IMG/VR virus record: IMGVR_UViG_3300021356_000034
Span: 1-48,151 of that record
Length of the DNA: 48,151 nt
Strand: one strand, 5' to 3'
DNA from: a virus
Below, piece after piece: positions 1-48,151 of this stretch. The notes beneath the pieces are model-generated. The model was given only the letters and a program-made list of their open reading frames with translations. It did no database searches and was not told the origin of the DNA. The first letter of the stretch is position 1. Each line of letters opens with the position of its first letter. Made by a program: the position numbers and the translations under genes.

Positions 1-11
1 GATTCTGACAT
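1..11 (-). CDS. start of a gene cut by the window edge
   Basis: An ATG (bases 9-11) reads M-S-E and runs out of the window. It sits 7 bases behind a GGGA ribosome-binding site and about 29 bases downstream of a late-promoter-like box. Only three codons are visible, so nothing can be said about the product. The reading as a gene rests on the promoter, the ribosome-binding site and the otherwise complete gene coverage of this strand. Confidence 0.35.
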
Positions 12-38
12 TTTTATTTCCCAAAATTATTGTTTTTT

Positions 39-389
39 TTATTTATCTTCATAATATTTTTTGTATTCTAAAATTATAACTCTCTGTTCACCAATATATC
101 TTTTCATATCATTTACAACTAGTGACAAATTCTTATAAGATTCTTCATCAACTGCGAACAAAGCAACACTCTTGCCACCTTCTCTTAGTTTCTTTACCAC
201 TTCTTCATAATTTTCGGGGGTCACAACTAAAAATTCAAAATCTACCCAATTTACAGGTTTTGGCATAGGAAGATTCAAAGGAACCTTTTCTGTAAAAACC
301 TGTTCTGTAACTACAACTTCTTTTGGCGTGAATGCAGAACAACCCGCCAACAAGAAAATCGAAGACATTAGTATATATTTATTCATCAT
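39..389 (-). CDS. lipoprotein, probable o-spanin (Rz1-like)
   Basis: This 116-residue protein starts with a charged N-terminus, a hydrophobic stretch and a lipobox, L-A-G-C, with the modified cysteine at residue 17. That predicts an outer-membrane lipoprotein. A proline-rich linker follows (residues about 35-48, with PLNLPMPKP), then a short charged domain. Its ATG overlaps the stop of the upstream gene by four bases (ATGA). That upstream gene encodes a single-pass coiled-coil membrane protein. The order inner-membrane protein then lipoprotein is the usual i-spanin/o-spanin arrangement used to disrupt the outer membrane at lysis. No holin or endolysin is visible next to it, so the role is inferred from architecture only. 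Two ATGs are adjacent (389 and 386); the first is better spaced from a GGA motif. Confidence 0.6.
   Translation of the reverse strand: MMNKYILMSSIFLLAGCSAFTPKEVVVTEQVFTEKVPLNLPMPKPVNWVDFEFLVVTPENYEEVVKKLREGGKSVALFAVDEESYKNLSLVVNDMKRYIGEQRVIILEYKKYYEDK
40..47 (-). promoter_or_regulatory. late promoter box GATAAATA
   Basis: The minus strand reads GATAAATA, one base from the T4 late consensus TATAAATA. It lies at the very end of the lipoprotein gene and just ahead of the gene entering the window at base 11. T4 late promoters consist only of this -10 box, recognised by gp55. Confidence 0.4.
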
Positions 390-790
390 TTATTTTCCAT
401 TATACTGTCTGAAGTCAATTCTTCTATTCCTGCCTTTAAACTATTTTCAATATCTTTATTGATTATTCTTTGTACTAGTCCAGGCTTATTTTCTGCAAGA
501 TAACCAAGATCGTGTTCTGATAACTTATTTCTCAAAACATCTACTTCGTTGTTTAACTTTCTACTTTCTTCCGTTACTCTACTATTTGCTTCTCTAACTT
601 CTACAATTTCTTCATTCAATCTTTCAATTTCTTGATCTTTTGAATTCACCGCCGTTTCTAACAATACATTGTTTTTAGCCAGTCTGTCAACATCTTCTTG
701 CAAATTTTTTACATATAAGTAACCACCACCGGCAACCGATAGTATTACTAATACAAGTGCAATCTTTGCTCCACTGAAAATACCCATCAT
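386..790 (-). CDS. membrane-anchored coiled-coil protein, probable i-spanin (Rz-like)
   Basis: The 134-residue product has one N-terminal transmembrane segment (residues about 7-27) and then a long heptad-rich, highly charged region (about 28-95) predicted to be a coiled coil in the periplasm. This is the standard build of an inner-membrane spanin subunit. The lipoprotein gene overlaps its stop codon and would provide the outer-membrane partner. The C-terminal part (KPGLVQRIINK and onward) is a conserved-looking segment I recall from marine T4-like phages. It could instead be an unrelated membrane-bound virion or lysis-control protein, because no lysis enzyme is in view. Confidence 0.55.
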   Translation of the reverse strand: MMGIFSGAKIALVLVILSVAGGGYLYVKNLQEDVDRLAKNNVLLETAVNSKDQEIERLNEEIVEVREANSRVTEESRKLNNEVDVLRNKLSEHDLGYLAENKPGLVQRIINKDIENSLKAGIEELTSDSIMENK

Positions 791-1692
791 AAATCTCTAT
801 GTAAAATTATCATTGTTCCGTGTTGTTGATCTTGTAAAACTATTCTCTTATTGGGGTTAGATTTTATGTATCTTCTGATATCGACAGCATCATCCTTTTC
901 GATGAAGTTCTCCCATCTACCATACTTCTTCTTGCCCCTCATAAATTTATTAAAAGAATCTGGTTTTACCTTGAATATTTTCATTCCTGCAAATTGGTGT
1001 GGGTCTTGAATAAATCCACCAACATTAGAAGAATCTCCTACTACATTTGCAATGTCTTCAACAACAAATTCTTCCGCTATTTCTGGGTATGTCTGTTTCA
1101 TAATCTTTGCAAGAGTTCTTCCATCCACTCCAGAATATGTTTTTGCAATCTGGTCAGAATAATAATTAATACTATGTCTCAATCCTCTTCTGCCACTTTC
1201 TTTCTTTTTTCTCTGCAAAACTTTTAACAAAGTATCAAGAGCGTGGTCGTATACTTTCTTTTTGGCAGTTTTTGATTGAACGGTATTTATTACATCATTA
1301 TACCACATTTCATTTAAAGGTTCAACCTCTTTGTTGTGGTATTCTTCTTCTAAAATATTAATATAATCCAACAATGCAACCTCTAACAATTGCAAATCTT
1401 CTTGTTTTAAATTTTCTTTGTTTTCTTTTAGAAGTGCCATTGCAGCTGCATAAGTCGCAATTCTAGATCTACCGCCTGGAAATTTTTCTAAAATTCTTTT
1501 GAGATTGAAAATAATCTTATGGAAAACAGTAAATGATTTTTTTTCTGCATCCGTTTTCAATTGATTAGATTTTTTCAACTTGTTTCCCTTGTCATCAATA
1601 ATACCATTCTTAAACGCCTCGGTTTCACTCCAAGGCGTTGTTAGAAGTTTAATAAATTGATATGCAAGGTAGGCATTAAATACTGATGCCAT
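787..1692 (-). CDS. conserved phage protein, possible virion component
   Basis: This 301-residue protein has no signal peptide or recognisable catalytic motif. The N-terminal 100 residues include a short hydrophobic start, a 'GIIDDKGNKLKK' segment and a basic, helical region with the motif FPGGRSRIATYAAA. The C-terminal 70 residues form a separate basic segment containing MRGKKKYGRW and ending in a probable beta hairpin. The same two-part layout is familiar to me from uncharacterised proteins of SAR11 and cyanobacterial T4-like phages, where it lies among late genes. Its stop overlaps the next ATG (ATGA), and its own start uses a strong AGGAGAG ribosome-binding site. A structural role is inferred only from location. 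Confidence 0.5.
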   Translation of the reverse strand: MASVFNAYLAYQFIKLLTTPWSETEAFKNGIIDDKGNKLKKSNQLKTDAEKKSFTVFHKIIFNLKRILEKFPGGRSRIATYAAAMALLKENKENLKQEDLQLLEVALLDYINILEEEYHNKEVEPLNEMWYNDVINTVQSKTAKKKVYDHALDTLLKVLQRKKKESGRRGLRHSINYYSDQIAKTYSGVDGRTLAKIMKQTYPEIAEEFVVEDIANVVGDSSNVGGFIQDPHQFAGMKIFKVKPDSFNKFMRGKKKYGRWENFIEKDDAVDIRRYIKSNPNKRIVLQDQQHGTMIILHRDL

Positions 1693-2087
1693 TATATCTC
1701 TCCTAGAATTTGTGTTATGTGACTGTCTCTTTCAATCATACTACTATCAATAACTTTACCATCAATTCCTTCAATTTTATTTGGTAATCTATTTAGAAAT
1801 TCCAAAAACGTTGCAAGAATATAATGTTGTTCTTCATCAATTTTCAAAAACAAAACTCTATTACAAGGCAATGTATTTAATACATTTAGTAATACTACTA
1901 AGTGATTTATTATCAACCTTTCCTTCAAAATGCCTTTAGTATGATACTTATGAAAAAGTCTTTTGACATATTTTATTCTTTTCATGTCATCAAGAAACTC
2001 TTCCATACTATGGCATTGAGGATTATCATAATGTTTCATTTGATAGTTGGCTACATTTGTCTCCGTCAAATTTTCAAATTTTTCCAT
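1692..2087 (-). CDS. conserved small T4-like phage protein (DUF7207-like)
   Basis: A 131-residue, mostly helical protein. The segment around 'PQCHSMEEFLDDMKRIKYVKRL' through 'LKERLIINHLVVLLNV' matches a family conserved across marine T4-like myoviruses (the domain I recall as DUF7207), for which no function is known to me. It is linked to the downstream gene by a TAATG stop-start overlap, so the two are translationally coupled. It lies in the late block, but the sequence shows nothing that assigns it to head, tail or lysis. Confidence 0.55.
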   Translation of the reverse strand: MEKFENLTETNVANYQMKHYDNPQCHSMEEFLDDMKRIKYVKRLFHKYHTKGILKERLIINHLVVLLNVLNTLPCNRVLFLKIDEEQHYILATFLEFLNRLPNKIEGIDGKVIDSSMIERDSHITQILGEI

Positions 2088-2106
2088 GTTATATTTTCTT
2101 TTATTA

Positions 2107-2469
2107 TTATGATGGTAAAACCTCTGTTAATTCAGAGATCAAATCTTCTTTCTTTTTTCTTCTGTCCAATTCAATCCCATGTTCTCTACCAAGAGCTTCT
2201 AATTCAAGTTTAGTCAAATTTTCTAATTCGCCAGGCCGATCAGATTCCTCTGAATCAGATTCTTCAGAACCAGATTCTGGTGTTTCAACAACCTCTACCT
2301 TTTTCTTCGCAGCAGACTTTTTCTTTGGTGGTGCAAGTTCATCAATCTTATCTTTTAATCCATTGATTTTTTTGTATACTTCACCAGTTTTTTCGTTTTC
2401 CCATCCACGATTGGTCGCTACTGCGTTCTTCATCCACTTCGCTGGGGTCGCCCATTTAGGTAATGACAT
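2107..2469 (-). CDS. small protein with C-terminal SAP/Rho-N-like domain
   Basis: A 120-residue protein in three parts. The N-terminal third has the W-rich opening PKWATPAKWMKNA and a 'GWENEKTGEVY' segment seen in marine phage proteins. The middle is low-complexity: a lysine/alanine stretch (about 48-57), then a serine/glutamate run (about 65-78). The C-terminal 35 residues (from NLTKLELEALGREHG) fit a SAP or Rho-N-type helix-extended loop-helix, a fold that usually binds nucleic acid. A very good ribosome-binding site (AGAGGAG) precedes the ATG. I infer a nucleic-acid-associated role, perhaps in the head, but there is no direct support. Confidence 0.55.
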   Translation of the reverse strand: MSLPKWATPAKWMKNAVATNRGWENEKTGEVYKKINGLKDKIDELAPPKKKSAAKKKVEVVETPESGSEESDSEESDRPGELENLTKLELEALGREHGIELDRRKKKEDLISELTEVLPS

Positions 2470-2481
2470 TTAAGTTCTCCT

Positions 2482-5295
2482 CTACTTTATATAATTTGCA
2501 ATTTTTCTAGCTCTGGATTTATTACCATATTTTTCCATCGCCATTTTTTCTACTTCTTGCTTGACTTGTTTTGTATTATATTTAGGGTTCATTTCTCTAA
2601 CGATTTCTCCCATTTCTTTTGCATCTTTTTTATCTGCATTTTCAATGATTGTGTTGATTTCGTTAATCTCTTCCCTTTTCATAATTTTATACGCAAGGTC
2701 AACTAACTTAGGTAGTGGAAGTTTTTCCATTTTAGACTTATTAGAATCATTAACCTTATCGTATATTTGAACAACTGCAGATGCAGTAAACAAATCAACC
2801 ATAGTCCCTTTAATTTTCTTTGCCTGTTTGTTATCAACGATATCTCTCATATCATCGATAATAGATTCTGTAAGTTGGAAATCTTCCATGCAATGTTGCG
2901 CCATTAAAGGACGGCCAATCATTTGTTTTTTGCGAGACTTCGCAATTTTCAAAGTTTTCTTATCTTTAATTTTCATTGGTGGAAGTTGAGAAGTTGAAAT
3001 GATTGACTTTGCACCCTTCTCATCAGAAGCAGTTCCAACAACCTTGTTATCATCAGCGGTATCATATACAATAAACGGTTCCTTTAACTCCACGAAAAGT
3101 TCTACTTCTTCTTTCAGTCCAAGTTTCTTTGCAAGGTCTGCAGCATCTTTACCCATTCCGTAAGAGTTGTCTTTAATTCTCTGTTTAAACCACTTTTTAA
3201 TTACTGGACGAGCATCACCCTTTGGATTTCTCTTACCAGCAGCATAAAGGTCGTCAAACAATTCATCGTCACCCAACAGACTATAAAGTGCATCTGTTGC
3301 GTCATCTCCCTCTTTTCCAAGAGTAATTGGTTTAGACATCAATTTCTTCAATGCAGTCACTTCGGATGACTTGTCAGCAAATGCCCAAGTACCTTCTTGC
3401 AAATCTTCATTTGTTAATTGAATTGCTTTATAAACTGCAGGATCATCAGAAAGCCCTTTTGCAATCTTTTCAATTGTTTTAACAATCTGTGTCATATTCC
3501 CACCCTTCCAACGAGGGTCGTTTAGAACACCAAACGCCATCTTGTATTGTTTTTTGGAATATTTTTTCTCATTAAGATTTTCTAAGTCTTCAAATATCTT
3601 GGACGCTTGACGAAGGTTAATAGTATTAATCGTACCCATATCATCTAGAGTTCTAAATCTAATACCTCTTCTATCTAATTGCAATTCAACATCATATACT
3701 TTTCCGTCCTTTCCACGAATAGAACGTATAATTCCATTTTTAAGTTTTGGATTGCTACCCTTAATTTTTGGAGCAGCTTCTTGTAATTCTTCTTTGACAA
3801 ATTTTGTTAGTGACACACCCATATCTCCCCATGCTAGTGAAGCATCTCCACCTTTTCTACTGTATAAGAAAAATTTAGTTCTGTTGCGAGGATCGGTAGC
3901 AGAACCAAGAGAAACTTTTTCTACGTCATACTTTGCACTCTTCGACTTACCCTTTACAACCAAAGTCTCCTTATGTCCCTTTTTCATCGATGAATCAAAA
4001 TGCACAGTTACTTTATCACCCTTCTTCAATTTTTCAAAATCCTTACGAGCAACCAACATCTCACTTAAAACTTCTTCTTGATATAAATCCCACTCTTCGT
4101 GAGACATTGTTCCAACTTCTTCTTTATACATATTGAGTTCATATCTTTTGTTGTCCAAGTTTGCAACTTGAATTTGGACACCTCTAGATTTACCTCTCTT
4201 ATCAGTACCCATTAAACGATATGAATTTGTTTTTCCACTGGATGGTTTTCTAGGGCCCATAGCAACTTTATCATCAATTTCTTCTGGGTCAATTTCGATT
4301 CCAAACTTTTTCTTAGCAAAATCATATGCATGTTTCATTGCACTAGAAAAATCTTTATGATATAGTTCATATCCAGTTGACGATTTAGCCTCTTCCAACT
4401 CTTCTCCAACAAGTCTTTTTGCATACGCATCAAACGACTTTTGATCTTCTACAGAGTCTTTGCCTTTACCTTTACCTTGGAAAAGTTCTCTCCATGCCTT
4501 TCCGTTCTTATATTTTTTGAAGTATGCTTGCAGTTTAGCAGCAGTTTCCCTGTCAATATTTACAATTTCTTTATCATCATAGGATAAACTTCCAATTGCA
4601 GCTTTGCCGGCTTTAACTTCCCAACGTTCTTCTAAAATTTTATTAAAAATTTCTTCAGTGGTAATATCTTCTTTTTTATATCCAAGTTTCTTCAATTTCT
4701 CTTTAAATGCAGACTGTCTACCATCAAATTGTTTTTCGTTAGAAAGGTCTTTTTTACCTTGGTCTTTATACATTAATTTCTGGAGTTTTTCTTTAAAGGC
4801 CTTTGTTCTACCGTCCAACTTGTATTCTTCTTTTTCTACTTCATGATATCCTTTACCATCACAATGGTCACACCCTTTACCTTCGCATTCTGGACATTCA
4901 ACCTTTTCCATTTCTTCTTTTTTGATTTCTATAGAATCTTTTACTGCATTTTCTAAGTGTCCTTTATCATCACACATATCGCATCCTTTACCTTCACACT
5001 TAACGCAAGGAATCTTTCCTTCTTTTACCGCCTTCGCAACTTTATCAGAAATCGTGACAGGGTACTCCTTATCGCCGAATTTGAATTTTTTCTTGCCCGC
5101 TGATTTTGCGGCACTAGCAGCCCCAATAAAGTCTGCGACATCTTCTTCCCTTACCTTTTTTGCAACATCCTTACTGATAGTAACAGGATACTCTTTATCG
5201 CCAAGTTTGAATTTTTTCTTACCAGCAGCTTGGGCGGCAGAAGCGGCCCCAATAAAGGCAGCAATATCTTCAATTGTCATATTCTTTTTAAACAT
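2482..5295 (-). CDS. giant multidomain protein with tandem repeats, two zinc knuckles and gp21-type cleavage sites
   Basis: 937 residues. Residues 8-48 and 51-91 are a near-identical duplication (each with FIGAASAA and a K-K-K-F-K ... G-D-K-E-Y-P-V-T-I core). Two Cys4 knuckles follow, C97/C100/C105/C108 and C134/C137/C142/C145, in a CxxCxGKGCxxC pattern like the DnaJ zinc module, but there is no J domain. A second duplication, D-G-R-x-x-A-F-K-E-K-L, is at 161-171 and 191-201. The rest is a chain of small, lysine-rich domains separated by L/I-x-E tripeptides at 220-222, 300-302, 410-412, 504-506, 574-576, 632-634, 737-739 and 808-810. That tripeptide is the T4 prohead protease (gp21) signature, so the product may be a head-internal polyprotein. 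A late box lies directly upstream, and GGAG precedes the ATG. Enzymatic function: none recognised. Confidence 0.6.
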   Translation of the reverse strand: MFKKNMTIEDIAAFIGAASAAQAAGKKKFKLGDKEYPVTISKDVAKKVREEDVADFIGAASAAKSAGKKKFKFGDKEYPVTISDKVAKAVKEGKIPCVKCEGKGCDMCDDKGHLENAVKDSIEIKKEEMEKVECPECEGKGCDHCDGKGYHEVEKEEYKLDGRTKAFKEKLQKLMYKDQGKKDLSNEKQFDGRQSAFKEKLKKLGYKKEDITTEEIFNKILEERWEVKAGKAAIGSLSYDDKEIVNIDRETAAKLQAYFKKYKNGKAWRELFQGKGKGKDSVEDQKSFDAYAKRLVGEELEEAKSSTGYELYHKDFSSAMKHAYDFAKKKFGIEIDPEEIDDKVAMGPRKPSSGKTNSYRLMGTDKRGKSRGVQIQVANLDNKRYELNMYKEEVGTMSHEEWDLYQEEVLSEMLVARKDFEKLKKGDKVTVHFDSSMKKGHKETLVVKGKSKSAKYDVEKVSLGSATDPRNRTKFFLYSRKGGDASLAWGDMGVSLTKFVKEELQEAAPKIKGSNPKLKNGIIRSIRGKDGKVYDVELQLDRRGIRFRTLDDMGTINTINLRQASKIFEDLENLNEKKYSKKQYKMAFGVLNDPRWKGGNMTQIVKTIEKIAKGLSDDPAVYKAIQLTNEDLQEGTWAFADKSSEVTALKKLMSKPITLGKEGDDATDALYSLLGDDELFDDLYAAGKRNPKGDARPVIKKWFKQRIKDNSYGMGKDAADLAKKLGLKEEVELFVELKEPFIVYDTADDNKVVGTASDEKGAKSIISTSQLPPMKIKDKKTLKIAKSRKKQMIGRPLMAQHCMEDFQLTESIIDDMRDIVDNKQAKKIKGTMVDLFTASAVVQIYDKVNDSNKSKMEKLPLPKLVDLAYKIMKREEINEINTIIENADKKDAKEMGEIVREMNPKYNTKQVKQEVEKMAMEKYGNKSRARKIANYIK
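5023..5275 (-). repeat. tandem intragenic duplication (two copies, about 129-base period)
   Basis: Two adjacent blocks of about 120 bases at the start of the giant gene, roughly 5152-5275 and 5023-5146, encode the duplicated 41-residue module. The DNA copies are still visibly similar, for example both contain 'tttgaattttttcttgcc/acc' and 'gccccaataaag' on the plus strand. This points to a fairly recent duplication. Confidence 0.7.
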
Positions 5296-5316
5296 GAAAA
5301 ATCTCCGTTTTTTTAT

Positions 5317-5324
5317 TATTTATC
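5317..5324 (-). promoter_or_regulatory. late promoter box GATAAATA
   Basis: GATAAATA on the minus strand lies 22 bases upstream of the ATG of the 937-residue protein and touches the stop of the preceding gene. It fits the T4 late -10 element with one change at the first base. Confidence 0.5.
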
Positions 5325-7675
5325 TATTTTTTAACCTTGGCCCACAAATCCGCATCACCAGTAGTTCTCGTTTTTCCACCTGTAATAAATGAATTCACCC
5401 TTGCAAACGCCCATTGTTGTGGAGTGGTTCCTGGCCTATGACCACCTTTCCATGCGGCCATACCTCTATCATATACCTTTTTCAGAATTTCATATGAAAT
5501 GCCAGATTTATCTGCCTTCTTAACTAGTCCAGCAATCTTAGCTTCGTCTAGTGTCTCCGCACTATCTTCACCAAACATTTGCTTGTATTTCTTAGTATAT
5601 TGTGAAGGTTTCGTTTTTGCATCTGCATCGCCAGGCGCTGGTTTATAAGAAGAGTCTTTTCCATCTGGCTTAGATGCCTGTTTTTTAAAGTGGGCAGCTC
5701 TTTTATCTTTAGTTGACTTGGACATCTCATCACCATCAGCATCTTTTGCATAATACTTTTTTGGTTGAGATCCCTCTTTGTCTTTGATATCTGGGTCTTG
5801 AGTTGTCTTTCTTTCAAAAAGAAATTGAGAAAAACTTTTTATCTCTGCATCTTCGTTAACTGCCTTCATCACATCTTGCCAACTCATTTTATATGCTAGT
5901 TTGTCTCCAATCTTTCTCGCAAGCTTACGGCGAGCCGCAATCTTATCTTTTAAGGTTGGTTCAATAACATCTTTTTTCTTTTTAACTTTTACTGTTTTGG
6001 AAGACCCTCTTGGTCTGTGTAACCATGCAATCTCTTCTAAATCTTCTGTAGAATAACCAAGTTTCTTTTTCAGAATATTCATTGCAGTTGCCATCTTAAC
6101 TTGCATCCACTCATCACCGTATCTTTTCTTAAAATCATCATCTGGCAAATCTTTTGCAATCTTTTCTAAATCCTTTTCTCTTTCTGGATTCATCTTAAAA
6201 TCTTCTGGAACACAATTAGGAACATCTTTACCACTCTTCTTTTTCATTCCTACTTGTTTGTAGCCAGGCCAACAATCTTCTATTTTATTACCGTCTTTGT
6301 CATATTTACCAGACTTCTTTTTAGCGATTGCAATTGCAGCCTGTTGGGCTCGAGATACACCTTCATCTTTTCCAGTAATCCTATCACGGAAATCTTTTTT
6401 AACTTCACCATCAGTAACTTTCTCAACATCTTTAATAATCTTTGGATTTTTTAACATTTTGCGTAGGTTATTTTTAACTTCCCCAGCACTACTTGCATCT
6501 ACATAAAAAGTGGGCAATCCTTCAATATCTACTTGATAATTCGCTTCCTCAAGACTTTCATATTTCAATTCTTTACTTGATGTAGAAAAATTCTTTTTAC
6601 GCATTATTGTTTTGTGAACAACCTCAAAATCACCATTCTTATAATTGATAACTACAGGTAAATTTAAGTTGGTTGACATGTCTTTGAGAACTGCTTCGAT
6701 GTCGGGGTTCGCCTTGATCTGAGAACCCTTTTTCTTCTGAATCTTTTTGAAAAACTTTTGAAGTTCCGCTACTTTAATTTCTGGGTCATTTCTTTTATCA
6801 TTCATTCTGTCAACAAAATGTCTTGTAAATGTAACATCAATATCATACTTTGCAAGCATTCTATCTGCGAATTTTTCTAAATCGTCTATTTGTTTTTGAG
6901 ACACTTCTTCATTGTTGTATATTCTTTTATACACAGTTGCATAATCGTCATCGATACCGATTTTAAAATCCAACTCTTTATAAACAGATTCTATTAACAT
7001 TTCATCTTCGATATCTTCTACAATCTCTACAAATTCTGTTTCAATAAAACGTGAAAAGTCCGAATTAGTTGCTTCAAGAAACTCTGACAATTCTTCACTT
7101 ATATTCATCGCCTTTCTAAGAGTATCAAATAATTTTTTTCCGTTAGACTTTTCAAACGCAGATGGTAAACCATTTTTAAAACTATCATAGTCATTTGCAG
7201 CAGCTGCAGCTCTCATCTTAGATGCAGACATTCCAGTAACACCTTCTGCATCTGGATCTCTTTCTCCTGCAGAGACTACTTCGATACCACCTTTAAAATC
7301 ATAGAAACCATGACTTCCTTTTTTACCATTGTATTTGTTAAGTGTAGTTTTAAATTCTGTAACTCTATCTCCACCGACAACCATAATACATCTCTTATAA
7401 CCCATATCATATAGCATAGGCGCAATCATAAATGCAGTTTTTGCATTTCTATTAGAGATGATATTACGAGAATATTTTGGAAACATCTTTTTCATAAAAC
7501 CAACTTTAGTTTTATGATCTAAAGGATCCTTTTTGTCATTTTGCGAATGACTAGGAAATACCATAAAATCGGCGCCTTCTTTTTTGGCAACCGATGCAAG
7601 TTTTTCTATAAGTTTTTCGTGTCCTGTGGTTGGGGGATTAAACCTACCAAATGTAAAAACTACTGTATCTTTCAT
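5324..7675 (-). CDS. nucleotidyltransferase (cytidylyltransferase-like) fused to head-type modules and a DUF5824-like C-terminus
   Basis: 783 residues. The first about 185 residues form a HxGH-type nucleotidyltransferase: F-G-R-F-N-P-P-T-T-G-H at 9-19 (the HxGH-equivalent is T-T-G-H), V-V-G-G-D-R at 99-104 and M-S-A-S-K-M-R at 149-155, the ISSTxxR-like motif. Such domains transfer a nucleotidyl group to a phosphorylated substrate, as in NadM or cytidylyltransferases; the substrate is unknown. Later modules include a helical domain with the motif RHFVDRMNDKR (285-295), a lysine-rich segment with cysteines at 468 and 488, and a C-terminal domain from 712 (GHRPGTTPQQW at 745-755) that matches what I recall as DUF5824. 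L/I-x-E sites at 196, 227, 375, 546, 619 and 709 sit between modules; the 709 site is immediately before DUF5824. Start overlaps the upstream stop (ATGA). Confidence 0.65.
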   Translation of the reverse strand: MKDTVVFTFGRFNPPTTGHEKLIEKLASVAKKEGADFMVFPSHSQNDKKDPLDHKTKVGFMKKMFPKYSRNIISNRNAKTAFMIAPMLYDMGYKRCIMVVGGDRVTEFKTTLNKYNGKKGSHGFYDFKGGIEVVSAGERDPDAEGVTGMSASKMRAAAAANDYDSFKNGLPSAFEKSNGKKLFDTLRKAMNISEELSEFLEATNSDFSRFIETEFVEIVEDIEDEMLIESVYKELDFKIGIDDDYATVYKRIYNNEEVSQKQIDDLEKFADRMLAKYDIDVTFTRHFVDRMNDKRNDPEIKVAELQKFFKKIQKKKGSQIKANPDIEAVLKDMSTNLNLPVVINYKNGDFEVVHKTIMRKKNFSTSSKELKYESLEEANYQVDIEGLPTFYVDASSAGEVKNNLRKMLKNPKIIKDVEKVTDGEVKKDFRDRITGKDEGVSRAQQAAIAIAKKKSGKYDKDGNKIEDCWPGYKQVGMKKKSGKDVPNCVPEDFKMNPEREKDLEKIAKDLPDDDFKKRYGDEWMQVKMATAMNILKKKLGYSTEDLEEIAWLHRPRGSSKTVKVKKKKDVIEPTLKDKIAARRKLARKIGDKLAYKMSWQDVMKAVNEDAEIKSFSQFLFERKTTQDPDIKDKEGSQPKKYYAKDADGDEMSKSTKDKRAAHFKKQASKPDGKDSSYKPAPGDADAKTKPSQYTKKYKQMFGEDSAETLDEAKIAGLVKKADKSGISYEILKKVYDRGMAAWKGGHRPGTTPQQWAFARVNSFITGGKTRTTGDADLWAKVKK

Positions 7676-8058
7676 GACCCTGCTCTTGTAATTTTAGTGA
7701 TTCTTTCAATCTGTTGATTGATAATAGCCTCTCTGTTGGGCCAGTAAATATACTCTTTTTCCTTATTTTTCATTAAATTATTTAGAAGAGGCAAAATCAG
7801 ATTCTCCACCTCTTGTAATTTATTTGCGACAATAACCTTTTCGTTTTCATAGTAATCTTTTACTGTAGAAACTTCATCTAACATACTACCAAGTCGGTCT
7901 GCAAGATTATCCATTTTATATTCTAAAAGTTTTACGCTCTCGCCTGTAGTCTCCAACTGAGAAGTCATCTCTTCAGTCTGTACAGATGTATTAGTTAATC
8001 CTTTAAGATCATCTTCATCTACCGCTGTAAAACCAAAATCTATATCGTCTTGTGTCAT
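7672..8058 (-). CDS. conserved T4-like phage protein of unknown function
   Basis: A 128-residue acidic protein. It opens with D-I-D-F-G-F-T-A-V-D-E-D-D, continues with a helical, probably coiled-coil centre (about 25-95), and ends with the strongly conserved-looking block EYIYWPNREAIINQQIERI. This combination is common in marine T4-like myoviruses among late and virion genes, but I know of no assigned function. It is coupled at both ends by ATGA overlaps, with the nucleotidyltransferase fusion downstream and the small cupin-like gene upstream. Confidence 0.55.
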   Translation of the reverse strand: MTQDDIDFGFTAVDEDDLKGLTNTSVQTEEMTSQLETTGESVKLLEYKMDNLADRLGSMLDEVSTVKDYYENEKVIVANKLQEVENLILPLLNNLMKNKEKEYIYWPNREAIINQQIERITKITRAGS

Positions 8059-8336
8059 GTGTCAAACCTATGAATTTTTATTTCTAATTTCCCACAGTCA
8101 TATCCCTTTATGACTCTATGAAAAACTCCTTTGTTTATTTTTAACATCATTCCTTCCAAGAGAGGGAAAGGAAATTCGTCATCATATTGAAAATGCCAAT
8201 CATCAGATTTTAATATTTCAACCAATCTAGTTTCATTATCTCTGTGCCACACTAAATCATTTACATCAGCATCACCAGAAAATGTTCTCTTTACTGTTCT
8301 TTCATCAATTACTTCTTCAATATATGGAACCATCAT
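8055..8336 (-). CDS. small cupin-like protein
   Basis: A 93-residue protein with spaced beta-strand segments and the motifs V-W-H-R-D near residue 28, W-H-F-Q-Y-D-D-E-F-P-F, and near the end K-G-V-F-H-R-V-I-K-G. The pattern of small beta strands with two separated histidine motifs suggests a single cupin barrel and matches a conserved family I recall from marine T4-like phages. Whether it binds metal cannot be told. Two ATGs are adjacent (8336, 8333), with AGGTG suitably placed for either. Its stop overlaps the following start (ATGA). Confidence 0.5.
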   Translation of the reverse strand: MMVPYIEEVIDERTVKRTFSGDADVNDLVWHRDNETRLVEILKSDDWHFQYDDEFPFPLLEGMMLKINKGVFHRVIKGYDCGKLEIKIHRFDT

Positions 8337-8346
8337 AAATCACCTA

Positions 8347-8880
8347 TTACCAAAAAAAGTTACCACCACCACTTAATCCAAGTTGTTTTGCGTACTTTGG
8401 AAGTCTACATGCCCAATAGCCTGGTTTTGTCTTATCGTTCTTTTGGTCGCAATTATGTCTTGCAACAAAACTCTTTCTTGCTTCTGGGTCATTAATCTTT
8501 GCAGTCAATCCTGTTGTATCCCCAAAGGAAACCTTAATTACATTTCCCTTATCATTTTTAACATATACATAATACTTTTTCTTACCACCCCTCTTTGGAG
8601 AATTCAATTCCACATCTTCTTCTTCCATCAAAGGACAGTCCAAAGGAACATATTCCTGTTCCTCAAACATCGCCCACTCACCAATATCTGTTTGTAACAT
8701 TTCTATGTCGTAAAGGTCAAACTCGACTTTACCCTCTTCGAATAATCTTCTTGCAACTCTAAAGGTTTCATAAAAATTATTTGAACCTAGACGAAAGACA
8801 TTATCAATTAGTGGTATTTCATTCTGTCTATGATACAACACCATTTCTTCTATATTTTGAAACTGTTTATAAGTTTTCAT
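8347..8880 (-). CDS. conserved late protein with capsid-targeting-like N-terminus
   Basis: I place the start at the ATG at 8880, which overlaps the upstream stop by four bases (ATGA) and has GGAGAAG upstream; an in-frame ATG at 8958 would lie inside the previous gene. The 177-residue product begins M-K-T-Y-K-Q-F, almost the same as the T4 internal-protein capsid-targeting sequence MKTYQEFIAE, with an I-E-E candidate cleavage site at 10-12. The C-terminal about 70 residues (KYYVYVKNDKGNVIKVSFGD, an ARKSFVARHNC stretch and a final SGGGNFFW) form a conserved basic domain common in marine T4-like phages; its role is unknown to me. I infer a head-internal protein. Confidence 0.6.
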   Translation of the reverse strand: MKTYKQFQNIEEMVLYHRQNEIPLIDNVFRLGSNNFYETFRVARRLFEEGKVEFDLYDIEMLQTDIGEWAMFEEQEYVPLDCPLMEEEDVELNSPKRGGKKKYYVYVKNDKGNVIKVSFGDTTGLTAKINDPEARKSFVARHNCDQKNDKTKPGYWACRLPKYAKQLGLSGGGNFFW

Positions 8881-9380
8881 CTCAATAACTTCTCCAATTC
8901 TCTCATAGTCTTCGCTGGATTGATATGACGAATACCAATACCACCTTTCGCTTCCCATTCTTTTATATTCTTAGGATAATCATCAATTAGAATATTTGGT
9001 TTATCATTTGTTGTAGCAAATTTCTGTTTATCTGCTCGTTGGACTAAATGTATTTTTCCATTCAATCTCAAATTTTTTGAAATCCAAAATCTTTTACCTT
9101 TTTGTGAGTTCGAATCTCTTTTTGAATATGCAGATAAAATATTTGCATTATATTTGTTTAACATTCTCCACATTTTTTCTGCACCAGGCATCCATGGAAG
9201 GGTATGCCAAAAATCTTTTTTAGATTTAATATCTTCCCATCTTTCTTCTTTATCAGTTGATGCAAAGTCTTTATTAAATGCATCTGTATATCCGCCTGTA
9301 AAATTACAAAGGACTTCATCCATATCGCAGTAAATTTCTGGCATTTCTTTTTCAAGAATATACTGATTGAATGTTTTCAT
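8877..9380 (-). CDS. HAD-superfamily phosphatase (5'-nucleotidase-like) with capsid-targeting-like N-terminus
   Basis: 167 residues. The HAD catalytic motif D19-M-D21-E-V is followed by motif IV with D133-D134 in I-L-I-D-D-Y, and by an intermediate serine motif (ILSAYSK, about 81-87). The small size and W-rich cap region resemble 5'(3')-deoxyribonucleotidases. The natural reaction would be removal of a phosphate from a nucleotide or a nucleic-acid end. The first ten residues, M-K-T-F-N-Q-Y-I-L-E, align without gaps to the T4 capsid-targeting sequence MKTYQEFIAE and end in I-L-E, a gp21-type cleavage site; the HAD fold starts only a few residues later. Overlaps both neighbours by ATGA. Confidence 0.75.
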   Translation of the reverse strand: MKTFNQYILEKEMPEIYCDMDEVLCNFTGGYTDAFNKDFASTDKEERWEDIKSKKDFWHTLPWMPGAEKMWRMLNKYNANILSAYSKRDSNSQKGKRFWISKNLRLNGKIHLVQRADKQKFATTNDKPNILIDDYPKNIKEWEAKGGIGIRHINPAKTMRELEKLLR

Positions 9381-9670
9381 TTCATCAAACCTTTTATTAT
9401 TTTTAATGCCTTTTTACCATCTGGGTGGTTCGGGTTAATACTGACTTCATCTCCGTTAACAAAATCAGAAATATTAGCTGACTTGCCAAGAGCAGTAATT
9501 GCTTTGTGTAATGGATCTTTTGGATCGTATCTTCGCTCAAAATCGGATTTTCCTCTTAGTTCTACCCAACTCTTTTCCTTAGTATCCCACATTTTAAGAA
9601 CATCTTGCCCTTTGCCACGAATCAATTTAAGTTTGATGCCTTCAGAAAGATACTGAGTAAATCCTAACAT
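9377..9670 (-). CDS. small basic protein with capsid-targeting-like N-terminus
   Basis: A 97-residue protein I do not recognise. Residues 1-10 (M-L-G-F-T-Q-Y-L-S-E) have the aromatic-x-x-aromatic-L-x-E pattern of a capsid-targeting sequence, with the candidate gp21 cleavage after E10. The remainder is basic, has a 'KMWDTKEKSWVEL' segment and a helical C-terminus. It sits between a P-loop kinase and a HAD phosphatase. Its ATG shares a base with the kinase stop (TAATG), and the phosphatase ATG overlaps its own stop (ATGA), so it is probably co-translated with them. Confidence 0.5.
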   Translation of the reverse strand: MLGFTQYLSEGIKLKLIRGKGQDVLKMWDTKEKSWVELRGKSDFERRYDPKDPLHKAITALGKSANISDFVNGDEVSINPNHPDGKKALKIIKGLMK

Positions 9671-10614
9671 TAGTCATCATCCATTTCGTCCATGATACTA
9701 TAATCATAAACAGCATCAATGTAATCCTTGGCCTTTGTCACTTTAGAAACTACCCACGCCTCCATTTCATATTCGTCATTTTGTGGATTATCCACTTCTT
9801 CCATAAGTGCCTCTGCAAGTTCTGTAGACTTATTAGAAAGAATGATAAGTTGTCTCAACATCATCTCCAAACTATCTTGTGCAAACTCTGCGTCTTCTCT
9901 AATTAGTTCTTCTTTAATTCCTCTGGCAGCCTTTTCTGCAGAAATCCATTTTTTTGCGACACTTTTAGTTGGTTTTTTCTTTGTCCATGTTCCAATGGTT
10001 CTATATGCCCTCATAACATCTCTTTCAAAATCAGCACCATCGGAGTTATCAATTACAAACATTTTTGATTTAAATGCAGACTGGAATTTTCCAATGTTTC
10101 CTTGAACACCTTTCCACATAGATTCAACTTCATTGTCTGGAAGACTTCTCGCCCTTAACCTATTTCGGTTTAATGCGGTATCTAAATCGGTGTTTACAAA
10201 AATCATTGCGGTTTCATAACCCATCGCTTCTAACTTGTCTTTTTGTTTTTTAATTTTATCATAATCTTTTCCAGTACCATCGATAACAAGTCCAAGTCTA
10301 CCCTTCATATATCCCGCCTGTTGCATCGCAGTAAGTGCCTTTGCTTTACCTCTTACTTGTTGTCCAAGGTCAGAGAAAATATCGTCTGGATTTCCTTTAT
10401 CCAATCCAGCCTTATCTAATGCCCTTTCAAATGCAGGATCAGAGTTTACAACTCTCAATCCAAAAGAAGTAAGTGCAGTTCTACCTACAATAAAGGATTT
10501 GCCAGAACCTGGCCCACCAGCGAGAAACACCGCCTTAAAGATGCCTGGGTCGTGTATGCCCTCATTTAAAGACTCTTCGTTCCTAAGATTTTCGATTATA
10601 TTTTTTATATCCAT
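9670..10614 (-). CDS. P-loop kinase (zeta-toxin/polynucleotide-kinase-like)
   Basis: 314 residues. A clear Walker A motif, G-G-P-G-S-G-K-S, is at 33-40. Next come V-V-N-S-D (about 54-58), a 'GLVIDGTG' strand as Walker B-like segment, and an arginine-rich 'NRNRLRARSLP' lid. This arrangement fits small kinases of the zeta-toxin, AAA_33 or polynucleotide-kinase group. The substrate is not evident. A C-terminal helical segment from about residue 240 ends in a 'MEAWVVSKVTKAKDYID' block that I recall from several phage virion proteins. An L-N-E site at 16-18, just before the kinase fold, could be cut by gp21. Neighbours are a ligase-like protein upstream (1 base apart) and a HAD phosphatase downstream. 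Confidence 0.7.
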   Translation of the reverse strand: MDIKNIIENLRNEESLNEGIHDPGIFKAVFLAGGPGSGKSFIVGRTALTSFGLRVVNSDPAFERALDKAGLDKGNPDDIFSDLGQQVRGKAKALTAMQQAGYMKGRLGLVIDGTGKDYDKIKKQKDKLEAMGYETAMIFVNTDLDTALNRNRLRARSLPDNEVESMWKGVQGNIGKFQSAFKSKMFVIDNSDGADFERDVMRAYRTIGTWTKKKPTKSVAKKWISAEKAARGIKEELIREDAEFAQDSLEMMLRQLIILSNKSTELAEALMEEVDNPQNDEYEMEAWVVSKVTKAKDYIDAVYDYSIMDEMDDD

Positions 10615-10615
10615 T

Positions 10616-11869
10616 TTACTTATCCCATGCCTTTGCTGCAGTAAAGTTATTGTAACTAAATTCCATTCGATCTACAATTTTGACGGCATTACCATTCGTA
10701 TCAATTGCAACATAACCTTCTGGATTTGTCACTTCGTAACCGTTTTTTGTACGAACAAAAATCTGCGTTAATTGTTTAACACTATTTAGTTTATTTATAA
10801 TGAGAGACTTGGCGTCAATCATTTCTTCCATAAAATCGACAATTGCATATGCAACACTGTCTAATTTAATTAACTGCTTTACTGCATCATCTCTAATTCT
10901 CTCTTTATCTTTTCTTGCACCTTCGGTTTTTAATTTTGCAATTACCTTTTCGTCAAAAAACTTTTTAACATACATCGAATAGTCTAGATTTTTCATATTC
11001 TTTGTAGAAATATTCTGTCCTTCACGGATGTATGTATTGAGATAGGTTTTAAAACTTGCACCGGCGAGTCCTTTAATAAAAGTTTTATTTTGAAGTTGCA
11101 TAAATGTTTTAAAATCATTCGCCTTGATTTTCTTAAATTTTCTACCAACTTGAGACATTTGACCATTGAATGTTTTTAGTTCAGACGAAGTAAATTTTGC
11201 AGAACCAGAAACATCTTTATATGTTGCATCATCCATCCACACAGAAGATGTTTTCTTTAGCCCAGAAATATTAACACCAAAAGAAGCTGTCATTGATGGT
11301 AAATCTTTCCCAGAATATGTTGTATGCCAAACAACACCGATTTTTGCAGCGTTGATCGCCTTTCCTAAATCAGAGTCTTTCTGAACTGCGTACATCAATG
11401 TATTTTGTTGAAATGTTAGATATGTCTCGCCATCAAGTGTTTTTTCCGACACATCGTCAGTAAACATCAAGTCGCCTTGAATTACCCCTTTGATTCCTAA
11501 CTTGGAAAATTCTTGAAATGCAACAGTAAATTTTGATTTTAAGGCAGGACTAAGTTTTGTATCTGCAGCAATCTCTGCCGTACTTTTATATAACAACGGA
11601 GTTTCATTAAATACAGATTTTTTTGCAACAAAAAACTTGCCGTCACTTGGGTCAATTCCAGCGAATATGGCAGGAGCACCGTCCCATTTAACTGTCATGT
11701 TTACTTTAGCATCTGAGTTTCCAGCCAACATGTCTCTTAAAGATAAAAGAAATCGAACAGCGGCTCGACCACCATCGATTCCAAAGTTTAAAATTTCATC
11801 CTCAAGATGTTCTAGGTGTAAATTTTTTCCACCCTTTGATTCATTAAGATATTTTTTAAATGATTGCAT
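10616..11869 (-). CDS. covalent nucleotidyltransferase (ligase-like), DUF6267-type
   Basis: 417 residues. K61-W-D-G64 fits ligase motif I (KxDG), the lysine that takes AMP or GMP. G-V-I-Q-G-D-L at 128-134 fits motif III, E384-G-Y-V fits motif IV, and A-V-K397-I-V fits motif V. These motifs point to the DNA/RNA ligase or capping-enzyme fold; I recall the family as DUF6267. The gap between motifs III and IV (about 250 residues) is far longer than usual, so either an insertion exists or the motif IV assignment is wrong. Residues 1-10 (M-Q-S-F-K-K-Y-L-N-E) look like a capsid-targeting sequence with L-N-E at its end. The start shares a base with the upstream stop (TAATG). Function inferred: nucleic-acid end joining or nucleotidylation. 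Confidence 0.6.
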   Translation of the reverse strand: MQSFKKYLNESKGGKNLHLEHLEDEILNFGIDGGRAAVRFLLSLRDMLAGNSDAKVNMTVKWDGAPAIFAGIDPSDGKFFVAKKSVFNETPLLYKSTAEIAADTKLSPALKSKFTVAFQEFSKLGIKGVIQGDLMFTDDVSEKTLDGETYLTFQQNTLMYAVQKDSDLGKAINAAKIGVVWHTTYSGKDLPSMTASFGVNISGLKKTSSVWMDDATYKDVSGSAKFTSSELKTFNGQMSQVGRKFKKIKANDFKTFMQLQNKTFIKGLAGASFKTYLNTYIREGQNISTKNMKNLDYSMYVKKFFDEKVIAKLKTEGARKDKERIRDDAVKQLIKLDSVAYAIVDFMEEMIDAKSLIINKLNSVKQLTQIFVRTKNGYEVTNPEGYVAIDTNGNAVKIVDRMEFSYNNFTAAKAWDK

Positions 11870-13230
11870 TAGTAAAGTTTCCCGAATGGCCCAAATATTT
11901 TCCCCTTCTTTTGGGCAAGATATGTTAAAGTTGTTAGTAAGTCATCTCTTTTTTCATCGTTTGTGATAGAGACAATTTCACACACCAAATGAAGTTGCAT
12001 CAACTTACTATGAGCATAATCTGGTCTAGATGTATTAAATACCGATACCACATTTTTTTGAAACTGGTTTTCGGTTATTCCTGTATATTGTTTTACTTTA
12101 TTAAATTTATATAAGAATCTATTATAATCATTCATAAATTCTTGTTCAGATGTAGGATAATTTTTATTATCATTGTCCCAAGTAAGACCTTCGTCTGTAA
12201 AAACTTTTCTGGCCATGTCTAAAGGAACCTTACCAAGTCTTGCAGAAGTCGCACCCAAGTCTGTCCCTTCGATTTTTAAATTATTAAAACCAGCACTATT
12301 TTGTCTGATTTGAAATTTAATTTTTCCCTTTTTGCCTTCTACGACAATTTTGGTATCTGAGTTAACAAACTCTCCATTACCTTTTGTTTTTAAATTTAGA
12401 TCAATATCAGAAAGTTTGAAATTATATTCTTTATCATCGAAAATATCCATATTTTCTAGATTCACAAGTTCCCATTTTGCAGTTCTCCCAGACATCTTTT
12501 TTAAGGAAATACCTACAATTCTTCTTTCATGGAACATATCTCTTAGAATAGCGTTGAATTCTTCTAGAGAAGTTACATCATCTAATACTTTTTCTTTTAA
12601 AGTATTTTTTACTTTGTTAAGGTCAGATACTAACCATATGTCTGCAGGGTTCCAAGTATCTTTTTTTGCAATACCATATTTTTGTTTGCAAATCCCAGTG
12701 ATATAATCCATAAACCCACCATCTCTGGAGTAGTGTCCATATCTAGTATTTCCTACTTCTCTATATGTTGTGAGTTGTTGTTGAAAGAATGTATTTTCCC
12801 ATTCTTCGTTCATTGCAGGATATATCGCCTTCAGATCATTGCGATATAATTTCATAAATGCACCTTGATTAGTATACCCATTATTTTCAATACTTTTTTG
12901 TATTGCAAAAAGAGAGGCGAGTTCTTGCATCTGGGTAGTTTTCCCATCAGAACCGCCTCCCATTCCACTAAAGGGTGCTTTATCTATTTGTGTCCACTTA
13001 TACCCATTAAAAATGGGAAGGTACTGGCCACTTTTTGTTAAAGAACTTGTAACTCTAGGTTGCGATTTGTCCTTCACCGCCCCAAGAAACTTTTTTACTT
13101 CTGGAGTCAATTGAACTACGGCTTTTGATCTATCCGAAAACTTTAGTTCTTTTTTACCATTGATAACATCCGCAACCATATTCAAATATGGTTTTTCAAA
13201 CTTTGCTTCTTTTGCCCCAAGGTTTGCCAA
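11869..13230 (-). CDS. uncharacterised protein, possible PD-(D/E)XK nuclease fold
   Basis: 453 residues. Residues 103 (E in QELASLF), 197 (D in N-P-A-D-I-W) and 244 (K in I-S-L-K-K) have the order and spacing of the E...D...(S/E)xK active site of restriction-endonuclease-like folds. The W-N-P-A-D-I-W and G-I-S-L-K-K strings are the most distinctive parts. This is motif reading, not a confirmed assignment. No ATG fits the N-terminus. I take TTG at 13230, which is 6 bases after AGGGA and about 30 bases downstream of a perfect late promoter; the first in-frame ATG is at 13179. It is the first gene of the late block that runs to the left end. Confidence 0.5.
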   Translation of the reverse strand: MANLGAKEAKFEKPYLNMVADVINGKKELKFSDRSKAVVQLTPEVKKFLGAVKDKSQPRVTSSLTKSGQYLPIFNGYKWTQIDKAPFSGMGGGSDGKTTQMQELASLFAIQKSIENNGYTNQGAFMKLYRNDLKAIYPAMNEEWENTFFQQQLTTYREVGNTRYGHYSRDGGFMDYITGICKQKYGIAKKDTWNPADIWLVSDLNKVKNTLKEKVLDDVTSLEEFNAILRDMFHERRIVGISLKKMSGRTAKWELVNLENMDIFDDKEYNFKLSDIDLNLKTKGNGEFVNSDTKIVVEGKKGKIKFQIRQNSAGFNNLKIEGTDLGATSARLGKVPLDMARKVFTDEGLTWDNDNKNYPTSEQEFMNDYNRFLYKFNKVKQYTGITENQFQKNVVSVFNTSRPDYAHSKLMQLHLVCEIVSITNDEKRDDLLTTLTYLAQKKGKIFGPFGKLY

Positions 13231-13261
13231 TGGAATTCCCTTTTTACTAAGTTAATACCAT

Positions 13262-13269
13262 TATTTATA
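13262..13269 (-). promoter_or_regulatory. late promoter TATAAATA
   Basis: A perfect T4 late box on the minus strand in the 42-base gap between the oxygenase and the PD-(D/E)XK-like gene. It marks the switch from replication genes to the late block at the left of the window. Confidence 0.7.
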
Positions 13270-13272
13270 ATT

Positions 13273-13923
13273 TTACATATAATGGAGATATGTGCCGACA
13301 ACATACTTATCATCAGACTTTGCGGGCATACATTGATGTGGGTGTGTCCAGAAAGGTGGCCAGATGGCAAGTCTTCCCTTAACTGGATTCACACTTAGAT
13401 TATAATCTGGGAAAACAGTCTCCCCACCTTCTTCGACATCATTCAAATAAAAGAAACATGCAACAAATCTTTTTGCGGATAAGTGGTCTCCAACATCCGA
13501 ATGATATTTAAAATCATCATCAGAACCCTTAGTATATTTTTTCATTTTAATTTCTTCGTTGACACACTGGCCAGGAAAAAACATAATGTTATTATGTCTG
13601 CGATACATTTCAGTATACTCAGAAATAATAGTTAAAAGTTTCATAGAAAATTCTTCAAACTCTGGGAACTTTTCAGATAGTTCTGGGTCAAAGAAATTTA
13701 CTTCGGTGTATGTTCTTGCTTCGGTATTTACTTTTCTGTGATGTTCTTTTGCAACTTCAAACAAGTCAATCATCTTATTGCAATCTTCATCAGATAAAAC
13801 ATTATCCCAAACAGAAATAAATGCTCGTTGCCCATCTGGTGGACGCATATCAAACTGATCTTCATCTACTTCGAAATGAACTGTTGTTTCTGCAGTAGTT
13901 GCAGTATTTGCTTCTTGTGTCAT
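13273..13923 (-). CDS. 2-oxoglutarate/Fe(II)-dependent dioxygenase (prolyl-4-hydroxylase-like)
   Basis: 216 residues. The double-stranded beta-helix signature is present: H141-x-D143 in K-Y-H-S-D, the distal iron ligand H196 (or H194) in W-T-H-P-H, and K206 in D-D-K-Y as the likely 2-oxoglutarate anchor. The fold fits the P4Hc group, which hydroxylates proline or other residues using oxygen and 2-oxoglutarate. The target is unknown; marine T4-like phages often carry such genes. The start overlaps the gp41 stop (ATGA) and has GGAGATA upstream, so it is probably expressed with the replication operon. The first 20 residues are Thr/Ala/Glu-rich and probably disordered. Confidence 0.85.
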   Translation of the reverse strand: MTQEANTATTAETTVHFEVDEDQFDMRPPDGQRAFISVWDNVLSDEDCNKMIDLFEVAKEHHRKVNTEARTYTEVNFFDPELSEKFPEFEEFSMKLLTIISEYTEMYRRHNNIMFFPGQCVNEEIKMKKYTKGSDDDFKYHSDVGDHLSAKRFVACFFYLNDVEEGGETVFPDYNLSVNPVKGRLAIWPPFWTHPHQCMPAKSDDKYVVGTYLHYM

Positions 13924-15296
13924 ATTTTTATCTCCACACTTCCAATTTTTTTCTTTCCTTCGTTTTGAAAATTCTTATAGGACGATGTACTCACCTCTTC
14001 TACGATATCATCTTGTGCAGAATTTTCTGCATCGTACAATCTCATCTTTGGCCTATCGATTCCAACAACAAATCGTTTATGATTATTAATGTCATTATAT
14101 CTATTCTTCAACTGTTTAACCAAAATCTGATTCATGTCTTCCAACTCTTCAGTAGATATCAACGCAAACATCAAATCTGCAGTCGCAGGAAGTCCAAACG
14201 ACTCTGAAGTATCTGTTAAGTCAACATCTGTATTTGAGTAACCAGAACGAGTGGTCTGTGTTGCACTGATGATAGGCACATCATTCTCAACAGCAAGTCC
14301 TCTCAGTTCTTCTGCAATTGATTTTACAAGAGTATAGGAGTTTATACCAGCACCATAACGTATTCTTGCAGAACTACAAATATTCAAATAGTCGATGAAT
14401 ATTACATCTGGTACAAAGTTCTTTTTCAGATGCAATTCATTCAACAGATGTCTAAAGTGATTTGCATTCGCAACTGCGGTTGGATACTCTTTAATAATCA
14501 ACTTACCAGTAGTTTTATTTTTAATCTTTTCTATTTTCTTTTCGAATACAGACTTAGAAATATTTGCAACATCTGCAATCGAAATGTTAAGTAAGTTTGC
14601 ATCAATTCTTTCTGCAATTTTTTCTTCAGACATTTCTAATGTAATGTATAAAACGTTTTTTCCCATCATATAATGGTTTGCAGCAAGGTCACACATAAAC
14701 AAAGATTTACCAACACCAGTACCAGCAAGAGCAACATTTAATGTTTTGTTCGATAGTCCACCTTTGGTAATTTGATTGAACAAGTCCAAATGGAAAGGTA
14801 TCTTCTCTTCTACTCTATTGTAAAACTCAAATCTAGTTTCAAAGTCATCAACAAAATCATGTCCAATATGTGTATCAAACGATACTGCAAGTGCGTCTTG
14901 TAATAGTTTCGGCAAGTCACCTTTTTGGTCTTGATGATCGTTCAATATACCAATTGATTTCATGACTGCATTATATAATGCACGCTCTTGACACCACTTT
15001 TCGGTATGATCTACTTGCCAGTCAGTTTCTTTCTCATCTGTTTCTTTTAATGTCTCAATGAGAGTAAGTGACTCTTTAAAATTATTTTCACTTAGACTAA
15101 CATCATCTAATGATATCATTAAAGAGTCTTTGGTTGGTGTAGTGTTGTACTTTTCAACATGACTACGAATCAACTCAAATATAACTTTGTTTGGTTCACT
15201 AGTAAAATAATCTTTTTCTAGGTATGGTAATGTTCTTCGCACATAATCTTCATTAGAATATAATGCACTTAGAATTATACTTTCACTTAATTCCAT
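13920..15296 (-). CDS. gp41: replicative DNA helicase gp41 (DnaB family)
   Basis: 458 residues, near the T4 length (475). The N-terminal helical domain (about 1-140) is followed by a RecA-like core with Walker A A-G-T-G-V-G-K-S at 191-198, the segment L-E-M-S-E just after it as in DnaB proteins, and Walker B V-I-F-I-D-Y-L. It unwinds the parental duplex ahead of gp43 and acts as a hexamer with the primase. It follows uvsX and a small zinc protein in the gp43 operon. Its first codons overlap the zinc-protein gene by 14 bases. Confidence 0.93.
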   Translation of the reverse strand: MELSESIILSALYSNEDYVRRTLPYLEKDYFTSEPNKVIFELIRSHVEKYNTTPTKDSLMISLDDVSLSENNFKESLTLIETLKETDEKETDWQVDHTEKWCQERALYNAVMKSIGILNDHQDQKGDLPKLLQDALAVSFDTHIGHDFVDDFETRFEFYNRVEEKIPFHLDLFNQITKGGLSNKTLNVALAGTGVGKSLFMCDLAANHYMMGKNVLYITLEMSEEKIAERIDANLLNISIADVANISKSVFEKKIEKIKNKTTGKLIIKEYPTAVANANHFRHLLNELHLKKNFVPDVIFIDYLNICSSARIRYGAGINSYTLVKSIAEELRGLAVENDVPIISATQTTRSGYSNTDVDLTDTSESFGLPATADLMFALISTEELEDMNQILVKQLKNRYNDINNHKRFVVGIDRPKMRLYDAENSAQDDIVEEVSTSSYKNFQNEGKKKIGSVEIKI

Positions 15297-15615
15297 TCAA
15301 TTTATCCGCTTCATCATAAAGTTTTTTTGCTTCGGACTCTAAAGTCTTCGCTCTATTATGTAGTTCTATAATCTTTTCTTCGTTAGTTAAAGTTTTTTTT
15401 TGATCGATCAAAGTAATTGTTTCTGGTTCTTTGTCTTCAGTACCATAAACTTCTTTCCACTTATCTGCAGGACATCTTAGATTTGCAATCTTTGCTTTTG
15501 CAGGCATAAAACATCCACACTTTTTACATACGAGGGCCAAACCTTGAAAGTGTTCACACCCTCTACAAGTATTAAGTCTTTGTTTATATACATGTTTAGA
15601 AGCAAAGATTTTCAT
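15283..15615 (-). CDS. small cysteine-rich zinc-binding protein
   Basis: 110 residues. Six cysteines in the N-terminal half (C17, C20, C30, C33, C35, C48) form CxxC pairs expected to hold one or two zinc ions. The C-terminal half is a charged helix, probably a coiled coil. I recall the same small gene next to gp41 in cyanophages and SAR11 phages (a DUF6171-like zinc ribbon); its function is unknown. Position between uvsX and the helicase gene suggests a part in replication or recombination. It is tightly packed: it starts directly after the uvsX stop and overlaps gp41 by 14 bases. Confidence 0.6.
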   Translation of the reverse strand: MKIFASKHVYKQRLNTCRGCEHFQGLALVCKKCGCFMPAKAKIANLRCPADKWKEVYGTEDKEPETITLIDQKKTLTNEEKIIELHNRAKTLESEAKKLYDEADKLNGIK

Positions 15616-16632
15616 CTAATTACCAACTCTATATTTCTTTTTCAAGAAGTCATTGAATTTAGAATCCGCCAATAAGTCTTTCCAAAACTCAGGGGTATGG
15701 GTTTCTTTTTCACGAAACTTCTTATCATCAACCTCACCAGTTTCTGGATCAACCATTTGATACCATCCACCAGATCTAGATATTACACCATAATCTAGTG
15801 CCATGTCAAGAAGACCTGATGTTTTATCTACACCATTATCCCAAGATACGGAAATTGGAATTTTAGATTTTTCTTTAACAAACCTAGACTTCTCTACATT
15901 GATTACAAAATGATAACCTTGGATTTCTGCACCAACTTTATCTTGTTGTCTACCTACAATCCAAATAGTATCTGCACTATAATACATTCCAGTACCACCA
16001 GAAACTACCTTTGTTGGATACAGTCCTTGAGAATCGTATGTATGATTAATTGCAACCATTGGAATATCTTTCATTGTTAGATGCGGAGTTACCATTCTAA
16101 ACAAAGACTTGAATTGTTTTGCTCTTGTCATATCGGCAGCAGACTTTTGATTCTCTGCATCCTCTACTTCTTTTTTGGATGCAAGGTTTCCTACAGAATC
16201 AACCATGATAAAAAGTTTGTCTTCTGTTTCGATTTCTTTTAATTGCGAAACTATATCAAATTTTAATTCTTCCAAATCAGTAACTGGAATATGTACAACT
16301 CTTGATGTATCGATGTCGAACACATCAAAATAATTTTGCGGCGTACCAAATTCACTATCATAAAAAAGTGCAACACCTTCTGGATACTTGTCAAGATATG
16401 CCTTCATCATAATCAAACCAAATGCAGTCTTGAAGTGTTTACTAGGGCCTGCAATCATAGTCAACCCAGATGTATATCCTTTATCTAAAGAACCAGAAAA
16501 TGCAACATTCACTGCAGGAATGTTTGTAGGAATATTATCCTTTTCGTGTAGAAACGGAGATTCGGAAAGAGTATTAACTCTCCCATCTTTGAAAGAAGTA
16601 TTCTTTCTTAATTTACTCATTAGTCCAGACAT
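15616..16632 (-). CDS. uvsX: UvsX, RecA-like recombinase
   Basis: 338 residues. The Walker A motif G-P-S-K-H-F-K-T at 62-69 is the typical UvsX form. It is followed by a 'FYDSEFG' strand and a Walker B-like strand L-F-I-M-V-D-S. UvsX forms filaments on single-stranded DNA and drives strand exchange for recombination-dependent replication. Shorter than T4 UvsX (about 390), as in marine relatives. Preceded by an excellent AGGAGAA ribosome-binding site 12 bases after gp43. UvsY and UvsW, its partners, are encoded separately at 33529-35480. Confidence 0.95.
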   Translation of the reverse strand: MSGLMSKLRKNTSFKDGRVNTLSESPFLHEKDNIPTNIPAVNVAFSGSLDKGYTSGLTMIAGPSKHFKTAFGLIMMKAYLDKYPEGVALFYDSEFGTPQNYFDVFDIDTSRVVHIPVTDLEELKFDIVSQLKEIETEDKLFIMVDSVGNLASKKEVEDAENQKSAADMTRAKQFKSLFRMVTPHLTMKDIPMVAINHTYDSQGLYPTKVVSGGTGMYYSADTIWIVGRQQDKVGAEIQGYHFVINVEKSRFVKEKSKIPISVSWDNGVDKTSGLLDMALDYGVISRSGGWYQMVDPETGEVDDKKFREKETHTPEFWKDLLADSKFNDFLKKKYRVGN

Positions 16633-16644
16633 ATTATTCTCCTA

Positions 16645-19173
16645 TTAAAAAAAATCGTCTATTGTGAATATCTTTTCAACCTTCCATCCAATCGCATCGG
16701 TTATGGTTTTAATTGGATCAAGGAAGGCCTTTTCGAATTGTTTTGTGTAATCAATGTAATCATTCAATCCAAACTCATCTGGAATAACTGACGCCATTGC
16801 AATGGTATTATTACCGATTGGATTTGGTTCTTTAAGGTAAACAAACTTAATCTTTTCACCTTCTTGAATTAGTGGATATGTCATCTGAAGTTTGTGTTTC
16901 TTAACCAAATTATTGAAATGAATGACACCCTTTACATGAATGGGCGTGCCCTTCTTGTATAGTTCTGCAGAATCGAAATACTTTCGTAATCCGTTGACAC
17001 TTCTAGGAAATGCAACTTCGTCTACAGGGAAAGTTTTAAAGTCTTCTCTAAAAGTGTCGATAAACTGGATGAGTTCATCATTATTACCACCCATAATAAC
17101 CCTAAAGGACTCTTTCAACTTATCCCGACATGCAGCGGGGGTAGATGATCTAACGGCCTCGATACCCATAATTTTTAGGTCTGGTTCTTTATATCGAACG
17201 CCCTCACTGTCGTGGACATTTAGAATATATCTTTTCTTCGCAGTCCACAATCCTTTTGATGCAATCACTTCTCTTTTCATGAACATCTTCTGTTCATATG
17301 CATTCATATACGAAGCAAGCTCTTGATAACTACGATCAATAAAAGGTTCAATTTTCTCTTGGGCAACTCTATCAAGGAAGTTAACCACTCGCTCCGTTTG
17401 TACACTATCCTCACTCTCCTTGCCTGCAGTTCCTTGGTTAAACACTTTATGTACCAAGTCACCAAGAGTGACGTATATCGAATCCGTATCGCTTGCAATA
17501 ACGTAATTCTTTTCTTGTTCATTTTGTAAAATTTTGTTGACATATTCATTTACCTTCTTTTCAATCCATCTGATAGATAACTGCCCAGATAGAGTGATAG
17601 ATTCCGCCTGTCTGATATCAAAATACCTAAAGTATTGATTCCCTAACGCACCATAAGCAGAGTTGAGAAGAATCTTTGCGGCCATCTGTTTGTTATTAAG
17701 TGCGGCAATCCTTTTGTCCAATTCTTTAGGATCACCATCACCATCAATTTTCATTTGTTTTGTCTTCAACATTTCCTTCTTATACAACACCCTGTCGTCA
17801 TACATCTTTTGCATAAGTTTTGGAAGGAAACCTTTTTTATCATTATTATATAGAACGCCATTGGGGGTAAGTGACAAATTACTTTTAGAAATGATTTCTG
17901 TATTTGTTTTCATTTCTAATAAATCATTAACAGATGTATCTACTCTGTCAGTTTCAACTAAAGTTTCGGGCGAAATATTATACTGCATGATGAGGTGCGG
18001 ATATAGACTGTTCAAGTCAAAAGAAACAATCCAATCATGCATCCCTACAGTTGGTTCTTTAACATAGGCACCAGCGTATGCGGCAGTCTTACTATTATTT
18101 CTTTTTGGGGGGATTACAATGTTACCCTTTTTAAGGTGATTGAATGCAATTGAGTCCCATGTTTTAATTGGCGAAAATACCTCATCGTAGTTTACTCTCG
18201 CCTCATATGCAATTGTAATCAACAGTTCCAAGAGTTTAAGTTTATCATCAAGTCTATCAACAAGTTCAACGTCTTTGATATTATAGTCAATATACTTTTG
18301 ATAGTCCTCTTTGTAGAACAAGTGCATGTGTGAGAACTCTGAGTGGTCTAACTTTCTTTCACCCAACTCAACAAAAGCAATATGATCGAGTCGATAACTT
18401 TCTCTTGTCACATAGGTAAACTTTCGATATAAATCGAGATAATCGACAATATTGATACCAAGCACATTAACTTGTTCTTGTAGTTGGCCACGAATGTTTT
18501 TTTGCATTCTATCTACAATACCCCAAGGAGAAAGTCTTTTAGTATTGGATTCTCCAAGGATTTTTGTGATACGATTTACAAGATAACTCATATCAAACTG
18601 ATTAACATTCCAACCAGTCACAATATCAATATCGGCCGCTTCCCACAAATTTAAGAAAGACTTGAGAAGTTCAATCTCACTGGTACATTTGTAATACTTA
18701 ATATTAAGATGAGACAGAGACTCATTAGTGTTCTCCCAATCACCCAAACCAAGAACCGTGTACATACCATCATACTTAAGAGTAATGGCATTAACACGTT
18801 CTATTGCCTCTAGGGGGTTTGGGAAACCGTTTTCACACTCAACCTCAATATCAAGTGTTGCGATTCGAATCTTATCCAAATCGAATTCTAAGTCTGAATA
18901 ATTATCTGCAATGTATGGATAAACAAACTGTGTCATGCCATAGAATGACATAATACCATCATTTTCTTTTATCTTTGCTCTCGCAGAAGATATATCTTTA
19001 AATGTAACTTTTCTCAAGAACTTCCCATCAAGAGAACGATGTGGCGTCTTTTCTTTTACCTCATAAAAAAGAGATGGTGAGTAAGAAGTTCGATACCTCT
19101 TACGCTCACCATCAACAGTTTCTTTGACAAGAATTTTATTTCCAAGATTTTGGATATTAGTATAAAATCGCAT
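16645..19173 (-). CDS. gp43: DNA polymerase gp43 (family B)
   Basis: 842 residues (T4: 898). The exonuclease domain has motif I D108-I-E110, motif II with V-T-G-W-N-V-N-Q-F-D and motif III with Y-N-I-K-D-V. The polymerase domain has motif A D-L-N-S-L-Y-P, motif B K-I-L-L-N-S-A-Y-G and motif C D562-T-D564-S. Both proofreading and synthesis sites therefore look intact. No intein or split is present, unlike some relatives. The C-terminus ends in an acidic/hydrophobic tail (FTIDDFF), consistent with a clamp-binding peptide for gp45. A sigma70-type promoter lies about 30 bases upstream. Confidence 0.97.
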   Translation of the reverse strand: MRFYTNIQNLGNKILVKETVDGERKRYRTSYSPSLFYEVKEKTPHRSLDGKFLRKVTFKDISSARAKIKENDGIMSFYGMTQFVYPYIADNYSDLEFDLDKIRIATLDIEVECENGFPNPLEAIERVNAITLKYDGMYTVLGLGDWENTNESLSHLNIKYYKCTSEIELLKSFLNLWEAADIDIVTGWNVNQFDMSYLVNRITKILGESNTKRLSPWGIVDRMQKNIRGQLQEQVNVLGINIVDYLDLYRKFTYVTRESYRLDHIAFVELGERKLDHSEFSHMHLFYKEDYQKYIDYNIKDVELVDRLDDKLKLLELLITIAYEARVNYDEVFSPIKTWDSIAFNHLKKGNIVIPPKRNNSKTAAYAGAYVKEPTVGMHDWIVSFDLNSLYPHLIMQYNISPETLVETDRVDTSVNDLLEMKTNTEIISKSNLSLTPNGVLYNNDKKGFLPKLMQKMYDDRVLYKKEMLKTKQMKIDGDGDPKELDKRIAALNNKQMAAKILLNSAYGALGNQYFRYFDIRQAESITLSGQLSIRWIEKKVNEYVNKILQNEQEKNYVIASDTDSIYVTLGDLVHKVFNQGTAGKESEDSVQTERVVNFLDRVAQEKIEPFIDRSYQELASYMNAYEQKMFMKREVIASKGLWTAKKRYILNVHDSEGVRYKEPDLKIMGIEAVRSSTPAACRDKLKESFRVIMGGNNDELIQFIDTFREDFKTFPVDEVAFPRSVNGLRKYFDSAELYKKGTPIHVKGVIHFNNLVKKHKLQMTYPLIQEGEKIKFVYLKEPNPIGNNTIAMASVIPDEFGLNDYIDYTKQFEKAFLDPIKTITDAIGWKVEKIFTIDDFF

Positions 19174-19202
19174 GATTCCTCATTATGTAAATTACTAAGT
19201 GC

Positions 19203-19231
19203 ATTATATCACACAACGCACAATAAGTCAA
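19203..19231 (-). promoter_or_regulatory. sigma70-type early promoter for gp43
   Basis: Minus strand: TTGACT (19226-19231), 17-base spacer, TATAAT (19203-19208). The start point should lie near 19196, giving a short leader before the AGGA-preceded ATG at 19173. It overlaps the region just downstream of the Sm-like gene. It should be read by host sigma70 polymerase early in infection. Confidence 0.8.
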
Positions 19232-19234
19232 TCA

Positions 19235-19579
19235 CTAAACTTTAACAAATCCGTGATTTCCGCCCTTTGGTGTTTTAAGTGTTGGGGTGCTTGGCGGGAG
19301 AACCAACCCACTACCAAATATTTTATTGTATTCATTAGTCAACTCATTTACAGGATCGACAATAAATCCAACATATGACTTGGCGACTGTAATTCCATCT
19401 GAAGATTTTGTATATGGCATAAATGGGGCCAGACCTACTCTTGCAGTAGCGGTTGTTGTATCGGCATAAGAAGTGGCAATCTGACATACATCTTTTATGT
19501 AGATAGTGCCATCTTCTTTTTCCGATACATCACCCATAATCTCTTCGCCAGAAATTAGTCGAAGAACTTTAACTGCCAT
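19235..19579 (-). CDS. small Sm/Lsm-like beta-barrel candidate
   Basis: 114 residues. It begins with a strand pattern typical of Sm folds: V-L-R-L-I-S-G-E-E-I-M-G-D-V, then D-G-T-I-Y-I-K-D-V. A block with F-M-P-Y-T and a Y near residue 83 follow. The general layout (L-x-x-G-E, hydrophobic strand, then proline/tryptophan-aromatic strand and a V-F-I-x-P-like end) recurs in the protein at 33086-33505, so the two may be distant paralogues. Similar genes are frequent in marine T4-like phages. RNA or DNA binding is only inferred from fold. It overlaps the preceding gene by 11 bases. Confidence 0.45.
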   Translation of the reverse strand: MAVKVLRLISGEEIMGDVSEKEDGTIYIKDVCQIATSYADTTTATARVGLAPFMPYTKSSDGITVAKSYVGFIVDPVNELTNEYNKIFGSGLVLPPSTPTLKTPKGGNHGFVKV

Positions 19580-19853
19580 CTGTTGTTTCTACAGGTTCTG
19601 GGGTTTCCGCAGTCTGTGGGACTGGTTGCTGTTGAATGTTTGCAAAATATTGAATTACAGTTTTCAATTTGTCTTCTGCCATTGCAAGGTGACAAACCTG
19701 TTCATCCATTTCTGCCACAATATCACTATGTTCACCAACACCTACAGAATTTTCAAAATATGTTTGAAGATTTGCAATTGCCATATCTCTTTCATATTCA
19801 TACTTTCTAATAAGTGCTCTCAATTTCATACTATTGGAATAATCGAACTTCAT
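19569..19853 (-). CDS. conserved small phage protein, helical
   Basis: I choose ATG 19853 (94 residues, M-K-F-D-Y-S-N-S-M-K-L) because AGAGGAG lies 8 bases upstream; this start overlaps the upstream gene by 23 bases. The longer reading from 19889 lacks that support and would overlap further. The product is two long helices, with a proline/glutamate-rich tail (PVPQTAETPEPVE) that is probably disordered. The 'MKLRALIRKYEYERDMAI' start is conserved in marine T4-like phages as I recall; no function is known. Confidence 0.5.
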   Translation of the reverse strand: MKFDYSNSMKLRALIRKYEYERDMAIANLQTYFENSVGVGEHSDIVAEMDEQVCHLAMAEDKLKTVIQYFANIQQQPVPQTAETPEPVETTDGS

Positions 19854-20178
19854 CTGCTTTCGCTCCTCTTTTGATCCATTTCTTTTCATTTTTAATGTGT
19901 GTTCTTAAACGTTTTTGTAACTCTCTACTTTCTGTAGAGTCACCTAACCATTTAATAACTCTTCTTTCGAACCATGCCCACTCCATGTTTAATACTTTCT
20001 GTACAACATTTGGATGGGCAATTACGATTTTTTTGTTATTCAATAAGTCTTGAATTAAAAGGTCATTTGGCAATCCTGGCGAGAATTCAATATCTCCTAA
20101 TTCTCCAGAATTATTAGAAACCTTATAAACCTTATCCTCACTCATTTCAATTTCGGTTTCTTGTTCTGTTAGTTTCAT
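19831..20178 (-). CDS. unknown small protein
   Basis: 115 residues. The N-terminal part is acidic, with 'LPNDLLIQDLLNNKKIVIAH' suggesting a beta-alpha unit. The C-terminal half is basic, with 'MEWAWFERRVIKWLGD' and then R/K-rich helices. I do not recognise a family. It is coupled to the upstream Hc1-like gene by a TAATG overlap, so a partner in that group of small basic proteins is possible. Confidence 0.45.
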   Translation of the reverse strand: MKLTEQETEIEMSEDKVYKVSNNSGELGDIEFSPGLPNDLLIQDLLNNKKIVIAHPNVVQKVLNMEWAWFERRVIKWLGDSTESRELQKRLRTHIKNEKKWIKRGAKADEVRLFQ

Positions 20179-20366
20179 TAACTGTCGCCTTTAACAATCC
20201 ATTCTTTTTCGTCTTGAATTTCTGCACGGCGTGTTTTACACAACTTCATCAATTCATTAAGGTGTTTTCTTGCACGAATTCCTGCAGACTTATTACCTTT
20301 TTGAAATTTCTCATTTTCTAATTTATATTGTTCTAACTCAATTGTTAGTTGGTCATGTGTTTCCAT
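20178..20366 (-). CDS. histone H1-like (Hc1-type) DNA-binding protein
   Basis: 62 residues. The core from residue 21 (F-Q-K-G-N-K-S-A-G-I-R-A-R-K) followed by H-L-N-E-L-M-K-L-C-K-T-R-R-A-E-I-Q is the pattern of the Hc1 family, known from Chlamydia HctA and Bacteroidetes proteins, in which the repeated 'KGNKAAGxRxRK ... LxKLAxxxRxEIQ' helices condense DNA. It is the smallest gene of the group and has a good GAGGA ribosome-binding site. A role in compacting phage or host DNA is inferred from the family only. A GC-rich hairpin lies directly upstream. Confidence 0.6.
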   Translation of the reverse strand: METHDQLTIELEQYKLENEKFQKGNKSAGIRARKHLNELMKLCKTRRAEIQDEKEWIVKGDS

Positions 20367-20388
20367 TTTTTAATCCTCATCAAATGAT

Positions 20389-20415
20389 GGGGGGAATGGT
20401 TCCCCCCAATTTTTT
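20389..20415 (+). terminator. 8-bp GC hairpin followed by T run on the plus strand
   Basis: A stem G6-A2 (20389-20396) pairs with T2-C6 (20400-20407) around a 3-base loop, followed on the plus strand by AA and six T. It sits directly 3' of the Hsp20 gene. Read in the sense (minus) direction the hairpin is preceded by A and followed by ATCATTT, so as an intrinsic terminator it works better on antisense transcripts. It may mark a processing or 3' end of the Hsp20 message. Confidence 0.5.
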
Positions 20416-20881
20416 ACTCTGCCAAGAATTTTTTCTTTTTATTTGGCAGTCTTTTAGAACCACCGATATCAATTCGGCGAGGTTTCTTTTCTTCTGGAAT
20501 TACATGTTCTAATTCAATAACAAGTAATCCATTAACCAATTCCGCACCTACTACGATAATATCAGCATTTAATGTAAAGGTTCTTTCGAAGTCCTTTCCA
20601 GAAATACCTCTATGTAGGAATGCAGAATCGTTTTGTTTTTCTTGGACAGAACCTTTTACTCGTAGAATACTTTCTTTTACTTCTACTTCAAGTTCGTCTT
20701 CCGAAAATCCAGAAACTGCGATTTCGATACGATAGTTCGAATCTGTTTCTTTGATTACATTGTATGGGGGATAGTTTTGCGTTGTTGCTTGAGTCATTGC
20801 CTCAAGTTCATTAAACAATCTATCAAACCCGACACTGTAACGCATAAATGGGTCTAAACTTCTTAATCTTGTACTAACCAT
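20414..20881 (-). CDS. hsp20: small heat-shock protein Hsp20 (IbpA-like)
   Basis: 155 residues. N-terminal region begins 'DPFMRYSVGFDRLF', as in bacterial IbpA-type proteins, then an alpha-crystallin domain (about 38-130) with I-A-V-S-G-F and the L-x-V-x-G element; the C-terminal I-D-I near residue 141 fits the I-x-I/V oligomer motif. Hsp20 holds unfolding proteins in soluble form. It is common in cyanophages and other marine T4-like viruses. It has an ideal AGGAGG ribosome-binding site. Upstream is the longest intergenic gap of this block, in which I cannot fix a promoter. Confidence 0.9.
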   Translation of the reverse strand: MVSTRLRSLDPFMRYSVGFDRLFNELEAMTQATTQNYPPYNVIKETDSNYRIEIAVSGFSEDELEVEVKESILRVKGSVQEKQNDSAFLHRGISGKDFERTFTLNADIIVVGAELVNGLLVIELEHVIPEEKKPRRIDIGGSKRLPNKKKKFLAE

Positions 20882-20986
20882 GTTTTCCTCCTATATTTAG
20901 CAAGGTTTATGTACTGTCCCTTTCGGTAACATGTGAATTTTACTGCGATTGCACGATGGAATCCACTATCCATATACTATATATAA
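20882..20986 (-). other. 105-base intergenic region upstream of hsp20
   Basis: AT-rich and no gene found. It holds a run of TATA-like alternations near 20970-21000 and a 'GCTAAATATAGGAGG' segment right before the hsp20 ATG. No TTGAC box with a good -10 at 16-18 bases is present. A promoter is likely but I cannot place it. Confidence 0.4.
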
Positions 20987-21358
20987 TCAATATATAATAT
21001 TATTCAAGTCTGGTTGAAAATAATTTGGGCCTTTTAAAACTTTTCCATCTTCTCTATAGATGGGTTTACCATCAAGTCCTAATTTAGACATGTTTGAACG
21101 ATGAACTTCATCAAAACATTTATCCAAATCAATACCGTAAGTATGTCCAGCTCCATACGTCACATACAGAATATCTGTAAGAGCATCTGCAACTTCAACC
21201 ATGTCTTTATTTGCAATTGCTTCAAAGAGTTCTTCTAATTCTTCTTTGATTAAATCGTAACGTAATGCACTTGCATCTAGGGTAGGAATCTCAGGCTCAG
21301 TTTTTACTTCCTGTCCAAATGTTTCCATAAATTGTTTTACTTTTTCAAAATTAGTCAT
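20987..21358 (-). CDS. MazG-like NTP pyrophosphohydrolase
   Basis: I choose ATG 21358 (123 residues); the longer form starts at GTG 21370, directly on the AAGGTG ribosome-binding site, which fits the inner ATG better. The helical all-alpha NTP-PPase core shows E39-E40-x-E42-E43 and then E55-x-x-D58-x-x-x-D62, the metal-binding carboxylates. The tail 'SKLGLDGKPIYREDGKVLKG' is typical of the phage versions related to phosphoribosyl-ATP pyrophosphohydrolase. It splits NTPs or related nucleotides to NMP and pyrophosphate. Phage MazG is thought to adjust host nucleotide or alarmone pools. Confidence 0.8.
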   Translation of the reverse strand: MTNFEKVKQFMETFGQEVKTEPEIPTLDASALRYDLIKEELEELFEAIANKDMVEVADALTDILYVTYGAGHTYGIDLDKCFDEVHRSNMSKLGLDGKPIYREDGKVLKGPNYFQPDLNNIIY

Positions 21359-21379
21359 TAAGTAATTCACCTTTTCAAA

Positions 21380-21769
21380 TTATTTTTTTCTACCAATATT
21401 ATACTTTGGTACTAACTCCCAATTATCTTTTTCTTTATGAGAAATGATTTTAATTTGAGAAATCGGGGCACTTTCAAATTCGTCTGTTTTAACGACATTG
21501 ATCAATCCCCATTCTTTTAATAGATTTACGACTGTGTTCCTTCTTGCCCTATCATTATCAGAAAAGTCTGATGATTTTCCATCAAGTTTAAATAACTCTT
21601 TAAAATGAACGATGTAATATTTTCCTTGTTTATGAAGAATATGGCAAGACTGATAAAGTTTTCTATCTTTTTTTGATGCGACACCAATTCTAGTTAGTGT
21701 CTCTCTAATTTTTAAGAAGTCTTCTTGATCACCAAGTGCAACTTCCACTAAAGTTTCTAGTACTGACAT
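21380..21769 (-). CDS. regA: RegA translational repressor
   Basis: 129 residues (T4: 122). It has the T4 RegA pattern almost end to end: 'DFLKIRETLTRIGVA', K-L-Y-Q-S-C-H-I-L, Y-Y-I-V-H-F-K-E and a C-terminal 'WELVPKYNIG'. RegA binds the start region of early mRNAs (such as those of genes 44 and 45) and shuts off their translation. Its gene follows gp62 as in T4, so the clamp and clamp-loader operon carries its own repressor. Confidence 0.95.
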   Translation of the reverse strand: MSVLETLVEVALGDQEDFLKIRETLTRIGVASKKDRKLYQSCHILHKQGKYYIVHFKELFKLDGKSSDFSDNDRARRNTVVNLLKEWGLINVVKTDEFESAPISQIKIISHKEKDNWELVPKYNIGRKK

Positions 21770-21771
21770 AA

Positions 21772-22158
21772 TTATCCGCCTTTATTCATTTGACTCTTAA
21801 TATCATCTATTTGTTCTTTTGTTAAGATATTAAGTGCCTGTTCTGTTTTTTTATTATTATATCCATAATATTCTTTTACATAATCAAAGTCATTATGAAT
21901 AGTCTTTTTGTGCCATGGAGAAAATCTTTTCCTTGGACGTATACTATTTAGTAAATAATCGAATTGTAACTTATTATCAATATTATGATATTTGTTCATT
22001 TCATTGGCGTATAATATAGTATCTTGAAAATTAGAATAGTTCTTATTTACAAGGTATGCTTGATAGTTTTTCTCCCACTGTTCATCATCACCATCCATCA
22101 ACCTCTTTTTTGTATGAGAGATTGCAGGGATGTAATCTTTAAATAAATCGTAACTCAT
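21772..22158 (-). CDS. gp62: clamp-loader small subunit gp62
   Basis: 128 residues, clearly shorter than T4 gp62 (187) but typical of marine relatives. It has L-F-K-D-Y-I-P at the start, the 'YANEMNKYHNID' segment and I-R-P-R-K-R-F. It is the non-ATPase subunit that works with gp44 to open and load the gp45 clamp. The ATG overlaps the gp44 stop (ATGA), giving coupled synthesis of the two clamp-loader parts. Confidence 0.85.
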   Translation of the reverse strand: MSYDLFKDYIPAISHTKKRLMDGDDEQWEKNYQAYLVNKNYSNFQDTILYANEMNKYHNIDNKLQFDYLLNSIRPRKRFSPWHKKTIHNDFDYVKEYYGYNNKKTEQALNILTKEQIDDIKSQMNKGG

Positions 22159-23111
22159 TTCCAGTCACACTCTACCATTAATTCAGTAAGACATGCAACT
22201 AGATTGATTTCCTGATCGGCAACAAAGGCAGACTTATATGAATACTCTGCAATTGTTACGACTGCCTGAGGTATGGAAGATGGTTCCATATGGTCATACA
22301 GTCCATCATAGATACTTCTAAACAAAGTATTAGGGTCATTATCCAGATTTTGATTTACCCACCCACGCATCTCAGTAAACTTTTTATCTTTTAATGCAGA
22401 TACCAATTTACCAAGATTAATTTCACCAACACTAGTCAGAAGACCTTCATCAATCTCACCACCTATAGAGTAGCGTTGTAACTCATTTAAAACCCTTCTC
22501 CAATCTGGGAAGTGTTTCATTACAAGTTGTTGGATAACTTTTTCTTTATACTTGATATTTTCATTATCAAGAATCTTAAGAACCCTATTGTAAAAACCAG
22601 ATGCAAGTTTTGGTTTATCTTTTTTTGCAATCTTAAACTCTACAAGAGAACACCTACTATGAAGTGGTTCGATGATACGATTTTTAAAATTGCAAGTGAG
22701 AATAAATCTGCAATTGCCTGAGAATTCTTCGATAAACCCACGCAAAGCAGGCTGAGTCGATTGCGGATTGAGATAGTCTGCCTCATCTAGAATAATAACC
22801 TTTCCAAATTCTGCATCATCACTCGCACTAAAACTTACAGTTGATGCATAGTTTCTAATCTTGGTTCTAAGGGTGTCGATGTTTCCATCTTCCGAACCGT
22901 TCACTAATATATAGTCAACATTAAGTTCTTCACATAATGCTCTAGCGACAGTTGTTTTACCAATACCAGGCCCTCCTGCAAGGAGTAGGTTAGGAAGACT
23001 ACCGTTCTCTACAAACTCTTTGAAGGTCGCCTTTAGGTCGTCCGGCAAGATACATTCGTCAATGGTTTTAGGGCGATATGACTCTACCCATAGATAATTG
23101 TCTGAACCCAT
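22155..23111 (-). CDS. gp44: clamp-loader ATPase gp44
   Basis: I choose ATG 23111, 7 bases after GGAG; the GTG at 23117 is less likely. The product has 318 residues (T4: 319). AAA+ motifs are Walker A G-G-P-G-I-G-K-T at 46-53, Walker B I-I-L-D-E-A-D, and a sensor/arginine-finger 'SRC' region. It hydrolyses ATP to place the gp45 sliding clamp on primer-template junctions. The preceding gene encodes that clamp, and the following ones gp62 and RegA, exactly as in T4. Confidence 0.95.
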   Translation of the reverse strand: MGSDNYLWVESYRPKTIDECILPDDLKATFKEFVENGSLPNLLLAGGPGIGKTTVARALCEELNVDYILVNGSEDGNIDTLRTKIRNYASTVSFSASDDAEFGKVIILDEADYLNPQSTQPALRGFIEEFSGNCRFILTCNFKNRIIEPLHSRCSLVEFKIAKKDKPKLASGFYNRVLKILDNENIKYKEKVIQQLVMKHFPDWRRVLNELQRYSIGGEIDEGLLTSVGEINLGKLVSALKDKKFTEMRGWVNQNLDNDPNTLFRSIYDGLYDHMEPSSIPQAVVTIAEYSYKSAFVADQEINLVACLTELMVECDWK

Positions 23112-23113
23112 TA

Positions 23114-23812
23114 TCACTCTCCATAAACAGAATCTTGTTCAAGTGTAATCCAATACTGAATAGGAAGTTTCTGATGACGAAAAGTCGAGATTTTGTTCTT
23201 AGAAATACTTACAGAATAATCACCTTCGATAAGTTTCAAGTTTTCAGACTTGAAGAACATTCTAAAGTTTTTATTGCTCTCACCAACAGGTTCTTTTGCA
23301 ACATTAGAAGTATCATCTTTCTTATCTAATGCACACAAGAATACCTTTTCATCATCACCAGTTTCCAAAGAAAAATCTGGAAGTCCACTTATCGATGCAA
23401 CTTTATTAATTGTAGAAAGTGTTGCACTAGGAATATTAACATCGATATCCCAAGTTGGAGATGGTTTAGAACCTGATGGATTGTTTTCTGATCCATCTAA
23501 TTCAAATGTATTTTCTGTATATACAATGATGGATGGTTCTGCAGCATAGAACTTGTAACTCTTTTCGCCATTATACATCATCACATACTTTTCGTTAAAT
23601 TCAAGTTCTGGGTAAACAGACAAAAGATTTAAAAACTTTGTCAAGTCATATATACAGAAATCAACTGGGAATTCTTCTGTTACATCTGCAGCGGCAAGAA
23701 TATTTCGCATCACGGAAATAGTCGAAAGTCGATTACCTTTTTTAAGATAAATCGACTGATTAATAGTAGAATAATTCTTTAAAATATTCTGGGTTGTTTC
23801 ACTCAATCTCAT
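23114..23812 (-). CDS. gp45: sliding clamp gp45
   Basis: 232 residues (T4: 228). The three-domain clamp fold is not motif-rich, but the start (L-S-E-T-T-Q-N-I-L-K-N-Y), 'NRLSTISVMRNILAAADV' and the end 'FRHQKLPIQYWITLEQDSVYGE' follow gp45 of T4-like phages. It serves as processivity factor for gp43 and, in T4, as a mobile activator of late transcription with gp55 and gp33. Its first codons overlap the DUF3310 gene by 14 bases. Confidence 0.93.
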   Translation of the reverse strand: MRLSETTQNILKNYSTINQSIYLKKGNRLSTISVMRNILAAADVTEEFPVDFCIYDLTKFLNLLSVYPELEFNEKYVMMYNGEKSYKFYAAEPSIIVYTENTFELDGSENNPSGSKPSPTWDIDVNIPSATLSTINKVASISGLPDFSLETGDDEKVFLCALDKKDDTSNVAKEPVGESNKNFRMFFKSENLKLIEGDYSVSISKNKISTFRHQKLPIQYWITLEQDSVYGE

Positions 23813-24095
23813 TTACATTTTCTCCATAAGTTAAATCATGATTATATAATGCCAGTAAACCATAGTGGATCACTTTCAATAGATCTTTTCTATGATCTTC
23901 TGGTGATCCCTTTTTACCATATCTTTGTGTATATTTCAATACATTTCCTAAACAAAATCCTTCGCCCAAACCATTATCCATAATGAATTCGGTCGATTGG
24001 AATTTTCCTTGTGAATAGTGTTGATTGTATGTCTTATCGATGTATGCCCGAATCTCTTCGAGCAATACATCTTCGTTGAACTTATAATCTATCAA
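23799..24095 (-). CDS. DUF3310-type small protein
   Basis: 98 residues. The core G-F-C-L-G-N-V-L-K-Y-T-Q-R-Y-G-K-K-G and then D-L-L-K-V-I-H-Y-G-L is the DUF3310 (SaV-like) signature found in many phages, with unknown function. No ATG is available: I use TTG 24095, 5 bases after GAGGAA, whose TTGA overlaps the stop of the cobS-like gene. This start is well supported because the next ATG would remove the first third of the protein. Confidence 0.75.
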   Translation of the reverse strand: MIDYKFNEDVLLEEIRAYIDKTYNQHYSQGKFQSTEFIMDNGLGEGFCLGNVLKYTQRYGKKGSPEDHRKDLLKVIHYGLLALYNHDLTYGENVNEIE

Positions 24096-25234
24096 AATGG
24101 TTCCTCATTAAATAGTTCCTCTTCACTAGTTCCCATATTTGTAACATCTTCACCACCGTTAATCTTGGTGAACAGGTCAACAAACGATGACTTTGTATCT
24201 TCATCAAATCGATTTGTACAAAGTTCTACTGCCTTGAACACATCACCAAAGATTGAATATGTTTCAACAATATGAACTAGACGGCGAGTAGAAATAATCT
24301 CATCAATACCACCTTCTTCAAAGGTTCGGCGAATCGCAGAGGCCCAAGTAGTTAGGTCTTCGACAATTTTTGTTTCTTCAGAACCTACCTTACCAAAGGA
24401 AGTAAGATGGTTTGTAAGAATTTTCTTCTCTACTGATTGAGTAGGATACTCCTGTTCAAAGGTAACTTTGAATCGTTCCAAGAACGCCTCATTCAGAACG
24501 TTAGTACCGATAAACCGTCCATCATCAGAACCTTTACCTTTTGTGTTTGCAGTTGCAATCACTGTAAATCCAGGCGCAGGGCGAACCATGCGGTTATCTT
24601 TCTTTAGGTAAACACCTTTACCATCAATAATAGACTGGAGACACATAATCTTATTTGACGCAAGGTCAATTTCATCAAGAATAAGAACAGCGCCACGTTC
24701 CATTGCATCAACAACAGGGCCTTGCGAGAAGACTACATTACCGTCAACAAGGGTTTTATCCCCCAACAAATCTGACTCATCAGTTTCGATAGTAATTGGA
24801 ACTGTAATACACTCACGCTTTAGTTGAGCGCAAAGTTGTTGTGAACCGTAGGTTTTACCGTTTCCAGAAAGTCCAGTAATGAAAACAGGATAAAAGATTT
24901 TTGATGAAAGAATCTTTTTCATATCATTGTAGAATCCAAACTTAACGAAGTTTGGATCTTTTTCTGGAACCAATGATTCTGTATGACGTTCTGGCATAGA
25001 TACCGCCGACTTTTTTGTTTTTGTAATAGGGACAACGTTGCCTGTAAGCATGTTGAACACATTACTTACATTATAGGAGCCGTGTCCTTGGCGGTTTTGT
25101 GTTTTACACAACCATTGGGGAGTTGCCTCCCCAAACTCTTCTGCTTCTGCCAGAATGTCTTTTTTACGGACAACACTACCATACTTGGTTTGGAGTTTTG
25201 AAAGGAACTCTACCTTTTTGTCTTTATTCCACAT
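24092..25234 (-). CDS. cobS: CobS-like MoxR-type AAA+ ATPase
   Basis: 380 residues. N-terminal 'KVEFLSKLQTKYGSVVRKKD' region, then an AAA+ core with Walker A G-L-S-G-N-G-K-T at 121-128, Walker B V-L-I-L-D-E at 183-188, and A-T-A-N-T-K-G-K-G-S-D, the sensor I region. The layout matches the CobS subunit of aerobic cobaltochelatase and related MoxR proteins. Phage versions lack the rest of the cobalamin pathway, so cobalt insertion is unlikely. The neighbouring large VWA protein is its natural partner, as MoxR ATPases act with VWA proteins as chaperone or remodelling pairs. A strong promoter overlapping an inverted repeat controls this gene. Confidence 0.85.
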   Translation of the reverse strand: MWNKDKKVEFLSKLQTKYGSVVRKKDILAEAEEFGEATPQWLCKTQNRQGHGSYNVSNVFNMLTGNVVPITKTKKSAVSMPERHTESLVPEKDPNFVKFGFYNDMKKILSSKIFYPVFITGLSGNGKTYGSQQLCAQLKRECITVPITIETDESDLLGDKTLVDGNVVFSQGPVVDAMERGAVLILDEIDLASNKIMCLQSIIDGKGVYLKKDNRMVRPAPGFTVIATANTKGKGSDDGRFIGTNVLNEAFLERFKVTFEQEYPTQSVEKKILTNHLTSFGKVGSEETKIVEDLTTWASAIRRTFEEGGIDEIISTRRLVHIVETYSIFGDVFKAVELCTNRFDEDTKSSFVDLFTKINGGEDVTNMGTSEEELFNEEPF

Positions 25235-25281
25235 TATATATTCTCCACAGGGAAGGTTTCACAAATCATCATTACAAGTAT

Positions 25282-25310
25282 ATAATACCAAAAACTACTA
25301 GGACTGTCAA
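25282..25310 (-). promoter_or_regulatory. sigma70-type promoter for the cobS-gp45-gp44-gp62-regA block
   Basis: Minus strand: TTGACA (25305-25310), 17-base spacer, TATTAT (25282-25287). It is the best -35/-10 pair in the window, about 48 bases upstream of the cobS-like ATG. It overlaps a 10-bp inverted repeat. Confidence 0.8.
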
Positions 25311-25320
25311 TAGTTTTTGG
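25288..25320. repeat. 10-bp perfect inverted repeat over the promoter
   Basis: CCAAAAACTA (25288-25297) and TAGTTTTTGG (25311-25320) on the plus strand, separated by 13 bases. The repeat encloses the -35 box and ends at the -10 box. It starts 3 bases past the stop of the VWA gene. It may be a hairpin for 3'-end formation, or an operator. Confidence 0.7.
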
Positions 25321-25323
25321 CAA

Positions 25324-27588
25324 TTATTTCACCAAATCGACAAACTTATTTAGAAGTTGGCGACTGGTTTTTTTCTTGGATTGGAATTTTGCAAACTGTT
25401 TTGCAATTTTTGCATTAGTCATATCATCACTAACTTCCAATTCATCTTCACTACCTTGGTTACGCATATCAAGAATGTAATACTCATCATATCCGCACTT
25501 AGTAGTTGTTAAGAATCCTTTGGTACGAGACTCTTTTAGGTATGCAGAAATATTAGTCCAAACATTCTGTCCACTCATATAATTATAGATAGCGTGTTTC
25601 AAGTCCCGAAGGTTATTCACAACATAAAACCCAATAGAAGAGGCATCATGTTTATTTTTCATATAATTCAAATACGCATCAGTCTGAGTGTGTGTTTTAG
25701 TGTCATAAGAAAAGAATGTTCCTGTATTCTTGTCTTTTACAAAAACTAAACTGGAGTTATGAGTACGGCGCCAACTAAATCCTTTAGTAGAAATCCATTT
25801 TTGTCCGTCAGAAGTTTCAGAAATTTGTTGGAAATGGTCTCCTGCCTCTCCATCTGTCAAAACCACAAAACTCATTTTTTGGACTGAGTTTTCTTTACGA
25901 AACTTACCAATTACCTTATCAAGAATAATTAAAGAATCGTTCAGAGGAGTACCACCCAGACGATATTGATCCAACTCATAAGTTACACCATAGATATGAT
26001 ATACATTTGCATATGCAAGATTAATATATTGGCGACAGGCCTCATAGAATTCAGACTTTTTCATTTTATGAGACAACATGCAGTGAAGTTTTACATGTGG
26101 ATCTAAAACGTGTTCACCAATTTCCTGATTTTCCAATATTGTATACTTGTCAATTTTAGAACGATTTTGATCACTAAAGTTGTAAACCTCAAAAGGAATT
26201 CCAACTCGGCGACAGAATGTTGCAAGAATAATTGTCTGTTCTACCGTTTTAACCAATTGACGATGCATAGAACCCGACCAGTCAACAAGCATAACCATAC
26301 CATGGTTTTTACCTTCTGGAATGACATTTTTCTTTTTAAAGATATCGTCATTTAGTTGGAAACTCCAAAGTTTGTTAGAGTTAATATTACCAGACTTCGC
26401 AATATAACTTTTTGCATACTCATCGGCAGATTTCTTCATTTCAAATTCTTTTACAAGATAAGAAATTGTTTTGTTATGTTTTGTAAGAAGATTAGTATAT
26501 GAGTTTGTCCAGTAGTTCTTCATTTTTTCAGTTGTAATCAAACTCATATTCAACTTCTTTGCAAGATCATCACGCACTTCTGTCCATTGAGTAATATAAT
26601 TATTTGCATTGAATTTTGGAATATCAATATATGTGATAGATGCTTCATGATCTATCAATTGTTTAAGCGCATCTGCAAGATCGGTTGCTGTCTGAGAAAC
26701 AAACTCTTTATCATCAATTCCAGAACCACCTTCTTTACCACCAATAGATGTTGGAGATTTTTCTTTATTGTCTGAAGGTTCTACATCATCACCGTCATTT
26801 GCGGAAACTTTTTCTTCTGAAGAAGATTCAGAACTTTCATTATCATTTTCATTTTCTGATTCTTTTTGTTGATCCGCATCACCACTACCATCAGTCTCTT
26901 CAGTTTTTTCCGAACGATCTGAAGAGATGTCAATACTTTGTGCATCTGGATTTTTTTCTGCATCAGATGGCGCAACAGAATTTTGCATCTGATTTTCTTT
27001 TTCTTCTTTTACTTTTTCAGAAATGAACGCAAAGATTTTTTCTGCAACATCAGCAACTTCTGCAAAAGTTTCAGTTTCTGCAACCATTTTTACATATGGG
27101 AGTTCTTCTGAAGTAAAGTAACCTTTTAGGTCATATTGGTTCGAAGGATACTTAAAGAACACATTGATTCTATCGATAAATGACATGTTACCGAAATCAG
27201 ATTGTTGGATTCCGAAAAAGTCTTTATCATGAAGTTCATCATAACCTTTGAAGAAAGATGAGCGCAAGCCAGGAAACTTTCGTTTCATCAATTTTTCAAT
27301 TCGAGCATCTTCTACAACATTAACAAACGCTTTATTAGAACGTTTAATTGCGTTTTCTAAGACACCTTCATCTGCAGGGGTATATAAAGCATGTCCCACC
27401 TCATGTCCTACCAGTAGGTCATAAAGTGTACCAGACATATCTTTCCAAAGAGGGAGGGCAAGAATACGATTTTTTACATCAAAGTAAGCAGTCTCAATAT
27501 TCTTGTGTTGAACCGAAATGTCTTCTTCTGCCATTAGTTTTGCGAGAAGACTTTTCGAATTCTTTGTGAACATCACAGCATCATTCAT
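25324..27588 (-). CDS. CobT-like VWA-domain protein with an HExxH motif
   Basis: 754 residues. H62-E63-V-G-H66 is a zinc metallopeptidase motif in a helix after 'YDLLV'. A long acidic, Ser/Glu/Asp-rich linker follows (about 195-295). The von Willebrand A domain then has the MIDAS motif D436-W-S-G-S440 and later T-D-G-E. The C-terminal part (KFQSKKKTSRQLLNKFVDLV) is basic. VWA proteins of the CobT type pair with CobS; in bacterial cobaltochelatase CobT lacks HExxH, so this phage form has an added peptidase-like N-terminus. Similar pairs are known in marine T4-like phages, where it is often annotated 'peptidase'. Substrate unknown. Confidence 0.75.
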   Translation of the reverse strand: MNDAVMFTKNSKSLLAKLMAEEDISVQHKNIETAYFDVKNRILALPLWKDMSGTLYDLLVGHEVGHALYTPADEGVLENAIKRSNKAFVNVVEDARIEKLMKRKFPGLRSSFFKGYDELHDKDFFGIQQSDFGNMSFIDRINVFFKYPSNQYDLKGYFTSEELPYVKMVAETETFAEVADVAEKIFAFISEKVKEEKENQMQNSVAPSDAEKNPDAQSIDISSDRSEKTEETDGSGDADQQKESENENDNESSESSSEEKVSANDGDDVEPSDNKEKSPTSIGGKEGGSGIDDKEFVSQTATDLADALKQLIDHEASITYIDIPKFNANNYITQWTEVRDDLAKKLNMSLITTEKMKNYWTNSYTNLLTKHNKTISYLVKEFEMKKSADEYAKSYIAKSGNINSNKLWSFQLNDDIFKKKNVIPEGKNHGMVMLVDWSGSMHRQLVKTVEQTIILATFCRRVGIPFEVYNFSDQNRSKIDKYTILENQEIGEHVLDPHVKLHCMLSHKMKKSEFYEACRQYINLAYANVYHIYGVTYELDQYRLGGTPLNDSLIILDKVIGKFRKENSVQKMSFVVLTDGEAGDHFQQISETSDGQKWISTKGFSWRRTHNSSLVFVKDKNTGTFFSYDTKTHTQTDAYLNYMKNKHDASSIGFYVVNNLRDLKHAIYNYMSGQNVWTNISAYLKESRTKGFLTTTKCGYDEYYILDMRNQGSEDELEVSDDMTNAKIAKQFAKFQSKKKTSRQLLNKFVDLVK

Positions 27589-27625
27589 ATCAAAAATCCC
27601 ATATAGAGAACCAAATCACTATATG

Positions 27626-27654
27626 ATGATCTCATATTATAGGGGGGTTGTCAA
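27626..27654 (-). promoter_or_regulatory. possible promoter for the VWA-protein gene
   Basis: Minus strand: TTGACA (27649-27654), 17 bases, GATCAT (27626-27631). A perfect TATAAT (27636-27641) lies inside the spacer but has no -35 at 16-18 bases. The gap also has an ATATGA/TCATAT inverted repeat. Early promoter likely, exact -10 uncertain. Confidence 0.45.
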
Positions 27655-27661
27655 GCACTTT

Positions 27662-28993
27662 TTAGAAAAAACTGTCTAAACTTATCACTCTTTTGTGTCG
27701 GAACATGTCAAAATCGTCCTTATCCTTTTGAAAACACCAGACATTTTCCATATAAATTTTATTCATAAAAGTATTCATTTTTTCTTTATCGAAGTTACCA
27801 TCTTCATCAGAAAAAACTGCTTTCCCTTGTGGTCTTTGCATAATTCGCATACCAACCTGTCCAGTAAACGAATCACTCAACATATCCACAAGTTCATCAC
27901 CAGAACGATACCTTTTACCCTTAATCTTGGGATCCATGATGTTTATCAACATATGTCCACCACTTCTAAGAGAATCGAAGGTTTTTTGAGATACTGGTAA
28001 ATAAAAATCATCTCTCCATGCTTCATATTCATTAAATTTTGCCCAAGACTGATCTTCAGAGTGTTCACCACCTTCGTTATATCTTTCTGTTGAAAAATAT
28101 GGTGGAGAAGTGAAGGCACAATCGATATCTGTTATTTCATCCCAAGGCAAATTTTCTGCACCACTTCGATAAAACACACAACTTTTCTTATCCCCATACA
28201 ATGCAAAATAATTTTCACTTTCTACAACCTCATATTTGTTTCCAATCAACTTAGAATATTCTTGTGCCTGAATTTTGTAATTCTTGAATGTGTTTGGATT
28301 TGGATCACAACCAATATAAAGTGTTGCATTCGAACAAAAGAATCCTGCAAGTCTATCACCCCAACCCATAGAAGTATCCAAAACTCTCTTTGCGGCAGTC
28401 ATTTCATATATGCACTTTGCAACTAACGGTTTAAACTGCGTGGCGATGTATGTACCAAGTCTAAACGCCATCATATACTGTTTGTTAGTTAGTTCCCAAC
28501 TATCGTTCACACCTCGCCAGATGGGGCCTAGCACACCCCAAATGTTATCACCTTCATTCCATCTATCTACTGGTGATTTGTATCCATAGGAACCACAGGA
28601 CATTCTTTCTTTATTTTGAAAATAATCACTCACTTCATTAAAAACAGATGGGGCATCAATCAATCCAATACCATATTCTTTGAAAGAATATTTGTAATCA
28701 TCATATTTTTCAATAACCTCTTTTTGTAGATTTTCTACTGGTGAAATATAATCAGAATAATCTGTAGACTTTAATTTTCTAAATTTAGAAACTAGTTCGT
28801 CATACGAAAACTCTTTATATGGGAACAAAGGTTTTTCGTTTGTTATGTAATCTGCAACTGTTGATCTAAAAACATCACGACCATATTTTTCTGTAGCAAT
28901 AGTAAATAGTGTGCTATCCATAACAGGCAATCTATTTTCATTTGTAACGGTTTTTAAAAAATCATAAAGTTCTTTGTTACTATCTGTCTTCAT
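27662..28993 (-). CDS. DNA methyltransferase, motif order I-IV
   Basis: I choose ATG 28993, sharing a base with the upstream stop (TGATG); TTG 28996 is the alternative. The product has 443 residues. The catalytic half starts near 203 with V-L-D-T-S-M-G-W-G-D-R-L-A-G (AdoMet motif I), then 'YIGCDPNP' (motif II), and motif IV T-S-P-P-Y-F at 295-300. SPPY motifs belong to N6-adenine or N4-cytosine methyltransferases. The first about 200 residues have no family I recognise and might read the DNA target. A second methyltransferase is directly upstream. No restriction endonuclease is adjacent, so protection of phage DNA is the likely role. Confidence 0.8.
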   Translation of the reverse strand: MKTDSNKELYDFLKTVTNENRLPVMDSTLFTIATEKYGRDVFRSTVADYITNEKPLFPYKEFSYDELVSKFRKLKSTDYSDYISPVENLQKEVIEKYDDYKYSFKEYGIGLIDAPSVFNEVSDYFQNKERMSCGSYGYKSPVDRWNEGDNIWGVLGPIWRGVNDSWELTNKQYMMAFRLGTYIATQFKPLVAKCIYEMTAAKRVLDTSMGWGDRLAGFFCSNATLYIGCDPNPNTFKNYKIQAQEYSKLIGNKYEVVESENYFALYGDKKSCVFYRSGAENLPWDEITDIDCAFTSPPYFSTERYNEGGEHSEDQSWAKFNEYEAWRDDFYLPVSQKTFDSLRSGGHMLINIMDPKIKGKRYRSGDELVDMLSDSFTGQVGMRIMQRPQGKAVFSDEDGNFDKEKMNTFMNKIYMENVWCFQKDKDDFDMFRHKRVISLDSFF

Positions 28994-29646
28994 CAAAAAT
29001 GTCCAATCACTGTGTTTTGTTCGTCTGCAATTCTTTCAAGAGATAAATCATATGTCTCTCGTAAAAGTTCCGAACCATAATATTGTCTATTAGTTCTAAT
29101 ACATGCAACTGCAGTTGTTCCGCTGCCCATAAAAGGATCATAAACTATATCATTCTCTTTAGTATAGTTCAAAATACATCGTTTTGCAATAGATATTGGC
29201 ATTCCATATGAATATTTTTTATATTTCTCACCGTATCCATCGAACCATACATCTGGTTTAAATTCTTTTGCCATGTATTGTTTCACTTTACCTTTACCAA
29301 AAGTCATTACATTACCGTATGTCAATCTATATAAATCGACTTTATCACTCTTAACCCATATCTTATGAGTCAATAAGTTATACCCCAAACAACTCATTGA
29401 ATGTTTCAGAATACTAGACTTGGGAACAATAGTTCCGTTGTATTTTCTGTCTGTAAAGGCAACAGTAAACGCATTACTTTTTGGTTTTGCGGCACTAAAA
29501 ACATCAATCAAAAAGTCTTGATAGAGTTCTGGTTTGGAAGGGTCTGTACCAATCTCTTCGAAATCTGGTGGACTTGTAAATAGATAATCATATTCTAATT
29601 CACCAATCCATTTTTTATAATCACCAAAAAATAATTCACTTGTCAT
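28993..29646 (-). CDS. DNA methyltransferase, motif order IV-I, atypical SPPD
   Basis: 217 residues. Motif IV is T-S-P-P-D-F at 24-29 and AdoMet motif I is D170-P-F-M-G-S-G-T-T, the order of the beta class. The usual aromatic residue after SPP (SPPY/F/W), which stacks on the flipped base, is aspartate here. The next residue is phenylalanine, so the site may be shifted, altered or inactive. It lacks an obvious target-recognition domain and could act together with the next gene, which begins at its stop codon. It follows gp46 with a TAATG overlap. Confidence 0.75.
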   Translation of the reverse strand: MTSELFFGDYKKWIGELEYDYLFTSPPDFEEIGTDPSKPELYQDFLIDVFSAAKPKSNAFTVAFTDRKYNGTIVPKSSILKHSMSCLGYNLLTHKIWVKSDKVDLYRLTYGNVMTFGKGKVKQYMAKEFKPDVWFDGYGEKYKKYSYGMPISIAKRCILNYTKENDIVYDPFMGSGTTAVACIRTNRQYYGSELLRETYDLSLERIADEQNTVIGHF

Positions 29647-31364
29647 TATGTATTTTGTCCAATCCTACTAAATCCTTTTACCTTTTCAAATCTAACTACA
29701 CTGTGGAACTTGTCATATAGTATATCGCCCTTGTGACTAATAACAAAAACATTATTACCACCCAAAGTATTTAGCAGTTTTAAAAACTCATCTGTTCCAG
29801 TTGCATCCAAAGAACTATCAAAAACTTCATCAAGAATAAGTAAATTGGTATTGACACTATTCTTCATGCGAGCAATTTCTCTCCAAGTAAATAGGAGTGC
29901 AAGATCAATACGCATTTTTTCACCTTCGGAGAAAGAAGGATATGTAAAGTTTTCTCTCGCTCTGGATTTAATATTCTCTGAGAATTTTTCATCCAAGGTA
30001 AAATTAATATAAAAATCCATCTCTTGCAAATACTTGTTTATCAACTTATTCATGATTGGTAAGTAGTATTTTACAATAGAAGTTTTTACTCCAGTATCCT
30101 TTAGGAACTGAGAGGCAACATTATAATAATTTCTAGTTTCTACCAATTCTCTTCTCTTAGAATCTAAATCCTTTGCCAGTTTTCTAAGTTCTTTTAGTTC
30201 CTCTTCTAAAGAATTCATATTGTCATTATTGTTTTCTGCATCCTCTATTTCTTTTTCAATTTCATCGATACTATCTTGGATAAAAGAAAAAGTGTTCATA
30301 TTAGAACTCTTCTTATTGTTTAACTCCAATATTTCCTTTTTAATAGTTTCAATTTCTTGTATTCTTTCTTGTGTCGAATTCAACTCTTTTTGAAGATCTA
30401 GCAATGCATTTTTTATTTCTTCTTTCTTAGTATTTTTAGAAGAAATTATTTCATGTTTATGTTCATCTTCTATATCTTGTTGACAAGAAGGACAAACATC
30501 TTTACTCTCAAACCAATTAATATCACCTTCAATTTTGGAAATATTGTTGTGCAGTTGAGTGTCTAACTTTTCTAATTTTTTATTTTTTGTTACTGCCTTT
30601 ACTTCATCTCCAATAGAAAGGGCAAGTGCAGATACTTTACTATCATAGTCTTCATTTTCAGATAATATTTTTTTCTGTTGAAGTCTCTTGTCTTTAATTT
30701 TTGCTTTATTTTGTTTGATAGAGGCAGACTTATCTTCATTTAACTGTTGAATATTTCTTTCTTGTAAATCAATCTTATAATCTTGTAGCTCTCTTTCTTT
30801 TTCATTCTCAAACAATTCTTCTTTCAGTGATGTAGATTTTGTTTTAAGAATTTCATTCATTGCCGAAAATATTTTGATGTCGAGAATATCTTCAATAATA
30901 TCTCTTCGATCATTGGCATTCAACTGCATAAAAGGAACAAAGGTTGCACTACCTAAAATAACTGTTTGAGTAAAAGATTTGAAATTGAGTTTAAGAATGT
31001 TTTCTTCTAGATAGATTTGACTGTCTCTAATTTTAGAGTCTTGGTCTAACATCTTTCCATCGATATAAACTTCGAATTTATTTGGTTTGATCGCTCGTCT
31101 TACCAAATACTCTCGTTTGCCTATCGAAAACTCAATTTCGATTACACAATCTTTTTCGTTTACAGTATTAACAAGTTGCGGTTTATTAATTTTACGGAAA
31201 GGTTTACCGAATAGTCCAAATGTCAGTGCATCTAGTATGGTAGATTTGCCTGCACCATTCTCTCCAACAATTAAAGTTGATGAAGTCCTGTTTAGTTGTA
31301 TCTCTGTAAATTTGTCACCTGTCGATAAAAAGTTTTTCCATCTAATCTTTTTAAATTCAATCAT
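29646..31364 (-). CDS. gp46: recombination nuclease subunit gp46 (SbcC/Rad50-like)
   Basis: 572 residues (T4: 560). ATPase head with Walker A G-E-N-G-A-G-K-S at 34-41, long coiled-coil arms, a zinc hook C291-P-S-C294, and at the C-terminus the ABC signature F-S-E-G-E-K and Walker B L-L-I-L-D-E. With gp47 it processes double-strand ends to give the 3' tails used by UvsX. It follows gp47 immediately and is transcribed from the gp55 promoter. Confidence 0.95.
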   Translation of the reverse strand: MIEFKKIRWKNFLSTGDKFTEIQLNRTSSTLIVGENGAGKSTILDALTFGLFGKPFRKINKPQLVNTVNEKDCVIEIEFSIGKREYLVRRAIKPNKFEVYIDGKMLDQDSKIRDSQIYLEENILKLNFKSFTQTVILGSATFVPFMQLNANDRRDIIEDILDIKIFSAMNEILKTKSTSLKEELFENEKERELQDYKIDLQERNIQQLNEDKSASIKQNKAKIKDKRLQQKKILSENEDYDSKVSALALSIGDEVKAVTKNKKLEKLDTQLHNNISKIEGDINWFESKDVCPSCQQDIEDEHKHEIISSKNTKKEEIKNALLDLQKELNSTQERIQEIETIKKEILELNNKKSSNMNTFSFIQDSIDEIEKEIEDAENNNDNMNSLEEELKELRKLAKDLDSKRRELVETRNYYNVASQFLKDTGVKTSIVKYYLPIMNKLINKYLQEMDFYINFTLDEKFSENIKSRARENFTYPSFSEGEKMRIDLALLFTWREIARMKNSVNTNLLILDEVFDSSLDATGTDEFLKLLNTLGGNNVFVISHKGDILYDKFHSVVRFEKVKGFSRIGQNT

Positions 31365-32390
31365 TTACACACCTCTCAATGCAGAAACATACAAGTCTTG
31401 CATGATACCTTTTAACTTGTTTTTATCTACATCGATTTCGTAATTATCAATATAATTTGTCAACAATGACATTGTATCTTCAGTTGCATCGATATCAGAG
31501 GCCTCTTCAAAATCCCATTCAGTCGAATCATCAACAATGGACAAATCAGCAACTTCATTTCTGTAAAGTTCGTCCACAAAAACATCAAACTTATAAGAGT
31601 CTGTTCTATTTTTTACAATCAACTTAACATATTTGTCTTTGTATTTACTCGCAGAAATTTTTTTATCTTCATCATAATAAACTTTATGAAACATTTTATA
31701 TGGGTTTATAATATGTTCTAGTTCTAGTGTTTCAGTATCAAAAATATGAAAACCTCTTTTATCATTACAATCAACCCATGTAATTTCATATGGATTTCCC
31801 AAATAATGAATGTTTCCGTTGTGAGATTTATGATGGAAGTGTCCAGACATCACAATATCAAAATTCTTGAACAATTTTTTATCCATTCCATCATTACACA
31901 CCAATCCAGCACCCATTTCAAATCCTGCGATTTCAAGGTGTCCCATTGCAATCTTTGCTTTGGTTTTCTTTAGATGAGATATTGTATTATCATAATTTTC
32001 TGAATTAATCCAAGGAATAAAGCATACATCTGTTCCATCAAAATTTAGAGTTGTAGTTTCAGTATAAATTTTTAATTCATCACCAAATAACTGTTCCATT
32101 GAGTTAATGCGATTTGTATTCTTATAATACACATCATGATTACCAATGATGAAATATGTGTCGTAATTCTTCAGGCGTTCAATAAATCTACTTTTAAATC
32201 CATCTAAGATATTATAGTTAATAAATTTTCGTCTATCTGTTACATCACCCAAATGAATAACCGTGTCAATTCCATTCTTTTCAAGATAAGGGAAAAAGAC
32301 ATTATCATAGAATTCCAAAAAATAATTGTGAAATAGAATAGAGTCACCTCGGGCACCAAAATGGGTATCCGTAATCAATGCAATTTTCAT
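31365..32390 (-). CDS. gp47: recombination nuclease subunit gp47 (SbcD/Mre11-like)
   Basis: 341 residues (T4: 339). Calcineurin-like metallophosphatase motifs: D8-T-H10-F-G, G-D49-V-T-D, G-N84-H85-D, then 'VMSGHFHHKSH'. These bind two metal ions for nuclease action. It pairs with gp46. The gene sits 6 bases after gp55 and directly before gp46, the order known from T4-like marine phages. Confidence 0.95.
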   Translation of the reverse strand: MKIALITDTHFGARGDSILFHNYFLEFYDNVFFPYLEKNGIDTVIHLGDVTDRRKFINYNILDGFKSRFIERLKNYDTYFIIGNHDVYYKNTNRINSMEQLFGDELKIYTETTTLNFDGTDVCFIPWINSENYDNTISHLKKTKAKIAMGHLEIAGFEMGAGLVCNDGMDKKLFKNFDIVMSGHFHHKSHNGNIHYLGNPYEITWVDCNDKRGFHIFDTETLELEHIINPYKMFHKVYYDEDKKISASKYKDKYVKLIVKNRTDSYKFDVFVDELYRNEVADLSIVDDSTEWDFEEASDIDATEDTMSLLTNYIDNYEIDVDKNKLKGIMQDLYVSALRGV

Positions 32391-32396
32391 TGTAAA

Positions 32397-32951
32397 TTAT
32401 ACTTCCTTATTCTGCATTCTTTTCTCTTTTGCCTTCTCTTTCTTTTTTCTCTGGGTTTCTTCAAATTCGGCAAGAAATTCGTCCATGTTACTGTGTATAA
32501 AATCTAAGACACCCCTTTTTATCTGACTATTATCTGGGCCGGCCATTACTTCATCAAGAAGTTCTTGATTTTCTAGAGACTTATACTTAACATAAGATTG
32601 TTTCTTTTCCTTTTGAATTCTTCGAATAAACGCATAGTAAATGATTTGAGTAAAATACGCAAAAGGGTTCGATGATTTTTCTGGGTCAAAATTGTCAATG
32701 TATAACAAACAATTTTCTATCCCATCAGATATCATTTCATCTTTGTATGTGTAGTTAATAAAGTTTGGTTTATAGGATAGATGTTGAGCAATTTTCATAA
32801 TACACTCGCCTATGTAATTAGGCACTCTAGGGCGCTCTGTCCCATCTTCCTTTGATTGGTCGACAGCATTCTTGTACTTCCTCATCTCTTGGAGAAGAAG
32901 TTTGTTGTCAACATAATGATTTCTCTTGGTTTTATCTTTAGTTCTTGGCAT
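32397..32951 (-). CDS. gp55: late-transcription sigma factor gp55
   Basis: 184 residues (T4: 185). The segment 'DEMISDGIENCLLYIDNFDP' and 'NPFAYFTQIIYYAFIRRIQKEKKQ' match sigma region 2 as reduced in gp55. It directs host core polymerase to TATAAATA-type late promoters, ten of which I can propose in this window. The C-terminal tail is Lys/Glu-rich. It has its own sigma70-type promoter, so it should be made before late genes. Confidence 0.93.
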   Translation of the reverse strand: MPRTKDKTKRNHYVDNKLLLQEMRKYKNAVDQSKEDGTERPRVPNYIGECIMKIAQHLSYKPNFINYTYKDEMISDGIENCLLYIDNFDPEKSSNPFAYFTQIIYYAFIRRIQKEKKQSYVKYKSLENQELLDEVMAGPDNSQIKRGVLDFIHSNMDEFLAEFEETQRKKKEKAKEKRMQNKEV

Positions 32952-32980
32952 AATATTTTTTTCCTAATAAAGTTATGTTC

Positions 32981-33009
32981 ATAGTAACACAAAATAATCG
33001 GAGTGTCAA
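32981..33009 (-). promoter_or_regulatory. sigma70-type promoter for gp55-gp47-gp46
   Basis: Minus strand: TTGACA (33004-33009), 17-base spacer, TACTAT (32981-32986), start expected near 32974, then AGGA before the gp55 ATG at 32951. Located in the longest intergenic stretch of the window (134 bases). Confidence 0.8.
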
Positions 33010-33032
33010 TCAATTTTTTTTTATTTTTTCTC

Positions 33033-33061
33033 TTGACAAGTTCTTGACAACCGTGTATTAT
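33033..33061 (+). promoter_or_regulatory. plus-strand sigma70-type promoter, antisense to all genes
   Basis: Plus strand: TTGACA (33033-33038), 17-base spacer, TATTAT (33056-33061). A second TTGACA (33044-33049) is embedded in the spacer. Followed by the palindrome CCACTATGTGG (33062-33072). It is back-to-back with the gp55 promoter and would transcribe into the 3' end of the Sm-like gene and uvsW in antisense. Confidence 0.5.
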
Positions 33062-33085
33062 CCACTATGTGGATGGTTAAGGATA

Positions 33086-33505
33086 TTAATGTATTGTCTT
33101 ATTAGAACGTTTTACTAACATATCTAAGAAGTCCTCTTGTGAAATTTCTTCCGATTCATCAAGACTTACACTGTTTTCTACGGGAGCAGTGTCAACCTCT
33201 TCATCAATTTGTTGATTAAAATTTTTATTGTTTAGAATCATTTGATAATGGTCAACTAAATCTTTACTTGGTTCATTAACAGTAATTATATCATTAAGTG
33301 CGACTTTTGTAAAGGTATCTACTGAAAAATTTAACCAATCTATGAGCGTAGTGCTAAATTCACCGTTCTGAGGATTCATAAACGATTTAATCTCGTACGG
33401 ATTATGAAAAATTATATAACCCTTCCCTTCTATTTCTTCGGGAGCGATTTGAGCGATTATATTTTCTTTTGTTATGAGTTTAATTATTTTATACTCAATA
33501 TCCAT
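33086..33505 (-). CDS. Sm-like candidate, second copy type
   Basis: 139 residues. Residues 5-95 follow the strand layout of the other Sm-like candidate (19235-19579): I-I-K-L-I-T-K-E-N-I-I-A-Q-I, a middle I-I-F-H-N-P-Y-E-I, and then 'STTLIDWLNFSVD' and a final V-N-E-P ... Y-Q-M-I-L. The C-terminal 40 residues are acidic and probably disordered. I recall this protein lying between uvsW and gp55 in marine T4-like phages. RNA-binding is inferred from the fold guess only. Confidence 0.45.
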   Translation of the reverse strand: MDIEYKIIKLITKENIIAQIAPEEIEGKGYIIFHNPYEIKSFMNPQNGEFSTTLIDWLNFSVDTFTKVALNDIITVNEPSKDLVDHYQMILNNKNFNQQIDEEVDTAPVENSVSLDESEEISQEDFLDMLVKRSNKTIH

Positions 33506-33528
33506 TTTGGAAATAACCCTTTTCTAAA

Positions 33529-35019
33529 CTACTCAGAAATCTTAACTTCATGAATCTTGAAGTCAAATTTCTCTTCGTTGTAAATATTTAGTCTTTCATA
33601 AAAGTGCCTCAGAGCAAAATTCATATGAGATTTGTACTTCATATCATCAGCGATATCGTATAATACTGCACTCTCCTTGTTGTTTCCTTTTCTCAATCCC
33701 CTTCCAATTGATTGAAGATTTCGTACTCGACTCTTCGAAGGAGATGTAAAAACTACATTGTGGAGATTACGAATATTGACGCCAGTAGAAAATGTGCCAT
33801 AAGAAGCAACAATAATTGCATTTTTCTCTTTTTCCGTGATTCTTCGTATTTCTTCTCTAATTTCTGCGTCCACTCCTCCATGTACGAAAAAGACTCTTCT
33901 GTTTTCATCTGCACCATCCTTTAATAAATTATGTAATGGAATTCCATGTTTTTCTACAAAATTAAATAAAACAAGCGTGTTGCCCTTTAAGTCTAAAACC
34001 AAATTTTTAATGAATTCGTTTCTTCTATTGTTTGTAACAATCCACTCTACTTCATCTGCGTATTTGGTTCCTTTCATTTCTTTACAAATTTTTTCTGGGT
34101 ATTTAAGTACAATACACTTAATACTAAAATCTGCAAGAGTTTTACTATCAATTAGTTTTCTTGTTGTGGTAACTTGTTTCACATCACCAAACAATCCAGT
34201 CAAAACTAATTTGTGAGTTTTACTTCCATCCAAAGTTCCAGTAGTTCCAAACCTGTATTTACAACTAGTGAGTCTGTCCATAATTTTATTTAACGAATTT
34301 GCCTTAAATAAATGACACTCATCGCCGATTACAACATTAAACTGATCCCAATAATCTCTAGGCATCTTGTAGATAGATTGCCATGTAGAGATTACAACCT
34401 TCTTATTGGTTTCTTTACTCTGTCCTTGAAATATCTTGTGACAGTATTTTTCTACATCCCATCCATAATCTGCAAAGTCAGAATACATCTGCGAAACCAG
34501 AGATGTTGTTGGAACAATTATCAATATCTTCTTTCCCTTTACATTAGGATGCATGTTATAAAATCTGACCAATGTGTAGATAATCAGAGATTTTCCTGAT
34601 GCAGTAGGAGAAAGAAGTAGTGCTCGATTGTAGTTGATTGCGTGTTTTATAGCATCAAGTTGGTAATCTCTATAATCAATCTTCTTTCCTTGACTATGTG
34701 GGTCGATATATTTACACAACTCTTGTAAGTTATTATCTGTAAAATTTGTATCTGTTAAGTCATCTTCAAAGGAAAGTTCATAACCGTTTTTGTCGCAGAA
34801 AAATTTCAACTGATTTAGTAGTCCAACATACAGTTTGCAATTAGTTGGATTGAACAATCGTATTTTACCATCCCAATACTTGTTTTTATATGCTGGCATA
34901 AATTCAGCGCCAGGAACTTTGAATGTGAAGTAATCCACAAGCTCCTTTAACATGTGCAGTTCATCTGCGTCTACTTGTAGGTAAACCTCATTTAATTTAG
35001 CAGCATAAAATTTAGACAT
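33529..35019 (-). CDS. uvsW: UvsW helicase
   Basis: 496 residues. Superfamily 2 motifs: Walker A S-P-T-A-S-G-K-S at 137-144, motif II D-E-C-H at 233-236, G-T-T-G-T as motif III-like, and motif VI 'QSIGRGLRKG'. N-terminal about 100 residues form the DNA-binding extension. In T4, UvsW unwinds branched and R-loop intermediates and turns off origin-dependent replication late in infection; a late promoter upstream fits this. It begins on the last base of the uvsY stop (TAATG). Confidence 0.93.
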   Translation of the reverse strand: MSKFYAAKLNEVYLQVDADELHMLKELVDYFTFKVPGAEFMPAYKNKYWDGKIRLFNPTNCKLYVGLLNQLKFFCDKNGYELSFEDDLTDTNFTDNNLQELCKYIDPHSQGKKIDYRDYQLDAIKHAINYNRALLLSPTASGKSLIIYTLVRFYNMHPNVKGKKILIIVPTTSLVSQMYSDFADYGWDVEKYCHKIFQGQSKETNKKVVISTWQSIYKMPRDYWDQFNVVIGDECHLFKANSLNKIMDRLTSCKYRFGTTGTLDGSKTHKLVLTGLFGDVKQVTTTRKLIDSKTLADFSIKCIVLKYPEKICKEMKGTKYADEVEWIVTNNRRNEFIKNLVLDLKGNTLVLFNFVEKHGIPLHNLLKDGADENRRVFFVHGGVDAEIREEIRRITEKEKNAIIVASYGTFSTGVNIRNLHNVVFTSPSKSRVRNLQSIGRGLRKGNNKESAVLYDIADDMKYKSHMNFALRHFYERLNIYNEEKFDFKIHEVKISE

Positions 35020-35480
35020 TAATTACCTTCTAACCACTTTTTCCAGTCTATGTAATTTTTTATAGTCCATTTCTTTTGGTCTATTAATATGTCTAGCGTC
35101 TTACTAATTAAATCTAAAATCTGATTTTGAAGTAAAACATTCTTCTTTAACTTTAAAACATCTGGATCACTATCCATCCAAGAACCTACATCAGATTTAA
35201 GAATTTTTGTTCCCTCTATCTGCCATCCTTTGGATATGATTTCATCCTCAGACATCTTACCTGTATAGTATTTCATTTTATCTCCGACTAATTTTTTATA
35301 GTCGAGCTCAATAAACTGTAGTTTTGTCTGATTTACTTGTTGGTAGGTCATCCACTTACCGATTAGATTCTGATTGTGAACTAGTTCATCTTCTAGTCTC
35401 AGAAAATCAATCTTAACATCCTTTTCGGACTCTTTGGTAAGTTCTGCTATTTTTGATAATAAGTTAGAGTATTCACTCAT
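35019..35480 (-). CDS. uvsY: UvsY recombination mediator
   Basis: I use ATG 35480 (153 residues); a TTG at 35498 would add six residues. All-helical protein with 'KLQFIELDYKKLVGDKMKYYTGK' matching the T4 UvsY core, and an acidic-basic C-terminal helix. It loads UvsX on gp32-coated single strands. Position between gp3 and uvsW is the same as in marine T4-like phages. Late box 27 bases upstream. Weak GGA ribosome-binding site. Confidence 0.85.
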   Translation of the reverse strand: MSEYSNLLSKIAELTKESEKDVKIDFLRLEDELVHNQNLIGKWMTYQQVNQTKLQFIELDYKKLVGDKMKYYTGKMSEDEIISKGWQIEGTKILKSDVGSWMDSDPDVLKLKKNVLLQNQILDLISKTLDILIDQKKWTIKNYIDWKKWLEGN

Positions 35481-35506
35481 AATAAAAAATCCATTCAATT
35501 AATAAC

Positions 35507-35514
35507 TATTTATA
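35507..35514 (-). promoter_or_regulatory. late promoter TATAAATA
   Basis: Perfect late box overlapping the stop codon of the gp3-like gene and 27 bases upstream of the uvsY ATG. Confidence 0.65.
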
Positions 35515-36022
35515 ATCGTTCCACCACATAGTTTCTGTATTGAAAATCCGCCTGTGCGACTGGTGGCGCCGACTCTGTTGCAGATGTTGTTAATGGGACA
35601 TCTCCAATAGAGATTGGAAATGCATCTTTAAATGTGACTCTTATAATTGGTTGCTCTTGATTATTATTTACAAGAATTGTAAGGTCATCAAATACAGACT
35701 TTAAGTTAATTCTTTTTGCGTTTTGAAAGTTTCCATATTGTTGAAAATTTTCTGGAAATCCAAGAGCAGTGATCCAGTCATAAACTTCCAACCAGTTTTT
35801 CATATCTTCATCTACTGTAAATGAAATACCCAACGGAGAATATATTAACTTATCCCCTGGCTCTTTTCTTGCAACGAAAGGAGTTTCTGCAATTGCCTCT
35901 CCTAACTGTATGCCAGGCAAAGTCAACTCTTGTACATATGGGCCTAATGATGGACACATATTACTATTAAATGTAAAGTTTTGTGTATTTAAAAAATTTA
36001 CAGAATTTGTTACAAGATCCAT
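35510..36022 (-). CDS. gp3: tail completion protein gp3-like (tail-tube fold family)
   Basis: 170 residues. The core 'YVQELTLPGIQLGEA', P-G-D-K-L-I-Y-S-P-L and F-T-V-D-E-D-M-K-N-W-L-E-V-Y-D-W matches the tail-tube-like family that includes gp3, gp19 and the baseplate tube proteins gp48/gp54. Position after gp23 and before uvsY is where marine T4-like phages keep gene 3, which caps the tail tube. It follows a strong terminator and carries its own late promoter and an AAAGGAG ribosome-binding site. Confidence 0.75.
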   Translation of the reverse strand: MDLVTNSVNFLNTQNFTFNSNMCPSLGPYVQELTLPGIQLGEAIAETPFVARKEPGDKLIYSPLGISFTVDEDMKNWLEVYDWITALGFPENFQQYGNFQNAKRINLKSVFDDLTILVNNNQEQPIIRVTFKDAFPISIGDVPLTTSATESAPPVAQADFQYRNYVVERL

Positions 36023-36043
36023 TATAATCTCCTTTTCACATAT

Positions 36044-36051
36044 TATTTATG
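36044..36051 (-). promoter_or_regulatory. late promoter CATAAATA
   Basis: Minus strand CATAAATA, just downstream of the gp23 terminator and 22 bases upstream of the gp3-like ATG. First base differs from the consensus. Confidence 0.5.
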
Positions 36052-36053
36052 CC

Positions 36054-36080
36054 AAAAAAAGGGGGAGTAAAACTCCCCCT
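36054..36080 (-). terminator. intrinsic terminator after gp23
   Basis: Minus strand: a stem GGGGGAGT/ACTCCCCC (36072-36079 and 36061-36068) with a 3-base loop, one further A-T pair, then seven T (36054-36060). This is the clearest terminator in the window. Confidence 0.9.
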
Positions 36081-36109
36081 CAAGTACTATCAATCTATTT
36101 TTATAGTTA

Positions 36110-37489
36110 TTATACAGAATTGATATTGTCTACACGGAAGATTCTGTAGTAGGTATTTGCACGAGCATTAAGAGCACCGTTACCAACTGTTGTACCTTCT
36201 GCGTATGGGTTAGCAACCAATCCATAACGAGTCTTAAACCCGATTTTTGGTTGGAAACTGTTCTCACCAACTGCACGAACCATCTGTAGTGGAACGTATG
36301 GGCAATAGAAGAATCCAGCGTCATATGGTGATGTACCTCTGAATCCAACCATTACGAAGTCAGTGTTGTTAGCAGACGAGAAGTATGGGTCAATGTATAC
36401 TTTGAAACGTCCGTTAAGTGTTCCAGCAAATGTCGAACCAGTGTCATCAACATTCAAACCTGTTGACATTTGTGGGTTGTAGTCAAGAAGACCTGCCATT
36501 GCAAGTGCGGAAGCAACGTCTGAAGAACAAACGATTACATTACCCTTACCACGGCGAGTTTCTTTAGCAATTGTGTTTGCTTCTCTCTCAATGTGGAACA
36601 TAAGTCCTTTGAACTTCTCAACTGACCAACGTCCGTCTGCGTCTGTTGCAAGGTCATAAACACCTGTGTTAGTTACTTGAGACTGAGCACCAAGTTTTGC
36701 AATACCATACATTGTACGAAGAACTTCACGGTTAATTTCTGCAGTGATTTCTGTAGAAAGAATTGTTGAAAGTTCTGCTTCTGCATCAAGTCCATGAACC
36801 GCTTTCAAGTCTTGTGAAAGTTCAGTTGTGTACTCAGCTTTCAATGCTCTTGTTTTTGCAGTTACTGATACTCTCTCAATTGAGAATGCCATTTGGTTAA
36901 AGTGACCGTCTGCAGTCATTGTAGAACCGTTACCTAACAATTCACCCTGTGCAGTCGAACCACCAACACCAGTTGTTACTGTTGAATTTGTCTCATCCAA
37001 TGCACCAGTAGCAATAACAGCACCAGCGAATGGATCTGTACCTGAGTGATTTGGTCCTGCAACATCACCAGAAAACTCTGTGTTAGCTTCATCGAATGAT
37101 GCTTCTGTACCAGTCTGAGAAGAATAACGTGAACGCATCGCAAAGATAAGTCCAGTCGGTCCTGTCATTGGTTGCACACCACAAAGGTCATATGCCATTA
37201 GGTTTGGTGCAGTTCTACGAAGCATAGAAATGATGACTGGGTCTGCATACTGGATATTACCAGAAGCAGCACCTGTAGGTGCAACACTTGTTGGTGCTTC
37301 GTTAAGTTGATCCAAAGAAGAACGTCCTAAGGCGTTTTCTTTGATTGTGGCTTGTTCTGTATTCTCAAGAAGAATAGCAGTTACTGCCTTTCTGTATGGG
37401 TCTGTAATCTCGGCATGTTCACCATGGTCAAGAACAGGTGCCCACTTTTCTTTTAACTGTTGAACAAAGTTCTCGTTATAGTCGTGCAT
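36110..37489 (-). CDS. gp23: major capsid protein gp23
   Basis: 459 residues (T4: 521). HK97-type fold with the T4-like block 'LIFAMRSRYSSQTGTEA', the A/G-rich central region and the end 'ANTYYRIFRVDNINSV'. In T4 the N-terminal 65 residues are removed by the prohead protease; here L62-N-E64 followed by A-P-T-S gives the same position for the cut. Strong AGGAGAA ribosome-binding site, a perfect late promoter upstream and a strong terminator downstream fit very high expression. Confidence 0.97.
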   Translation of the reverse strand: MHDYNENFVQQLKEKWAPVLDHGEHAEITDPYRKAVTAILLENTEQATIKENALGRSSLDQLNEAPTSVAPTGAASGNIQYADPVIISMLRRTAPNLMAYDLCGVQPMTGPTGLIFAMRSRYSSQTGTEASFDEANTEFSGDVAGPNHSGTDPFAGAVIATGALDETNSTVTTGVGGSTAQGELLGNGSTMTADGHFNQMAFSIERVSVTAKTRALKAEYTTELSQDLKAVHGLDAEAELSTILSTEITAEINREVLRTMYGIAKLGAQSQVTNTGVYDLATDADGRWSVEKFKGLMFHIEREANTIAKETRRGKGNVIVCSSDVASALAMAGLLDYNPQMSTGLNVDDTGSTFAGTLNGRFKVYIDPYFSSANNTDFVMVGFRGTSPYDAGFFYCPYVPLQMVRAVGENSFQPKIGFKTRYGLVANPYAEGTTVGNGALNARANTYYRIFRVDNINSV

Positions 37490-37528
37490 TTTTTTCTCCT
37501 TAAATAGATAATGTTTGTTCTATAATAT

Positions 37529-37536
37529 TATTTATA
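37529..37536 (-). promoter_or_regulatory. late promoter TATAAATA for gp23
   Basis: Perfect box 40 bases upstream of the gp23 ATG in a short AT-rich gap. Confidence 0.75.
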
Positions 37537-37541
37537 AAATT

Positions 37542-38672
37542 TTAATCTTTAGGTTTATTTAGTGCTCTCGCATAAATATCCATAACCGATTGAAATTTAT
37601 TTTCCTCTTTAACCACTGGCGAATCCTCTACAGAAGTTTCTAATGCACTCTCAGCGAGAATACTTTCGCTTTCCACACTTGTTTCAGATGGAAAATAATT
37701 ATCTCTGATCAATGTAATCTTATTTCTCATATCATCGGCGTTCACGAAATCAACACTCTCAGAAAGTGTTCTTACTTTTTCAACTTGTGAAACTGTAAGT
37801 CCTTCTGTTACATCCTTAAGAATGATTTCGGTCTCTAGAGCTTCAATCTTCTTTGTCAATTCGATGTTCTTTTGAACTGACTCATCCAATTTTGTCTCTT
37901 TTTCCTCAAGAGAAGATAATGCATCCCCATAAAGGTCAATTTTATCTTCTGGCACATCAACATAATTTTCCTCAAACAGAGTTTTGAGTCCTGACATGAA
38001 GTTTTCCATAACTTCTAATTTCAGTTTGTTTTCAACGGCGAGTTTATTTTCTTCAACCCACTCTTTAGCGACATAAGTAAGATACTCATTCACTTTTTCT
38101 GAAATATCTTCACGGATATGAGAAACTTCTTCATGAAGTTCTTTTTCATAATCTTCATACATTTTTTCCAACTGTTCGTTTACTTTAGCAACTACAGCTG
38201 CTTCGAAAATGGTTTTAACTTGTGACTGGAATTCTTCAGTGAGTTCCTGTCCAGCAAGCATAGCATCAACATCTTCTTTGACATCGATATCTTCTTTGGC
38301 GACTTTATAAGATGCATTCATTTTTTTCTTAGGAGACTCTTTGACTTCTTCTTCGTCATCGTCTTCGTCTTCGTCATCTGCCATTTCTTTTTTGGCGGAC
38401 TTTGACTCTTCGACTTCTTCTTCGTCATCGTCTTCATCATCTGCCATTTCTTTTTTAGAAGATTTAGATTCTTTCTTTACTGATTCCTCAGTTTCGTCCT
38501 CTTCCTCTTCCTCATCACCATGCATGTCTTCTTTTTTAGAAGCTTTTGCTTCGGTTACATTTTCCTGATCTTCTTGAAGGTCATCAATTAGTTCTTCGAC
38601 CTGAGAATCAATCTCTTCGGCTTCAGAAGCGACAACTTCTTCAATCATATCTTCGTTTTTTAAATCTTCCAT
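37542..38672 (-). CDS. gp22: prohead scaffold (core) protein gp22
   Basis: 376 residues, longer than T4 gp22 (269) mainly because of a repetitive acidic segment at about 50-115. That segment repeats the unit S-K-S-x-K-K-E-M-A-D-D-E-D, with runs of up to six D/E. The rest is a long coiled coil (about 125-300) as expected of a scaffold. It forms the core around which gp23 assembles and is then degraded by gp21; several L/I-x-E sites exist, for example L-T-E in 'AGQELTEEF'. Located between gp21 and gp23 as in T4. Confidence 0.9.
   Translation of the reverse strand: MEDLKNEDMIEEVVASEAEEIDSQVEELIDDLQEDQENVTEAKASKKEDMHGDEEEEEDETEESVKKESKSSKKEMADDEDDDEEEVEESKSAKKEMADDEDEDDDEEEVKESPKKKMNASYKVAKEDIDVKEDVDAMLAGQELTEEFQSQVKTIFEAAVVAKVNEQLEKMYEDYEKELHEEVSHIREDISEKVNEYLTYVAKEWVEENKLAVENKLKLEVMENFMSGLKTLFEENYVDVPEDKIDLYGDALSSLEEKETKLDESVQKNIELTKKIEALETEIILKDVTEGLTVSQVEKVRTLSESVDFVNADDMRNKITLIRDNYFPSETSVESESILAESALETSVEDSPVVKEENKFQSVMDIYARALNKPKD
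38343..38474 (-). repeat. gp22: tandem repeat in gp22 (period 69 and 63 bases)
   Basis: Two adjacent copies begin at 38343 and 38412 on the plus strand, both with gacttcttcttcgtcatcgt and later catctgccatttctttttt. The second copy lacks six bases (one D/E pair). It codes for the acidic unit. Confidence 0.75.
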
Positions 38673-38703
38673 CTTGTTTCTCCTTAGAGTTTTAATTTAT
38701 ATT

Positions 38704-38711
38704 TATTTATA
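38704..38711 (-). promoter_or_regulatory. late promoter TATAAATA for gp22
   Basis: Perfect box between the gp21 stop and the gp22 ATG (32 bases upstream). Confidence 0.7.
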
Positions 38712-38715
38712 ATAT

Positions 38716-39351
38716 TTAAAGTTTTGACACAAAATCTTTGAAAACTCTCAGTTTTGTTTCTTCTAATTGTTGACTCTTGGCCTTTCTAAGAGAGTCTTGG
38801 TAATGAGAAATTTGAGCTTCTCTGATAATACCGTTGTCCCAAACCCACTCTCTACCTTCCATAATACCTTCTACAAATGCATTAGGTGCGGAAGGGTCTG
38901 CAACAATGTCTGCGGCAGTTGCAAGATAAAAATCATCTTGAACAACATTTGCACCACCAGACTGTTTTACACTACCCATACCTCTAGAAGAAACACCTAA
39001 AGATGCACCTTCTTTAATAAGGTTATTAACGATAGCACCATAAGGAGTATCCGTCATAATCTTTGCTTTACCAACAAAATTATCACCATCTCTCTTAAGT
39101 TCTTTAATCATATGGGAAACTCTTTCCAGATTGATAGTTGGGCCTTCTGGGTGTCCAAGTTCTCCAAATGCTCTATTTTTTTGAATGTAGTTTTCGTTAT
39201 ATCTTTCAACTTCTCTTTCGAGAACTTCTGTAGGATATACTCTACCATTTCTGTTTTTGACATTTGATTGTAAGAAAATACCTTCGATGAAAAGGTCTTT
39301 CCCTTTGGATTCTACCAGAATGTCTTCAACTACTTCTGTAATTAGTTTCAT
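38716..39351 (-). CDS. gp21: prohead core protease gp21
   Basis: 211 residues (T4: 212). Herpes-protease-like serine peptidase: H67 in G-E-L-G-H-P and S121/S122 in L-G-V-S-S-R-G match the T4 catalytic residues. It activates itself and trims gp22, gp23, gp67, gp68 and internal proteins after L/I-x-E. Its own N-terminus has L12-V-E14 followed by S, a likely self-cleavage site. Start overlaps the previous stop by four bases (ATGA). Its specificity is the key to the capsid-targeting hypothesis for genes at 8-12 kb. Confidence 0.95.
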   Translation of the reverse strand: MKLITEVVEDILVESKGKDLFIEGIFLQSNVKNRNGRVYPTEVLEREVERYNENYIQKNRAFGELGHPEGPTINLERVSHMIKELKRDGDNFVGKAKIMTDTPYGAIVNNLIKEGASLGVSSRGMGSVKQSGGANVVQDDFYLATAADIVADPSAPNAFVEGIMEGREWVWDNGIIREAQISHYQDSLRKAKSQQLEETKLRVFKDFVSKL

Positions 39352-39614
39352 AGTCCTGTCCTTCTTTGAAGTGATCTTCTTCTGCGGAGATTTGCAACAT
39401 TAACCTTGCCTTTTCTTTTTCTTGCGGAACGAGTGTTTCTAATACTCATTTTTCGCATATCGCCTGGATTAATCTTGACCTCTCTCTTGTTAATTACTTT
39501 ATAACCGGCCTTATCAGACACATATTTAATTTTTCTTTTACCTTTTCTGATGACTATTTTTCTTTTAACCGCTTCGTCAAGGTCATCTTCCAAGAATTCT
39601 AAAAAAGAATGCAT
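39348..39614 (-). CDS. gp68: basic prohead core protein, gp68-like
   Basis: 88 residues, extremely basic after residue 17, ending with R/K-rich 'NLRRRRSLQRRTGL'. The first 15 residues are acidic with 'SFLEFLED' and L12-D-E14, a gp21-type site just before the basic body. Cleavage would release a DNA-binding basic peptide. Position between gp67-like and gp21 corresponds to T4 gene 68; sequence similarity to T4 gp68 is not obvious to me. Confidence 0.6.
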   Translation of the reverse strand: MHSFLEFLEDDLDEAVKRKIVIRKGKRKIKYVSDKAGYKVINKREVKINPGDMRKMSIRNTRSARKRKGKVNVANLRRRRSLQRRTGL

Positions 39615-39631
39615 CTTTTAAACCCTTCTAG

Positions 39632-39639
39632 TATTTATT
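39632..39639 (-). promoter_or_regulatory. possible late promoter AATAAATA
   Basis: Minus-strand AATAAATA at the end of the gp67-like gene, 18 bases before the gp68-like ATG. One mismatch to consensus; could be chance in AT-rich DNA. Confidence 0.3.
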
Positions 39640-39838
39640 CTTCACTATCAACATCACTATGTGCAGGATTATTAAACATTGTTTTTGCAAAATCCTGCTT
39701 ATAACTATTGATTTCTTCCTGTCTCTTTGCGTCAAGTACTGATTTAATATCATCAGCAACAATGGACGCCTTACCCAAAACAGAATTGTCTACAATATCT
39801 ATTGTTTTATTATTTATATTATCTTCATTCTCTGTCAT
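39635..39838 (-). CDS. gp67: small acidic prohead core protein, gp67-like
   Basis: 67 residues, acidic at both ends, helical in the middle ('SIVADDIKSVLDAKRQEEI'). Lies directly after gp20, the place of T4 gene 67, which encodes a small core protein cut by gp21. Length (T4: 80) and charge agree; sequence support is weak. Confidence 0.6.
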   Translation of the reverse strand: MTENEDNINNKTIDIVDNSVLGKASIVADDIKSVLDAKRQEEINSYKQDFAKTMFNNPAHSDVDSEE

Positions 39839-39840
39839 TT

Positions 39841-41340
39841 TTAAAAACCCTCATCTTCCTTTTTACCAAAAAGTGGATCATCCGCTTCTTTCGCAATTTC
39901 ATCTTTCATATTTTTAATTTCTTCGTCACTGAGTTTTAGAATGTTTCTCTGTACCCAAGTGTTAGAATAGTACTTACCAATTTGATCTGCCATCTCACCA
40001 GCAAGTGTAATCCTATCTCTAATCATTTCAGAATTTTTAATTTCTGAATAATATGAATCTTGTGTAAAATCAAAAATCAATTCTTGTGATATTGATTTCC
40101 ACTCTTCTGGTGTAATCACACCTTTCAAAATCAATTGTGTCTTAAGTAAATCTAAAAATAAATTACTAAATTGATTTCTAAGTCTAACAATAAATCTATT
40201 AAATTTATATTCATCTCTAGAAATTTCTGTCGCTCTTCCTAATGCAAGAGACTGATCTGGTTCCAATCTAGAGGCAGGAACATTTAAAGATTTATATAAC
40301 TTTTTCTGGAAGTATAGAACATCTTCCATTTCTCCTAGATTTGTTCCGCCGGGCAGAGTCTCAATTTCCGTTCCTCTCCCGCCTTCTCTTCTGGGGAACC
40401 AAAAATCTTCCAACATAGACATATGTTTGCGTTCATCTTTAATTTCACCAGTAGATGAATCATATGCAACTTTATTCTTATATCTATTCATAATGTCGGC
40501 GATATATTGTTCCGCCTTCACTTTAGGAAGATTACCAACATCAATATAGAAAACTCTTCTTTCTGGAGCTCTTGTCCATCTGTATATTACTACAGAGTCT
40601 TCTACCATTTTTAATTGATTTAGTGCCTTGATTGCCTTGTGCAAGTATCCAATTGTATAATTTCTTTTTGCATCTTTTAGTCCAGAACTTACATATGCAA
40701 TCGCATCAGGAGAAATGGGAATGCCTGTAGTTTTATCTGCACCATTAATGATGCCCTTTTCATTATACAAATAAAATTCTTTTACGGATTTAATTAATGT
40801 TGGCCCACCAGGCTTTTCGTCCTTTTCTACTTCTTTAACTTTTTTGATAGTGCGTGGGTCAATTTTTCTGAGTTCTTTGATACCTTCTTTTGGTTTATTT
40901 TCATCAATAATGATGTGAAAATAAAGTCTTCCATCTATATACCAAGATCGAAAGATATCGTATCCTTGATTTTTAAAATCAAGAATATTTAAAACATTAT
41001 TGAATTCTTCGGTGATTTTATTTTTTACAGTTTCTGTTTGCTCAAGATTTTTAGTTAACAATTTAACTGGATAATCATCCGTTTCATTAACTATTGCTTC
41101 AGAAACAATATCGTCAATCGCAACCTCAACTTCTGGATAGATTGACATATCTCTATATCTATCGATAAGTTCTTGATCGCTTCTTGCGGTATTTTCTAAA
41201 TTTAAAAATGTACTGTAAAAATTTGAAGAAACTTCTAGGGTGTCTTCATCATTCGCCCCACTTGGTGGGACGAATGATTTAAGATTTTTGTTTTCCTCTC
41301 CAGTCTTTAGAAGAGTGAAGCCAAATAATTTAATTTCCAT
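39841..41340 (-). CDS. gp20: portal vertex protein gp20
   Basis: 499 residues (T4: 524). Matches the T4-like portal with 'RYRDMSIYPEVEVAIDDIVSEAI', 'YRWTRAPERRVFYIDVGNLPK', and 'LYKSLNVPASRLEPD'. The dodecamer at one vertex initiates prohead assembly, docks the terminase and connects to the neck. No ribosome-binding site is strong; gp19 ends 28 bases upstream. Confidence 0.97.
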   Translation of the reverse strand: MEIKLFGFTLLKTGEENKNLKSFVPPSGANDEDTLEVSSNFYSTFLNLENTARSDQELIDRYRDMSIYPEVEVAIDDIVSEAIVNETDDYPVKLLTKNLEQTETVKNKITEEFNNVLNILDFKNQGYDIFRSWYIDGRLYFHIIIDENKPKEGIKELRKIDPRTIKKVKEVEKDEKPGGPTLIKSVKEFYLYNEKGIINGADKTTGIPISPDAIAYVSSGLKDAKRNYTIGYLHKAIKALNQLKMVEDSVVIYRWTRAPERRVFYIDVGNLPKVKAEQYIADIMNRYKNKVAYDSSTGEIKDERKHMSMLEDFWFPRREGGRGTEIETLPGGTNLGEMEDVLYFQKKLYKSLNVPASRLEPDQSLALGRATEISRDEYKFNRFIVRLRNQFSNLFLDLLKTQLILKGVITPEEWKSISQELIFDFTQDSYYSEIKNSEMIRDRITLAGEMADQIGKYYSNTWVQRNILKLSDEEIKNMKDEIAKEADDPLFGKKEDEGF

Positions 41341-41368
41341 ACTATATCCAACTCTTTAATTATTTAAA

Positions 41369-41917
41369 TTAAGAAGTTACAACGTTATCGTGCTGCCAAT
41401 AGTCATATGCGAATGTTGCTGTAAATTCTTCCAACTGATCGTTTGCGTCCCAAGAAAGTTCTACTGCACCTAGTTCAGTTGGGAATAATCCTCTGAACTC
41501 GTAGCGAGCGATAACACTTCCTTGTCCATCCTTACCGTAGTGTTCTACAAATGCGTTTGATTTGTAGGCGGCAAGAGAATTTGATGCAAACTGTTGTGTA
41601 TTCAAGTTATGTTGATTGATTGCGTTCATCCACTGTTCCAGAGAATTTCTTACACCAAACTCTTCAGTATTGATAACGGTAACAGTCCATGGTTCAAATG
41701 TTCTATTACCAGCAACCCTTACCTGTCTACCAAAGTAAGGAACATCAATCTGAGCGATTGTTGAAGAAGGAATCTGAGCAGCTCTTACAACGAATGCAAG
41801 TTCTGTTGGGGCGGCAGCGCCTACCCCAGCAGGAAAATTCATTCTAACTCTAAATAAGTTAGGACGAGCGCCACCATCTGCAAAGTTTGACTTAAATTGT
41901 TCTATGTTGAATGCCAT
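41369..41917 (-). CDS. gp19: tail tube protein gp19
   Basis: 182 residues (T4: 163). The N-terminal 'RPNLFRVRMNFP', 'QIPSSTIAQIDVPYFGRQVRVAG' and 'PWTVTVIN' stretches are characteristic of contractile-tail tube proteins. It stacks as hexamers inside the gp18 sheath. It has a perfect late promoter of its own between gp18 and gp19. Confidence 0.95.
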   Translation of the reverse strand: MAFNIEQFKSNFADGGARPNLFRVRMNFPAGVGAAAPTELAFVVRAAQIPSSTIAQIDVPYFGRQVRVAGNRTFEPWTVTVINTEEFGVRNSLEQWMNAINQHNLNTQQFASNSLAAYKSNAFVEHYGKDGQGSVIARYEFRGLFPTELGAVELSWDANDQLEEFTATFAYDYWQHDNVVTS

Positions 41918-41943
41918 TGTTTATTTTCTCCTGTTTTCTAATC

Positions 41944-41951
41944 TATTTATA
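41944..41951 (-). promoter_or_regulatory. late promoter TATAAATA for gp19
   Basis: Perfect box between the gp18 stop (41952) and the gp19 ATG (27 bases away). Confidence 0.7.
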
Positions 41952-44900
41952 TTAAACTGCACCAACAATTTCATCAAAATCAACACCAGTTCTAACTGCA
42001 ACAAAGTTGAGTTGAATGAAGTTGATCGATCTTGCAGGTTTAATGTAGATGTCACCCACGAATTGATTCTGATCAATCACTTCGGCAGTGTTGTTTGTTT
42101 CATCACAAACTACTCTGAAGTCGTAAATACCTCTTCTTCCTTGTACTTCACGCAAGAATGGTTCGATAAGAGAAGTAAACTGTGATCTAGTGAACTCATC
42201 ATTGAACTCAAACAGAGTGAACTTGGCAGCGGCAGCAATAGACTTTTCAAGTACAATAAACAATCTTCTAACATTGATTCTACTGAATGCAGAACTCTTG
42301 GTAGTGAATGTCTTATCACCAAATAATACTGTTCCCTGTCCAGAGAAGTTAACGACTGGATTGATTGCATTTTTATACAACGAATCTCTGTCTGCTTTGT
42401 CTTGTGTTTGAAGTGTTTTAACAACATTTTTGATGTTACCACGGTTAAATCCGGCAGGAGAATACCATGCATCTCTTTCTTGTTCACTTCTAACCATCAA
42501 ACCAGCAACATCTCCATTGAAAGGAACCCAACGGAACTTGTCAGCGTACTTATCATACTGATATTTATAGTTTGAATCTACAAATGCATAGTTGTTTGAA
42601 CCAACACTTCTCCAGAATGCAATTTGTGCATCCGAACTTCTTGCATTTGCATCAGTAACTACATCCGCATATCTTGGAGACAGACATGCAACTGTATCTT
42701 TTCTGTCAGAAGCAACTTGGATAAGTTTTGCAGCTGCAGCTCTTGCGGCATCTACACTAGATGCAATTTCAAGCGCTTCACCAGCAAGCAGGAATGCGAT
42801 ATCAACATTCTCAGAGTCAGCAAACAAATCTGTTCCGTTAGAGAAAGCACCAGTTGTCGGTGAGATTCCGTTTCTACCGTTTCCAAACTCTCTCTCAACA
42901 TATTGTTCTGCACCAGCTGCGGAACCTGTTGTGTTAAGTTTCGCAAAACTTGTCTTTGTTAATGTAATATCCTGACCCCAATCGGTAGTACCTGTTGGAT
43001 GATTAAGAACATAAACATACTTCGACAAGTTGTTAATACGGTCAACATAGTAGATGTTTGTACCATCTTCAGTCTTACCGTTACTTGCTTTTGACATATT
43101 TTCTAAAACTTCTACTACTGTTTCACCAGCAGGAGACAATTCAGTAACAACAATCGAAATACCTTGTGTATCATTGGTTACTGGGTCAACAGTATCATCA
43201 GAAGCAGACGGAATTCCACTAAGAACCGCAGCGATTGATGGTTCATTAATTACAAAGTTATCATATGAAGACTCATCTACAAGATAGACCTTGTATTTAT
43301 TACCAATAGAACCGGCGTCTTTAAATGCAAATTCGTGTCCACTAAATGCGGCATTACCAAATCCAAGTGCATCAAATGCATCTTTATTTGGAAGATATAC
43401 TGTTGTGTTAAATGTATACGTTGTTTCTTCTGGTAAGTTTGTTCTTACAACGATGGCATCACCACCAGCAGGAGCAGTTGCAAACAAGATTCTTGATCTA
43501 TCTCCAACCAAACTAAATCCATTAGTTGCAGCACCTTCTGTATATGGAACACCATTAACAGTAACTTCTACTGTTTGTGTTGCTTGAACAGTTTGTCCAA
43601 GTGTAAATGAACGTCTTGCAGGAACAGTAATAGTTACTGATTCACCTGTAAGTGGAGCATTTGAAAGGAATGTGAAATCCGCACTGTTTGCAGCAATTGT
43701 AAAGTCTGTAGATGCATATACACCGTCAACATCATTTGTTGCAACAATAGATTGATTTTCTACTGCATATGTACCTGGCGCATTTGTCAATGTGAAAACA
43801 GTCTGTTGTGCGACATTGACTACAACTTGGTCGTTTGCATCTGCGAACAATTTAATTGCAGTGTTTGCAGGAGCAGCGTTTTCAATATTTTCAAACTCAT
43901 CTGGCATATACCAAACTTTGTAAATGTTACCACCAGCAACGTTTGGTGAAAGTGTATCTACTGAAATGTCAGTAGCAGAACCAGCAGTATTTGCTTGGAA
44001 GTCAAATGTTTCAGAAAGTCCAATTGTTGCAGCATTTACAGATGCAACATAATAAACTTCTCCGTCATCAAGACCTACTGCAGCACCACCATTTTCTACA
44101 TAGATGACTGCATCACCAACTTGGAAACCATGGTTTGCGTTATCTAAAGTAACAGTATCGTTTGTACCATCAGTCAGCGTAATTCCACCACCATACTTTT
44201 GGAAGAAGTAAGCTACAGCGACTCCATCACCATTATATGTTCCTGCATCAGCGATTTCTGCGTCAGAAACTCTATCATATACTGGATAGAAAAAGCTTGC
44301 AGAACCAGAAGCAAGATTTGTTGTTGGAGCACTAACTGCGGCACCATCCGATGAATGGATGTAATATGGCCCAGAGTTTGCTGTTTGTCCAACTGGTGTT
44401 TCAAATGTGATTGTTTGTCCAGATAGAGAGTAACGTGCTGTTGGAACAAGTCCTCCAGAAGTTTCATTTACACCTCTTACAGAAACCTGAACATCAGCAC
44501 CAGAAAGAATGCGAACTGGAGTATCGGTTCCAGCTGCAGCACCAGAACTAGTAACTAATGCATTGCTAGTATCTTGTCTTGGTAACAGATAATTTCCTGC
44601 ACTATCTGCGGTTGTGTGTAAGTCAACACTTGCAGTTGGTGCAGTAGTATTAACTGCATAACTAAATGATTGTGCAGACGAACCAAATACTGTATCAGTT
44701 GTTGAAGACTGTCCAGTAAAATTGTCTGTTCTTGCAGTTGCAACTGTTGCAGCGGCAATACCAGATATTGCGTTTTTAATTCTATTTGCGTCATTTGAAT
44801 CATCATCATTCGCAACTCTAACAACTTTCAATGAATTTGAATATGAAAGGAAGTTAGCCGCTGTGAACCATGATCTATAGTTGTCTTCAGCTGGATCGCC

Positions 44901-45065
44901 AAAGTGATATCTCAATTCTTCAACGCTACTTACGGTTACGATTTCGTCAATTGGGCCTTTACTAAACCTACCAACCAAACCACCAGTATTGGTGGCTAAT
45001 GCTGGAACACTAGTAGAAGCATCAATCTCTGAAATGTTAACGCCAGGACTTACTTGGAATGCCAT
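41952..45065 (-). CDS. gp18: tail sheath protein gp18, greatly enlarged
   Basis: 1037 residues against 659 in T4. The N-terminal about 100 residues ('SPGVNISEID' ...) and the C-terminal about 330 residues ('FRWVPFNGDVAGLMVRSE', the 'GQGTVLFGDKT' strand, 'INVRRLFIVLEKSI', 'EVQGRRGIYDFRV') are the conserved sheath core. Between them lie about 450 residues rich in A, T, G, N and V, which look like one or more beta-sandwich domains; one (about 300-360, with HGFQVGDAV and DGEVYYV) has the layout of modules found in virion surface proteins. The extra domains should point outwards on the sheath. Own late promoter and AAAGGAG ribosome-binding site. Confidence 0.95.
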   Translation of the reverse strand: MAFQVSPGVNISEIDASTSVPALATNTGGLVGRFSKGPIDEIVTVSSVEELRYHFGDPAEDNYRSWFTAANFLSYSNSLKVVRVANDDDSNDANRIKNAISGIAAATVATARTDNFTGQSSTTDTVFGSSAQSFSYAVNTTAPTASVDLHTTADSAGNYLLPRQDTSNALVTSSGAAAGTDTPVRILSGADVQVSVRGVNETSGGLVPTARYSLSGQTITFETPVGQTANSGPYYIHSSDGAAVSAPTTNLASGSASFFYPVYDRVSDAEIADAGTYNGDGVAVAYFFQKYGGGITLTDGTNDTVTLDNANHGFQVGDAVIYVENGGAAVGLDDGEVYYVASVNAATIGLSETFDFQANTAGSATDISVDTLSPNVAGGNIYKVWYMPDEFENIENAAPANTAIKLFADANDQVVVNVAQQTVFTLTNAPGTYAVENQSIVATNDVDGVYASTDFTIAANSADFTFLSNAPLTGESVTITVPARRSFTLGQTVQATQTVEVTVNGVPYTEGAATNGFSLVGDRSRILFATAPAGGDAIVVRTNLPEETTYTFNTTVYLPNKDAFDALGFGNAAFSGHEFAFKDAGSIGNKYKVYLVDESSYDNFVINEPSIAAVLSGIPSASDDTVDPVTNDTQGISIVVTELSPAGETVVEVLENMSKASNGKTEDGTNIYYVDRINNLSKYVYVLNHPTGTTDWGQDITLTKTSFAKLNTTGSAAGAEQYVEREFGNGRNGISPTTGAFSNGTDLFADSENVDIAFLLAGEALEIASSVDAARAAAAKLIQVASDRKDTVACLSPRYADVVTDANARSSDAQIAFWRSVGSNNYAFVDSNYKYQYDKYADKFRWVPFNGDVAGLMVRSEQERDAWYSPAGFNRGNIKNVVKTLQTQDKADRDSLYKNAINPVVNFSGQGTVLFGDKTFTTKSSAFSRINVRRLFIVLEKSIAAAAKFTLFEFNDEFTRSQFTSLIEPFLREVQGRRGIYDFRVVCDETNNTAEVIDQNQFVGDIYIKPARSINFIQLNFVAVRTGVDFDEIVGAV

Positions 45066-45106
45066 TTTTTATCTCCTTTAAATTATTTTATAGTGTATTT
45101 TCTATT

Positions 45107-45114
45107 TATTTATA
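45107..45114 (-). promoter_or_regulatory. late promoter TATAAATA for gp18
   Basis: Perfect box in the 73-base gap between gp17 and gp18, 42 bases before the ATG. Confidence 0.75.
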
Positions 45115-45138
45115 AAAACAACAAATTCACCTAATTAC

Positions 45139-46764
45139 CTAATTGGTGTCTTCTGTAGTCCATCTGTCTCCATCAGCATCAACAAAAGATTCGAAATCAT
45201 AACTGGATGAAATAAATCCAAATGGTAACATATTTTCCTCAATATTTCTTAACCTCTCCTCATAAATTTCGTTTCTTGTGTCAATATCAGATAATTCTTT
45301 AAAATAGTCATCAGTTGTCATCCAAGAGAACAAAATTAATGTGTCCACCAAATCGTCATTTTTACCAACATCTGCTTGATATTTATGACCTTTCGAAATA
45401 AAACTTGTCAATTCATTGATTGTATCAAAATCTTGTATTAAAATTTTATCTTCCTCAACTAAACTCTTAAGATTTAAACATCCTATTTTTTTAGTTGCCT
45501 TTGTTGTTCTAATTCCTAGTGTAGTTCCGCCTCTTCCACCAAAGCCTCCACTAACACTTTGACCTTTTCTTGTGTCGTTGTGTATACTTATCATATTTTC
45601 ATATTCTAACTCATGATATAAGATGTCCGAAACTTGTTGTCCGACATCATTTACTTCTATCAAAACATAAGAGTCATTATATATCTGACACATCTTTTTA
45701 ATTACAGTAGGATATACCATCGGAGGAATTAAATTCGACCTAAAAACTGCGACTTGTTTATATGGTACTTCGGATGCATCAAATATAGAAAACGCAGAAT
45801 AATCCAAACCTCGGCCTCTAGATACATCTACTGTAGTAAAATATACTCTTCCCTCTCTAGGCTTTTCATATATCTTTAAACTTCCATTTTCCAATTTTTC
45901 AATTGGGTTTCTATATGCCAGAGTTTTTAATTTTGTTGGATTAATTAAAGTATTCGAACTTCCTAAAAATTCAGTTTCAAATTCTTGTCTGAATTGTTCT
46001 TCAGATGTATTTTTAATTGTTGTTTTTTTCCATTCCTCGTCCCTGCCTGGCACTTCACTCCAGTGTACGGAAATAGGATTATATGTATTTCTTCCTTCTT
46101 CTGCATCCACCCACAATTTATAAAAATGATTCATTCCTTGCGGAGTTGATACAATAAGAACTTTAGTTGATTCACCAGAAGAAATTGTAGGATACACAGA
46201 ATTAAAAAATTCCTCTGCAATTTCATTTGGAACGAATGCAAATTCGTCTAGGAAAAGAATATTAAAAGAACCACCACGAATTGCACTTGATGATGTTGCA
46301 GCTGCCAGTACCTTTGCACCATTCTCTAATTCGATGGAACCTTTGTTCCAAACCATAACACCTTGTTGCAACCACTTTGGAAGATTTTCATATGCTCTTT
46401 GTAATCTACTTAATAGTTCTCTCGCAGTTGCAAGTTTGTTTGCAAGTAATGCAACCGAAACATCCTTATTGAAAAGAATATAATGAAGAAAGAATGCAAT
46501 ACATGTAATAGACTTGCCAGACTGTCTTCCAATTTTACAAATAGTAAATCTTTCATCATGAAAGGAACGAATCATTTTTTCTTGGAATGGGTACAGTTCG
46601 AAGTTAACCAAACCTTTATCAACGTTAACAATCTTCATATATGTCTTAATAAAATGTATGGGATCTTCCATACACTTGACATATTCTGCAGCCTGTTCTT
46701 CAGTCCATTCAATCTCAACCCCTGATGCCTTTAGATTGGGGTTGTTGTGATATACTTCACTCAT
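45139..46764 (-). CDS. gp17: terminase large subunit gp17
   Basis: 541 residues (T4: 610). The ATPase has Walker A G-R-Q-S-G-K-S at 79-85 and Walker B with F-L-D-E-F at 171-175. The RNase H-like nuclease has D314 in T-V-D-V-S, E371 in L-I-E-V-N and acidic D471/D472/D475 in K-N-D-D-L-V-D. It cuts concatemers and pumps DNA through the gp20 portal. Overlaps the gp16 end by 8 bases. Confidence 0.97.
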   Translation of the reverse strand: MSEVYHNNPNLKASGVEIEWTEEQAAEYVKCMEDPIHFIKTYMKIVNVDKGLVNFELYPFQEKMIRSFHDERFTICKIGRQSGKSITCIAFFLHYILFNKDVSVALLANKLATARELLSRLQRAYENLPKWLQQGVMVWNKGSIELENGAKVLAAATSSSAIRGGSFNILFLDEFAFVPNEIAEEFFNSVYPTISSGESTKVLIVSTPQGMNHFYKLWVDAEEGRNTYNPISVHWSEVPGRDEEWKKTTIKNTSEEQFRQEFETEFLGSSNTLINPTKLKTLAYRNPIEKLENGSLKIYEKPREGRVYFTTVDVSRGRGLDYSAFSIFDASEVPYKQVAVFRSNLIPPMVYPTVIKKMCQIYNDSYVLIEVNDVGQQVSDILYHELEYENMISIHNDTRKGQSVSGGFGGRGGTTLGIRTTKATKKIGCLNLKSLVEEDKILIQDFDTINELTSFISKGHKYQADVGKNDDLVDTLILFSWMTTDDYFKELSDIDTRNEIYEERLRNIEENMLPFGFISSSYDFESFVDADGDRWTTEDTN

Positions 46765-47215
46765 CAGTACCTTCTTCTCTATTTTTACCTCTTAGTCTTT
46801 CTAAGAGTTCATTGGTACTTCCAACCAATATTGCGTTGTTCACTACTTTTTGGGGAACTCCCCCATCTTTAGTGTTTTCTATTTTATTCATTGTTAATTG
46901 AAGTTCTATTAAATCTTTTGCTAAATCGCCAGTAGTTTTTAAAAGTCCTGCAGTTACTTCATATGCCCTTGGGTGTTCGCTCTCTCTTGCAATCATCATT
47001 AAATTTTGCAAAGATTCTTGTCCCATAGAAACCAAATCTTTTAAAAGTTCTCTATGATATTGATAGTCCTCTTCAATGTCTTCGTTTCTAGATTCTTTAT
47101 CTTTATAAACTTCTACGTTATTTTTTTGACGCTCTATTATTTCTTGTGATTTCTTTTCTATTTTGTTATCGATTTCAAGAAACTTACTTAACTGCTCATC
47201 ATCTAGTTTCTTCAT
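46757..47215 (-). CDS. gp16: terminase small subunit gp16
   Basis: 152 residues (T4: 164). Long helices with a central coiled coil (about 55-125), and 'PRAYEVTAGLLKTTGDLAKDL', which is well kept in gp16 proteins. It regulates gp17 and helps to recognise DNA for packaging. Positioned between gp15 and gp17 as in T4. Confidence 0.9.
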   Translation of the reverse strand: MKKLDDEQLSKFLEIDNKIEKKSQEIIERQKNNVEVYKDKESRNEDIEEDYQYHRELLKDLVSMGQESLQNLMMIARESEHPRAYEVTAGLLKTTGDLAKDLIELQLTMNKIENTKDGGVPQKVVNNAILVGSTNELLERLRGKNREEGTDE

Positions 47216-47217
47216 TG

Positions 47218-47985
47218 TTATTCTCCAAAGTCTTCATTAAATGTAGTTAAAAATTCATAGTTATCTGTTTGAAGTGCATCACTAGGATTAGTTGTTACTG
47301 TTGCTTCTGCATATGTTACTTCTGAACTATCCAAGTCACCCACTGTTGCAGTACTTGTTCTAATGATTTTTTGATCTCTTGGAACACCATAGAAAAATCC
47401 ATTTAATGTAAATTCTAATGTCCATAGAAGGGCTCTTCTAGATAAAAAGTCTCCTTCATAATCATCTTCGTATGAAACAGAATTTAATGTCAATCCTGTA
47501 TCACGAATTACACTTAACTCATTTGCTTCTTTTATTGGGATATTAAAGGTAGGAGTAAAGTATGGTAATATCTGTTCTACTATTTGAGTTGCGTCATCCG
47601 CATTTTTTGCCATGACTGTTAAGGTAAATCCAATATCATAAGGGACTGGATTATACACATAATTTTTAGTATTCGGGTCTGCAGAATTTGGCCTAGACAT
47701 TTTTTGTGTCTTAGAAAATTTTCTTTCTGGTGCGTATGTAAATCCAGAAATTTCAAAACTCATTCTAGGTAAGGTGATTGCAACAGAATCTCCAAGATTT
47801 CCTGCTGGTTGATTTATTCTTGCCAGATATTTTTGTGAAGGGCCGTATGCAAGAGGAACCTTAATCGTTTCCAACACATCTCCATTGGCATTTCTTCTAT
47901 CGATAGTAATATCATCGAATATAGAACCAAATGCAATAACATAGTTTCTAATTGTACTTCTATAATATGGACTATTACCTAACAT
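47218..47985 (-). CDS. gp15: tail sheath stabiliser gp15
   Basis: 255 residues (T4: 272). Recognised by 'YRSTIRNYVIAFGSIFDDI' at the start, V-P-L-A-Y-G-P-S-Q-K, 'LPRMSFEISGFTYAPERK' and the C-terminal 'LLWTLEFTLNGFFYGV'. It forms a ring at the tail end that joins the tail to the neck. The ATG shares its first base with the stop of the preceding gene (TAATG). Confidence 0.92.
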   Translation of the reverse strand: MLGNSPYYRSTIRNYVIAFGSIFDDITIDRRNANGDVLETIKVPLAYGPSQKYLARINQPAGNLGDSVAITLPRMSFEISGFTYAPERKFSKTQKMSRPNSADPNTKNYVYNPVPYDIGFTLTVMAKNADDATQIVEQILPYFTPTFNIPIKEANELSVIRDTGLTLNSVSYEDDYEGDFLSRRALLWTLEFTLNGFFYGVPRDQKIIRTSTATVGDLDSSEVTYAEATVTTNPSDALQTDNYEFLTTFNEDFGE

Positions 47986-48151
47986 TAGTAATCCTCACTG
48001 AATGGGTTTCCAACAGTAAAGTCAATAACCTTTTCTACATTTGAACTTGAACCAGTGAATACTGTGTCTTGTCCAGAAGTTCCATCTGTGGTATCTGTTG
48101 TTTTGTTTTCTGTATATACAATCTGTTGCGTTGCACCCAATAGATAATTTG
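47985..48151 (-). CDS. gp14: C-terminal part of probable neck protein gp14
   Basis: Only the last 55 codons are in the window, ending in 'DFTVGNPFSEDY'. The fragment is Thr/Gly/Ser-rich in the middle. In T4 and its marine relatives gene 14 stands directly before 15, and this supports a neck protein. The visible part has no diagnostic motif, so the name depends on gene order. Confidence 0.6.
   Translation of the reverse strand, partial: NYLLGATQQIVYTENKTTDTTDGTSGQDTVFTGSSSNVEKVIDFTVGNPFSEDY

Follow-up and report, generated by a model that had tools for sequence, protein, structure and literature searches.

Genes and leaders at the locus

Between positions 8347 and 11869 of the window (the whole 48,151-nt stretch of viral DNA analysed here) lies a run of adjoining minus-strand genes whose products begin with short leaders resembling the capsid-targeting tags of T4 internal head proteins. 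One specifies a 417-aa protein of the DUF6267 family (10616..11869; Pfam DUF6267, 2.8e-98); its leader, MQSFKKYLNE|S (11840..11869), is capsid-targeting-like, with a proposed gp21 cut after E10. Beside it is a 314-aa P-loop kinase of the Zeta/PSTK/polynucleotide-kinase group (9670..10614; Pfam Zeta_toxin, 1.4e-10; fold matches at Z 12-13), with an 18-residue leader, MDIKNIIENLRNEESLNE|G (10561..10614), ending S-L-N-E|G. The earlier note had drawn attention to L-N-E in this protein, and L-N-E|G is indeed found immediately ahead of the kinase fold. There follow a small protein of 97 aa (9377..9670), with leader MLGFTQYLSE|G (9641..9670); a 167-aa HAD enzyme resembling 5'(3')-deoxyribonucleotidases (8877..9380; Pfam NT5C, 1.4e-8; phrog_2643, 8.3e-34), with leader MKTFNQYILE|K (9351..9380); and a phrog_7595-domain protein (8347..8880; 3.5e-12), 177 aa when counted from an inner Met, with leader MKTYKQFQNIEE (8845..8880), which resembles MKTFKEF of T4 ipI. 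The longest open frame of this last gene begins at 8958, but two relatives (L013, MKSFKQFQNIEE; L021, MKSFKQFQNLKE) begin at the Met corresponding to 8880; other relatives differ.

The remaining genes of interest are also on the minus strand. Upstream of the run is a phrog_1462 gene without a tag (11869..13230), whose family member in cyanophage S-SCSM1, ORF90, is labelled a virion protein. On the other side a 783-aa multi-domain protein (5324..7675) combines an NMNAT/cytidylyltransferase-like domain, other modules and DUF5824 (phrog_3041, 2e-81; CTP_transf_like, 1.2e-4; DUF5824, 6.8e-19); like several relatives it has no N-terminal tag, and it contains an internal tag-like FSQFLFE at residues 615-621 (5813..5833). 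The prohead protease gp21, which the earlier note had placed in the same genome, is encoded at 38716..39351 (Peptidase_S77, 5.7e-37; phrog_207, 6.5e-79). By analogy with T4 gp23 (FLTE|A), gp21 would be expected to cut this phage's gp23 at L-N-E|A, residues 62-64 (37298..37306). A small gene adjoining gp21 (39348..39614), without a family match, starts MHSFLEFLED and is prohead-core-like by position only.

In T4 (NC_000866), ipII and ipIII begin MKTYQEFIAE|A, and ipI begins MKTFKEFTSTTTPVSTITE|A. T4-type N-termini had been proposed for adjacent genes here, and so it proves: three conform to the ipII/ipIII form, M-x-x-[FY]-x-x-[FY]-[LI]-x-E, with all four functional residues (4, 7, 8 and 10) of a capsid-targeting tag, and a fourth approximates ipI. 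These three are the only matches to the strict pattern among the 53 genes of the window, and all lie within 8347-11869, whereas inside proteins the pattern occurs in 11 of 136,776 internal windows (683 proteins, four phages), or 8e-5 per window. The enrichment (binomial p = 1.2e-8; p = 1.6e-4 for a looser pattern) is partly post hoc, the pattern having been picked from the same genes; T4 ipII and ipIII fit it too, and ipI does not. The tags are nonetheless beyond chance. In both predicted structural models the leader is of low confidence and lies outside the fold (pLDDT < 50 for residues 1-16 of the DUF6267 protein).

Conservation of the leaders and tags in other virions

Mutagenesis of the T4 tag (PMC9026906) assigns residues 4 and 7 mainly to targeting, and residues 8 and 10 to processing. 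Among 39 distinct DUF6267 leaders from relatives—ten residues, Met start, frames with the start cut off or a shorter leader being left out—F4 is present in 39/39, L/I8 in 38/39 and E10 in 39/39, with 2.1-3.2 bits of variation at positions 2, 3, 5, 6 and 9. Position 7 is held loosely, at 2.67 bits, which counts against the targeting model. Of 39 representative DUF6267 frames, one is truncated, and an automatic rule puts [LI]xE directly ahead of the fold in 35; in the other three it chose the wrong E, and the sites by eye are LNE, LTE and ITE. Small-protein leaders (30 distinct, likewise ten residues from Met) all have Y/F7, I/L/M8 and E10. The recurrence of the pattern in homologues that had been anticipated is thus borne out by the aligned N-termini at positions 4, 8 and 10 in DUF6267 and 7, 8 and 10 in the small protein, but not in the HAD enzyme, whose leader is poorly conserved. 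Relatives, it should be said, are not independent samples.

The kinase site behaves similarly. E|G precedes the fold in 23/23 distinct contexts (matches with a clear P-loop, repeats of one 34-residue stretch being left out), in 22/22 when rows off a stricter fold pattern, such as L010, are also set aside, and at 5/5 further loci. It is kept even behind fused domains, the fold beginning 96-382 residues into the open frame in some contexts. E18-G19 could also belong to the edge of the domain.

In published virion mass spectrometry of cyanophages, the tag and virion presence are linked. The strict pattern occurs in three of the 219 ORFs of S-CREM2, and all three are among its 52 virion proteins (p = 0.013); they are exactly the three virion proteins that the published list calls regulatory. 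In S-SCSM1 (282 CDS; two incomplete ones, checked separately, have no tag), only one annotated start fits the pattern exactly, that of the virion NMNAT-like protein, ORF91, although a looser pattern also matches one non-virion oxygenase. The cytidylyltransferases detected by mass spectrometry are tagged in all four phages examined: in the exact form in S-SM1, S-SCSM1 and S-CREM2, and in a nine-residue form in S-SZBM1. For enzymes of this kind in virions, the S-CREM2 authors did not rule out carry-over (PMC10665884). For this phage's own clade, the literature searched, the Melnitz paper included, yielded no virion proteome, and no detection in virions of a tagged DUF6267 protein, kinase or HAD enzyme.

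The four cyanophage enzymes share with the window's 783-aa protein a homologous domain, and with its neighbours the same kind of tag, but the arrangement is reversed: in S-SM1, S-SZBM1 and S-CREM2 the NMNAT-like protein is tagged and DUF6267 is not, whereas in the window it is the other way round. None of seven cyanophage DUF6267 proteins examined carries a tag, and the published lists of virion proteins do not include those of S-SZBM1 and S-CREM2; this fits the packaging model, yet shows that a tag is no inherent property of the family.

Two other phages were scanned, RNA genes and incomplete CDS excluded (214 of 225 annotated features of Melnitz; 197 of 198 of HTVC008M). Against the model, the strict tag occurs in 0/197 CDS of HTVC008M, where only shorter leaders are found. 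In Melnitz, a cultured relative with tags, the DUF6267 leader ends FSKYITE|D and that of the kinase reads MKTFAELQE|G. When 47 DUF6267 leaders, the window's own among them, are used to train a position-weight score, a cut-off at 99.5% of the null selects six of 53 genes in the window (0.27 expected), eight of 214 in Melnitz (1.07 expected) and 0/197 in HTVC008M. The score ranks the T4 tags low and does not follow virion status in S-CREM2 (3/6 matches are virion proteins, p = 0.15; rank test, p = 0.32). It also picks out gene 1692-2087 (MEKFENLTE), which was rejected: the genes that probably correspond to it in Melnitz and S-CREM2, matched by eye, carry no tag.

Identity of the tagged proteins

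The DUF6267 protein contains K61-W-D-G, Q-G-D, E384-G-Y-V and K397-I-V-D-R, and K-x-D-G, E-G-[YF]-V and the motif-V lysine are kept across nine divergent members. These resemble the ligase motifs K-x-D-G, E-G-x-V and K-x-K (motif V); in 30 aligned members, however, the single Lys of the last is followed by an invariant Val where the second Lys of K-x-K would stand. The fold match is weak. In VIA-align the best row for the predicted model is the RNA ligase TbREL1 (Z 6.8), with T4 Rnl2 at 6.1, but all values are below 8 and stand beside unrelated rows such as ABCD4 (6.7). Foldseek gave no match at E <= 0.001; comparison with the T4 Rnl2 profile gave a probability of 0.5%; the DUF6267 profile found one unconvincing match, at E 0.065, among the sequences of solved structures; and Pfam at E 10, searched with 30 DUF6267 proteins, returned no ligase family among the 25 families listed out of 27. 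A literature search, in which most subscription papers were beyond reach, found no description of DUF6267.

The kinase model fits PSTK (Z 13.2), Zeta toxin (12.4) and bacterial polynucleotide kinase (12.3) about equally, within 1 Z of each other, so that its type is ambiguous; it also matches AvrRxo1 (11.4), a NAD kinase. The HAD enzyme scores 35.3 bits against Pfam NT5C (curated cut-off, 24.8), and most closely resembles 5'(3')-deoxyribonucleotidases. Neither of these, nor the NMNAT-like domain, matched sequences of solved structures at the limits used, and the 97-aa protein, called small basic in the earlier note, has no Pfam or PHROGs match at E 0.01. As for the ligase-like, kinase and phosphatase activities once proposed for these genes, what stands is a weak ligase-like fold match, a kinase of ambiguous type and a putative phosphatase that looks like a nucleotidase. 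At tblastn E <= 1e-5, a limit at which remoter homologues could be missed, matches to DUF6267 turn up in 358 phage records, to the HAD enzyme in 63 and to the kinase in 8; at this sensitivity the three rarely co-occur and are not a conserved trio.

A probable set of enzymes carried in the head

Conservation centred on the functional positions, together with the published virion mass spectrometry, makes head packaging and trimming by gp21 probable. We consider it quite likely that in this run a marine T4-like phage encodes a module of head cargo, its leader-tagged enzymes packed in the head, trimmed by gp21 and delivered with the DNA. The leader, aromatic or hydrophobic at positions 4 and 7, would bind the prohead core, and gp21 is predicted from the conserved sites to cut after [L/I]-x-E, residues 8-10. 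The trimmed DUF6267 protein, kinase, HAD enzyme and small proteins would then stay in the DNA-filled head and, we infer from the T4 precedent, enter the cell alongside the phage DNA. As these neighbouring enzymes bear the kind of tag with which T4 loads its head, the virus probably brings them, already made, to the next cell. Their most likely role would be at entry, ahead of phage gene expression, in reactions at the ends of nucleotides or nucleic acids or with nucleotide/NAD pools.

There are partial parallels. T4 IPII and IPIII have the same ten-residue tag (aromatics at 4 and 7, L/I8, E10) and a prohead protease in the genome; here the putative cargo is an enzyme-like set, different from the small T4 proteins, in a marine T4-like phage. 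The packaged ADP-ribosyltransferase of T4, Alt, begins MELITELFDE and has sites of the L-x-E type, but belongs to a different enzyme family from those here, which come as several linked genes. In phiKZ and SPN3US, many internal proteins destined for ejection are cut after Glu by a gp21-type protease, some at several sites (PMC9026906); the phiKZ motif, S/A-x-E, differs. Pnkp and the RNA ligases of T4, which act in RNA repair, comprise kinase, HAD and ligase-like folds, here found in separate families. None of them is known to be packaged in heads.

What the cargo does is harder to say. The earlier note envisaged a repair cassette, packed, trimmed and injected. Conserved leader positions and cyanophage virion proteomes favour the packing and trimming; the repair role fares less well. 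That a ligase-like protein, a kinase and a phosphatase are co-packaged to mend broken DNA or RNA on entry, host-cleaved tRNA for example, would accord with the ligase motifs kept in nine divergent DUF6267 proteins, with RNA ligases among the top structural neighbours of the DUF6267 model and with a polynucleotide kinase among the best for the kinase. Yet the absence of Foldseek matches, ligase Z values no better than that of ABCD4, the Rnl2 profile result, the invariant Val, a kinase tied between three types, a nucleotidase-like HAD enzyme and the very unequal numbers of the three in phage records all speak against it, and we think it unlikely. Somewhat unlikely, too, is that a packaged set led by an NMNAT-like enzyme refills NAD or nucleotide pools depleted by host defences. 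The kinase's match to AvrRxo1 and the NMNAT-like proteins present in the virions of the four phages whose leaders were examined would suit such a role; the window's NMNAT-like protein is untagged, as in several relatives, and it is hard to see where DUF6267 would fit into such a pathway. The S-SCSM1 authors themselves propose a NAD role (PMC9602691), and NAD-restoring phage enzymes are known (PMC12774641).

Alternatively, the tagged proteins might be parts of the prohead core that aid head building or DNA condensation, their enzyme folds incidental or inactive. A head-morphogenesis role has been suggested for T4 IPIII (PMC9026906), and several linked modules resemble small basic domains, but every aligned member (30 DUF6267 proteins, 11 kinases) retains motif residues of the catalytic kind, and in T4 the proteins IPI, IPII and IPIII, like Alt, do their work inside the host (PMC9026906 among the sources); we regard this as distinctly unlikely. 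That the leaders are functionless, a product of chance or plain common descent, seems highly improbable. In favour of it, L-x-E carries little information as a motif, the contigs sampled hold related genes, and gene 1692-2087 scores despite its untagged likely counterparts. Conservation nevertheless falls on functional positions, in non-homologous families and in differing fusion contexts, and the tag tracks virion presence.

On the packaged-cargo reading, capsid targeting would no longer be confined to a few small inhibitors in T4 but would also serve a linked set of enzymes. The sequence rule may predict head-borne proteins of abundant marine phages, and the tag could explain why NMNAT-type enzymes recur in cyanophage virions; in the mainly open literature searched, we found no link drawn between capsid targeting and cyanophages.

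A new point is that the same modules also occur fused, with the same kind of site between them; one relative, L123, has an NMNAT-kinase fusion. This suggests that the head protease matures fused cargo as well. It may act as a polyprotein processor: NMNAT-like, DUF6267, kinase, HAD and small basic modules would be shuffled between tagged genes and fusions, the tag loading the chain and [L/I]-x-E junctions freeing the enzymes in the head as a pre-made toolkit for the first minute, a conjecture to which we give nearly, but not quite, even weight. Atu_ph07, for which 131 virion proteins have been published, has the kinase in fused form.

T4-type leaders and their conservation

The window, a virus record of 48,151 bases from a marine T4-like phage, carries its main genes on the minus strand; gp16–gp23, gp41, gp43, UvsX and others were recognized by reading the sequence, with family search applied to gp21 only. 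Five adjoining minus-strand genes lie between the phrog_1462 gene (11869–13230, minus) and gene 8055, and their leaders—the arrow marks the proposed gp21 cut—resemble those of T4 ipII and ipIII (MKTYQEFIAE↓A) and ipI (MKTFKEFTSTTTPVSTITE↓A; all from NC_000866). The DUF6267 protein (10616–11869) begins MQSFKKYLNE↓S, the 97-residue protein (9377–9670) MLGFTQYLSE↓G, the HAD protein (8877–9380) MKTFNQYILE↓K, and the phrog_7595-domain protein (8347–8880) MKTYKQFQNIEE; the leader of the P-loop kinase (9670–10614) ends ...ESLNE↓G at residues 16–19. The ten-residue pattern M-x-x-[FY]-x-x-[FY]-[LI]-x-E fits 3 of 53 window genes versus 11 of 136,776 internal windows, confirming the T4-type leaders on neighbouring genes that the earlier note had described.

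The pattern is kept in homologues, too. The compared loci contain 54 distinct DUF6267 leaders, of which 39 are ten residues long with a Met start and 15 are either shorter, shifted or part of a fusion. All 39 have F4 and E10, and 38 have L/I8; at position 7 the commonest residues are F (10) and Y (8), followed by L (7), I and H (5 each), M (2) and others (2), and positions 2, 3, 5, 6 and 9 vary freely. Mutagenesis of the T4 tag, as reviewed, assigns targeting mainly to residues 4 and 7, and processing to 8 and 10 (PMC9026906). An automatic rule placed [LI]xE right before the fold in 35 of 39 thinned DUF6267 representatives; of the remaining four, one is truncated and three were exceptions because the wrong Glu had been chosen automatically. 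The 97-residue protein, unrelated to DUF6267, has 34 distinct N-termini, with Y/F7 and E10 in 30 of the 30 that start with Met. Seven cyanophage DUF6267 proteins compared have no tag: six begin within eight residues of the fold, near the place of the proposed cut in tagged ones, so that the tag seems to have been gained or lost by lineage; the seventh, of S-SM1, has a longer, untagged extension.

Methylophilales phage Melnitz is the best named match for DUF6267 and for HAD plus kinase, and Pelagibacter phage HTVC008M matches all three. At L001:82-1131, Melnitz encodes a RimK-like ATP-grasp protein starting MTQKFSQFITE↓E, likely a further packaged enzyme to judge from this start.

Tagged proteins in cyanophage virions

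For S-CREM2, a list of 52 virion proteins is published (PMC10665884). The exact pattern occurs in 3 of 219 ORFs—ORF6, a SAM hydrolase (MKDFDSFLEE), ORF14, an APH/ChoK-like kinase (MKRFDAFLTE), and ORF154, a cytidylyltransferase (MKNFSSFLTE)—and these are exactly the three regulatory virion proteins as listed there (Fisher p = 0.013). Virion proteins ORF12, ORF13 and ORF136 have looser tag forms; three other ORFs over the threshold of a position-weight score trained on DUF6267 leaders do not figure on the list as published, whose authors caution that abundant proteins may co-purify with virions (PMC10665884). ORF12 (L226:7704-10313), annotated as a Cas9-like nuclease, has RFASFMAE↓A near residues 18–25.

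The one annotated S-SCSM1 start with the exact pattern is that of ORF91, an NMNAT-like protein of the virion (MKSFLQFLKE). Relaxing the pattern brings in ORF186, an oxygenase without virion-protein label. S-SZBM1 cytidylyltransferase 140 (MRFRQFIIE↓A) is among 30 detected proteins, and the untagged DUF6267 protein (141) is absent from that list. The cytidylyltransferase T4-GC190 reported in the S-SM1 virion (PMC3037559) begins MKKFSAFLNE↓A. Two other S-SCSM1 virion proteins were noted: the small ORF93 (L227:31627-31836), its tag-like RTFKEFLEYIE C-terminal rather than N-terminal, and ORF90, labelled a virion protein and belonging to the phrog_1462 family like the window gene at 11869–13230, without clear tag.

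Enzyme identities and the repair reading

The earlier note had proposed that a ligase-like protein, a kinase and a phosphatase are packed and trimmed as repair enzymes. Given the leaders and the virion lists, head packaging and trimming of the tagged enzymes are probable, and by T4 precedent their injection into the host is likely. The trio is no travelling set: DUF6267, kinase and HAD occur in 358, 8 and 63 phage records, respectively (tblastn, E <= 1e-5). Repair is one of several possible readings of the enzymes. K-x-D-G, Q-x-D, E-G-[YF]-V and a K-[LI]-[VI] stretch are kept in nine divergent DUF6267 members, and the best second-look structural neighbours of the AlphaFold model (mean pLDDT 76, leader at low confidence) include the RNA ligases TbREL1 (Z 6.8, 189 residues) and T4 Rnl2 (Z 6.1), beside unrelated proteins at similar Z. 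Neither Foldseek nor profile comparison with Rnl2 supports a ligase, so that 'ligase-like' describes the protein at the level of motifs. For the kinase model, PSTK (Z 13.2), Zeta toxin (12.4) and polynucleotide kinase (12.3) are tied, and Pfam search makes the HAD protein NT5C-like.

Sites before the kinase and fused modules

E↓G precedes the kinase fold in 23 of 23 distinct contexts, in five further loci found by searching genome contigs (all metagenome bins), and, as V-T-E↓G, in a distantly related protein of jumbo phage Atu_ph07. A caveat is that E18 could belong to the domain edge. When the fold pattern was made stricter, 20 of 22 contexts had [L/I]-x-E no more than 14 residues upstream (8.8 in shuffled stretches), the other two having F or M where L/I is expected. 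What stands upstream varies: short tags (MKTFAELQE, MIRFKRFLEE), the window's 18-residue leader, or another protein, as in the fusions of loci L020, L027, L113, L123 and L184; that of L123 runs from MKSFSQFTEE through an NMNAT-like domain and K-E-M-E-E↓G to the kinase.

Within the same distance, [LI]xE precedes DUF6267 in 52 of 55 distinct contexts (shuffle 11.2), DUF5824 in 15 of 18 (7.3), NMNAT-like domains in 25 of 39 (4.5), phrog_7595 in 10 of 16 (5.4) and a D-I-K-x-K-x-G-T-Q-P module in 3 of 5 (0.4). Those NMNAT-like proteins that lack a site, among them the window's, for the most part begin at the fold itself, with MKD(T/K)xV. Three fused HAD copies (fold at residues 118–301 of open frames) have L-S-E or L-Q-E ahead of it, and the window's 783-residue protein has an internal FSQFLFE (615–621). 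Such sites suggest that fused modules may be processed as a polyprotein.

A further candidate for fused cargo is the 937-residue protein at 2482–5295, which has two near-repeats FIGAASAA(Q/K)(A/S)AGKKKFK and matches neither Pfam nor PHROG families at E 0.01. The same logic of sites appears in the distant Agrobacterium phage Atu_ph07, whose 788-residue protein (L263:1793-4129) has the leader MKWNDLNE↓A, a region ADP-ribosyltransferase-like by eye, the kinase after VTE↓G, and modules after LTE and LNE.
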